This document shows, one piece after another, positions 1 to 40,678 of a stretch of DNA of 40,678 nucleotides. The DNA is taken from positions 1-40,678 of IMG/VR virus record IMGVR_UViG_3300031629_000995; one strand, given 5' to 3'. The notes under the pieces were generated by a model. The model saw only the letters and a program-made list of their open reading frames with translations. It was not told the DNA's origin and did no database searches. The translations under genes and the position numbers were made by a program. Source of the DNA: a virus. How positions within the stretch are numbered: the first letter of the stretch is position 1; each line of letters opens with the position of its first letter.

Positions 1-1413
1 GACATGTTTTGCATCGAATTTTTCTTCCAATGCGTGATCAACGAAACTAATGCCGCGGGAGGTTTCTTCGTTCTTCGCATCATGACCAGCGTCAACCTTG
101 GCAAAGAATGCTTTCTTCTCTTCATCGGACATATCTGCTAATGTCTTGCCAGTAGCCTTTAACATTGCATCAAATTTATCTTTATAAGATTGCTTCTCTT
201 TACTTGGAGCACTATTATTTGCCATGTCATCGACTGATTCTTTTTTCATTGGTTTTACCTTATCTGGTTGCATGCCATCAGGATGTGCATTTTTAGTTCC
301 TGCAGGTGGCTTGACTCTCCACTTTATCGCTGTCTTACGCGGAGGTGAAGTATCATATGATTCATTATTTGTTCTTGACGCATTAAATTCGTCTTGGCGT
401 GACTTAGCCAGTTTTGCAGCCGCGGCTTTCTTTGCATCGACTGGCTTAGCGAATCGATCTTTAGATACAGATAGTCCACGTTTCTGAGCATCAGTGGCTG
501 AGATAGATGTACCTTTAGGATAGTCTGTACTCTTCACACTTCTACTCTTCGCCTGATAGTCATTATATTCTTTACGTCTGCTATTATTGGCAGACTTTTC
601 AGAAGGAGTCATTTGTGACACTGGCTTGTTGTATTCAGCAATATGCTCAACTTCTTCATTCTTAGACTTTGGTCCTGATTTCTTAGGAGTCTTAGAAGAG
701 TATGTGTTCAATTCGTATGGATGGGTTCCACCTTTATTATACACTTGAGTGTGTATAGTATGTGAGTCACCAGTTTTGTGATGACTTGCAGGAACATTGA
801 CTGAAGTAGTCTTGCCGCTACCTGGCTTTTTGCTTCCAATTCCAATGTGAGACATTCTATCATCATCAGATACTTTTAAACCACTCTTAGCGTGGTGAGC
901 ATGTGCAGTGTTGATTGCATCGGTGTAGCTTTTGTGATACAACTTATACGCTTCTTGCACAGATTCTTTAGAGCATTCACAAGGATCGCACTCGCAATTT
1001 TCGCACTCGCAATTGGTGTCTTCAGCTAAGTCTTCGTCATACACGAAATCATCTTCACCGAAAAGATTCTCTACTTCTTCATCAGTGAGAAAATCATCTT
1101 CTTCATCTTCACCAACTTCTTCGTGCATTCCCTTATTTTTGTTCATCTGAGTCTTGGCGCGATTGAATACAGTATCGTCTCCAAGTACAATAAACATGAA
1201 TGAATTCATTAAAGAGTTTACGGAGTCCCGTTCTTGTGGTGCTAACGCCTTTCCGCCATTTAATTTAGCAAGACCGCGTTTTAATATGGGTAACTTGGAT
1301 GCGGGCATTAGACCTTGACGGACAAGCATGTCAAGACGTTTGTCCATGTTTGCGTTTTCCATGATGGCATCGGTGCCATTTATGATATCTTTAATCGATC
1401 TTTCAATTGACAT
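1..1413 (-). CDS. Large acidic/lysine-rich protein, probably virion-associated (3' end outside window)
   Basis: The reading frame is open from the ATG at 1413 to the window edge (471 codons), so the C-terminus is missing. The start has a good ribosome binding site (GGAG, 7 nt before ATG) and a TATAAATA late promoter 35 bp upstream, which suggests a late, possibly structural or packaged protein. After a helical N-terminus (about residues 1-90) comes a strongly acidic stretch, then a cysteine cluster (NCECENCECDPCEC) encoded partly by a 15-nt tandem repeat. The rest is low complexity, rich in Lys, Ser and Asn, ending in the window with a segment containing DMSDEEKKAFFAKVD. I recognise no enzymatic domain. 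The virion assignment is inferred from promoter and neighbourhood. Confidence 0.8.
   Translation of the reverse strand, partial: MSIERSIKDIINGTDAIMENANMDKRLDMLVRQGLMPASKLPILKRGLAKLNGGKALAPQERDSVNSLMNSFMFIVLGDDTVFNRAKTQMNKNKGMHEEVGEDEEDDFLTDEEVENLFGEDDFVYDEDLAEDTNCECENCECDPCECSKESVQEAYKLYHKSYTDAINTAHAHHAKSGLKVSDDDRMSHIGIGSKKPGSGKTTSVNVPASHHKTGDSHTIHTQVYNKGGTHPYELNTYSSKTPKKSGPKSKNEEVEHIAEYNKPVSQMTPSEKSANNSRRKEYNDYQAKSRSVKSTDYPKGTSISATDAQKRGLSVSKDRFAKPVDAKKAAAAKLAKSRQDEFNASRTNNESYDTSPPRKTAIKWRVKPPAGTKNAHPDGMQPDKVKPMKKESVDDMANNSAPSKEKQSYKDKFDAMLKATGKTLADMSDEEKKAFFAKVDAGHDAKNEETSRGISFVDHALEEKFDAKHV
986..1014. repeat. 15-nt tandem repeat encoding Cys-rich motif
   Basis: Two adjacent copies of TCGCACTCGCAATT (plus strand; the first followed by one extra T) lie inside the left-edge gene. 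On the coding strand they give two copies of Asn-Cys-Glu-Cys-Glu, forming the core of a six-cysteine cluster. Confidence 0.8.
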
Positions 1414-1447
1414 TACTTGTCTCCAAGAATTTGTTGTTTACTGTTAT

Positions 1448-1455
1448 TATTTATA
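1448..1455 (-). promoter_or_regulatory. Late promoter (TATAAATA)
   Basis: An exact match on the minus strand to the T4 late -10 motif read by gp55-RNA polymerase. It lies in the gap before the gene starting at 1413, and the predicted start of transcription is near 1442. Confidence 0.75.
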
Positions 1456-1466
1456 AGAAATAAAGA

Positions 1467-3077
1467 TTATGATTCCCATGCCAGCTTCTTCGCTTTGTAG
1501 TCTTCCAGGAATTCTATTCTCTTATCTATCGGCGGAAGCATCATTGTGCCCAATTCCCTGAAAGATTTCATCATATCATCTTTTGTGTACCCACATGACA
1601 ACCAATTTCCCTGATAGAATATTGGTACTCCTCTATCCCAGTAGCTTTCGAGTCCGTACATATTCTTCCATACTTCTACCCATGCATCGATATAGTCCCA
1701 ATGCTCATTCTTCCACAATACAGTTGCAAGTATGAATTCATGACTACTGGGATCGGGCATTGATTGTTTAATTCTATCTTTCATAAGTGGGTCTATATTG
1801 GGATTAGCCAAAATATGATCAACTCTATCTCCAACAGGCATAACTTCAATTGGTTGCATCTCCCTATACCCATATTTATGTATGTTTCCAGTCATCTTAT
1901 TTGGTCGAGCGATACCACTTTTCTTTGGAATCATCAGAGGCATTTGCTGTACCGCTTCAGCGCGCCAGTTCTCATCTAGCCATTCATATGTTTTTTGCTG
2001 AGTTTCGGGTGTCTCGTGCGGCAGTCCAAAGATAAAACTCATCTCACCTCTATAGAAACCATTCTCTTTCAAGAATCGCTTTTTTACTTCCAAAATACCA
2101 TTTAGTATTTTTTCAGGATCGCCACCCTTGCCCATGGATTTAGCAGATGCTTTATTTGTAGACTCTATACCATACAGATGGCTATTGAATCGCATTCTAA
2201 TGAGTTCTTCAAGGTCATGTGGTCTTTGTATCATCAAATCTGCGCGGATGTATCCAGTGAAGTTTGGCTCAAAGTCTAGACGCTCTACCACATCAGCATA
2301 CTTGCGAATCTTATCTGTGTAATCATTGAATGTCTCGTCAGTTATCGCGTACTCGGTTGTGCCCCATTTCTCATAGTTTCGTTTTAAATCTTTTTCAAAA
2401 GACTCGGCTGATCTAGTGTGATCATCTTTCACCCCTAGTACAGGAAAGTTGCAGTAGTCACATTTAAAACGACAACCGCGAGAAGTTTCCATGTTCAGAG
2501 TTTCAAATGATTGTATGAAGTCTCTTTCTTCATAGTCAACAGAAAGATCCTCTAGAGGATATGCTTGCAGTTCTTTATCATGAAAACAATCTATGACTTT
2601 AACTATAGGAGCCCCGGGCATAATTTGCCACTCGTTGTATTTTGGATTCCCATCTAGAATAGAACTTATTCCAAGTTCGCCGTAACCAGTGACGCACCAG
2701 TCCACACCTATTTGTGATATAGACCAGATATCTTGACTTCCGGCAACAGTGATTATGTCCGGATACTTTTGTTTGATATACTGAAATATTCTTTTTACGT
2801 TTGCGGATGACAACCAGAATATACCACCTACTCCTACCATTCTTGTGGTTTCATCTACGCGAGAATCCACTATGGCAACTAACTCTTCGTATGTGAATGC
2901 GAAAACAAAATCAACAAGTTCAACATCTAGCCGGTGCTTTTCTCTTAGATAATGGGCTATTCGATACGTGCCAGATGCCCGACTACATACATCGTAGACA
3001 GGATCAGTCGTTTCTTGGTCTTGATTGGTATTAGTGTAAGAGGAAAATCCAGTAAATAATAAAACGTCTACAGCCAT
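1467..3077 (-). CDS. Radical SAM protein with N-terminal B12-binding-like domain
   Basis: The 536-residue protein has the layout of B12-binding-domain radical SAM enzymes. An N-terminal alpha/beta domain (about 1-170) includes a typical VAGSQD...GYGELG stretch. A radical SAM core (about 190-430) follows, with the [4Fe-4S] motif SRGCRFKCDYC (Cys202, Cys206, Cys209) and a later FGLPHETPET segment common in this group. These enzymes cleave S-adenosylmethionine to start radical chemistry. I do not see the DxHxxG cobalamin-ligand motif in the N-terminal domain, so cobalamin may not be bound in the usual way. It follows a 109-residue hypothetical gene by 15 nt in the late region. The substrate is unknown. 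Confidence 0.85.
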   Translation of the reverse strand: MAVDVLLFTGFSSYTNTNQDQETTDPVYDVCSRASGTYRIAHYLREKHRLDVELVDFVFAFTYEELVAIVDSRVDETTRMVGVGGIFWLSSANVKRIFQYIKQKYPDIITVAGSQDIWSISQIGVDWCVTGYGELGISSILDGNPKYNEWQIMPGAPIVKVIDCFHDKELQAYPLEDLSVDYEERDFIQSFETLNMETSRGCRFKCDYCNFPVLGVKDDHTRSAESFEKDLKRNYEKWGTTEYAITDETFNDYTDKIRKYADVVERLDFEPNFTGYIRADLMIQRPHDLEELIRMRFNSHLYGIESTNKASAKSMGKGGDPEKILNGILEVKKRFLKENGFYRGEMSFIFGLPHETPETQQKTYEWLDENWRAEAVQQMPLMIPKKSGIARPNKMTGNIHKYGYREMQPIEVMPVGDRVDHILANPNIDPLMKDRIKQSMPDPSSHEFILATVLWKNEHWDYIDAWVEVWKNMYGLESYWDRGVPIFYQGNWLSCGYTKDDMMKSFRELGTMMLPPIDKRIEFLEDYKAKKLAWES

Positions 3078-3092
3078 AACTTCTATCCATGA

Positions 3093-3422
3093 TTAATATA
3101 TTTTTTTCAATGAGTATCCAACTGGTGTAGTCACTTTAATAACGTGCTGAATGTTAGCAGTATCTATGAAGATAATGTTCTTATCTGACAGCTTTTTAAT
3201 TTTCTTGGCATAGTACTTCTTAGGTGCGAATGTCTCTACCCTAGTACCGTCAAACTGAATATGCACTTCACCAGGAAAGAAGATCGTCAACTCGTATTGC
3301 TCAAAGAAAAACTCTTTGAACCAGCGAACTATGCTAGGGCGTTGTGCACCCTCGTCAACGAGTGGTTTATCTTGAGGAACAGTCTCGACAATATCCACTA
3401 ACTCTTCTTTGTTTTTAGGCAT
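3093..3422 (-). CDS. Hypothetical protein (109 aa)
   Basis: This small basic protein starts 3 nt after the stop of the kinase-like gene and ends 15 nt before the radical SAM gene, so it belongs to the same transcription unit. It has an acidic N-terminus, an aromatic-rich middle (KEFFFEQYELTIFF) and a basic beta-rich C-terminal half. I recognise no family or catalytic motif. The ribosome binding site is weak, so translational coupling to the upstream gene is likely. Confidence 0.7.
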   Translation of the reverse strand: MPKNKEELVDIVETVPQDKPLVDEGAQRPSIVRWFKEFFFEQYELTIFFPGEVHIQFDGTRVETFAPKKYYAKKIKKLSDKNIIFIDTANIQHVIKVTTPVGYSLKKIY

Positions 3423-3425
3423 ATG

Positions 3426-5498
3426 TTATTTCTTCTTTTTCGGCGCGGTTATCTTAAACTTCTTAGCTTTATATTTACTAGCCGACCCACCCTTTTTAAC
3501 TTTGAATTTTTTAGATGCCTGCTTCTTCATGCCGCCTCCTTTCTTAATCCGAGTCAATTCGTTCTTGCGAACAATTGGCACCATACGAACAGCCAAGCGA
3601 CTCACAAGTCCAGAGAACTTCTGTGTCATCTTCTCAAGCCTAGCTTTCTCTGCTGGCGGCAATGCTTTAATATCACGACCTCTAGCAAAACGCTTTTTGA
3701 TTACTGACAAGGCGCCACGTTGGGCTCGCTTCTTAATTCTTGCAGGATCACCAGCTCTTCTTGAGGCTCTCATCCTAGCGACTTTCAACTTCTGTCGATT
3801 ACGTCTTGCATGGAACCTGCGCTTCATTCTACCTTGAACAGATAGTGCCTCATCAAGAGTAACATCAGCCGTAAGTTCTTCTTCTTCTTCAACATCCGCT
3901 TCAAAGTCTTCAATCTTATCGAACTCATCGAGTTCTGAATCATCGTACATGTCCAGGTCAACCATGTCATCAAATGTCAGGCTTTCTATATCTGATTCCA
4001 TTTCCAGAATTTCTACTTCAGAAAATTCATAGTCTTGTGGGAGAAGTAATGCTTCTTCTGCGTTGTCTGAGGCATACTTAGCTTTAGTCTTTGCGCCTAC
4101 AGGTTCGTCATCTTCATGTGGTTGATCATAATCTTCTGTGATAGGCTTGTTCATCGCATTCAACTTGATCAACTCTTCACGAGTTAATGGACGGGCACCA
4201 TGGTTATGCGGCACTCCCTGTCCAGGAGTCATATCTTTGTAATGTTTAGTACCTTCTGGAGTTCCCCATTCATGCTTCTGTGCAGAGTATTCTTCAGTAT
4301 AGTACTTGGCTAGTGTTCTAGCATCAACCTTATTTCTATGGAACTGTGAGGCAACTTGTTGGGCATAGTATTCCATGCCATGTCGCATTCTGCCACCACC
4401 TTCTTTCTTCTTGCGATCCACAATCTTCTTCAAAATGCCAGCCGCAACTTCGTATTCTTTCTTATTCCACGTGAATGCCAGAATTGGTTTAATAATAGAC
4501 TGTGCTTCAGCTAACTTAGCTTCCTCTACACTCTTGGCATATGCGTCTTCTGCTATCTTCTTAATAGGAGGAAGTTTGTTTGATAGTGCTTGCTTACGCT
4601 TTTCTTGTTTGCGTTGCATTGATGACTTGCCAAGGCGATCTTTCATTATTAGCTTATTTCTGCCAATATCACCACCTTCTTCTTTAACAGTATCAGATGC
4701 GTACTGTGCTTTCAGTTTTTCATGTTCTGCGGCTCGATCTTTTGCGCGTTTTGCTAAATCAACTCCACTAGACTTCAAACGGTTAGCTAACCGTTGACTT
4801 GCAGGTGCACCCTCTTTAATACCTCGCGCTTTCTTTTGATCTTTGATCCATCGAGTAGCTTTGTAATTTTTTACTGGTGATTTCACCCATGCACCAATTT
4901 TACGATACGCGCCAAGAGTAGCACCTTTCCAATCAGAGTCTTCGCCGTTGTCAACAATGTGTAGATTAGAACCAAATAAGTTTTGAAACTTACCTATGTT
5001 ATCTTGAACTGCGCTCCACATCTTTTTGACTTGGGCAGCTGGCATTGTTCTGTCACGATTCATGTTCCTACTCTGGGCAGTCTCTTCATTAGTATTAACA
5101 AAGATCATAGCGCAATCATAGCCAAGATTTTCTAACGCTTTCTTTTGAGTTTGAATCTTATTGTAATCTTTTCCAGTACCATCAATGACAAGACCAAGCC
5201 TGCCACTTAGTAGACCATCTTGCTTCATTTGTGTCAGTTTTTTTGCTCTGTCTCTGAGTGACTGTCCTTTAACCGTATAGATGTTCTCAGGTGTTGAATC
5301 CATGCCAGCCTTCTTCATTGCTGTTTCAAATGCAACATCTGAGTTTATAAGTTTTAATCCAAACGCGGTTAGTGCAGTTTGACCAACAACAAATGACTTA
5401 CCACTGCCTGGTCCGCCAGCAAGAAACACGGCTTTGAAGATGCCAGGGTCATTGATACCCTCATCTAACTCTACGAAATCTGCGAATTTTTTGTCCAT
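3426..5498 (-). CDS. Zeta-toxin/PNK-like P-loop kinase with long basic tail
   Basis: Residues about 20-200 form a zeta-toxin/AAA_33-type P-loop kinase domain. The Walker A motif is GGPGSGKS (28-35), followed by LVIDGTGKD and an arginine-rich lid-like segment (SRNMNRDRT). Such domains phosphorylate nucleic-acid ends, nucleotide sugars or small molecules; the substrate here is unknown. A lysine-rich linker carries two related segments (KAQYASDTVKEE and KAKYASDNAEEA), then a very acidic block (about 490-550), then a strongly basic C-terminal domain (about 560-690). That basic tail could bind nucleic acid or serve packaging into the head (inference). The TATAAATA box immediately upstream predicts a late transcript starting at the A of the ATG. 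Confidence 0.75.
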   Translation of the reverse strand: MDKKFADFVELDEGINDPGIFKAVFLAGGPGSGKSFVVGQTALTAFGLKLINSDVAFETAMKKAGMDSTPENIYTVKGQSLRDRAKKLTQMKQDGLLSGRLGLVIDGTGKDYNKIQTQKKALENLGYDCAMIFVNTNEETAQSRNMNRDRTMPAAQVKKMWSAVQDNIGKFQNLFGSNLHIVDNGEDSDWKGATLGAYRKIGAWVKSPVKNYKATRWIKDQKKARGIKEGAPASQRLANRLKSSGVDLAKRAKDRAAEHEKLKAQYASDTVKEEGGDIGRNKLIMKDRLGKSSMQRKQEKRKQALSNKLPPIKKIAEDAYAKSVEEAKLAEAQSIIKPILAFTWNKKEYEVAAGILKKIVDRKKKEGGGRMRHGMEYYAQQVASQFHRNKVDARTLAKYYTEEYSAQKHEWGTPEGTKHYKDMTPGQGVPHNHGARPLTREELIKLNAMNKPITEDYDQPHEDDEPVGAKTKAKYASDNAEEALLLPQDYEFSEVEILEMESDIESLTFDDMVDLDMYDDSELDEFDKIEDFEADVEEEEELTADVTLDEALSVQGRMKRRFHARRNRQKLKVARMRASRRAGDPARIKKRAQRGALSVIKKRFARGRDIKALPPAEKARLEKMTQKFSGLVSRLAVRMVPIVRKNELTRIKKGGGMKKQASKKFKVKKGGSASKYKAKKFKITAPKKKK

Positions 5499-5503
5499 AA
5501 TGG

Positions 5504-5511
5504 TATTTATA
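5504..5511 (-). promoter_or_regulatory. Late promoter giving a leaderless transcript
   Basis: An exact TATAAATA on the minus strand, with only CCATT before the ATG at 5498. If transcription starts six bases after the box, as at T4 late promoters, the mRNA begins at the A of the start codon. No Shine-Dalgarno sequence is present upstream. Confidence 0.7.
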
Positions 5512-5512
5512 C

Positions 5513-5734
5513 TTAAATGATAGTTAATAGTTTGGAAAGGTGTGTTACAACCATTTCCGCATGTATCTTCATCTTCTCATCTTTGATGTCTTTTCGTATT
5601 GCATCGACATCTGCAAAATCTTTTATTAGTTCATCGTATTCTGATCGAGATATTTCATTACATTCGAGATAGCTTTGTAGCTCCATGACTTTTACTTCAT
5701 AGTCGAATAATAATTTCTCTTCTGCATCACTCAT
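5513..5734 (-). CDS. Hypothetical small acidic helical protein (73 aa)
   Basis: This 73-residue, mostly charged and probably all-helical protein is preceded by a clear GGAG ribosome binding site 7 nt before the ATG. It sits 12 nt downstream of the lipoprotein gene and ends just before the late promoter of the kinase-like gene. I recognise no family. Confidence 0.7.
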   Translation of the reverse strand: MSDAEEKLLFDYEVKVMELQSYLECNEISRSEYDELIKDFADVDAIRKDIKDEKMKIHAEMVVTHLSKLLTII

Positions 5735-5746
5735 TGTTGCTCTCCA

Positions 5747-6121
5747 TTATTTTTTGATTCTTTTGCCGGACAAAACTATTGCGGCTTCAGTTGCTTCTAT
5801 CACATTTTTCCATTTGAGTTTACAATAAACCAATGATGGATCTTTTCTATTGTACAATTCTGCCACCAGTGATGCAATCTCACTGTATATTTCATTGTTA
5901 GTTTTATTCATCGTACCTTCTGAGTACTTCTTGAGAAACAATGCAGACTTATATGTCTCGATATCTACCGAACAAGATTCCTTGGAAACTTCCGCATCTA
6001 CATTCAGCGATACTAGTTTTGCATATTCGACATTATCGAATCGGTCAGGTATCATATTCATCAAACTACTACATCCAGTTGTTAGTAGCAGTGTAAGTGC
6101 AATAACTCCTAAAATTCTCAT
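5747..6121 (-). CDS. Small lipoprotein
   Basis: The N-terminus is a lipoprotein signal: MR, a hydrophobic stretch (ILGVIALTLLL), then TTGC as a slightly atypical lipobox with the lipidated Cys near residue 17. The mature part (about 107 residues) has two further Cys residues (in KESCSVD and VYCKLKW) that could form a disulfide. It follows the endolysin gene by 20 nt and has a good ribosome binding site (GAGGG). A role in envelope disruption or superinfection exclusion is possible from context, but no family is recognised. Confidence 0.75.
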   Translation of the reverse strand: MRILGVIALTLLLTTGCSSLMNMIPDRFDNVEYAKLVSLNVDAEVSKESCSVDIETYKSALFLKKYSEGTMNKTNNEIYSEIASLVAELYNRKDPSLVYCKLKWKNVIEATEAAIVLSGKRIKK

Positions 6122-6141
6122 TGCTAAACCCTCAAAATTAT

Positions 6142-6765
6142 TTACAAGTACTCATAGTATTTTTTCGACTTATTCACCCTGTCTTGTAGTCCGTGAGTAC
6201 CACCATTGATGCGGCGCGTTAGTTTCTCTATTATAACATCATTCATACCCTGATTGCAAATTTCCCAGAGACCATTTGTCTCGAAAAAGAACAGAGCGGA
6301 TTCAAAGGCGTATTCTTCTGCAACACTCTCTGGGTTATCCATGACATTTTGGTCGTTAATTGAATCGGCGAATAGTTGATAATTATTTTTACCAGTGAGT
6401 TGTAGTGCGCCTCTACCACGAAACTTCCATCCATCACCAGATTCTTCTTTGCCATTGCCCATGCGATTAGAGTACACAACATTGGCTATCTTTTCTGGCT
6501 GTCTCTCATACTCGGTAGCATCTCTTCCTGCTCGTGCGAAATATTTACCAAACACTGAGTCTAATGCTTTAGCTGAATAATTTAAGTTTTCACTGAATGC
6601 GCCAAAGTTTCCAGATTCGTGAGCGACTTGACCAAAGAAATGTGCCGCTTCTAACGCGGTTAAATTGTAATACGACATTGCCGCGCGAATGGTATCTCCA
6701 CCAAATATTCCATCATTAGCGGCGCCCACTATGCCACATCTCTCTTGTAGTAGTTTAACTGACAT
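6142..6765 (-). CDS. Endolysin, glycoside hydrolase family 19-like
   Basis: The 207-residue protein matches the GH19 chitinase/lysozyme fold used by many phage endolysins. Visible features are the catalytic-acid region AHESGNFGAFSENLNY and the GWKFRGRGALQLTGKNNY segment. It would cut the glycan strands of peptidoglycan during lysis. No signal peptide or transmembrane segment is present, so release should depend on a holin, for which the gene at 12482-12910 is the candidate. The ATG has an AGGAG site 5 nt upstream and lies 2 nt after the preceding gene. Full family length; confident. Confidence 0.9.
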   Translation of the reverse strand: MSVKLLQERCGIVGAANDGIFGGDTIRAAMSYYNLTALEAAHFFGQVAHESGNFGAFSENLNYSAKALDSVFGKYFARAGRDATEYERQPEKIANVVYSNRMGNGKEESGDGWKFRGRGALQLTGKNNYQLFADSINDQNVMDNPESVAEEYAFESALFFFETNGLWEICNQGMNDVIIEKLTRRINGGTHGLQDRVNKSKKYYEYL

Positions 6766-6767
6766 TG

Positions 6768-7394
6768 TTACTCCTGAATAAAACTGGCGAATGAGTGCCG
6801 TACTTCGTCTTCTTGAAGTTGCATGCCCTTACGGACTGCCTTGAACAAATTCTTCGCGTGGGTGTCGTTGGCTCGTGTGTGTAAGCCACTCTTGAATGAC
6901 TTGTAATCGTTATTGGATGCATGTGTTCGCATCTTAGTGCCACTGATACCAGTAACGCCTTCTGCATCGGGATCACGCTCACCCGCAGATACGATTTTCA
7001 AGTGTTTAAAGTCATAGTCTTTGCCATTGTATTTATCAGCAAGCCTCTGAAATTCTTGCACTCTGTCAGAACCAGCGACCATAGTAACATGGGTGTGTCC
7101 TTCCTGATGCATCTTTTTTAGGTGTGCAATGAAGTGTGGATGCTCTTTGGAAGATGCTTCAAATTTGGTGGTGTTATGAATAGACTTTAGATACTTGATC
7201 TTGTCATTGGCAGAGAGAGGATTTTTATGTTTGTCCTGAGAATGACTCACAATGACTCGGTGATCCGCATTACGCTTTCGCGCCTCAGATTGCACCTTAT
7301 CAATGAGTTTACTATGTCCTGCAGTAGGTGGATTGAGTCTGCCAAAAGCAAACACAATATGCTTTTCTTTTGCTTCATTTATATTACGGAACAT
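6768..7394 (-). CDS. NadM/cytidylyltransferase-like nucleotidyltransferase
   Basis: The N-terminus has the HxGH-type nucleotidyltransferase signature (FGRLNPPTAGHSKLI, about residues 17-31), and the second family motif appears as ISGTKMR (about 150), close to the ISSTKIR type. These enzymes transfer an AMP or CMP moiety from a nucleoside triphosphate to a phosphate acceptor such as nicotinamide mononucleotide. Residues 95-115 hold the strand VTMVAGSDRVQEF expected in the fold. The C-terminal 40 residues are an added helical, charged tail. It has its own late promoter (7432-7439) and precedes the endolysin, so it is a late, possibly virion-delivered, protein. The exact substrate is not determinable. 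Confidence 0.8.
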   Translation of the reverse strand: MFRNINEAKEKHIVFAFGRLNPPTAGHSKLIDKVQSEARKRNADHRVIVSHSQDKHKNPLSANDKIKYLKSIHNTTKFEASSKEHPHFIAHLKKMHQEGHTHVTMVAGSDRVQEFQRLADKYNGKDYDFKHLKIVSAGERDPDAEGVTGISGTKMRTHASNNDYKSFKSGLHTRANDTHAKNLFKAVRKGMQLQEDEVRHSFASFIQE

Positions 7395-7431
7395 GGTTTA
7401 AAATCTCTTTTATTAGAGTAGTATTAGTAAC

Positions 7432-7439
7432 TATTTATA
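7432..7439 (-). promoter_or_regulatory. Late promoter (TATAAATA)
   Basis: An exact TATAAATA on the minus strand in the 62-bp gap before the nucleotidyltransferase gene. The predicted start near 7426 leaves a leader of about 32 nt carrying a weak AAAGAG ribosome binding site. Confidence 0.75.
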
Positions 7440-7456
7440 CTAATTGTTAAACCTAT

Positions 7457-8710
7457 TTATCTATCCCATGCTTTGATAGCGGTGAAATTGTTGTATGAGA
7501 ATTCCATACGGTCAACAAGTTTGACGGCATTGCCGTTTACTCTATCTATAGCAACAAAACCTTCAGGATTGACTACCTTAAAGCCTTGTTTGGTGCGGAC
7601 GAATGTGTCCGTTATTTGTTTTACTTTATTGAGTTTGGAAACAATCATCATCTTAGCAGACACAAGAAGATTCTGGAAGATGATGACGTTTTCAAGTAAG
7701 CTGAGTAGCTTACCGAGTTCTCGGAGGGTCTCGGTCTTTTTGTCCTCAATTGCTATTTGGCTCTTCTCGGTCTTTAACTTGGCTTTTTCTTTGTCGAATT
7801 TATCTTCAACCCAAGTTAGATAACCTTTAGCGTGTGCCTTTGGATTAGTAATCTCTGCACCAATTCTGACTTTGGAATTATTGTACGTCTTCAGACTAGC
7901 ACCAATAAATTTGCCTACCAGCGAATCTTGTAGTCGTAAGAACTTAGCTAATTCAGTAGAGTTAATTTTGTTAAACTGTCTACCTGTCTCAGATAGTTTC
8001 GCAGTAACAGCGGCTGTCTCTGTTGCAGTAAATGTGGCGGTGCCGGAATCGTCCTTGTATGTTGCATCATCCATCCATACATTTTTGTTCCAATTGAGTT
8101 TGGAAATGTTAGCACCGAATGATGCAGACATCTTCTCAAGTGAAGCACCTGTGTATGTGGTATGCCAAACGACACCAATTTTTGCAGATTTGATTTTCTT
8201 TTCCAATGCTGAATTTCGTTGAACAGCATAAACAATTGCGTTAGGTTGAAATGTTGTCCACTTCTTACCATCGATAGTTTCATTCTCGAGGTCTTCTTTC
8301 GTGAACATCAAATCGCCCTGTAGGACATTTTTGATTCCTAATTTTCCAAACTCAACCAGAGCAAGTTTGAACTTAGGTTTCAATGCGGCTGGTAACCGGG
8401 TGTCAGTATCGATCTCTCCAATCGTTTTATATAACAGAGGAGTCTTATTGAATACCGACTTCTTTGCTACGAAAAATTTACCGTCACTCGGGTCAATACC
8501 CGCAAAAATAGCTGGTGCACCATCCCACTTAACTGTCATGTTCAGTGAGGATCTGGAGTGTCCAGCCATCATATCTCTTAATGAGCGTAGAAAATTGACA
8601 GCACCTCTGCCACCATTTATTCCGAAATTTATTATCTCATCCTCAAGGTGCTCCAAGTGCAAATTCTTGCCTTGGGCATCCTCATTGAGATAACTAGAGA
8701 ATTTTATCAT
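7457..8710 (-). CDS. Phage protein with possible ligase-like nucleotidyltransferase motifs
   Basis: This 417-residue protein belongs to a type commonly seen in marine T4-like phages without assigned function. I note motifs like those of covalent nucleotidyltransferases (ligases, capping enzymes). KWDGAPAIFAG (Lys61) resembles motif I KxDG, LQGDLMF resembles a motif III segment, and PEGFVAID (383) followed by AVKLV (Lys397) resembles motifs IV and V. If correct, Lys61 would carry AMP. The spacing between motifs I and IV is longer than in small RNA ligases. A charged coiled-coil stretch (about 285-340) is inserted before motif IV. The gene overlaps its upstream neighbour by 17 nt. Function is tentative. 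Confidence 0.7.
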   Translation of the reverse strand: MIKFSSYLNEDAQGKNLHLEHLEDEIINFGINGGRGAVNFLRSLRDMMAGHSRSSLNMTVKWDGAPAIFAGIDPSDGKFFVAKKSVFNKTPLLYKTIGEIDTDTRLPAALKPKFKLALVEFGKLGIKNVLQGDLMFTKEDLENETIDGKKWTTFQPNAIVYAVQRNSALEKKIKSAKIGVVWHTTYTGASLEKMSASFGANISKLNWNKNVWMDDATYKDDSGTATFTATETAAVTAKLSETGRQFNKINSTELAKFLRLQDSLVGKFIGASLKTYNNSKVRIGAEITNPKAHAKGYLTWVEDKFDKEKAKLKTEKSQIAIEDKKTETLRELGKLLSLLENVIIFQNLLVSAKMMIVSKLNKVKQITDTFVRTKQGFKVVNPEGFVAIDRVNGNAVKLVDRMEFSYNNFTAIKAWDR

Positions 8711-9131
8711 CGGTCTTCGCGTCCACTATTTTCTTTTTTGGGTTCTTCTTTACAGGTTCTGGCTCTATATACGGCTCTTCTATGTCTGCCGTGGGCGAGA
8801 ACTTATCTTTCATATCCCGCATTTTCTTTCTAAGTTCTTTATTCTTAGATTGAAACTCTTCATTGCGTTCACTCTCATATTTATATCTGCCTCGAAGTTC
8901 ACCACATTCCTCGGTCAATTTTTTGTTGTTTGATGCTATAAGTGCATTAATTTTCTTCATTTTAGAATGTGCTATCTCTAATGCAACCAAGTCTCGCTGT
9001 GTAATCTTTAGCTTGGCGTATATGTCAAATTTTTCTAAGTAATCGATTGTCAATGCTTCTTGGAGAGTTTTTACCCGTTCCTCATTGAATATCTCATCTT
9101 CAGTTTTTACATGTTCATTTTCTTCAGTCAT
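8694..9131 (-). CDS. Coiled-coil hypothetical protein (145 aa)
   Basis: I place the start at the ATG at 9131 (MTEENEHVK). An upstream in-frame TTG lies inside the preceding gene and has no ribosome binding site. Residues about 40-115 have strong heptad character and many Glu and Lys residues, indicating a long coiled coil. The C-terminus is Pro- and Lys-rich. It lies between the MPTY-type protein and the ligase-like protein in the late region. No family recognised. Confidence 0.7.
   Translation of the reverse strand: MTEENEHVKTEDEIFNEERVKTLQEALTIDYLEKFDIYAKLKITQRDLVALEIAHSKMKKINALIASNNKKLTEECGELRGRYKYESERNEEFQSKNKELRKKMRDMKDKFSPTADIEEPYIEPEPVKKNPKKKIVDAKTDDKIL
8878..8885 (-). promoter_or_regulatory. 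Possible internal late promoter
   Basis: An exact TATAAATA on the minus strand, but inside the coiled-coil coding sequence about 170 bp before the ligase-like gene. It may be chance, since it encodes Tyr-Lys-Tyr in an ordinary context. Confidence 0.35.
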
Positions 9132-9144
9132 ATAATGTATACCA

Positions 9145-9456
9145 TCACTCGTGTGAGTCGCCAACCTTAGCTTTGACTTTCTCAACTACATTTCTTAATT
9201 TTACAGACGTTGGATCTTTTTTGCCATACGTCTGCGCGAGGGGAGAATATGGATTCGCGGCTGCAATTCCTTGCATTACCTCCGTGAAGCCGCCATCTGG
9301 TTTTACTGCATCGCCAGTGCCACCTATTATTGACATAGCGGTTGGCATCTTATGACAATTAGGATTTTCTTCAAGCCATTCTTCACTTTGGCTGATTCCC
9401 ATAAACTGTTCCCAGATTTCACCAGTTAATTCATTCTTAAATTTGTACGTGGGCAT
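9145..9456 (-). CDS. Small conserved phage protein of the MPTYxF type (103 aa)
   Basis: The start is set at the ATG at 9456 (MPTYKFKNELTGE) because GGAG lies 5 nt upstream. A longer reading to 9477 would begin at the predicted transcription start and leave no leader. The N-terminus resembles FmdB-type zinc-ribbon proteins (MPTYxF), but the paired cysteines are absent and only one Cys is present. Similar small proteins occur in marine T4-like phages. Function unknown; a late promoter precedes it. Confidence 0.8.
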   Translation of the reverse strand: MPTYKFKNELTGEIWEQFMGISQSEEWLEENPNCHKMPTAMSIIGGTGDAVKPDGGFTEVMQGIAAANPYSPLAQTYGKKDPTSVKLRNVVEKVKAKVGDSHE

Positions 9457-9482
9457 AGTATCTCCAAAACATGTCATCCTTT

Positions 9483-9490
9483 TATTTATA
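9483..9490 (-). promoter_or_regulatory. Late promoter (TATAAATA)
   Basis: An exact minus-strand match in the gap between 9494 and 9456. The predicted start near 9477 leaves a 21-nt leader with the GGAG ribosome binding site of the gene at 9456. Confidence 0.75.
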
Positions 9491-9493
9491 CGG

Positions 9494-9898
9494 CTAAACA
9501 GAGTAGTCTGTTAATTCTTTACGAAACTCCAATTCACGTTCCATAGCAATTTTAAATGCTGGGTTTATTGATGGCACATTCTTTAAGACTGCTTCAATGT
9601 GGTCAACGGTCATGTCACACAAGGTAATATATGACAGCGGTTGGTCACCGTTAATGCCATATGTTCCCCATTCCAAGGCTTCTCTAACCTGTTTTTGTGG
9701 GTCGGCAAGTGTGACTACCATCATTTCTTCATCACCATTAGCACTACAACGAACATAGTCTAATCCACCGTCGAGCATATACTCATTGCCGTTGGCATCA
9801 GTGTGGGTAACATAATCATGTCGGTGCCTACTGCGTATGATTGTTCCATCTGGAGTTCTCATTGCATTGCGTATCATACGATGATCAAAGTTTATCAT
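9494..9898 (-). CDS. Conserved phage protein, function unknown (134 aa)
   Basis: The ATG overlaps the stop of the dehydrogenase-like gene (ATGA), so the two are translationally coupled. The N-terminal half contains SRHRHDYVTHTDANGNEYML and LDGGLDYVRC, a pattern I associate with small uncharacterised proteins of T4-like phages (DUF7695-like, tentative). The His- and Asp-rich N-terminus could bind metal. The C-terminal half is helical. Confidence 0.75.
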   Translation of the reverse strand: MINFDHRMIRNAMRTPDGTIIRSRHRHDYVTHTDANGNEYMLDGGLDYVRCSANGDEEMMVVTLADPQKQVREALEWGTYGINGDQPLSYITLCDMTVDHIEAVLKNVPSINPAFKIAMERELEFRKELTDYSV

Positions 9899-10659
9899 AA
9901 TTTTTCATTCCACTCAATTGCTTGTTGCAGTACACTCATGCGATTTTCTTTATCCATGCACGAGAAAGCCCGGGTGTCTTTTGGAAAACATGCTCCACCA
10001 AATCCACCTTCTTCAGTTACTTCTGTATGTGAATCACCAATTCTGTCGTCTGTGATGACCATTCTTCTAACAGAATCAAATGATAGATCGTTGTCATCAC
10101 AGAATTCTTTAAGTTGGTTGAAGAAGATAACCTTAGTAGCTAGGAATGAGTTCACCGCATACTTCATTATGATTGTTTCTTTTACGTCATTGATAGAATA
10201 TCGAAATATCTTGCGCTCAAATACGGGAGATGCTGTTAGAATTTTCCACCATATATTGGGATAATCACCCGCAAGAATACAGTACTTATTCATTTTCAAA
10301 TCTAATGTAGCAGATTTTTGTCTCAGGAACTCAGGTGAGAATGTAATCGGATTAGTGTAAGCTGTAGTAAGATGTTCCCAAGCCTCCAAATCTATGGTAC
10401 TCTTTATTAATATTGGAATAGAATGGTCTGTAGTTTCAACATTGACCGTATCCATAACATCGATTATCAACGAGTAGTCGCAAGAGCCATCCGAATTTGA
10501 AGGCGTGGGAACGCAAATTATAATTCCATCATATCCAGGAAAGTCAGAAAGCGCATTATTATTCATGGCGGGGTCTATCACATGAATGTCATGCACCGTC
10601 TTTAATGCATCGTAGTATGTGCTTCCTACAAAACCACAACCAACTATAGCTATCTTCAT
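9895..10659 (-). CDS. UDP-glucose/GDP-mannose dehydrogenase-like protein, short form
   Basis: The N-terminal Rossmann motif GCGFVGSTYYDA binds NAD, and ICVPTPSNSDGSCD and FSPEFLR are family motifs. FGGACFPKDT carries the catalytic Cys (about 224). Family members oxidise a nucleotide sugar twice to the uronic acid. At 254 residues this one is much shorter than the usual 390-450 and ends soon after the catalytic-Cys segment, so the C-terminal sugar-nucleotide-binding domain is missing. It may pair with a host subunit, use another substrate, or be a reduced enzyme. It overlaps both neighbours by 4 nt in a tightly packed operon. Confidence 0.85.
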   Translation of the reverse strand: MKIAIVGCGFVGSTYYDALKTVHDIHVIDPAMNNNALSDFPGYDGIIICVPTPSNSDGSCDYSLIIDVMDTVNVETTDHSIPILIKSTIDLEAWEHLTTAYTNPITFSPEFLRQKSATLDLKMNKYCILAGDYPNIWWKILTASPVFERKIFRYSINDVKETIIMKYAVNSFLATKVIFFNQLKEFCDDNDLSFDSVRRMVITDDRIGDSHTEVTEEGGFGGACFPKDTRAFSCMDKENRMSVLQQAIEWNEKL

Positions 10660-10949
10660 GTCATCACCCTCTCAGCAACTGCTCGGATTAGAAACAGCAA
10701 TCCTACACCATTCAGTAATATCAGTGCGCGGTCTTTCCATATCAGCGAGACAGCTAACCAAAGGCTAATGCCACATAGAGATAGATATAAATCAAGTGCC
10801 GCATAGCCCTCAACACCACGAATTGACATTGAACATAATACGAATGCACTGGCAACCCACTTCAGATACCAATCGAGTGTATATTTTGGAGTTGCTGATT
10901 TAAAAATTCGATTGGAATTCTTTACTTCTTTTGGATCAAAATTTGGCAT
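10656..10949 (-). CDS. Small membrane protein (97 aa)
   Basis: The start is the ATG at 10949, with AAGGAG 5 nt upstream; a GTG two codons earlier is less well placed. Two or three hydrophobic segments (about 28-45, 48-68 and 74-92) predict an inner-membrane protein with a charged N-terminal cytoplasmic part. It is coupled to both neighbours (TAATG before, ATGA after). Function unknown. Confidence 0.75.
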   Translation of the reverse strand: MPNFDPKEVKNSNRIFKSATPKYTLDWYLKWVASAFVLCSMSIRGVEGYAALDLYLSLCGISLWLAVSLIWKDRALILLNGVGLLFLIRAVAERVMT

Positions 10950-11149
10950 TACCACTCCTTGAAGTTTGCTTCTTCCTCATTACTCTTATAACCTGCAAGA
11001 TAATCTTGGATTTCTTCAGGAGTCATACTGTTCTCTTCCACTAACTCGGTCTTATATGTGTCACCGATAAAGTAGTGTGGTGTAGGCAGCCTACCATAGT
11101 AGCTATCAGCCCCACCGCGATCATAACAACCACCATGTCGTATATTCAT
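10949..11149 (-). CDS. Conserved small phage protein (66 aa)
   Basis: This short protein has a distinctive N-terminus (HGGCYDRGGADSYYGR) and ends in NFKEW. I recall similar small proteins from other T4-like marine phages, all without function. The C-terminal half contains MTPEEIQDYLAGY, a helical segment. It overlaps the upstream stop by 4 nt (ATGA) and its own 3' end supplies the ribosome binding site of the next gene. Confidence 0.8.
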   Translation of the reverse strand: MNIRHGGCYDRGGADSYYGRLPTPHYFIGDTYKTELVEENSMTPEEIQDYLAGYKSNEEEANFKEW

Positions 11150-11547
11150 GCCACTTTCTCCATGTTTGCGTAAAATACGTTTTCCAGCACTGACACGCTG
11201 GAAGACATCAGTTGAGTCCAGCCGAAGTTATCGCACATGTGGACATCACCATACTCACCAACACAGATATCGCCAACTGACATTGAATGCTGTTTAGCAT
11301 ATCGTGTGATCTTGTCTTCTTCTTGGAAGTTGTGAAGCCGAAACGCTTCTTCAAGAGTGTCAGCATCGAGGTCAGCCACATGGGTGAACATAGCATCGTA
11401 CTCGGTGACATATGCTTCAGAACCAGCCATTCTCACAGATTGACTAGCCTCAACCAATGGGTATCTTTCCATTGCTTCTGACCAACCTAGTTTATTGACT
11501 TCATCATACTGTTCACGTGGAACTGAAATTTGAAATAATTTATACAT
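11146..11547 (-). CDS. Hypothetical protein (133 aa)
   Basis: The start at 11547 (MYKLFQ) is chosen because AGAGGA lies 7 nt upstream; a reading six codons longer would put the start too far into the upstream gene. The protein is acidic, with helical segments and no recognised motif. It is the second gene after an early-type promoter at 11796-11823. Confidence 0.75.
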   Translation of the reverse strand: MYKLFQISVPREQYDEVNKLGWSEAMERYPLVEASQSVRMAGSEAYVTEYDAMFTHVADLDADTLEEAFRLHNFQEEDKITRYAKQHSMSVGDICVGEYGDVHMCDNFGWTQLMSSSVSVLENVFYANMEKVA

Positions 11548-11761
11548 TATATATCCTCTCATCAATCCAAGACTGTTTAAATTCTTCTAGCATGTACTCG
11601 TTCTCGGCAGCCTCGAGTAGAGTAGCTCCGTTACATATAGTAACCTCAGATGGATCAGCATTATCCATGATGTACATAGCGTACTCATCATGTATCTCGT
11701 CTATATCGTTCTCAAATGCATTCTCAAATGCTTGATTAATAGTGTCATTTTGTGTATTCAT
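11540..11761 (-). CDS. Hypothetical small acidic protein (73 aa)
   Basis: First gene after the early-type promoter at 11796-11823. It is strongly acidic and begins with a near-repeat (NQAFENAFENDID). A GAGAGAGA tract just upstream serves as ribosome binding site. Its 3' end overlaps the next gene by 8 nt. Small acidic proteins expressed early often act on host enzymes, but that is inference only. Confidence 0.7.
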   Translation of the reverse strand: MNTQNDTINQAFENAFENDIDEIHDEYAMYIMDNADPSEVTICNGATLLEAAENEYMLEEFKQSWIDERIYNV

Positions 11762-11795
11762 TCTAATTCTCTCTCTTTTCTCAATTTGTACAACT

Positions 11796-11823
11796 ATTAT
11801 AACACACTGGAGGGCAAAGTCAA
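11796..11823 (-). promoter_or_regulatory. Early (sigma70-type) promoter
   Basis: On the minus strand, TTGACT (11823-11818), a 16-bp spacer and an exact TATAAT (11801-11796). It drives the small-gene operon starting at 11761. Confidence 0.85.
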
Positions 11824-11872
11824 CCTTTTTCTTTTTTTTAAGTCATTGATATCATTGAGGTTTTAAAATAAA

Positions 11873-12403
11873 TTAAATTAATTTCATTCCTGATAGTGTT
11901 TTTATGGGTATATCGTACCATAATTGAAGAGAAAACCGGTCATGTTCTGTGTTTTCGACACCATGGAGTACTTCTGTAGAGAAAGCATAGCAATTTACAT
12001 CGGGAGAATCTGAATACGAATGAGAATCATTCGCGTCTTTATAGAAGGATGTTGGAGCGAACTTTTTGCCGACTTCCCGGAGTGGAAACACAACGGCTGT
12101 TTTGCGCGGGTAGTTTTTTCCATCCACATGAGGCACAATGCGGGCGTTGGCAGGTACTCTCATCAGTGAAGCCGCGGAGGGCTTGACAGTAAACATCTCC
12201 GCAATCTCATTGACCGTGTGGTCGTCTTCCATGAGTAGTATGTCTAAGTGGGTATAGTCAGTGCCATTGTTATGTTGATGGAACTCACTGGAGCGTTGCC
12301 TAGAGACGGCAATGAGTGCTCCAGCTTGTTTTTCTGTCAATCGAGCATCAATAACAAAGTAGTTCACTTGCTTTGGTTTCCCATATGAACGGAAAGATTC
12401 CAT
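11873..12403 (-). CDS. 2OG-Fe(II) oxygenase-like protein
   Basis: The likely start is the ATG at 12403 (MESFRSYG). The core has the HxD iron-ligand pair in RIVPHVDGKNYPRKTAVVFPL, and further on LHGVENTEHDRFSLQLWY with the distal His and the Arg that binds 2-oxoglutarate. Strand spacing fits the double-stranded beta-helix fold. At about 176 residues it has the size of small phage dioxygenases, which hydroxylate protein or nucleic-acid targets; the substrate here is unknown. It is flanked by short non-coding gaps on both sides, and I see no good promoter or ribosome binding site in the 72-bp gap upstream. Confidence 0.75.
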   Translation of the reverse strand: MESFRSYGKPKQVNYFVIDARLTEKQAGALIAVSRQRSSEFHQHNNGTDYTHLDILLMEDDHTVNEIAEMFTVKPSAASLMRVPANARIVPHVDGKNYPRKTAVVFPLREVGKKFAPTSFYKDANDSHSYSDSPDVNCYAFSTEVLHGVENTEHDRFSLQLWYDIPIKTLSGMKLI

Positions 12404-12481
12404 GGACAATTAATACGAATCCAACTTTCCATGAAAATCTTAAATGTTGAAAGTACGTTACGTCATTTTGTTTCAAGTGAC

Positions 12482-12910
12482 TCATTTTTTAGTAAATGCC
12501 TGAGCCCCAAAGAATGCGGCAACTATACCGGCTACTGCAACAAAGTATGTTGGTGCCATTGATCCTAGTGTTGACTGCGCTTCGTTAAGTCCAGCTAATG
12601 AAGCTAGTACTACTGCGAAAGGATATAGTAACATACCCAATAAAGCAAACCATGCCATCTTACGTTGAGCATCTCTCATTGCATCCGCATCTTCTAGTTC
12701 TTTTCTTTTGAACTCTAAGTGCATTTTATTTTCCATTATAGATATATGACCATCGTCATTTATATCTGCATCTTCCATACCCTCAACTGTTTTAAAACCT
12801 CGGGTATCATATGCTGATCCGTCACCTGCAGGAGCATCGCCTGCCGCTTCTGCTTTCAATGCATCATACTCTTTACGAGTCATGCTTACTTCTGCGTTAT
12901 TCTCTGTCAT
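12482..12910 (-). CDS. Holin-like membrane protein with an EF-hand calcium loop
   Basis: The start is the ATG at 12910 (AAGGGG nearby). The soluble N-terminal part contains DINDDGHISIME (49-60), a complete 12-residue EF-hand loop with Asp1, Asn3, Asp5, Gly6, Ile8 and Glu12. A charged helix follows, then two transmembrane segments (about 78-100 and 113-135), and the end is positively charged. Its place directly after the spanin genes and under the same late promoter makes a holin the best guess. The single EF-hand suggests calcium binding or pairing between monomers (inference). Overlaps the o-spanin gene by 14 nt. Confidence 0.7.
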   Translation of the reverse strand: MTENNAEVSMTRKEYDALKAEAAGDAPAGDGSAYDTRGFKTVEGMEDADINDDGHISIMENKMHLEFKRKELEDADAMRDAQRKMAWFALLGMLLYPFAVVLASLAGLNEAQSTLGSMAPTYFVAVAGIVAAFFGAQAFTKK

Positions 12911-13313
12911 CCTGTGTTTCCCCTTCTGATGTAGTTGTGGTTTCATTTTCATCATCTAGGGTTACAGCGCGGTAGTATACAATCACCTGTTTCACTTCTT
13001 TAATAAATCGTTTAATTTCTTGTAGATTATAGGACATTAGTTCGTAGTCACCAGGAGTCATCGCAAAGAATACTCCTCCCGTTTCTTTCTCTATTCGCTC
13101 TAAGAATTCGTCAATATTGGCGTTGGATACTACATACCATTCTGGATCTTTCATATCGATGGCGCGAGGTAAAACTGGCTGTCGAATTGGGGTTCGTATC
13201 TGTACTGTTGTAATTTCTACTTCTCTGGGTGGCGCTCTTAGAAAAGAGCATCCACTAAGGAGTACCAGGACTAAAGTCGAAACTACTATCTTGTTCAAGG
13301 CTGTCGAATACAT
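12897..13313 (-). CDS. Outer-membrane lipoprotein, probable o-spanin
   Basis: A hydrophobic signal ends in a lipobox LLSGC (Cys near residue 22), followed by a proline-rich stretch (RAPPRE... PIRQPVLP) typical of Rz1-like o-spanins. The mature protein (about 116 residues) is longer than classical Rz1 and has an extra helical C-terminal part. Its start lies inside the 3' end of the i-spanin gene in another frame (59-nt overlap), the classical overlapped Rz/Rz1 arrangement. It would bridge the periplasm with the i-spanin to fuse membranes during lysis. Confidence 0.75.
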   Translation of the reverse strand: MYSTALNKIVVSTLVLVLLSGCSFLRAPPREVEITTVQIRTPIRQPVLPRAIDMKDPEWYVVSNANIDEFLERIEKETGGVFFAMTPGDYELMSYNLQEIKRFIKEVKQVIVYYRAVTLDDENETTTTSEGETQDDRE

Positions 13314-13638
13314 CTTTAGTTCCTCTATTCACTCTGGGTTCAAGCAATCCAGGCTTTGCACTTGCCAGTTTTGCTAAGTCATGTCTACGAAATACGTCCA
13401 GATACCGGTCTCGTTCGGCTATGATCTCTTGATTGGCTGTTTGCATTTCAACCAATGCCTCTGTCTGCGTTTCATGTTGAGTTATCATTGTATTTATAGT
13501 CTCTTCTTGGACAGCAAACTTCATTTCATACGCCAAGACTTGGGACTGGTACTCAGTCAATTGCTTTGATGTAGTGTCCCAGTAGAAAAATCCACCTACT
13601 CCCATCGCAACAATTATACCAATAAAAATTCCATTCAT
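13255..13638 (-). CDS. Probable i-spanin (Rz-like)
   Basis: The protein has an N-terminal transmembrane anchor (residues 3-20), a long periplasmic coiled coil (about 25-90) and a C-terminal basic/Pro segment (HDLAKLASAKPGLLEPRVN), the topology of an inner-membrane spanin subunit. GAGGAG lies 6 nt before the ATG, and a TATAAATA late promoter precedes it. It overlaps the lipoprotein gene as Rz overlaps Rz1. With the holin-like gene it forms a late lysis cassette separated from the endolysin by about 6 kb. Confidence 0.8.
   Translation of the reverse strand: MNGIFIGIIVAMGVGGFFYWDTTSKQLTEYQSQVLAYEMKFAVQEETINTMITQHETQTEALVEMQTANQEIIAERDRYLDVFRRHDLAKLASAKPGLLEPRVNRGTKDVFDSLEQDSSFDFSPGTP
13491..13498 (-). 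promoter_or_regulatory. Possible internal late promoter
   Basis: An exact TATAAATA on the minus strand inside the i-spanin gene, 178 bp before the o-spanin start. It could raise lipoprotein and holin expression, or be chance. Confidence 0.35.
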
Positions 13639-13657
13639 AATAGTCTCCTCTATAGCG

Positions 13658-13665
13658 TATTTATA
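13658..13665 (-). promoter_or_regulatory. Late promoter of the lysis cassette
   Basis: An exact TATAAATA on the minus strand between the helicase stop and the i-spanin start. The predicted transcription start near 13652 leaves a short leader with GAGGAG. Confidence 0.8.
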
Positions 13666-13668
13666 CTA

Positions 13669-15078
13669 TCAAAAATTTATCTTATCCAAACCGGCGGCAC
13701 TTGAGGTTCTGTCAAAGACTGGAATAGAATCATTGTAGCCGTTATCATTCTTATCAGCCGTGTTACCAGAGTCGGTGATGTTCTGCTGAAATGATTCTTC
13801 TAGGTCATACAGTCTCATCTTAGAACGATCAACACCAATCATAAATCTCTTGTTCTCATTGGCATTATTATATCGATTCTTCAACTGTTTTACCATGATG
13901 TGACCTTGGGCTTCTAATTCTTCTGTTGATATCAGAGCGAACATTAGGTCAGCGGTTGCAGGTAAGCCAAAAGACTCTGATGTATCAGTCAGTTCAACAT
14001 CACTATTGTTATAGCCACCACGGGTAGTCTGGGTTGCTGTGACTATTGGTACGTTCATCTCAACAGCAAGACCACGTAACTCTTCTGCAATACTCTTAAT
14101 GATAGTGTATGAATTTGCATTAGAACTACCACCGAATCGACTGCTCAGACAGATGTTCAGATAATCGATGAAGATAATATCAGGAGTCATGTTCTGCTTC
14201 AGCTTCATCTCATCAAGTAATGCTTTGAAGTGACCAGCATGAGCCGATGCAGTTGGATACTCTTTGATGATTAATCTACCATCAACTTTATCTTTTATCT
14301 TCTGTACTCTATCATCAAACATCTTCTTGGAAAGAGATTTCAAATCACCGATAGCTACGTTCATCATGTTGGCATCTATTCGTTCAGCAATGCGTTCTTC
14401 TGCCATCTCACATGTAATGTACAACACATTCTTACCTTGTGCGATACATGCGGCTGCCATATGACACATGAAAAGTGACTTACCAACACCGGTTCCAGCC
14501 AGTGCGACATTGAGAGTCTTATTTCTCAGACCACCATCCGTGATACGATTGAAGTAGTCAAGATCGAATGGAATCATTTCTTCTACGCGGTGATAAAAAT
14601 CGTATCGACTATCAGTGTCTCCTAGATAATCGTGACCCACATTATTATCAAAACCCACACCAAGTGCTTCAGATAGAATACTTGGCAATGCACCCTTGTC
14701 AAACTTCTTATCGGCTCCATCAATGATCTGAATAGATTTCATAATGGCATTATATAGTGCTTTGTCTTTACAGAATTTCTCTGTCTCGTCCAATAGCCAT
14801 GCTTTCTCCATGCCAGCTTCAGGTTGCATCGCATTGATAAGAGTCTCACATTCTCCGTATAGGTCTTCCGTGACCGCACGGTTATCTTGTAGTGCAATAA
14901 GTAATGCAGATTTAGATGGAACAGAATTATATTTTTCTACAAACCCACTGACAGCATTGAATACCTGGCGAGTTTGTGGCTCGCCAAAGTACTCTTCTTT
15001 CATAAATGGAATTACTTTCCGTATATACTCTTCGTCATGGCAAAGGTTTGCAATTATAATCTGCTCAATATTATCCAT
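13669..15078 (-). CDS. 41: Replicative DNA helicase gp41 (DnaB family)
   Basis: At 469 residues it is the length of T4 gp41. An N-terminal helical domain (about 1-150) is followed by a RecA-like motor. Walker A is ALAGTGVGKSLF, Walker B IIFIDYLN, and ATQTTRGG and the arginine-bearing C-terminal loop are further conserved parts. It forms the hexameric 5'-3' helicase of the phage replisome. Its ATG overlaps the stop of the zinc-ribbon gene (ATGGATAA). The order uvsX, small gene, 41 matches T4 (uvsX, 40, 41). Confidence 0.95.
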   Translation of the reverse strand: MDNIEQIIIANLCHDEEYIRKVIPFMKEEYFGEPQTRQVFNAVSGFVEKYNSVPSKSALLIALQDNRAVTEDLYGECETLINAMQPEAGMEKAWLLDETEKFCKDKALYNAIMKSIQIIDGADKKFDKGALPSILSEALGVGFDNNVGHDYLGDTDSRYDFYHRVEEMIPFDLDYFNRITDGGLRNKTLNVALAGTGVGKSLFMCHMAAACIAQGKNVLYITCEMAEERIAERIDANMMNVAIGDLKSLSKKMFDDRVQKIKDKVDGRLIIKEYPTASAHAGHFKALLDEMKLKQNMTPDIIFIDYLNICLSSRFGGSSNANSYTIIKSIAEELRGLAVEMNVPIVTATQTTRGGYNNSDVELTDTSESFGLPATADLMFALISTEELEAQGHIMVKQLKNRYNNANENKRFMIGVDRSKMRLYDLEESFQQNITDSGNTADKNDNGYNDSIPVFDRTSSAAGLDKINF

Positions 15079-15247
15079 TTACTTTTTCAGCCTCTATAAA
15101 TTCTTTTCGTATTAGTTCTATGCAGGGTTCACATAGATATAAATCTTTATCTAGACTATTAAAACATAAAGCCGCTTGCATGTCAACAATAGTACCCAAA
15201 CATTTATCACATTCATATGTATTGTTGGTGACACCTCCATTACTCAT
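15071..15247 (-). CDS. Small zinc-ribbon protein (58 aa)
   Basis: I choose the ATG at 15247 (MSNGGV), which overlaps the uvsX stop. Two CxxC pairs (YECDKC and YLCEPC) spaced about 28 residues apart should bind one zinc ion. It occupies the place of gene 40 between uvsX and 41 but does not resemble that protein. A role in replisome assembly or transcription is possible from context only. Confidence 0.75.
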   Translation of the reverse strand: MSNGGVTNNTYECDKCLGTIVDMQAALCFNSLDKDLYLCEPCIELIRKEFIEAEKVNG

Positions 15248-16301
15248 CAGTATATGCCGCTGCCACATCATCCGATGTCACTTCTTCATGCATAATGCTT
15301 TCACTTGAGATTACATACCGTTTTTCGATCCAGTCATTGAAAGATTTATCAGAGAGAATTGGAATCCAAAAGCCTTTAGAGTCAGTTTCTTTTCTACGAT
15401 ACTTCTTACCGTCAACACCTTCACTAGCAATCTGATACCAACCATTGGAAGGTTTGATAACATGACCAGATTCAATTGCCATATCTATCAATCCTGACCA
15501 CTTACTGATTCCACCTTCAAACGTAACTTCAAGTGGAATCTTAGACTTCTCTCGGACGAATCTTGATTTCTCTACGTTGATGATGAAATTATAACCAACA
15601 ACATCAGAACCAGTTTTCTCTTGTTGGCGACCAATGATAAAGATGTTGTCAGCGGAATAATAAATTCCAGTTCCGCCAGAGACAACTGCTTTTGGGAACA
15701 TACCAATTTCCATGTAAGTATGATTGACCACGATGGCAGGAATATCTTTGATAGTCAAATGTGGTGTAATCATTCTGAACAGAGATTTCATCTGTTTGGC
15801 TCGTGTCATATCAGCAACAGACTTACCATCAAGTGCATCATCAACTTCTTTCTTTGATGCTAAGTTACCAACAGAGTCTACGATAATCATCACATGATCA
15901 CCTCGAACGAATCCATTCATCTGAGACATTACATCATGCTTTAGTTGTTCAATGTCAGTAATGGGTGTATGAACAACTCTGTCAGTGTCAATGCCAAAAC
16001 TGGTGAAGTACCCCTGTGGTGCACCAAACTCAGAATCGTAAAACAAAATCACACCATCATCATACTTGTCTAGATAAGACTTAGCTAATAGCATTGCGAA
16101 TGCTGTCTTAAAATGCTTTGATGGACCAGCAAATACTGTCAGCCCGGGAGTCAATCCACCATCTAGTTTACCACTGAGAGCCACATTCAATGCCGGAACT
16201 GAAGTTTGAATTAAATCTTTTACTCCAAAGAATTTGGATTTTGTCAGTACGGAACTCTCTTTGATAGTTGAATTGTTTTTCAGTTTTTCAATTAAACTCA
16301 T
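15240..16301 (-). CDS. uvsX: RecA-like recombinase UvsX
   Basis: The 353-residue protein carries the T4-type Walker A motif FAGPSKHFKT (GPSKSFKS in T4) and a Walker B-like strand VMIIVDSVGNL. Further conserved parts are VNHTY and GGTGIYYSADNI. It forms filaments on single-stranded DNA and drives strand exchange for recombination-dependent replication with UvsW, gp46/47 and gp41. It overlaps the upstream gene by 14 nt and the downstream zinc-ribbon gene by 8 nt. Confidence 0.95.
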   Translation of the reverse strand: MSLIEKLKNNSTIKESSVLTKSKFFGVKDLIQTSVPALNVALSGKLDGGLTPGLTVFAGPSKHFKTAFAMLLAKSYLDKYDDGVILFYDSEFGAPQGYFTSFGIDTDRVVHTPITDIEQLKHDVMSQMNGFVRGDHVMIIVDSVGNLASKKEVDDALDGKSVADMTRAKQMKSLFRMITPHLTIKDIPAIVVNHTYMEIGMFPKAVVSGGTGIYYSADNIFIIGRQQEKTGSDVVGYNFIINVEKSRFVREKSKIPLEVTFEGGISKWSGLIDMAIESGHVIKPSNGWYQIASEGVDGKKYRRKETDSKGFWIPILSDKSFNDWIEKRYVISSESIMHEEVTSDDVAAAYTDE

Positions 16302-16728
16302 TTGTTTCTTCCTCTGTTATTTTCACGCCATTCTGAATCCAGATTTCGCAGTCATCTGGCTGCCAACCTTGGTCTTCAACAAGATAATCCCATCCTCTTT
16401 CACCATAGGCTTCTGTAAATGTTTCTTCATCAACTTCTGTCCCGTGGAAATAAAGGTCTTCCGAACATCCATCCCAAGTAGAATCTAGTTCCCAATTTTC
16501 AAACGATGATACTTCAAATGCTTCTTCTTCTGGACTTTTCATTGCTAGATCAATATCAGTAAGTTCATCGATATTATCATCTTCAATATTAATCCAGTAT
16601 TCGCCACCTCGCCATACTATAGTGACTTCAATAACACCTTTCTCTTCTGAATGTGTATAAAACTCTGATTCAACTACAGACTTTTTATACATAGGTTCTA
16701 CTCTGAATCTACGAATTTTCTTTTCCAT
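16288..16728 (-). CDS. Hypothetical acidic protein (146 aa)
   Basis: A strongly acidic protein, basic only in its first 15 residues (KKIRRFRVEPMYKK), with many Trp and aromatic residues in the second half. It has its own early promoter (16747-16775) and leads the uvsX-41 operon. No family recognised. Acidic proteins of this type can mimic DNA, but nothing here proves it. Confidence 0.75.
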   Translation of the reverse strand: MEKKIRRFRVEPMYKKSVVESEFYTHSEEKGVIEVTIVWRGGEYWINIEDDNIDELTDIDLAMKSPEEEAFEVSSFENWELDSTWDGCSEDLYFHGTEVDEETFTEAYGERGWDYLVEDQGWQPDDCEIWIQNGVKITEEETNEFN

Positions 16729-16746
16729 TATATTCTCCTGTCGAAC

Positions 16747-16775
16747 ATTATAACTAATATCAAACGGTTTGTCAA
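16747..16775 (-). promoter_or_regulatory. Early (sigma70-type) promoter
   Basis: On the minus strand, an exact TTGACA (16775-16770), 17-bp spacer and exact TATAAT (16752-16747), directly before the operon leading to uvsX and 41. Confidence 0.9.
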
Positions 16776-16782
16776 GTTATTT

Positions 16783-19290
16783 TTAAGAAAATAAACCGGC
16801 GAGTGATGCGACTGGACGAACATTCCAATTAAGACCACTCGTGATTGTGTTCATTGGTTCAATGAATGCTTTAGTAAACATCATATCATAATCCACGTAT
16901 CGATGCAAGTCAAATTCAGGAGGTAATTTACCATTGAATCCAATGACATTCTCAAAGATGATGTTTGGCTCTTTGAGATATATGAATTTAATCTTGTCAC
17001 CCTCACGAATCTCTTGGTACTTACCAGTCAATTTAGCACCACGTAATTGGTGATTGAACATCAATGCGCCACGAACATGCATTGGAGTACCTTTAGAATA
17101 TATATTAGATGAAGATGAGTACTTGGAAAGATTGTTACAGCCACGAGGGAAGGCAATCTCTTCAGGAGTCATCCCTTTGAATTCTTGCCATGTCTTCTCG
17201 ACAAAATCTTGCAAGTCATTCTCATCAGACACAAGACACAGCCTGACGGCTTCTTTGAGAGACTTGCGAACTGGTGCAGGTGTAGATGAACGAACAATCT
17301 CTAAACCCATAACCTTTAACTTTGGTTCTTTGTATCGCACACCTTCGTTGTCGTACACATTCAATGCATACCGCTTCTTGGCTATCCAGATACCCGTGTC
17401 AGCGATTACTTCTCGCTTAAAGAATATCTTCTCATCATATGCATTCATATAGCTACAGATGTCAGCCATTGCTTTGTTGATTGCAGGTTCTAGCTTTTCT
17501 GTGGTCAGCTTGTCAATCGCATTAATTATCTGGTCTTTGGACATATGCTTCATATGCTTTTCTACCAGAGGATCAAGTGTGATATAACAAGAGTCAGTGT
17601 CAGAATAGAAAGAGTAGTTAACACCTTCAGTGCCGACAAACTTATTGAGATATACGTCAAGGGCTTTTGCAGTCTCTCGGATGATAAACTGACCAGTCAA
17701 GGTAATACCCTCGGCAATACGCTCATCGAAATATCTGAAGTACTTATTGCCCATAGCACCAAACAGAGAGTTCAACTGAATCTTTCTCGCCATCTGGAAG
17801 TTGTTGTACTTAGAGATATCATTCAGCAACTTAGGATTCTTTGTCTTCTCGTATTCCACCTCGGCATCTTTCATCAGCTTTTTATACTTCTGCCTGTCAT
17901 CGAAAAACTTCTGTGTGATCTCTGGAAACAAGCCCTGTGATTCACGAGAGAAACAAAAGCCATTGGCAGCCATAGAAAGATTCTTTTCTTTCAACATGGA
18001 GGTATCATGGCGCCGTTCCAGTAGGGAATCGACTGTGCAATCTAGTGGTTTGACATCTACGAACTTCTCAGGCGATAGATTGTGTTGCATAATGATTGAT
18101 GGATACAGAGAGGTAGCATCAACAGACACAACCCATTTGTATTTACCAGGAACTGGCTCTTGAACATAACCACCTTTGATGCCAGTCTGCTCGGCTGATT
18201 TCTTCTGAGGAATCATTATGTTCTTTTCAAGGAGGTGATTGTACAGCAAGCAATCCCAAGTCCGTACAGATGAAAATATATCTTCAAAGTTACACTTGGA
18301 GTCATACGCCATTGTGGCGATCAATTCAATCAGCTTCATCTTGTCATCAAGTTCATCCACAATCTTGGCATCAATGATGTTATAATCGATGAACTTATTC
18401 CAATCTTTCTCATAGAATTCTTTAAAGGTTTCGTGTGGATTCTCTAGCTTTTTCTTACCAAGTTCTTGTTCTGCAATATAGTCCAACTTGTAAGACTCTC
18501 GTGCATTGTATGTGAACTTCTGATAGAGGTCGAGATAATCTAAGTGAGTAACACCTTTGATATCGTAGGTAGTTCTCTCTTGCTGGTGAACAGTAATGGT
18601 GCGCTTTCGGGTCATATTGAATGGGCTTAATGCATTCTTAGCGTCATTACCAAAGATGCGCTCAATACGGTTGACCAGATATGGTACGTCAAAGAACTTA
18701 GAATTCCAGCCAGTAATAATATCTGGATACTCAGCAACCCACCAAGACATAAACTTTTCTAGCAGTTCATACTCATCGACACAAGTGATATACTCAACAT
18801 CAATGTCATGGACTTCAGCACTGCGGGCTTCATAGTCCCACTCACCAGAACCCCAGGTCATAACTTTCTTGGTGTTCTTATCGACAGAGGAGATAAGAAG
18901 AATCTCTTCCAGAGGATTGTCTACATTGGGAAAGCCATGGTCTACGGTAGTCTCTATATCAATTGCTTGAATGTTCAAGAGGCTGAGGTCGAATTCAACT
19001 ACTTCGGGATACTCTCGGGTGATATACTGATATGTTAGGTCTGTCTGACCATAGATAGGATAATTGTCAATATCGTTGTACTTCTTGACAAACTCTCGGC
19101 AGCTGTTATTATCTGGAAAGTCAACTGACTTGAGGATTTCACCATATAGTCCGCGGTTAGAACCTTCTTTACCGCGGACATATAATGTTGGTTGAAATGG
19201 CTTGCGCTCGACAAACTTCTTACCGTCGCGTAATCCACGAGTTAAGATGTTGTTGCCGTACTGCCATGCGAATGAATAGAAACTTGACAT
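16783..19290 (-). CDS. 43: DNA polymerase gp43 (family B)
   Basis: The 835-residue protein has the 3'-5' exonuclease motifs (AIDIET, GWNSKFFDVPYL and a Tyr-x3-Asp in YNIIDAKIVDEL). The polymerase motifs follow: A (DATSLYPSII), B (QLNSLFGAMGN) and C (YSDTDS). It is somewhat shorter than T4 gp43 (898). The C-terminus SLAGLFS fits the clamp-binding peptide by which gp43 docks on the sliding clamp gp45. T4 gp43 represses its own translation through a hairpin at its mRNA start; I could not identify such an element here. Its early promoter lies at 19315-19344. Confidence 0.97.
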   Translation of the reverse strand: MSSFYSFAWQYGNNILTRGLRDGKKFVERKPFQPTLYVRGKEGSNRGLYGEILKSVDFPDNNSCREFVKKYNDIDNYPIYGQTDLTYQYITREYPEVVEFDLSLLNIQAIDIETTVDHGFPNVDNPLEEILLISSVDKNTKKVMTWGSGEWDYEARSAEVHDIDVEYITCVDEYELLEKFMSWWVAEYPDIITGWNSKFFDVPYLVNRIERIFGNDAKNALSPFNMTRKRTITVHQQERTTYDIKGVTHLDYLDLYQKFTYNARESYKLDYIAEQELGKKKLENPHETFKEFYEKDWNKFIDYNIIDAKIVDELDDKMKLIELIATMAYDSKCNFEDIFSSVRTWDCLLYNHLLEKNIMIPQKKSAEQTGIKGGYVQEPVPGKYKWVVSVDATSLYPSIIMQHNLSPEKFVDVKPLDCTVDSLLERRHDTSMLKEKNLSMAANGFCFSRESQGLFPEITQKFFDDRQKYKKLMKDAEVEYEKTKNPKLLNDISKYNNFQMARKIQLNSLFGAMGNKYFRYFDERIAEGITLTGQFIIRETAKALDVYLNKFVGTEGVNYSFYSDTDSCYITLDPLVEKHMKHMSKDQIINAIDKLTTEKLEPAINKAMADICSYMNAYDEKIFFKREVIADTGIWIAKKRYALNVYDNEGVRYKEPKLKVMGLEIVRSSTPAPVRKSLKEAVRLCLVSDENDLQDFVEKTWQEFKGMTPEEIAFPRGCNNLSKYSSSSNIYSKGTPMHVRGALMFNHQLRGAKLTGKYQEIREGDKIKFIYLKEPNIIFENVIGFNGKLPPEFDLHRYVDYDMMFTKAFIEPMNTITSGLNWNVRPVASLAGLFS

Positions 19291-19314
19291 TTAATACCCT
19301 CAATTTGAATACAC

Positions 19315-19344
19315 ATTATAACATGAAAGTGGCACTCCTGTCAA
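19315..19344 (-). promoter_or_regulatory. Early (sigma70-type) promoter of gene 43
   Basis: On the minus strand, an exact TTGACA (19344-19339), 18-bp spacer and exact TATAAT (19320-19315), just upstream of the polymerase start at 19290. Confidence 0.85.
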
Positions 19345-19347
19345 GTA

Positions 19348-19731
19348 TTATCCTTCGAATTTGGGGGTATTATTTGCTGGTTTTACTGGTTCTTCTGCGG
19401 GGACGGAGACATTGGGGTGACGATAGTAACTTCTGTACTGTTCCACAATCTCTGCGGTTGGTGCGTACATACCTACTAGCTTGTCAGTGACAATTGAAAT
19501 TTGCCCGTCATGAGCCGCGGGACAGTATGGGCTAAACGCTATCTGGAACTTGCCTGCATCTTCCATTTCTTTCAAGAATATCATGGCTGGATTCTGCATC
19601 ATGTAACGATTATGTTCCTTCTCAAGTGTAAGGATACATACAATGTCTTCTCCAGAAACTAATCTTACTCCACAAATATGGGGCTTGTTTTTTTCTTCAG
19701 TTGCGTCTTGCGGGTTGGTCTTCTTGCTCAT
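19348..19731 (-). CDS. Sm-like (LSm) phage protein
   Basis: The segment GVRLVSGEDIVCILTLEKEHNRYMMQNP matches the Sm1 strand-turn-strand pattern, and FSPYCPAAHDGQISIVTDKLVGMYAPT fits the Sm2 part with a following helix. Small Sm-like proteins are common next to gene 43 in marine T4-like phages; Sm-fold rings usually bind RNA. The C-terminus is Pro/Lys-rich and disordered. AGGAG lies 9 nt before the ATG. A paralogue-like gene sits at 38794-39195. RNA binding is inferred from the fold. Confidence 0.75.
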   Translation of the reverse strand: MSKKTNPQDATEEKNKPHICGVRLVSGEDIVCILTLEKEHNRYMMQNPAMIFLKEMEDAGKFQIAFSPYCPAAHDGQISIVTDKLVGMYAPTAEIVEQYRSYYRHPNVSVPAEEPVKPANNTPKFEG

Positions 19732-19766
19732 AACGGGCTACTCCTAATCATAATATAAGGTTTTAT

Positions 19767-19892
19767 CTAACTTAATTGACTAAGGGACACGAATATTATT
19801 GATAAACATGTTGAGAACATTAATACATGTCCGGCAGATTCTATATCCATTTGTCTTGCTACACTTAAGGCGATTCTCATTTTCTTTTTCAT
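19767..19892 (-). CDS. Small single-pass membrane peptide (41 aa)
   Basis: The ATG overlaps the hsp20 stop codon (ATGA), as elsewhere in this genome. The product has a basic N-terminus (MKKKMR) and one hydrophobic segment (about residues 21-40), ending at TAG. It fills most of an otherwise empty 157-bp gap. It has no visible homologue known to me; the coupling and composition are the only evidence. Confidence 0.45.
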   Translation of the reverse strand: MKKKMRIALSVARQMDIESAGHVLMFSTCLSIIFVSLSQLS

Positions 19893-20368
19893 TGGCTTTC
19901 TTGTAACAGCTCCTTTTTAGATGCGATTGATTTGTTTACTTTAATTGTAATGGGTTTCTGTTCTTCTGGCAAGTTTCGATTGAGCAAGAGATTTAACATA
20001 CCATCAACGAATTCTGCTTCTTTGACCTCAACACCATCTGCTAGTGTGAAGTGGCGAGTAAAGTTCCTCGCGGCAATTCCTTTAAAGTAGTATTCTTGCT
20101 CGTCCTCATCTCGGTCTTGTACACCCTGCACTATTAACTGATTGCCTTCGGGAACTACATGGACATTAAACTCGTCCTCACGAAAGCCTGCGGCGGCGAT
20201 TTGAATAGAAAAACTATTCTCATCGATTTTTACTATGTTGTAGGGTGGGTAAGGCGCGGGAGAACTTCCTGTCGCCATGTTGTCAAACATTCGGTCGAAC
20301 CCTATTGAATGGCTCTTCCAATCTTCAAAAATTTTACCTATATCCATTGCATTGTACTTGCGTACCAT
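19889..20368 (-). CDS. Small heat-shock protein, Hsp20/IbpA type
   Basis: The 159-residue protein has an N-terminal arm starting with FDRMFD, then an alpha-crystallin domain with the IQIAAAGFREDEFNV strand and the family-typical GIAARNFTRHFTLADGVEV region, and a C-terminal IxI-like tail (PITIKV). Hsp20 proteins hold unfolding proteins in oligomers. Phage Hsp20 genes are frequent in marine T4-like phages. GGAGAG precedes the ATG, and the leader from the late promoter at 20454 is about 80 nt long with two small hairpins. Confidence 0.93.
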   Translation of the reverse strand: MVRKYNAMDIGKIFEDWKSHSIGFDRMFDNMATGSSPAPYPPYNIVKIDENSFSIQIAAAGFREDEFNVHVVPEGNQLIVQGVQDRDEDEQEYYFKGIAARNFTRHFTLADGVEVKEAEFVDGMLNLLLNRNLPEEQKPITIKVNKSIASKKELLQESQ

Positions 20369-20384
20369 ATTACTCTCCTTTTCA

Positions 20385-20449
20385 GCGAGTTGTTGTTATG
20401 AGTTCCTTACGGCAACTCGGGTTTGTCAGAACAATTTCTTGTCTCTGAC
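20385..20449 (-). other. Structured 5' leader of hsp20
   Basis: Between the late promoter and the hsp20 ribosome binding site the minus strand has two short hairpins: GTCAGA...TCTGAC (13-nt loop) and GAGTT...AACTC. A third possible pairing, ACTC with GAGT, would enclose the AAGGAG. Thermosensor-like control is conceivable but unproven. Confidence 0.35.
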
Positions 20450-20453
20450 GATT

Positions 20454-20461
20454 TATTTATA
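20454..20461 (-). promoter_or_regulatory. Late promoter of hsp20
   Basis: An exact TATAAATA on the minus strand, just downstream of the regA terminator and about 86 bp before the hsp20 start. Confidence 0.75.
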
Positions 20462-20490
20462 CAAGACTATGCTGGTGATAATCTTTATGC

Positions 20491-20519
20491 AAAAAAATCA
20501 TAACGGTATTTTACCGTTT
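20491..20519 (-). terminator. Intrinsic terminator after regA
   Basis: On the minus strand AACGGTA-aaa-TACCGTT forms a 7-bp hairpin followed by ATGA and seven T residues. The regA stop codon lies within the hairpin. Confidence 0.8.
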
Positions 20520-20930
20520 CTTTCCTATATTATACTTAGCAACGAGAGACCAATCATCTTTCTCTTTGAATGCTAATACTTTTATCTGACTCAGTGGTGC
20601 AATGTCTTCAAAGAATACTTCAGAATTAATGACAACTACCAAGCCCCAATCGGACAGCAACTTAGCAATTGTATTTCTACGCTGGATATCATTCTCAGTG
20701 AAGTCTGCACCCTTACCATCTAAGGCAAACAACTCTTTAAAATGCGTGATGAAGTATCTACCTTGCTTGTGCAAGATATGGCAACTTTGATACAGGACTT
20801 TATCTTTCTTAGAAGCTACCCCGATTCGGGATAGTGTTTCACGGACTTTTAAAAAATCATCTGCATTCTTTAGATTGATCTCCAGTGGACTATATCCAGG
20901 AAAATCAATATCAAAGAAATCCTCACTCAT
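20511..20930 (-). CDS. regA: Translational repressor RegA
   Basis: The sequence follows T4 RegA closely: INLKNADDFLKVRETLSRIG, DKVLYQSCHILHKQGRYFI and the DWGLVVV region are visible. T4 RegA (122 residues) binds start regions of many early mRNAs and blocks translation. This one has about 13 extra N-terminal residues (EDFFDIDFPGYSPLE). It stands in the T4 order 62-regA-43, but here hsp20, a micro-ORF and an Sm-like gene separate it from 43. A TATAAATA at 20990-20997 suggests an additional late transcript. Confidence 0.95.
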   Translation of the reverse strand: MSEDFFDIDFPGYSPLEINLKNADDFLKVRETLSRIGVASKKDKVLYQSCHILHKQGRYFITHFKELFALDGKGADFTENDIQRRNTIAKLLSDWGLVVVINSEVFFEDIAPLSQIKVLAFKEKDDWSLVAKYNIGKKR

Positions 20931-20989
20931 TATGAATCTGCCTTATGAAAACTTACGTCATGTTATAGGTTAGTTTTTATCTTCATTTG

Positions 20990-20997
20990 TATTTATA
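20990..20997 (-). promoter_or_regulatory. Late promoter before regA
   Basis: An exact TATAAATA on the minus strand, inside a 7-bp inverted repeat (ATTTGTA-taaa-TACAAAT), in the 71-bp gap between gp62 and regA. The predicted leader is about 54 nt. Confidence 0.7.
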
Positions 20998-21001
20998 CAA
21001 A

Positions 21002-21457
21002 TTAGACTTTACCACCCCTTGACATAAGTTTTTCGATTCTCATAAGGTCATCTTTAGTGAGGATTCTCATTGCCTCTTGCGCTTTGGTATTATTGTATCC
21101 AAAGTAATCTTTAATCAGTTGGAGTCTTTCTTCTTTCTCTGGCTTCAACCACTTGTTGTATCGCTTTGCTTTACGCACGATACCTTTAAGGAAATCATAC
21201 TGCAATTTAGCATCGATGTGAGGTCTAGAGTTCATCTCATTAGCCAGTTTCACAGTATCTTTTGAGTAAGACATTGCCTTATTGACAATGAATGCACTAT
21301 ACTGTTTCTCTGACCAGTCATCGACAATCAGATTCTCTTTGGTATAATTGATACTGTTCGCAAAATCAAACGGGCTGATTGCTTTCTTCTTTACCTTGTA
21401 AGTCTCTGAATCGATAGCCACTTGGGCTTTGACACCGAGAAGATTCTCCAGGCTCAT
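21002..21457 (-). CDS. 62: Clamp loader small subunit gp62
   Basis: Placed between gp44-side genes and regA as in T4, this 151-residue protein resembles the gp62 of marine T4-like phages: PFDFANSINYTKENL, FIVNKAMSYSKDTV and RKAKRYNKW are characteristic. It is shorter than T4 gp62 (187). With four gp44 subunits it loads the sliding clamp gp45. Its ATG overlaps the stop of the MazG-like gene (ATGA). Confidence 0.85.
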   Translation of the reverse strand: MSLENLLGVKAQVAIDSETYKVKKKAISPFDFANSINYTKENLIVDDWSEKQYSAFIVNKAMSYSKDTVKLANEMNSRPHIDAKLQYDFLKGIVRKAKRYNKWLKPEKEERLQLIKDYFGYNNTKAQEAMRILTKDDLMRIEKLMSRGGKV

Positions 21458-21831
21458 GTGAATAATACTTTATGGAGATCAGGCTTGAAGTAACCTTCTG
21501 GCTTCATTACTTTACCATCGTGATTCTTAATGAGTCTGCCTTCAACTACCTTACTGCGATTTGAGTCGCGCACTTCGTTCCAACATGCTTCGACTGGTAT
21601 GCCAAGGGTGCTGGCTAGACCATTGAGTACCCACATGATATCACAAATTGCATCAGCAGTTTCAATTACATCTTTGTTTTGAAATGCTTCAACAAGTTCT
21701 TCATATTCTTCCGTGATTAGATCCATATATAGGTCTTCTTGTGCCGGTGCCACTCCATACGCGGGCAAAACATTCTCAACCACTTGATTGGCTGCCATCA
21801 TAAAATCTTCTACGTCATCTTGAATTTTCAT
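21454..21831 (-). CDS. MazG-like nucleotide pyrophosphohydrolase
   Basis: The all-alpha NTP pyrophosphohydrolase pattern is visible: ITEEYEELVEAF carries the first metal-binding Glu pair, and ETADAICDIMWVL the second Glu/Asp set. Family enzymes hydrolyse (d)NTPs or related nucleotides to the monophosphate and pyrophosphate; in marine phages MazG has been proposed to act on alarmones or to recycle nucleotides. The C-terminal third (SKVVEGRLIKNHDGKVMKPE) is typical of the PRA-PH-like phage versions. It begins an operon with gp62 under an exact early promoter (21857-21885). Confidence 0.85.
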   Translation of the reverse strand: MKIQDDVEDFMMAANQVVENVLPAYGVAPAQEDLYMDLITEEYEELVEAFQNKDVIETADAICDIMWVLNGLASTLGIPVEACWNEVRDSNRSKVVEGRLIKNHDGKVMKPEGYFKPDLHKVLFT

Positions 21832-21856
21832 TAAATTTCCTGTAGGTTAAAACACT

Positions 21857-21885
21857 ATTATATAATATCTCGACTAGGATGTCAA
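21857..21885 (-). promoter_or_regulatory. Early (sigma70-type) promoter
   Basis: On the minus strand, an exact TTGACA (21885-21880), 17-bp spacer and exact TATAAT (21862-21857), before the MazG-like/gp62 operon. Confidence 0.9.
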
Positions 21886-21892
21886 GAAGATT

Positions 21893-22042
21893 TTACCAGT
21901 TATGTATATTGCCTGCTATGATAACGAAGCATGTACCGAAGTTTACTAACACAATAATTGTGCGTATTATTGCAATCTTATCTGCTTCTGCGTCTGTGGT
22001 ACCTTCTTTCTCACCGATAGCTTTAGCCCACAATCTCCACAT
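21893..22042 (-). CDS. Small membrane protein (49 aa)
   Basis: The start overlaps the stop of the preceding micro-ORF (TGATG). The product begins MWRLWAKAIGEKEG, has a charged stretch, then one transmembrane segment (about 25-45) and ends IHNW. I recall similar short proteins in other T4-like phages, so I consider it real although shorter than most automatic gene callers accept. Function unknown. Confidence 0.7.
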   Translation of the reverse strand: MWRLWAKAIGEKEGTTDAEADKIAIIRTIIVLVNFGTCFVIIAGNIHNW

Positions 22043-22209
22043 CAGTGTGTCACTCTTTGTACTAGTACATTATAGTCTAAATCATAATCTAATGCAATAC
22101 TTTTTGCAAGATCAATCCAAAATTTTTGCATTCCCAAATCGTGGGCTCTGTGTCCACATTGGATGCAATGCAGGATTCTATGTTCGGGTGTCTTTTCTAT
22201 TTCTGACAT
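22042..22209 (-). CDS. Small CxxC protein (55 aa)
   Basis: The ATG lies 13 nt inside the end of the dioxygenase gene and the stop overlaps the next start (TGATG). The N-terminal half holds HCIQCGHRAHD, a CxxC with nearby His residues that could bind a metal. The rest is a helix rich in Asp and Tyr. The chain of overlaps with both neighbours supports a genuine gene. No family recognised. Confidence 0.65.
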   Translation of the reverse strand: MSEIEKTPEHRILHCIQCGHRAHDLGMQKFWIDLAKSIALDYDLDYNVLVQRVTH

Positions 22210-23006
22210 AAGCTTGGAACTCTTGAGTAATCAAATGCGATTCGATGAAGTACCCGCTGTTCCATTGCAGAAAACTCCCATCTCTTATGTATGCTTAACC
22301 ATTGTTCTGATATTACCACATCACCATCTTGCCAAAAATGGTGATATTGATACTTCTCCTGTGTAACATGCTGTGTAAGATATTCCATTATTTCTCGAAA
22401 TTCTTCATCCGATTTACCGGGCATGCCAAAGATTTGAAGAAAAGGAAAGTAGAGACCAGTCTTTCCAAAACTATTCGTATGCACCAACCTAAAAGGTTTA
22501 TCAGTAGAATGATGATCAACAAAGAAAGTACTATCACTATAGTTGCCATTTTTATAACCAAGTGTAATCGTACATTCATGCAGTCTTTCCTTCCAAGTTT
22601 CTGACAGATCATCATATGCGTCTATCATATTAATCCAACTGGTCTGACTTCCTTGACTGCCCTTGGCGGCACGTAACCAAATCAATGGTGCTCTGTCAGG
22701 ATTACTCGCTTGGTTGGCATGCCAATCTAATGCACTGGTATGTCCAAATAGACCTTCTTCGCCATGTTCATTCTTCTCACCAGTAACCCGAAGAATATTT
22801 GGATGACATGCAATATGCTTTGTTCTTTCTTGCTCCGTATACTCCTGACATACACCAATCTTATTGCAGAATTGGAATTGTTGTTCAAGTGTTAATGATT
22901 GATTGCGTAATACAACAAAGGTACCGCCACATACCAGTTCGGCTATAGCATGTGCAATATTTTCATCAGCGTTGGTTATGTTCATGTCAGTTTTGAATAT
23001 TTTCAC
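22197..23006 (-). CDS. TauD/TfdA-like 2OG-Fe(II) dioxygenase (HxN variant)
   Basis: The best start is the GTG at 23006, which overlaps the stop of the SPASM gene (GTGA); an ATG at 22985 is the alternative. The 269-residue protein aligns with TauD-type dioxygenases: DWHANQASNPDRAPLIWL corresponds to the WHxD region, and near the end His240 and Arg255 (SIHKRWEF ... QRVLHRIAF) fit the distal iron ligand and the 2-oxoglutarate-binding Arg. The expected Asp of the HxD pair is Asn98. Activity may therefore be altered. Substrate unknown; likely linked to the upstream radical SAM genes. Confidence 0.8.
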   Translation of the reverse strand: MKIFKTDMNITNADENIAHAIAELVCGGTFVVLRNQSLTLEQQFQFCNKIGVCQEYTEQERTKHIACHPNILRVTGEKNEHGEEGLFGHTSALDWHANQASNPDRAPLIWLRAAKGSQGSQTSWINMIDAYDDLSETWKERLHECTITLGYKNGNYSDSTFFVDHHSTDKPFRLVHTNSFGKTGLYFPFLQIFGMPGKSDEEFREIMEYLTQHVTQEKYQYHHFWQDGDVVISEQWLSIHKRWEFSAMEQRVLHRIAFDYSRVPSLCQK

Positions 23007-23254
23007 GAGCAGGTATCTATACAATACTGGCTGGGATTACCTGACTCAATTCGATCATGGTACTTGGCTTCAAGCAATCCATCATCAAGCACACTTCGCA
23101 ATGTATTCTCTCCCATTGGTGTTCCGTCAAGTCTGTTGCCGCCAGTCATGCAACACGGATAAACCTGATTATCATATGAGATAAACACATGAAGATTTTT
23201 CTGAGAAAAATCGGTGGGATCGTCATGGTTATACGAAAAACATGTCTGTGGCAT
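23003..23254 (-). CDS. SPASM-like auxiliary Fe-S domain protein (83 aa)
   Basis: A short protein with five cysteines in a SPASM/twitch-like pattern: TCFSYN, YPCCMTGG, and a terminal YCIDTC. In SPASM proteins this domain follows the radical SAM barrel in the same chain and holds auxiliary clusters. Here it is a separate frame (+1 relative to the upstream gene) overlapping it by 26 nt. It has its own ribosome binding site (AAAGGA, 5 nt before ATG). The overlap also has a T5 run where a +1 shift could fuse both frames. Confidence 0.75.
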   Translation of the reverse strand: MPQTCFSYNHDDPTDFSQKNLHVFISYDNQVYPCCMTGGNRLDGTPMGENTLRSVLDDGLLEAKYHDRIESGNPSQYCIDTCS

Positions 23255-24032
23255 ATTTATCCTTCAATTGTTTTATTTTTTCTGACATTCCAAATGCTGG
23301 TGTTAATTGATATAATATTTTGGTACCTGAGATGTCATACATGTCCAGCTTCTGAATTGGTGAATCATTTGCAATAATAGCATTACTGTTTATAAGTGGT
23401 ATAATACCAGAACTAAATGGATTGGGCATCGCATTGATATACATCTGACATAATCCATACTCTATAGCCAATTTAATTGCTGGCTCTAAATGTTCTTTGT
23501 TCTGTTCAAATAACAAGAATTGCCAGCCCGAATCTTTGGCTGTGCTAGTCTCTGAATATGCTTTCAAATTTTTCATTGCATCAGACCACTTAACATTTAC
23601 CCGATACAATTCATTTGATTTCTGTGTTGATCCATCTAAACCAAAAGTGATGTTGACTCCAAGTTTTCCCAATCTAGCATAAGTCTTTGGCTTGCCTAGC
23701 GCACCATTAGTAGCAATGTGAATTCTAATATCAGGATTCTGATCTACTAACCATTCACATATATCAGCAACTTCTTCACATGCCATAGGGTCACCGTAGT
23801 TTCCACAGAAATGTATCTTTTTAAGTTGCTTTACTAGATCGCCCAGTATATATATAACTTCAGCGAGAGTCTTAGTGGTCTGCACAAAATCATTTAATTT
23901 ACCAAATTCATCTTGCCTTTGACAGACCTTACATCGTGCCTGACAGGTGCTAGATATCTCAAGATCAACTGATACTAGACGCTCTGACCTACTCAATTCA
24001 TATCCACGCTTGCCATAATGTCTACGAGACAT
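23229..24032 (-). CDS. Radical SAM core protein
   Basis: The [4Fe-4S] motif is STCQARCKVC (Cys30, Cys34, Cys37), with GNYGDPM for SAM contact and IHIATNG and ITFGLDGSTQ strands of the partial TIM barrel. The form resembles SPASM-type peptide or protein maturases and related enzymes, but lacks its own C-terminal cluster domain, which is encoded by the next frame. Two starts are possible: ATG at 24032 (40-nt overlap with gp44) or TTG at 23996 overlapping the gp44 stop. It is inserted between clamp-loader genes 44 and 62, which are adjacent in T4. Substrate unknown. Confidence 0.85.
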   Translation of the reverse strand: MSRRHYGKRGYELSRSERLVSVDLEISSTCQARCKVCQRQDEFGKLNDFVQTTKTLAEVIYILGDLVKQLKKIHFCGNYGDPMACEEVADICEWLVDQNPDIRIHIATNGALGKPKTYARLGKLGVNITFGLDGSTQKSNELYRVNVKWSDAMKNLKAYSETSTAKDSGWQFLLFEQNKEHLEPAIKLAIEYGLCQMYINAMPNPFSSGIIPLINSNAIIANDSPIQKLDMYDISGTKILYQLTPAFGMSEKIKQLKDKYATDMFFV

Positions 24033-24928
24033 GCAGTTAGATTGATTTCTTGATCAGCCACGAATGCCGCTTTGTATTGGTAGTCAGCAATCAACAGTAC
24101 CAAATGTGGTACTTGCTTTACTTTGTCAATCAATGCGTCATAAACTTTACGATAGATGCCTTGTGGATCACTATCAACATTGTTGGCAACCCATTGACGC
24201 ATTTTCTTGAAGTCTTTATCTTTAAGACTATCGATTAAACCCTTAGTATTTATCTCCGCGAGATTACTTAGAATACCTTCATCGATTGTGCCGCCAACAG
24301 AGTACCGCTGAAGTTCATTCAGTACCCTACGATAATCTGGAAAATATTTCTTGAGCAGTTCAGCTAGTATCTTATCGGAATACTTTACGCCCTCTTCATC
24401 GAGGATGAACTTCATACGCTTGTGAAATCTTCCAGCCATTTCTGGTCGTTCTGACTTGTCCAGCTTGAAATCAACTACGGTAGTTCGGCTATGCAGTGGC
24501 TCAATGATGCGATTCTTAAAGTTGCAAGTGAATATGAACCTACAGTTCTTTGAGAACTCTTCAATGAACCCACGCAGGGCTGGCTGAGTAGAGTTGGGAT
24601 TTAGATAATCTGCTTCATCTAGAATGACAACCTTGGGTTTGTTTTCAAACGACATGGTACTTGCGAAATTCTTGATCTTGGTACGCAGGACATCGATACC
24701 AGACTCTTCCGAGCCGTTGACTACAATATAGTCACACCCCAATTCAGTGCATAGTGCGCGGGCTACTGTAGTCTTACCAGTACCAGCAGTACCACACAAC
24801 AACATATTTGGGATCTCTCCGGCGGCAACAAACTTCTTGAAGACTGCAAGTAGAGAGTCGGGCAAGATGCATTCATCTAGTGTCCGTGGACGATATCGCT
24901 CAACGAATAAAAATTCTTTGTTTTCCAT
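23993..24928 (-). CDS. 44: Clamp loader large subunit gp44
   Basis: At 311 residues it is close to T4 gp44 (319). It is an AAA+ ATPase with Walker A CGTAGTGKTT (about 45-54), Walker B VVILDEADYL, and sensor 1 FIFTCNFKNRI followed by the arginine-finger region SRTTVVDF. With gp62 it loads gp45 onto primer ends. GGAG lies 5 nt before the ATG. The operon gap to the peroxiredoxin gene is 30 nt. Confidence 0.95.
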   Translation of the reverse strand: MENKEFLFVERYRPRTLDECILPDSLLAVFKKFVAAGEIPNMLLCGTAGTGKTTVARALCTELGCDYIVVNGSEESGIDVLRTKIKNFASTMSFENKPKVVILDEADYLNPNSTQPALRGFIEEFSKNCRFIFTCNFKNRIIEPLHSRTTVVDFKLDKSERPEMAGRFHKRMKFILDEEGVKYSDKILAELLKKYFPDYRRVLNELQRYSVGGTIDEGILSNLAEINTKGLIDSLKDKDFKKMRQWVANNVDSDPQGIYRKVYDALIDKVKQVPHLVLLIADYQYKAAFVADQEINLTACLVDIMASVDMN

Positions 24929-24958
24929 TCTAACTCCAATTCATAATATAGTAATAGT

Positions 24959-25567
24959 TTAACTCATTTTATCTTTGGAGTCAAGACCTTCAAACAAAGT
25001 TAATTGCAGTTCTCTGCCTTTAGCAAGAGGAGATTCTAGTTGTATATATTCTAATATCTTTTCGGGTGCAGTTTCTCCATACGGATCATCTTGAGCATTG
25101 TCACACATTCCAGGTTCTATCCACGATTGCTCGATAACACCATCATTGCACAGAATAGCAAATCTCCAAGATCGCTGACCGAATGTTAGATTACCCTTAT
25201 CGACTAGCATACTAATAGCACTAGTAAATTCACCAGAACCATCAGGAATCACTTTTACATTCTTTATGTTAGCCCACCTAGACCAAGCATTCATCACAAA
25301 AGAATCATTCACTGACATGCAGTAGATTTCATCCACACCAGATTCAATAAAATCATCGTACAGTGATTCAAATCCAGGCAGTTGCTTTGTGGTGCAGGTA
25401 GGAGTAAATGCTCCAGGCAATGAAAACAGCACCACTCTTTTATCTTTGAAGACATCCGCTGTCGTTAGGTGCTCCCATCGATATGGGTTATCACCTTCTA
25501 CTGTCTCATCACGAACCCTAGTATTCCATTTCACCAGGGGCATTCTATTTCCAACTGCAATATTCAT
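24959..25567 (-). CDS. Peroxiredoxin (Prx5-like)
   Basis: The active site SLPGAFTPTCTTKQLPGFE has the peroxidatic Cys in the PxxxTxxC context of Prx5-type peroxiredoxins. The GVDEIYCMSVND and FGQRSWRFAIL strands complete the thioredoxin fold. It would reduce hydrogen peroxide or organic peroxides with electrons from thioredoxin, glutaredoxin or glutathione. Length fits the family, with about 30 extra C-terminal residues. It lies between genes 45 and 44, which are neighbours in T4, so it is an accessory insertion. AGGA precedes the ATG. Confidence 0.88.
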   Translation of the reverse strand: MNIAVGNRMPLVKWNTRVRDETVEGDNPYRWEHLTTADVFKDKRVVLFSLPGAFTPTCTTKQLPGFESLYDDFIESGVDEIYCMSVNDSFVMNAWSRWANIKNVKVIPDGSGEFTSAISMLVDKGNLTFGQRSWRFAILCNDGVIEQSWIEPGMCDNAQDDPYGETAPEKILEYIQLESPLAKGRELQLTLFEGLDSKDKMS

Positions 25568-25570
25568 CTT

Positions 25571-26224
25571 TTATCCTATCTGTGAATTGGGATCAAGTGC
25601 TAACCAATATTGTGCGGAGTCATTGTGCAAGTACATAAACTTCTTCTTGCTTAGAACAGTGACATAATCACCACTCATAACTTTAAAGTTCTCGATTGGT
25701 ATGCGGCAATCAAAATCACCATCAAACTCACCAATCTCTTGAGTGTATGTATTACTTCGAGGAGTTGAAGGATCACCAACGCTCATCACTACCTTGCCAT
25801 TCTTAGCCACAACACTCAACATAGGAGCAGAGATAACAGATGCGGCTCGCTTCATGGTTTCAATCATCTTAGCAGTAAGATTGAATTCATAGTGATTGTC
25901 TACCTCGATTGTCTTATCCGGGGCTGCCACAATGATGGTCTTATCAGCATAGTAATATTTGAATTCACTGGTGTCTTTACTGATAGTGATACAGTCTTCA
26001 CCGAAATCGACATCAGTATCTTCCATCATGGTCAGTAAAGCTAGTAGACTATTCAAGTCATAGATGGCGAACTCTCGGTCAAAGGTTTCTGTTACCTCTG
26101 CACGACAGAATATGTTAACGCCAGTTGATATGGTTGATAGAACATTGCCCTTACGGACAAGAATATTGCTGTTGATTGAAGCAAAATTCTTCAGAACTTC
26201 CATCGTTGCTTTTGATATCTTCAC
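25571..26224 (-). CDS. 45: Sliding clamp gp45
   Basis: The 217-residue protein begins with GTG (AGGA 6 nt upstream) and its N-terminus, MKISKATMEVLKNFASINSN, lines up with T4 gp45 (MKLSKDTTALLKNFATINSG). It forms the trimeric ring that tethers gp43 and, in T4, also activates late transcription with gp55. It leads the 45-Prx-44 operon under an exact early promoter. Slightly shorter than T4 gp45 (228). Confidence 0.95.
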   Translation of the reverse strand: MKISKATMEVLKNFASINSNILVRKGNVLSTISTGVNIFCRAEVTETFDREFAIYDLNSLLALLTMMEDTDVDFGEDCITISKDTSEFKYYYADKTIIVAAPDKTIEVDNHYEFNLTAKMIETMKRAASVISAPMLSVVAKNGKVVMSVGDPSTPRSNTYTQEIGEFDGDFDCRIPIENFKVMSGDYVTVLSKKKFMYLHNDSAQYWLALDPNSQIG

Positions 26225-26256
26225 AGGTCTTCCTCACAGTTATAAACATTACAATC

Positions 26257-26285
26257 ATTATATAATAAATTTGGGGGTATGTCAA
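26257..26285 (-). promoter_or_regulatory. Early (sigma70-type) promoter of gene 45
   Basis: On the minus strand, an exact TTGACA (26285-26280), 17-bp spacer and exact TATAAT (26262-26257), 32 bp before the GTG start. Confidence 0.9.
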
Positions 26286-26289
26286 TAGT

Positions 26290-26652
26290 TTAAGTAGTAA
26301 CAAATGTTGTTGTCACAGTAGAACCAGTAGCAGTCAGCCAGTCCGTAAACACCGTCTCTTCAAACGGCTCAATTCCATCTAGACTAGATGCTTTGAAAGC
26401 CTGCCAGTCTACATCAAAGGCATTGAATGCTGCCTCGTCCGGAAAGGTATTTATCCAAGTCCAAGAAAGGTGATCATCTGAGAATTCTAGTGTGGTTACC
26501 ATGGTATTGTCAGCTACTTTAGAATCTAAAAATTCTTTCAAGGCGGCACCTCTGGCTTCCGTAGCCGAGTTGGAAACCACATCAGTATCAAATATAAACC
26601 AGTGTTGGTCAGTATTGGTTCTTGTTTGTTCTACTCTGGCGGCATATGCCAT
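26290..26652 (-). CDS. Hypothetical protein, late-expressed (120 aa)
   Basis: The product is acidic and Thr-rich, with a C-terminus TGSTVTTTFVTT and aromatic-rich middle (WTWINTFPDEAAFNAF). It has a clear GGAG site and its own late promoter while surrounded by early operons, so it is a monocistronic late gene. No family recognised; a minor virion protein is possible. Confidence 0.75.
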   Translation of the reverse strand: MAYAARVEQTRTNTDQHWFIFDTDVVSNSATEARGAALKEFLDSKVADNTMVTTLEFSDDHLSWTWINTFPDEAAFNAFDVDWQAFKASSLDGIEPFEETVFTDWLTATGSTVTTTFVTT

Positions 26653-26685
26653 ATTCTTTCTCCATAATGGGCTAAGGTCTAAGTC

Positions 26686-26693
26686 TATTTATA
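26686..26693 (-). promoter_or_regulatory. Late promoter (TATAAATA)
   Basis: An exact minus-strand match 34 bp before the gene at 26652 and immediately after the strong terminator at 26698-26762. Confidence 0.8.
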
Positions 26694-26697
26694 ACAG

Positions 26698-26762
26698 AAA
26701 AAACCTCGATAGCTATGTGCCTTTGCAATTGAGAGAGAGGTCACACACATAACTACCGAGGT
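26698..26762 (-). terminator. Strong intrinsic terminator
   Basis: On the minus strand a 17-bp stem (26762-26746 with 26719-26703; two G-U pairs, no mismatch) closes a 26-nt loop and is followed by five T residues. It separates the MoxR/DUF3310-like operon from the late gene at 26652. Confidence 0.85.
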
Positions 26763-26790
26763 ATCCTTGCGGATTCTGGTGATCTACAGC

Positions 26791-27120
26791 CTAACTCTTA
26801 ACCCCGAAAGTATCAGTATCGATTTTTTCTTGTACTTCTTCTGCGGTGATTCTATCATGTTCATAGAGGGCGAGAAATCCATAATGGATAATCTTGATAA
26901 TGTCTTTACGCCATTCGGCAGGACTGTCACCCTTTTTGCCGTATCGACCGTTATACTTGTCGATGTTTCCATGAAAGAAACCTTGTCCGTGTCCTCGGTC
27001 TACGATAATCTCAGATGACTGTAGTCCACCTTGACCATAGTGACCATCATAAGTCGAATCAATGTACTTTACAAACTCCGCTATTAACTTGTCTTCTTTA
27101 AATCTATATTCAATAGCCAT
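26791..27120 (-). CDS. DUF3310-like protein (109 aa)
   Basis: The start is the ATG at 27120 overlapping the upstream stop (TAATG). The segment GFFHGNIDKYNGRYGKKGDSPAEW..DIIKIIHYGFLAL resembles the DUF3310 (SaV-like) domain found widely in phages, in which GNxxKYxxRxxxK and a following helix are conserved. Its function is not established. It ends the operon begun by the VWA/MoxR genes and is followed by a strong terminator. Confidence 0.75.
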   Translation of the reverse strand: MAIEYRFKEDKLIAEFVKYIDSTYDGHYGQGGLQSSEIIVDRGHGQGFFHGNIDKYNGRYGKKGDSPAEWRKDIIKIIHYGFLALYEHDRITAEEVQEKIDTDTFGVKS

Positions 27121-27353
27121 TAGACTTTTATTTCCCAATCAATTTCATAACCACCTTTCCGATCTGTCCACAGATCATCATAGCGGTCAAATCCAAAATC
27201 TGCCATCCAATCAACGGCATCATCATCATACTCTGCCAGTAGATCCTCTAGGGTACTCACGCTACCCCATTTTTCAATGATATCCTCATCGGGAATGTCA
27301 TAGGTGAAATAGCATATCATTTGATGATACTCTTTGCGTTCAATAATAGCCAT
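27120..27353 (-). CDS. Hypothetical acidic protein (77 aa)
   Basis: The start overlaps the MoxR stop (TAATG), and its own stop overlaps the next start in the same way. Many Asp, Trp and Tyr residues (YDDDAVDWMADFGFDRYDD) give a strongly acidic product. No family recognised. Confidence 0.75.
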   Translation of the reverse strand: MAIIERKEYHQMICYFTYDIPDEDIIEKWGSVSTLEDLLAEYDDDAVDWMADFGFDRYDDLWTDRKGGYEIDWEIKV

Positions 27354-28552
27354 TAGAAGTTTACCTCTGTATTTTGGACTTCGACAGTTTCGGATGTCTC
27401 ATTTTCTGTCTCTGGCATTGATACTTCATCATCAACCTTAGTGTAAAGGTCTAAGAAGGCTTGCTTGGTGTCGGTATCGAACCTGTTTACACATAACTCG
27501 ATGGCTTTCATCTTATCACCAAACACTGAGAATGCTTTGACAATGTGTTCCAGTCGGCGAGTAGAAATCAATTCATCGATTGCACCCTCATAGAAAGTCT
27601 TTCGGATCACTTCAGCCCATGTCACCAAATTGGTAGCAAAGGTATCATCAATGCAGTCGGCAACTCGCATCTTACCAAGAACAATTTTCTTCTCTTGGAC
27701 AGCCGATGGATATTCTTGCTCGACAGTGATTGCAAAACGCTCAAGGAATGCCTCATCTAATATCTGAGCACCCATAAACTTACCATCATCTGATCCACGA
27801 CCTTTAGTATTCGCAGTAGCAATGATATTGAAGCCAGGTTCAGGAGAGACAATCTCACCAGTCTTCTTATTGTAGTAGGGCTTGCCTTCCATGATAGCTT
27901 GTAAGCACATTAGCTTGTTAGAGCCACGGTCGATCTCATCCAGAACTAGTACTGCACCACGTTTCATTGCAGTGAGAACAGGACCCTCTCGGTAAACTAC
28001 GTTACCATCGACAAGTGTATTGCCACCAATCAAATCATCTTCATCAGTCTCAATGGAGATATTGACTCGCAAGGCTTCTCGCCCTAGTTTTGCACAAACT
28101 TGTTCGACCATCATAGTCTTACCGTTACCGGATAGACCAGAGATAAACGTAGGATAAAACATTCCAGACTTGACAATTCTAGTCAGGTCTTTAAAGAATC
28201 CAAACGGAACATAAGTACTGTCTGTGGGAGGAATTAAGTTCTCGATAGTCACCGATAATTTAGCCTGAGTTAGGACTCTTGCCGCTTCTTGTGGCAGGTC
28301 TTGGGTAGGTGATTTGGACTGTATGACTGCAATAGGCTTTGGGGCTTGTGCAGGTACAGAATTTGCGGGCAATGAAACGTCATAGACGCCACGAGCAACC
28401 GCATAATTGCCAACTATATAGCCGACTGCGGAACCCTGTTTGGCGAGTCCGAGACTCACTGCCACATCTGAAATTTGCTTTCGGTTAAGCGTACCACCGG
28501 CAGTATCTATTGCCTGTAGAGCGTTCAACAATTCACTATTTAACTCACTCAT
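27353..28552 (-). CDS. MoxR/CobS-like AAA+ ATPase
   Basis: I start at the ATG at 28552 with GAGAGG 7 nt upstream. After an N-terminal region (about 1-120), the AAA+ core has Walker A SGLSGNGKTMMV, Walker B AVLVLDEIDRG, sensor 1 IIATANTKGRG and a region typical of MoxR/CobS (EDDLIGGNTLVDGNVVYREG). MoxR ATPases remodel or activate partner complexes together with VWA proteins, and such a partner lies directly upstream. Marine T4-like phages often annotate this pair as CobS/CobT; I see no chelatase-specific evidence. Confidence 0.88.
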   Translation of the reverse strand: MSELNSELLNALQAIDTAGGTLNRKQISDVAVSLGLAKQGSAVGYIVGNYAVARGVYDVSLPANSVPAQAPKPIAVIQSKSPTQDLPQEAARVLTQAKLSVTIENLIPPTDSTYVPFGFFKDLTRIVKSGMFYPTFISGLSGNGKTMMVEQVCAKLGREALRVNISIETDEDDLIGGNTLVDGNVVYREGPVLTAMKRGAVLVLDEIDRGSNKLMCLQAIMEGKPYYNKKTGEIVSPEPGFNIIATANTKGRGSDDGKFMGAQILDEAFLERFAITVEQEYPSAVQEKKIVLGKMRVADCIDDTFATNLVTWAEVIRKTFYEGAIDELISTRRLEHIVKAFSVFGDKMKAIELCVNRFDTDTKQAFLDLYTKVDDEVSMPETENETSETVEVQNTEVNF

Positions 28553-28613
28553 AATCTGACCTCTCTCAAAAGGATTATTCAATTTAACTTCTTTAACTCG
28601 ACTTTACTATACC

Positions 28614-28641
28614 ATTATAGCAGGTTTTATGGGAAAGTCAA
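28614..28641 (-). promoter_or_regulatory. Early (sigma70-type) promoter
   Basis: On the minus strand, TTGACT (28641-28636), 16-bp spacer and exact TATAAT (28619-28614), before the MoxR gene. Confidence 0.85.
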
Positions 28642-28666
28642 GTGTTTTCTCAATTATTTTCATCTT

Positions 28667-30955
28667 TTATGCAACTTTATCGATGAATCGATTCAAAAAC
28701 ACTCGGCTGGCACTGCGTCCCTTGGCGAACTTCATGAATCCACGCTTCAGATCACCTTTGGAGTTGGACTTAACTTCCATGTCGGAGGTGTCTACTTCTA
28801 ACCCTTTGCCACCCATAAGCATAAACATACTATCGTATCCGACAGCATTAGGAACTTCCATGAATCGCTCAGAACGGAAGGTCTTGTACTTAGTTTGAAA
28901 TCCTTCGTAATCATACTTGCCAATTGCGGCAAAGTATGCATCTCTGACAGAGGATGCTTTTGCACCTACAATGTTGAATGATATCATACGCGAATTAGTG
29001 GTTGCTTGGTAGTGCTTCAGTAGTGCCAAGAAGTAATCTTGATATCCTACCTGACGGCTTGCTCTGCCATAAATTCCTGAGATGACATGCTTGGTTGATA
29101 TTGCACCTTCTTTAATGTAAACTTCACCAACTACGTTTGGGCTGTGGCGAAATGTCACTTGCTCATAGTCAGTATTTTCTAGTTCCATACAATCTTCAAC
29201 CACAAACATTTTATCAGTATTGTATCCATCGGTCAGAATAATTGTGTTCAGAACTTCAAGGCGATTACGCTGTTTGAATTCATTAGCAAGATCACGACCA
29301 GCTAACATCGCAGAAGCCAGAGGCGTGGTTGACAAATACATATGACGCGGTTGGTTGTATCTATCTTGCCATACTCTCTCTTCATCTAGACGGGTGTTTT
29401 TGCTCATGTAAGTAGTTGCCCATCCCAGAAGCCCTTTGAATGCTTTGGTATACATAGGAGATGATAACTCAGAGGAAATTAATTGTAGTAACTGGAAGTT
29501 TTCATCATCGATGAACATATCACCAGGCTTTTTGCTCTGGGCTTTTTGCACAATTTTGCGCCGTTCATTGTACTCAGCGGCATTTCTACCTGCATTACTG
29601 AATCCGTAAACATCAAACGGAATGCCGACTTTTTTGCAGAAGGATACTTGAATCAATAACTGCTCGACAACATTAGCCATTTCTAGAAACATACTACCAG
29701 ACATATCAACAAACATAAACATGCCGTGGTTCTGACCATTTGGAGTAGTAGTAGTTGATAGAAAGAGATCATCCGTTAGCTTGTATGCCCACAACTTTTT
29801 ATCATTAAGCATACCAGTCTTATTCTCACGGGCTTTCTTTAATGAGGTAGCTTTGCGGCGCATCTCAAACTGTTGGACTAGAAGGTTGATCGCAGACTTA
29901 TTGCGAGTTTGAAAATCATTGAACAGCTTGTTCTCAACTTCAACATTGTCAGTCATATTTTCTTGTGGGCTATAGTAAGTACCTTTTTTATACTCTGGTG
30001 TCCAGTCCCATACTTCAGAAGATTGCATAACAAATACATCAGACTTTATCTTTGGAAAGTTAACAGTCATAATATCTTTGTCGGACATTTCGACAAGCAT
30101 TTCTTCTGCATTACGAAAGGCTTTATCAGTCATTGATTCTGGATCAGGAGTTCCTTCCATGATATCATTTCCGACTTGCTTGACATCGGTAGACTCAGAC
30201 TCTTCTTCTAATTCGGAAGGCTTTTCATCTTCATCTTTGGATGCACTGCCGGTTTCTTCAGTCTCTTCTTCAGCTTGGTCACTTTCTTCTTCACTTTCTT
30301 GAGGCGCGTCTGAATACTCGTCGGTGGGTTCAGAATCTATGTCTTCATCCCAGTCATCATTGAACTCATCCGCTTGAGGCTCTAAAGCATCTTGCATGGC
30401 TTGTTCAGTTTTGCTGTACTCATAAAGTTCGTTGGCTACTCTGACAGTATCTTCCCAAGTGTCAACATTTTCAGTAGCAGTAACGAAAGGCAATTCTTCT
30501 TCTAAGAAGTTGATGCCGAGCATGGCACCACACTTGAATTTTAGATTGATCTTATCGATCAGTGGAAGAGTATCCGTGTCACGACCCTTGAGTCCAAAGA
30601 AGTCCATCTCCATCAACTCTTTATAACCAAGAGCCATAGACTTGACTAGACCAGGGTAACGTGCTTTGACTTTTTTCTCAATGCGACAATCTTCTATCAC
30701 ATTTAGGAAAGACTTGAAGCCCTGACCGGAGTCACATACAGCATCGTGCCAACCTTCTGCAGGAGTTTCTAAGCCGTGGCTAATTTCATGACCGACAAAC
30801 AGATCATATAGATGTACTGACATTTCCTTCCAGCGGGGAAGGATGATCTTGCGATTCTTAAGGTCGAACAGTGCGGTGGGAACATTCTGATGCTCAACAC
30901 TGATATCCTCTGTAGCCAGTAGTTTGGCTAACATGCTTTTGCTTTTTACTTCCAT
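28667..30955 (-). CDS. CobT-like protein: HExxH N-terminus and VWA domain
   Basis: The start is the ATG at 30955 (GAGAGGG 7 nt upstream), giving 762 residues. The N-terminal domain has HEISH (56-60) and EDCRIEKKV further on, resembling a zinc-metallopeptidase-type arrangement. A very acidic, low-complexity linker (about 205-275, Glu/Ser/Asp-rich) follows. The C-terminal half is a von Willebrand A domain with the MIDAS motif FVDMSGSM (metal binding) and a later TDGYN. With the next gene it forms a MoxR-VWA pair. Whether the HExxH is catalytic is not shown. Confidence 0.85.
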   Translation of the reverse strand: MEVKSKSMLAKLLATEDISVEHQNVPTALFDLKNRKIILPRWKEMSVHLYDLFVGHEISHGLETPAEGWHDAVCDSGQGFKSFLNVIEDCRIEKKVKARYPGLVKSMALGYKELMEMDFFGLKGRDTDTLPLIDKINLKFKCGAMLGINFLEEELPFVTATENVDTWEDTVRVANELYEYSKTEQAMQDALEPQADEFNDDWDEDIDSEPTDEYSDAPQESEEESDQAEEETEETGSASKDEDEKPSELEEESESTDVKQVGNDIMEGTPDPESMTDKAFRNAEEMLVEMSDKDIMTVNFPKIKSDVFVMQSSEVWDWTPEYKKGTYYSPQENMTDNVEVENKLFNDFQTRNKSAINLLVQQFEMRRKATSLKKARENKTGMLNDKKLWAYKLTDDLFLSTTTTPNGQNHGMFMFVDMSGSMFLEMANVVEQLLIQVSFCKKVGIPFDVYGFSNAGRNAAEYNERRKIVQKAQSKKPGDMFIDDENFQLLQLISSELSSPMYTKAFKGLLGWATTYMSKNTRLDEERVWQDRYNQPRHMYLSTTPLASAMLAGRDLANEFKQRNRLEVLNTIILTDGYNTDKMFVVEDCMELENTDYEQVTFRHSPNVVGEVYIKEGAISTKHVISGIYGRASRQVGYQDYFLALLKHYQATTNSRMISFNIVGAKASSVRDAYFAAIGKYDYEGFQTKYKTFRSERFMEVPNAVGYDSMFMLMGGKGLEVDTSDMEVKSNSKGDLKRGFMKFAKGRSASRVFLNRFIDKVA

Positions 30956-30984
30956 TGGTATACCCTCTCTCATTCTCAAAGTAC

Positions 30985-31013
30985 ATTATGACAGGTATTT
31001 TGGTAAAAGTCAA
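30985..31013 (-). promoter_or_regulatory. Early (sigma70-type) promoter
   Basis: On the minus strand, TTGACT (31013-31008), 17-bp spacer and CATAAT (30990-30985), before the VWA gene. Confidence 0.8.
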
Positions 31014-31049
31014 GAGGATAATCAATTTATTTTCAATCGTAAGTCGTTG

Positions 31050-31673
31050 TTATTTAACGACTTTCTTTTTTATTTTCTTTTTATTTTCAGCCGCTGCCGC
31101 TTTTTCGGCTTCTTTGTTCTCTTTTTCGATCAAAGTGGTCTTTTTCTTCAGTCTGACAAACACTTCTGCCGGGCTAAACCATACATCCTTGCCTTCAATC
31201 ACCGCATTGATCTCATCTTCATCAAGGAAATGCTGGTACACATCGTGCATTAGGTCAGATATCCAATCGGAATCATGTAGCACTTGAGATGCCATTTCAT
31301 TTCCTTTGCCCCATGCGGCACCGGAGTAAGTATGTACCATAAACTGACTATGATCTGATATCTCACATACATCTCCCTGTAGGAAGATCATCGTAGCGGC
31401 AGACATGCAAGCACCCTCTATGGATGTGACAATAGTAGCAGGAGTCTCCCGCATGGCTCTTATCATTTGAATTGCTGTATTGATCTGTCCACCGTAGGAA
31501 TTGATGTGAACATAAATTACGTCTTCAGCGGTGGCTGACCTGAACAATTGATTCCATTCTATATACTCATCTGGTCCTTCGATCTCATCATGTAGATAGA
31601 GATCATATGTTCTAGACATTGTACGTTCAAAAATTTTATTACTGGTTAGTGCATCTAATTTAAACTCGCTCAT
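31050..31673 (-). CDS. ClpP-like serine protease
   Basis: Start at the ATG at 31673 (MSEFKLDAL). The ClpP fold is clear: YVHINSYGGQINTAIQMI, the nucleophile Ser in GACMSAATMIFLQG, the His in FMVHTYSGAAWGKGNE and the third acid near GKDVWFSPAEV. The C-terminus is replaced by a Lys/Glu/Ala-rich tail (KEAEKAAAAENKKKIKKK) that is not part of usual ClpP. It may assemble with host Clp ATPases or act on its own targets. It overlaps the upstream gene by 14 nt. Confidence 0.88.
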   Translation of the reverse strand: MSEFKLDALTSNKIFERTMSRTYDLYLHDEIEGPDEYIEWNQLFRSATAEDVIYVHINSYGGQINTAIQMIRAMRETPATIVTSIEGACMSAATMIFLQGDVCEISDHSQFMVHTYSGAAWGKGNEMASQVLHDSDWISDLMHDVYQHFLDEDEINAVIEGKDVWFSPAEVFVRLKKKTTLIEKENKEAEKAAAAENKKKIKKKVVK

Positions 31674-32028
31674 AATATCTGGTAACCGCCTGTATCTTTT
31701 CAATTTGTTTATCAATAATGGCTGAACGGTTCGGCCAGTGAATGTATTCTTTGTCGGGATTTTTCTTTAAGTTTGTAAGCAGAGGAAGAATTAAGTCTTC
31801 CAAATCTCTTAGCTTGCCAGCTATATCTCCTTCTAGTAATGTCCGGTGTTCTGTCAAAACACCAGCGTTATCCATATCCAGAATTCTGTTCTCAATTTCG
31901 TAAAGTTTTTTCATTACTCCATCGAGAGCATCATCTGGAAGTGATGCAGTAGTTGAGGCAGGCGTAGGCTGTTGAGACTGCGGGGCTTCATCTACTGCGG
32001 TAAATCCGAAATCAAAATCATCAGACAT
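31660..32028 (-). CDS. Conserved phage protein (122 aa)
   Basis: I start at the ATG at 32028 (MSDDFDFGFTAVDE), a beginning I recall from other marine T4-like phages. A Pro/Thr/Ser-rich linker precedes a helical domain (about 40-122) with EYIHWPNRSAIIDKQI. Function unknown. It overlaps iscU by 8 nt and the ClpP-like gene by 14 nt. Confidence 0.8.
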   Translation of the reverse strand: MSDDFDFGFTAVDEAPQSQQPTPASTTASLPDDALDGVMKKLYEIENRILDMDNAGVLTEHRTLLEGDIAGKLRDLEDLILPLLTNLKKNPDKEYIHWPNRSAIIDKQIEKIQAVTRYYERV

Positions 32029-32401
32029 TGTTCTTTTCCCTGTAGTTCTGTACTGCGGCTTTGATAGCATCTTCTGCTAATACCGAGCAGTGTATCTTTA
32101 CTGGCGGTAGGGCAAGTTCGGTTGCCAACTGAGTGTTTTTTATCTCCGACGCCTCATCCAGTGTAGCACCTTTTACCCATTCTGTCAATAGGCTAGATGA
32201 AGCAATTGCACTTCCGCATCCATAGGTCTTGAACTTCGCATCAACAATAATGTCATTCTCAACCTGTATCTGTAAACGCATAACATCACCACATGCTGGA
32301 GCTCCAACCATGCCAGTTCCAATGTTTGCTTTACTATCATCCAACTTACCCACATTACGCGGGTTCTCATAATGATCTAATACGGCTTCGCTATATGCCA
32401 T
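32021..32401 (-). CDS. iscU: Fe-S cluster scaffold IscU
   Basis: A full-length IscU (126 residues). All ligands are present: Cys37 with Asp39 (GAPACGDV), Cys62 (TYGCGSAIASSS) and Cys105 (KIHCSVLAEDA). The LPPVK motif recognised by the HscA chaperone (98-102) is also intact. IscU assembles [2Fe-2S]/[4Fe-4S] clusters with sulfur from IscS; the phage encodes no partner here, so it would use host IscS and HscA/B. It lies between peptide deformylase (0 nt gap) and a small gene. It could support the phage radical SAM enzymes (inference). Confidence 0.93.
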   Translation of the reverse strand: MAYSEAVLDHYENPRNVGKLDDSKANIGTGMVGAPACGDVMRLQIQVENDIIVDAKFKTYGCGSAIASSSLLTEWVKGATLDEASEIKNTQLATELALPPVKIHCSVLAEDAIKAAVQNYREKNNV

Positions 32402-32938
32402 CTAGTGTCTCCTATTAAATGCCTTTACACGCTTATTTAATGATTTCATCGCTCTATCGAGTTTAAACTTAGACACACGAGACATGAAGTTAAATCCTAA
32501 CATATGATCGTATTCATGTAATGCAATTCTCGCGGCTAGACCAAGAAATTTTTCGGTATGTTCTTCCTGATCTGCATCGAAATATGTTATCGTACACTCA
32601 GCGGGTCTCTTTATATTTAGACGTAGACCAGGAATACTCAGGCAGCCTTCTTGCATCATTATCTGCTCATGACTTGCCCCGATCATAACTGGGTTGAAAC
32701 ATACTCTTTCAAACTGCTCATCATTTTTTGGGTTGCGTACACCAAGTACCATAACTGACATATCTAATCCCACTTGGTTAGCAGATAAGCCAACACCACC
32801 AAGTTCAGTCATTTTTAATCTGAGTTTAGATGCGATTTCTTTGCCATCATTTTCCTCAAAATCAAACTTCTTTGGCGCGATCTTCAATATAGGATCGACA
32901 ATGGAAACTAAATTTAATTCATCACTCAAGTATTTCAT
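32402..32938 (-). CDS. def: Peptide deformylase
   Basis: I prefer the ATG at 32938 (MKYLSDELN, 178 residues); a TTG five codons earlier directly abuts its only purine run. The three motifs are present: GVGLSANQVG, EGCLSIPG and HEYDH, with the Cys and two His as metal ligands and Glu as catalyst. It removes formyl groups from new proteins. Deformylase genes are common in marine T4-like phages. A TATAAATA late promoter lies 35 bp before the ATG, and iscU follows directly. Confidence 0.92.
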   Translation of the reverse strand: MKYLSDELNLVSIVDPILKIAPKKFDFEENDGKEIASKLRLKMTELGGVGLSANQVGLDMSVMVLGVRNPKNDEQFERVCFNPVMIGASHEQIMMQEGCLSIPGLRLNIKRPAECTITYFDADQEEHTEKFLGLAARIALHEYDHMLGFNFMSRVSKFKLDRAMKSLNKRVKAFNRRH

Positions 32939-32972
32939 AATATATTTTACCAACTCTTTGAATTATTTTATA

Positions 32973-32980
32973 TATTTATA
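32973..32980 (-). promoter_or_regulatory. Late promoter of the def-iscU operon
   Basis: An exact TATAAATA on the minus strand between the glycosyltransferase and deformylase genes. Predicted transcription start near 32967. Confidence 0.8.
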
Positions 32981-32992
32981 AGGAAACCCAGC

Positions 32993-33724
32993 CTACATCA
33001 GACGAATGAAAGGAAAATTTAACTTGCTTTTCACCGTGTTAGCCATGGCTTTGATATCAGGGATTTCCCCTGGATATCTGATCTTCATTTCGACATCATC
33101 GTACACCGGCATTATCGTATCGGCGGGTAGATTGTAGTCGGAAACGATCTCTCTACCGGTTCTGTAGTCGCTCAGAGTGAGCCGTATCCTGCCTTGTTTT
33201 GCTAGTTTATCTAACTCTTTGTGAAAGGGACGATCCCCGTAGTGGTGCCCGGTGTAGCTTTCATCATACCCACCGGCTTCCCAGAACTTGTTCTTATTGA
33301 CGATAAAACAGTTAATGTGCCCAGGATAAGGGTACCACTTTTTGCTGGGAATAGAGTACATATTGAACCTGTAGATCGTCTCAGGATTCATCACTAGCCC
33401 TCTGAGGTGTCCCACGTCTCCTGGATTGATTCTTATATCCATGTCCAAGAAAAATATTTGATCTGTGGGTGAATACTTCGCTGCCAAGTTTCTGCAACCG
33501 TGACTGTTGAATCCCAAATCACGGGTAACCTTCCAAAGTTGAAAGTTCACTCCATCTGTGAAGTAAACATCTTTCAGTATATCATATGCAGGATGTTCTT
33601 TAGAGCCATCATCAATAACCATGATTTCAACCCCAGGAGGATAGTCCTCCCAGAGTTTAATTTGCTCTTTTAAAAGTTCGGGTTCGTTGTAGTAGGTATA
33701 TGCAATAGTAAACTGAGGAGGCAT
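32993..33724 (-). CDS. Glycosyltransferase family 2-like (GT-A)
   Basis: The N-terminus IAYTYYNEPELLKEQI and VEIMVIDDGS fit the nucleotide-binding part of GT-A enzymes, and FFLDMDIRI contains the DxD that binds the metal and sugar nucleotide. WEAGGYDESYTGHHYGDRPF corresponds to the acceptor and catalytic region. At 243 residues it is a compact soluble enzyme. It could modify phage DNA, virion proteins or a host surface sugar; no acceptor is evident. It is the last gene of the 46/47 operon, 13 nt after gp46. Confidence 0.85.
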   Translation of the reverse strand: MPPQFTIAYTYYNEPELLKEQIKLWEDYPPGVEIMVIDDGSKEHPAYDILKDVYFTDGVNFQLWKVTRDLGFNSHGCRNLAAKYSPTDQIFFLDMDIRINPGDVGHLRGLVMNPETIYRFNMYSIPSKKWYPYPGHINCFIVNKNKFWEAGGYDESYTGHHYGDRPFHKELDKLAKQGRIRLTLSDYRTGREIVSDYNLPADTIMPVYDDVEMKIRYPGEIPDIKAMANTVKSKLNFPFIRLM

Positions 33725-33737
33725 CTTATGTTAGCCT

Positions 33738-35408
33738 CTATGAAATTACTGAATAGTTATATTTCTTTTCAAATTTAATAACACTCCTGAATTTATCAAA
33801 CAGGATGTCTCCTTTGTGTGAGATTACAAATACATTCGCATCTTCACCTATAGTATTTAGTAAGGACATAACGTAGTCAGTACCATTATTGTCCAAAGAA
33901 CTATCAAAAACTTCATCTAGTATTAACAAATTTGTTGCGGCACTGTTCTTCATCTTAGCAATGGTACGCCATGTAAACAGTAATGCCAAATCAATTCTTT
34001 GCTTCTCACCTTCACTGAATGATGCATAACTAAATTTGTCTCTGTGTCTGGACTTAATAGTCTCGTTGAACTTCTCATCCAAATCAAATTGAACAAAGAA
34101 GTCCATCGAGGCTAAGTACTTATTGACTAATGCATTTATAGCAGGCAAATACTGGCGAATGATTCTAGTCTTTATGCCAGTGTCTTTCAATAGTGAAGCG
34201 GCTAGTTTTAAGTAGTGACCCTCTTCATTCTTGATAGACTTATCATGCTCTTTTTCCACAACAACTTTCGCAAGGGTTTTCAGCTTGTCTTTTTCTTCTG
34301 TGATATCTGCAACATTAACTTTTGCATGTGATATCTCAGCATTCAGCTTTGTCAGAAACTTTTGATTGGTAATAATCTCATTGTTTATATCTACCAACTG
34401 GTCTGACAAATCGACAAACTTTTCTAGTGCATCATTTAGTTGCGTGAATTCATTTTCAATTTTCTTATTTGCTTCTTGTAACTCACCAATTTTTCTGTGT
34501 CGTTCAATTTTAATCTCTGCTTTGAAGTCATGCGAAATACCTTGCTTGCAGGTCGGACAGTCATCGTGCTTTTCATAAAAATCTAACTCTCTTTTTACTT
34601 TTGTGATTTGGGTTGTGAATTGATCTCTAAAGTTTCTGAGTTTTTTGATTCTCTCTTTAGGATTTCCCAGAAGATCCTTCGCTGTGACTGTTGTTGTTGC
34701 TTGTTCCTCGAATTTCTTAATCGAGTCCTCGATTGCATTAATCTGTCCTTGCATGTCTGCTATTTTGATTTGTTTATCATTCTCCAGAGTAGAAAGATAC
34801 TTCTGTTGGAGAATAGCTTTGGACTTACTGATCTCAACTTCGGATTCTATGTCCCGTATAGTATCCTTCAACTTATTTATCTTTTCTTTTAGTACAACAT
34901 TCATCACAGTGAATATTTGAATATCAAGAATATCTTCTATGATTTCTCTTCTACTACCTAGAGGCAACTGCATGAACGGTGTAAATGAAGCACTGCCTAA
35001 TATAACAATCTGAGTAAATGATTTGTAGTTCAATTTTAGAATAGCTTCCTCAAGATACTTTTGCATATCTCTGAGTGCGGCATCTTGATCTATCATTTTG
35101 GCATTACAATAAATCTCAAAATAGTTGGGCTTAATACCTCGTCTAATTTTGTACTCATTAGTACCGACAGCAAACTCAATTTCTACTTCCAGTGCTTTGT
35201 CGTTAACAGCATTAACTAACTGAGGCTTATTAATTGCTCTGAATGGTTTATTAAACAAAACAAAACATAGGGCATCTAGCATAGTAGATTTGCCACTGCC
35301 ATTCTCACCAACAATCAATGTACTAGTACTGCGAGTAAAATCAATCTCTGTAAACGCATTACCAGTAGAGAGAAAATTCTTCCACTTTAATGTTTTAAAA
35401 GTAATCAA
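33738..35408 (-). CDS. 46: Recombination endonuclease subunit gp46 (Rad50/SbcC-like)
   Basis: The start is TTG at 35408, overlapping the stop of the SGNH gene (TTGA). The protein has Walker A VGENGSGKSTMLDAL, two coiled-coil arms separated by a zinc hook CPTCKQG, the ABC signature region FSEGEKQRIDLAL and Walker B LLILDEVFDSSLD. At 556 residues it matches T4 gp46 (560). With gp47 it resects DNA ends for recombination-dependent replication. Confidence 0.95.
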   Translation of the reverse strand: MITFKTLKWKNFLSTGNAFTEIDFTRSTSTLIVGENGSGKSTMLDALCFVLFNKPFRAINKPQLVNAVNDKALEVEIEFAVGTNEYKIRRGIKPNYFEIYCNAKMIDQDAALRDMQKYLEEAILKLNYKSFTQIVILGSASFTPFMQLPLGSRREIIEDILDIQIFTVMNVVLKEKINKLKDTIRDIESEVEISKSKAILQQKYLSTLENDKQIKIADMQGQINAIEDSIKKFEEQATTTVTAKDLLGNPKERIKKLRNFRDQFTTQITKVKRELDFYEKHDDCPTCKQGISHDFKAEIKIERHRKIGELQEANKKIENEFTQLNDALEKFVDLSDQLVDINNEIITNQKFLTKLNAEISHAKVNVADITEEKDKLKTLAKVVVEKEHDKSIKNEEGHYLKLAASLLKDTGIKTRIIRQYLPAINALVNKYLASMDFFVQFDLDEKFNETIKSRHRDKFSYASFSEGEKQRIDLALLFTWRTIAKMKNSAATNLLILDEVFDSSLDNNGTDYVMSLLNTIGEDANVFVISHKGDILFDKFRSVIKFEKKYNYSVIS

Positions 35409-36265
35409 TCGATATAACCTTTTGTCTTTAAGTAAGGAACGATAACCTCTGTTGTGAACATCCTATTCATTTCAGCAGTTGGATGTTTTATTTGATTTTG
35501 ATGGCGTCTTTCGTGTTCAAGCCATTCCATTCCTTGTGGCAAACATACATCTCTGCACCATTCATACATGCCTTTGATAGGCAAGAATTTTGTGAAGTCT
35601 ATTAAGTCATATAGATACTGAACATCTTCTTTGTAGTGATTTTCTAGGAGCAAAGTATCTTCGCTCATTACAGTGAAGAAGTATTTAACTCCAACACTTT
35701 CTAGATAATGTTGAGTTGCTAAAATCTTTTCGAAGGTGTTTGTTTTTCCGCCGACAGCACTGAAGAAATTATTGTAATATAGGTCAGCGAATGGATCAGC
35801 TTCTGACCACGATGCATTCAGTATCAGCCACGTAGCCTTGCCTGGGGCGAACTTGATTTGTTTAGCCCTATCGAGAGAGTCCACAGGAATAGGAGGAGCA
35901 TCCATAAGAAATAGTCTATCGTTAATATCTTTCTGAGACTCAAGCATAAAATCATGTCTGTCTGGTCCTGACCACTCAACGCCACAAACTATATCTTTAG
36001 GATCTACGCCTCTTTTGAGAAGTTGACTAACACCGAATATTGCTTGGCGACTTATAAGAGAATTGCCAGATGAATTCCTACCGTAATTGTATATATTTGC
36101 GCCGAGAATTTTTGCTAGTGATGACACCCATTTCTCATGCTCGGCATAAAGTGGAGCGTCAATGTCGCCCACAAACATTGAACGATAACAATTTGGTCCT
36201 GACTGAGAAGCATGGTTTGCGGATTCATCCGTAAATGAGCATCCAGATGCAACTAAATATTTCAT
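35405..36265 (-). CDS. SGNH/GDSL-hydrolase-like protein
   Basis: The N-terminus MKYLVASGCSFTDES has the block-I Ser, NYGRNSSGNSL the Gly/Asn blocks, and KHPTAEMNRMF near the end fits the terminal His block. Such phage proteins are usually unassigned; SGNH enzymes cleave esters, for instance acetyl groups on sugars. It lies between 46 and 47, immediately after the gp47 stop and overlapping the gp46 start, so it is co-expressed with the nuclease. No signal peptide; cytoplasmic. Function tentative. Confidence 0.75.
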   Translation of the reverse strand: MKYLVASGCSFTDESANHASQSGPNCYRSMFVGDIDAPLYAEHEKWVSSLAKILGANIYNYGRNSSGNSLISRQAIFGVSQLLKRGVDPKDIVCGVEWSGPDRHDFMLESQKDINDRLFLMDAPPIPVDSLDRAKQIKFAPGKATWLILNASWSEADPFADLYYNNFFSAVGGKTNTFEKILATQHYLESVGVKYFFTVMSEDTLLLENHYKEDVQYLYDLIDFTKFLPIKGMYEWCRDVCLPQGMEWLEHERRHQNQIKHPTAEMNRMFTTEVIVPYLKTKGYID

Positions 36266-37330
36266 CTACTTCTCCGATTGCGCTTCTACATATAGAGTCC
36301 TTAGAACCGATTTTAATTTATCACGATCCAAGTCTGTTGTTACATTGTCTACATAATCATTCAACAATGTCATGGTGTCTTCTAGATTTACTTCTACTTC
36401 ACCAACTGCGTCATCTTCAAACTCTGAAAAGTCTTCGATAATTTTTAATTCGATGAGATTACATTGGTAAAGGTTGTCAATGAATGCATCGAAATATGCA
36501 AAGTCGCTTTTCTTTACAACTACTACCTTTACACAACTATTGGCAATAGAATCATAATCATAATCAGCAATGAGACTTCTAAAATCATCTGAGGTATCAT
36601 CGAAATAAAACTTATGGAATATAGTAAATGGGTTTTGTAAAAATTCGACTGAGTTGTCATATGTGTCATAGATGTTAAAGCCTCTGGGATCTTCATAATC
36701 TGACCAAGTAATTTCATAGGGATTTCCAAGGTAAAGTATATTGTTAGTCCGACTACGGTGATGATAATGCCCACTACACACCAGATCAAAATGACTGTAA
36801 GGGCTAGTATCCGATCCATGAGATACAATAGCACCCTTGTACATCTGGAACCCACTGAACTCAAAGTGACCAAAGACAGCCTTCGCTTCAGTATTCTTAA
36901 TGACATCCATAGTGTGAGTATAATTTTCACTACAAATCCAAGGGACAAATAATATCTTACGTTCATCAAAAGTTAGCTCCGTAACCTCAGGGTATATTTT
37001 TATGTTATCATACTCCCCAAGCAACAACTCAGGTGAGTTTACCTTATTAGTGTTCTTAAAGTATGTATCATGGTTACCTGGTATCATGTGAATGTCGATG
37101 CCCAGATCCCGTGCCTTGTCAAAGAAGTATTCTTTGCAACTCTGCAAGGTGTTATAGTTGATAAACTTTCTTCGGTCGAATACATCACCCAGGTGCAGTA
37201 TAGTTTTAATTTCTTTTTCTACCAGAGCAGGGAAAAAGAATTCATCATAAAACTTCTTGAAGAAGGCATCAAACTGTATAGAATCACCTCGCGCTCCGAA
37301 GTGAGTATCGTTTATCGTGGCTATTTTAAT
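36266..37330 (-). CDS. 47: Recombination endonuclease subunit gp47 (Mre11/SbcD-like), AUU start
   Basis: The conserved phosphoesterase motifs begin before any ATG, GTG or TTG: NDTHFG, LGDVFDRR, then PGNHDTY and later GHYHHR. The frame is closed by a stop seven codons before the first motif region. The only sensible start is ATT at 37330-37328, overlapping the stop of the exonuclease gene (ATTAA), with AAAGG 9-10 nt upstream. Read from there, the protein (354 aa) begins MKIATINDTHFG, in exact register with T4 gp47 MKILNLGDWHLG. The first ATG at 37147 would delete two metal-binding motifs. Works with gp46. Confidence 0.88.
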   Translation of the reverse strand: MKIATINDTHFGARGDSIQFDAFFKKFYDEFFFPALVEKEIKTILHLGDVFDRRKFINYNTLQSCKEYFFDKARDLGIDIHMIPGNHDTYFKNTNKVNSPELLLGEYDNIKIYPEVTELTFDERKILFVPWICSENYTHTMDVIKNTEAKAVFGHFEFSGFQMYKGAIVSHGSDTSPYSHFDLVCSGHYHHRSRTNNILYLGNPYEITWSDYEDPRGFNIYDTYDNSVEFLQNPFTIFHKFYFDDTSDDFRSLIADYDYDSIANSCVKVVVVKKSDFAYFDAFIDNLYQCNLIELKIIEDFSEFEDDAVGEVEVNLEDTMTLLNDYVDNVTTDLDRDKLKSVLRTLYVEAQSEK

Positions 37331-37856
37331 TTTGCAGTACCTTTAGCAGTGTCTTAGCTTGACTCTTAGCATCATCAAGTGCATGATGGCTTATGTCAGT
37401 TTCCTGCGCTCTGATCTGGGCGTTACTAATACCCATAAGATTCATCACTGTACGAAAGCACATAACGTCCCAATGCTTCCAGGGTGTATTCACACCAGTG
37501 CGTACCATAGCTTCTTCAAGAATAGTGATATCAAAAGATGCTCCGTTTCCCCATGGTTGTACCCGCTCATTGCCAATCCAAGAACAGAACTTCTGAAGTG
37601 CTTCTGTCACCGGCACCGGATCGACCATCAGTGCTTGCAGTGCTTCGGGCTTCTGTTTCTGCCACCATGCAATTGTATTCTTGTCAATGTGCAAACCAGC
37701 TTCTTTGCAAGTCTTAGCATCTACATTGATATAGAACTCTTCAAATATACCGTCTTGTATGTTGAACTTAACAGCACCAATAGAAAGTATAGTGGCGTGG
37801 GCTCTAGTAGATAGAGTCTCAAGGTCAATCATGATATGGGTTTGTTTAGGATTCAT
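37326..37856 (-). CDS. DEDDh 3'-5' exonuclease (DexA/Rv2179c-like)
   Basis: The DEDDh motifs are visible: MIDLETLS (ExoI, DxE), NGASFDITILEEA (ExoII) and HHALDDAKSQ (ExoIII, His and Asp). The 176-residue size and the ILSIGAVKFN start fit the phage/Rv2179c-like group of 3'-5' exonucleases, to which T4 DexA is functionally comparable. Substrate (DNA or RNA) is uncertain. Its ATG overlaps the preceding stop (ATGA) and its own stop overlaps the AUU start of gp47. Confidence 0.85.
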   Translation of the reverse strand: MNPKQTHIMIDLETLSTRAHATILSIGAVKFNIQDGIFEEFYINVDAKTCKEAGLHIDKNTIAWWQKQKPEALQALMVDPVPVTEALQKFCSWIGNERVQPWGNGASFDITILEEAMVRTGVNTPWKHWDVMCFRTVMNLMGISNAQIRAQETDISHHALDDAKSQAKTLLKVLQN

Positions 37857-38050
37857 GCATCTTCCAATGTGATTGTTGCCGGACTAAAATCAATGAAATA
37901 TTCCCAGTTATCTGAAGCATCAGGAATAGGGACAGTTACTGTTAGGTCGTCACTGAAGGTATAAGTAGCAGTGCCACTAGTTATCTTATATGGTGCTGGA
38001 ACGCTGACCGGTTGGACAGCATCAGGGAAATTGGTATATATACTGTTCAT
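37853..38050 (-). CDS. Hypothetical small beta-rich protein (65 aa)
   Basis: Short and acidic, with alternating beta-like segments (TATYTFSDDLTVTVPIP). GGAG lies before the ATG, and an early-type promoter precedes it. It is the first gene of the exonuclease/47/46 operon. No family recognised. Confidence 0.75.
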   Translation of the reverse strand: MNSIYTNFPDAVQPVSVPAPYKITSGTATYTFSDDLTVTVPIPDASDNWEYFIDFSPATITLEDA

Positions 38051-38074
38051 AGTAGTTCTCCATTTATTAAGACA

Positions 38075-38103
38075 ATGATATCATGGATATCTGGGGAAGT
38101 CAA
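38075..38103 (-). promoter_or_regulatory. Early (sigma70-type) promoter of the 47/46 operon
   Basis: On the minus strand, TTGACT (38103-38098), 17-bp spacer and TATCAT (38080-38075), before the gene at 38050. Confidence 0.75.
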
Positions 38104-38110
38104 GTGATAT

Positions 38111-38710
38111 TTAGATATCTTTTAAGGCTTCTATCTTCTCTTTAGCCAACTTCAACGCTTCTTTATCGTCAAGATACTTAGGTCTGCGTTTAGGAACCTT
38201 AGTCTTCTCATTAGCAAACTCTTCTTCATGCTTGTTTGCCTGGTCAATTTGTTTACGCATATAATCAAGAAACTCTGTTGCATGAGCATCTCCATCATGG
38301 TCTTGTGTGAACACTTCAGAGAATTGCATATTCTGGATGTATCGCATCTTGGTACTTTGATACTTCTTCTCTTTCTGAATCCTACGAATGAAAGCATAGT
38401 AAGTGATCTGAGTAAAGTATGCGAAAGGGTTGGAAGATTTAGCAGGATCAAAGTTACCCATATAAGTGATGCAGTTTTCAATACCATCAAGTATCATCTC
38501 ATCACGAAAAGTGTAGTTAACAAAGTTGGCTTTGTACGCCAGATGATTTGCAATCTTAACAAAACATTCTCCGATGTAATTGGGACACCTTGGCTTTGGA
38601 AGATCGTTCTCTTTCGCTTCGATAACAAGTTCGCGGTGGGCAGATATCTTCGCCAAGAATTCCTTATTGTTAACGTAATGCCTATTGGTGCTGGCTTCTG
38701 CTTTTTTCAC
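38111..38710 (-). CDS. 55: Late-transcription sigma factor gp55
   Basis: The 199-residue protein starts with GTG (GGAG 7 nt upstream). The NYTFRDEMILDGIENCITYMGNFDP and NPFAYFTQITYYAFIRRIQKEKK segments are the conserved sigma-region-2-like part of T4 gp55, which recognises TATAAATA. It acts with gp45 and RNA polymerase; nine such boxes occur in this window. Its place before the 47/46 genes follows T4 order. The C-terminal Lys-rich tail is longer than in T4 gp55 (185). Confidence 0.93.
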   Translation of the reverse strand: MKKAEASTNRHYVNNKEFLAKISAHRELVIEAKENDLPKPRCPNYIGECFVKIANHLAYKANFVNYTFRDEMILDGIENCITYMGNFDPAKSSNPFAYFTQITYYAFIRRIQKEKKYQSTKMRYIQNMQFSEVFTQDHDGDAHATEFLDYMRKQIDQANKHEEEFANEKTKVPKRRPKYLDDKEALKLAKEKIEALKDI

Positions 38711-38738
38711 TTTATTTCTCCATTATTTAAAAAAGGTA

Positions 38739-38766
38739 TTGACATTTTCGTGGAACACTGTATAAT
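38739..38766 (+). promoter_or_regulatory. Consensus sigma70 promoter pointing against all genes
   Basis: On the plus strand, an exact TTGACA (38739-38744), 16-bp spacer and exact TATAAT (38761-38766), in the 83-bp gap between gp55 and the Sm-like gene. Transcription would run antisense into the Sm-like gene and uvsW. Confidence 0.7.
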
Positions 38767-38790
38767 AGGGTGTGTCCCTTTAAAGATAAA
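38762..38790 (-). promoter_or_regulatory. Possible weak promoter of gene 55
   Basis: On the minus strand TATTAT (38767-38762) lies 17 bp from TTTATC (38790-38785). The upstream stretch TTATCTTTA also partly resembles a T4 middle-promoter MotA box. It overlaps the opposing consensus promoter. Confidence 0.3.
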
Positions 38791-38793
38791 ACA

Positions 38794-39195
38794 TTAATTA
38801 ACTTTGTTGTCATCTATAGCTTGCTTGTATTCTAAGATTGTGTCAAGCATATCATCACCATATGAACTCTTCTTGGCGTTAGCAGTACTGGGGCGATCAG
38901 GATAAAATACCTTGCTAACTATAGAATGATAATCCTCAACATACGCATCGCCAAGAATACTGATATTTAAAATGTGATGTTGTTCTACGGGAAATGCAAC
39001 TTCGTCTGAGAATGGAATCCAAGGAACTAAAGAAAAAGATTCCACCACGCCATTCTCTGTAGCAGAATAATCTCTGTCTACCCTAAGAGGAGTAATCAAA
39101 AGATAATGATCTTCATCGAGATTCTGTTCTACCACAGCCACTAGCTGAAGTGAGTCATTAAAAGTTATTACACATGGTACGTTATATTCAATCAT
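38794..39195 (-). CDS. Second Sm-like phage protein
   Basis: Start at ATG 39195, overlapping the uvsW stop. PCVITFNDSLQLVAVVEQNLDEDHYLLITPL fits an Sm1-like strand pattern, and SLVPWIPFSDEVAFPVEQHHILNISILGDAYVEDYH matches the layout of the second half of the Sm-like protein at 19348-19731. The two seem to be paralogues. The C-terminus is a helix with Ser/Asp. Sm-fold proteins generally bind RNA; function here unknown. Confidence 0.65.
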   Translation of the reverse strand: MIEYNVPCVITFNDSLQLVAVVEQNLDEDHYLLITPLRVDRDYSATENGVVESFSLVPWIPFSDEVAFPVEQHHILNISILGDAYVEDYHSIVSKVFYPDRPSTANAKKSSYGDDMLDTILEYKQAIDDNKVN

Positions 39196-40669
39196 CAATT
39201 TGCATCTTCACTATTTTGTAGTTAAACGATTCTTCGTTATAGATTTTAATTCTTTCCATCATATGATTAAGAGTAAAGTTCTTCTTTGATTTCCAAGATA
39301 AGTCATCTCCCAAATCGAACAAGTTACACACTGTCTTCTGTCCACCTTTCCTAAGACCTCTACCAATTGACTGTAGATTTCTGATACGGCTCTTACTAGG
39401 TGAAGCAAATACGACATTATGTAAGTTCCTTATATTAATACCAGTAGAAAAAGTACCATATGAAGCAACTATTATAGCATCATTTTCTTCCTCTGTCAAG
39501 CGGCGTATCTCTTCCCTATGCTCTGTGTCAGTGCCTCCGTGTACATAGAAGACTTTTCTGTCTTTCTTGACTACTTTAGAGATCATGTCATATAGTACAG
39601 CACCATGTTTTTCCACATATTGATACAGAACTAGGGTATTACCTTTCTGTGCCACCGTAAGGTTAGTGATTACCTTGTTCCTTAATGGGTTAGTAACGAT
39701 CCAATCAATCTCTTCCTGATACGGCATCTTAGATACTAATTTTCTCTGTGCATCAGTGTATCCCAGGAGCATACACACGATCTTCAATTCGGCAAGTTGC
39801 TTGTCATCCATCAGCTTCTTCGTGGATGTGACTTGATTGACTCTACCGAACACACCCTCAAGTACTAATCTATGAGTCTTTGTGCCGTCTAATGTACCAG
39901 TTGTACCCACTCTATATGGTGCTGTTGTGCATTTGTCCATTAGGGTAGTAAGTGACTTAGCTTTAAAATTGTGTGCTTCGTCACCATAGATAACATCAAA
40001 CTGTGCAAACCAAAGACTAGGAAACTTATAGATTGACTGCCATGTAGAGATGATAATATCTTTCTCGTTTGATTTCTCTTTACCACCATATATTCTATGG
40101 CAGTTATCTTCTACATTCCAACTATTGGCGGATGCGTAATCACCAAAGTCTCCATACATCTGCTCTACCAATGAAGTGGTGGGTACAATAAGTAATTGCT
40201 TTCTGCCGTGAAGTTGATGGTAGCGAATCAACATGTAAATCATAAGAGATTTGCCACTAGCAGTTGGCGATAACAACAGACTTCTGCCTTTTGTGATTGC
40301 ATGATTTACTGCTTCTAGCTGATACTCTCTTGCCTCAATTGGTTTGTTTTGGCTATGCAAGTTGAGATGCTTTGCAAACTTAACAACAGCCTCTATAGTA
40401 CTGTCTTCACCAATGTCTTCCATCTCTAACTTTACTTTGTACTCTAGTTGTTCAGCAAATTCTAATAGATAATCCAGTAGACCGATGTACAGTTCTCGGG
40501 TGTACATATTAAAGAGTCTTGCTTTACCATCCCACATACGGTTACGATACGCGGGCATGAACTTAGCACCTGGTATGTCAAACGTAAAGAAATCCACAAT
40601 CTCTTTTGCTGTCGAAGGATCTGTATCTATTATTAGATGGACTTCGTCCTTCTTTGTTATCGTAATCAT
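39188..40669 (-). CDS. uvsW: Helicase UvsW
   Basis: The 493-residue superfamily-2 helicase has an N-terminal DNA-binding domain (RNRMWDGKARLFN), Walker A SPTASGKSLM, DEAH box YGDEAHNFKA, VGTTGTLDG, and motif VI SIGRGLRKGG. T4 UvsW is 503 residues with the same organisation. It remodels branched DNA and R-loops and helps switch replication from origin- to recombination-dependent mode. The start ATG lies 9 bases from the window edge, so its promoter is not visible. Confidence 0.95.
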   Translation of the reverse strand: MITITKKDEVHLIIDTDPSTAKEIVDFFTFDIPGAKFMPAYRNRMWDGKARLFNMYTRELYIGLLDYLLEFAEQLEYKVKLEMEDIGEDSTIEAVVKFAKHLNLHSQNKPIEAREYQLEAVNHAITKGRSLLLSPTASGKSLMIYMLIRYHQLHGRKQLLIVPTTSLVEQMYGDFGDYASANSWNVEDNCHRIYGGKEKSNEKDIIISTWQSIYKFPSLWFAQFDVIYGDEAHNFKAKSLTTLMDKCTTAPYRVGTTGTLDGTKTHRLVLEGVFGRVNQVTSTKKLMDDKQLAELKIVCMLLGYTDAQRKLVSKMPYQEEIDWIVTNPLRNKVITNLTVAQKGNTLVLYQYVEKHGAVLYDMISKVVKKDRKVFYVHGGTDTEHREEIRRLTEEENDAIIVASYGTFSTGINIRNLHNVVFASPSKSRIRNLQSIGRGLRKGGQKTVCNLFDLGDDLSWKSKKNFTLNHMMERIKIYNEESFNYKIVKMQIDD

Positions 40670-40678
40670 TTACATAAG

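Follow-up and report, generated by a model that had tools for sequence, protein, structure and literature searches.

The junction between the clamp-loader genes gp44 and gp62 of a T4-like marine phage, represented by a 40.7-kb IMG/VR virus record (the window, i.e., the whole stretch of DNA analysed), carries genes for a radical SAM (rSAM) core protein, a SPASM-like Fe-S protein and a TauD-like protein, all three of which are genuine coding sequences that are subject to purifying selection and are also conserved among marine relatives of the phage. The block can tentatively be read as two functional units. The first would be one radical SAM enzyme made as two co-translated polypeptides, a 267-aa catalytic core and an 83-aa twitch-type domain for an auxiliary [4Fe-4S] cluster (the cluster number is likewise a prediction), which probably assemble into a two-subunit enzyme and whose gene appears to descend from a one-piece ancestor and to have been split later. 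The second would be an Fe(II)/2OG enzyme of TauD fold whose 2-His-1-Asn site is atypical and which seems to be a widespread resident of this slot. In the clade of the window the two units may act in sequence on one substrate, perhaps a nucleotide or a nucleotide-activated small molecule rather than a peptide. For this combined reading, a two-subunit rSAM enzyme and an atypical 2OG oxygenase working one after the other, we put the chances slightly under even.

Gene content of the gp44-gp62 junction

The gene order on the minus strand is gp45, peroxiredoxin, gp44, rSAM, SPASM-like, TauD, a 55-aa CxxC ORF, a 49-aa ORF, PRA-PH/MazG-like, gp62, regA, hsp20 and gp43. The features discussed here are the following.

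24959-25567, minus strand, peroxiredoxin, between gp45 and gp44 (upstream of gp44)
23993-24928, minus strand, gp44 clamp-loader large subunit, flank (phrog_168, E=1.3e-119)
23229-24032, minus strand, radical SAM core protein, 267 aa, CxxxCxxC at residues 30-37 (PF04055, 42.5 bits; conserved in L004-L006, L015 and L017)
23229-23254, minus strand, 26-nt overlap of the rSAM stop and the SPASM start (common to L004, L005, L006, L015 and L017)
23003-23254, minus strand, SPASM/twitch-type auxiliary Fe-S protein (P0002), separate, 83 aa (homology to the fused L019; conserved Cys)
22197-22985, minus strand, putative TauD-fold Fe(II)/2OG enzyme, H89-A-N91 ... H233 in place of HxD...H (PF02668, 111 bits)
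22042-22209, minus strand, CxxC ORF, 55 aa (relatives in L005 and L150)
21893-22042, minus strand, 49-aa ORF, phrog_1679 (also between gp44 and gp62 in many cassette-free marine T4-like loci)
21454-21831, minus strand, PRA-PH/MazG-like nucleotide pyrophosphohydrolase (L138 and L139 have it in a slot that lacks the cassette)
21002-21457, minus strand, gp62 clamp-loader small subunit, flank (PF16790, phrog_225)

The original prediction had placed an rSAM core, a separate SPASM-like protein, a TauD-like protein and a CxxC ORF between gp44 and gp62, and its coordinates for them proved exact, while the PRA-PH/MazG-like and 49-aa genes of the same gap and the peroxiredoxin upstream of gp44 were absent from it. 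The genes had also been described as joined by overlapping starts and stops. This is correct for rSAM and SPASM (26 nt) and for TauD and the CxxC ORF (13 nt), and overlaps are also present between gp44 and rSAM (40 nt) and between the CxxC and 49-aa ORFs (1 nt), but SPASM and TauD are separated by a gap, the TauD ATG being located 17 nt past the SPASM stop.

The same gene order was found again in independent contigs: gp44, rSAM and SPASM are kept in L003 (identical), L004, L005 and L006, and so is TauD as far as the contigs extend. Between the window and L005, dN/dS is 0.16 for rSAM, 0.05 for SPASM, 0.13 for TauD, 0.38 for the CxxC ORF and 0.34 for the 49-aa ORF. Since the order recurs in independent contigs and dN/dS is low for rSAM, SPASM and TauD, the cassette goes beyond chance. 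The CxxC micro-protein, in turn, which had been counted as a part of it, is poorly conserved, and we rejected it as a core member because only two relatives were detected, in L005 (85% identical) and in L150 (49 aa), the latter without the Cys pair.

Elsewhere the window encodes an IscU-type Fe-S scaffold protein (32021-32401; NifU_N, E=1.8e-52), and in G001, a relative of 165 kb, there are one IscU match, eight rSAM matches and one TauD. This gene set is in line with that of T4-like environmental phage genomes reported to carry IscU together with several rSAM genes (Nishimura et al., 2017, PMC5332604); the part of that paper considered here contains no description of a split rSAM or of a TauD linkage. 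The window also has a second, B12-type radical SAM protein (1467-3077), nearest to PhpK-family P-methyltransferases, although at 75.9 bits against a cut-off of 600 bits. A ClpP-like protease (31050-31715) and a peptide-deformylase-like gene (32402-32953) were called from sequence motifs only.

Association of the rSAM pair with TauD

The gp44-gp62 junction is a site of extra genes for many marine T4-like phages, and these genes are of many different kinds. Of 77 related loci, 34 have gp44 and gp62 at most 60 nt apart, and in L138 and L139, whose gp44 is 96% identical, the order is gp44-MazG-gp62 with the cassette absent. TauD alone, without rSAM, occupies the slot in 18 non-redundant loci. The rSAM, SPASM and TauD genes occur there together in seven non-redundant loci, all belonging to one clade (support 94; trees here and below are quick searches with support by SH-aLRT only), in which TauD of the window and of L017 are 66% identical and the trio is kept in all seven. 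The simplest history would be a single gain of the rSAM pair between gp44 and a resident TauD, after which the pair was kept, the alternative being loss elsewhere. Codon usage deviates from that of the phage core genes in TauD and does not in rSAM, which is weak evidence that misfits TauD as the older resident. Peroxiredoxin is present in 16 of 16 TauD-bearing slot loci covering the site vs. 31 of 68 TauD-free gp44 loci, counts that come from lineages not independent of each other.

Beyond the slot, L098 has the order gp41-thyX-rSAM-SPASM-TauD at an unrelated site, with a distant split rSAM of the type found in the Pelagibacter phage Mosig EXVC030M (see below), and in L031 a fused rSAM abuts TauD. 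Judged by changes on the TauD tree, rSAM-TauD adjacency was gained about three times. At that thyX site, TauD proteins closely related to the one of L098 (L095-L097) are found without the rSAM pair, and L015 has rSAM and SPASM without an adjacent TauD. Altogether, rSAM was found in the retrieved flanks of five of the 47 TauD loci and TauD in those of six of the 160 rSAM loci, being absent from the other 154.

The claim of a joint modification pathway thus stands in part. It is favoured by the conserved co-directional block in a replication operon, by purifying selection, by the retention of the trio and by the recurrence of the adjacency, and it is weakened by the slot loci with TauD alone and the 154 rSAM loci without a flanking TauD. 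Scattering of the genes in related phages, or frames free of purifying selection, had been named as grounds for giving it up; scattering is partly observed, whereas the frames do show purifying selection. Alternatively, TauD and the split rSAM enzyme may be independent cargo that accumulated where the replication operon has a permissive junction, with shared transcription and no shared substrate. The 18 solitary TauD loci, the few cases in which either gene is near the other and the variety of genes filling the junction all speak for such cargo, but not the retention of the trio in every locus of its clade or the adjacency with unrelated rSAM lineages elsewhere (L098, L031); we consider it a serious candidate, if one somewhat below an even chance. 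Because separate occurrences are many, each enzyme can probably work alone, and because the adjacency recurs, a shared pathway in some lineages is plausible. As for the window clade, the chance that the rSAM enzyme and TauD act jointly is about even.

Iron motif of the TauD-like protein

Both profile and fold place the protein in the TauD family: PF02668 scores 111 vs. 27 bits, and the nearest solved folds of its structure model (pLDDT 94) are AAD-1, RdpA, TauD and ScoE (Foldseek E <1e-13). With these TauD/TfdA dioxygenases it has the fold, both His and the C-terminal Arg in common, but it has Asn for the Asp iron ligand. The first metal motif is W-H-A-N, the Asn of which falls on the Asp of HxD in the profile-PDB alignment, and instead of the HxD...H iron triad of TauD-type 2OG dioxygenases the protein has HxN...H. 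The protein named a TauD-like dioxygenase in the original prediction is therefore not of the usual TauD type. HxN is present in all 50 alignable distinct TauD-like proteins of the phage clade (support 100), the loci having been retrieved with patterns not touching the motif; the last scan pattern favours N or H at the motif, and its counts are excluded from this claim. HxD, by contrast, is found in each of the 29 best cellular matches that could be scored, which come from 398 Pseudomonadota genomes. The exceptions in the cellular collection, L218 (HxN) and L217 (HxH), are contigs with phage-like neighbour genes; the L217 gene (3353-4192), a TauD relative with H-x-H, is on a phage-like contig that was binned into a MAG of a betaproteobacterium. 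Since phage TauD-like proteins outside the clade may have HxD (as in L450-L454), HxN is a feature of this clade and not of phages generally.

Halogenases carry a smaller residue at the ligand position (HxG/HxA). The phage protein agrees with 2OG halogenases in having no carboxylate there, but its residue is Asn, which is not known from them. AspH and the 2OG halogenases, like the phage TauD, do without the Asp/Glu ligand of HxD/E...H, and the 2-His site of human AspH is catalytically active with no carboxylate ligand (PMC8252765); unlike the phage protein, AspH is not a TauD-family member. No report of a His-x-Asn 2OG enzyme was found in the open-access literature searched. Because the two His and the C-terminal Arg pair never vary, we expect the metal site to work. 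The clade-wide loss of the carboxylate ligand would also suit a non-catalyst, 2OG-binding or regulatory, but such a role seems unlikely in view of the invariant His and Arg residues, the dN/dS of 0.13 and the activity of AspH.

Viral tauD has been published as a taurine/sulphur-starvation gene (PMC9469726). Because Asn replaces the Asp iron ligand throughout the HxN clade, the taurine/sulphur reading, set here against the sequences of this clade, is doubtful for its members, and the clade casts doubt on what is a common metagenomic annotation. These proteins would also be natural material for studies of the part that a carboxylate ligand plays at the iron. Substrate aside, both the HxN oxygenase and the split rSAM would be variants of known enzyme types, which is testable.

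The rSAM core, its detached domain and the substrate

The core belongs to the radical SAM superfamily (PF04055, 42.5 bits against a cut-off of 29.5), and its C30, C34 and C37 are invariant among relatives. Against NF033640 (twitch domain rSAM, NCBIfam) the enzyme sequence scores 51.7 bits, well short of the 170-bit cut-off. P0002 remains under the cut-off of the SPASM profile (PF13186, 15.1 vs. 21.5 bits). It is, however, 38% identical to the C-terminus of the fused L019 (residues 287-389, E=2e-18), and its C5, C34, C35, C78 and C82 are invariant across split and fused relatives, which assigns it to the SPASM/twitch proteins by homology. The SPASM-like protein had been counted as a cassette member of its own; because relatives encode a single rSAM-twitch protein, with which it aligns and shares the Cys, P0002 is by homology the detached C-terminal domain of the same rSAM enzyme and not a further enzyme. 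The CxxxCxxC core and a Cys-rich domain of C-terminal type, C-x(n)-PCC-x(n)-CxxxC, are common to the phage system and to SPASM/twitch rSAM enzymes (nearest folds of a fused relative: BlsE 7vob, CteB 5why, SuiB, DesII, anSME and PqqE). These enzymes are single polypeptides, whereas in the window and its relatives the core and the auxiliary domain are encoded in separate overlapping frames. If the enzyme has two subunits, the role of the auxiliary-cluster domain could be tested directly, with the domain added or omitted. A search of 50,697 phage records with P0002 gave no match, and no SPASM domain encoded on its own came up in the open-access literature searched.

BlsE and DesII act on small molecules. 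The model of the fused rSAM relative (pLDDT 82) weakly resembles both (TM about 0.5), and peptide maturases about equally; from this we infer a preference for a nucleotide-linked small molecule as the substrate. In a RiPP-like system, a peptide of the phage or the host would be modified by the rSAM/SPASM enzyme and then tailored by the oxygenase. Such a system would fit with the solved structures closest in fold to the fused relative, which include the sactipeptide maturases CteB, SuiB and SkfB as well as anSME. The cassette has no conserved precursor-like ORF alongside it, though, the sole small ORF in the block being the poorly conserved CxxC ORF, and we regard the peptide route as improbable. 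Among 97 rSAM neighbours scanned for a pathway none was found; most are other rSAM genes and phage core genes. RfaE-type nucleotidyltransferase-like genes are located near rSAM in three contexts (L015:3181-3990, L141:4033-4791 and L144:2317-3084). Split rSAM and H-x-N TauD are present in many marine phage contigs, here beside replication genes, and it is conceivable, but at present quite a long shot, that HxN Fe/2OG enzymes with non-taurine chemistry, joined in some lineages by a two-subunit rSAM, produce a novel modified nucleotide or metabolite while the phage DNA is being replicated.

Of 160 distinct rSAM cores surveyed, 95 are fused and 32 split; for 24 no adjacent SPASM gene was found, and nine are at contig ends. 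The classes rest on length and Cys-pattern rules, and single cases may be wrong. L043 was dropped as another split since its frame breaks down after the core. In the tree, the split group of the window (six rows, support 99) groups with the fused L019-L021 (98), while Mosig genes 84 and 85, L098 and most other splits are in a distant second group (65 rows, support 100). Because the two groups lie apart in the tree, the split, which is conserved in the window clade, arose at least twice, the second time in Mosig-type pelagiphage relatives. In the cultured phage Mosig EXVC030M an rSAM core (gene 84) is followed by a separate SPASM-like protein (gene 85, annotated as hypothetical) with an 8-nt overlap, and the genome also encodes an HxN TauD and a peroxiredoxin, the latter at a distance of two genes from TauD. 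It differs from the window in that the core is 25% identical, the split is independent and TauD is about 5 kb off on the other strand.

A sequencing error as the origin of the split was rejected, since contigs independent of one another, with identities as low as 54%, show the same overlap. Every member of the window group has an overlap of 26 nt with identical ATG and TAA, and directly before the SPASM ATG there is an SD-like AAGGA (AAAGAGA in L015). Of the 32 SPASM starts in split loci, 17 are preceded by an SD-like motif, compared with 85 of 634 internal ATGs. We read this as favouring two translated proteins. Programmed frameshifting that joins the two frames into one normal rSAM-SPASM protein would agree with the conserved sequence of the overlap, including TTTTCGTATAA, which is kept in five relatives, but it is very unlikely given the ATG and SD-like motif of the SPASM frame in the window clade and the junctions of the other split group, which is of independent origin and in which stop and start mostly overlap over a short distance, as is usual for coupled genes.

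In L006 there is an in-frame stop after the window-type rSAM start (2981-3020), and its copy must start downstream. One contig, L234, has a tandem of two split rSAM/SPASM pairs (2579-4482). Short rSAM cores (~210 aa) with no SPASM gene found adjacent form a clade (L282, L283, L289, L297-L300, L302, L305 and L310), and in several of its members the gene after the core belongs to a single conserved family, whose proteins begin with MxxKLLLNAGYP.
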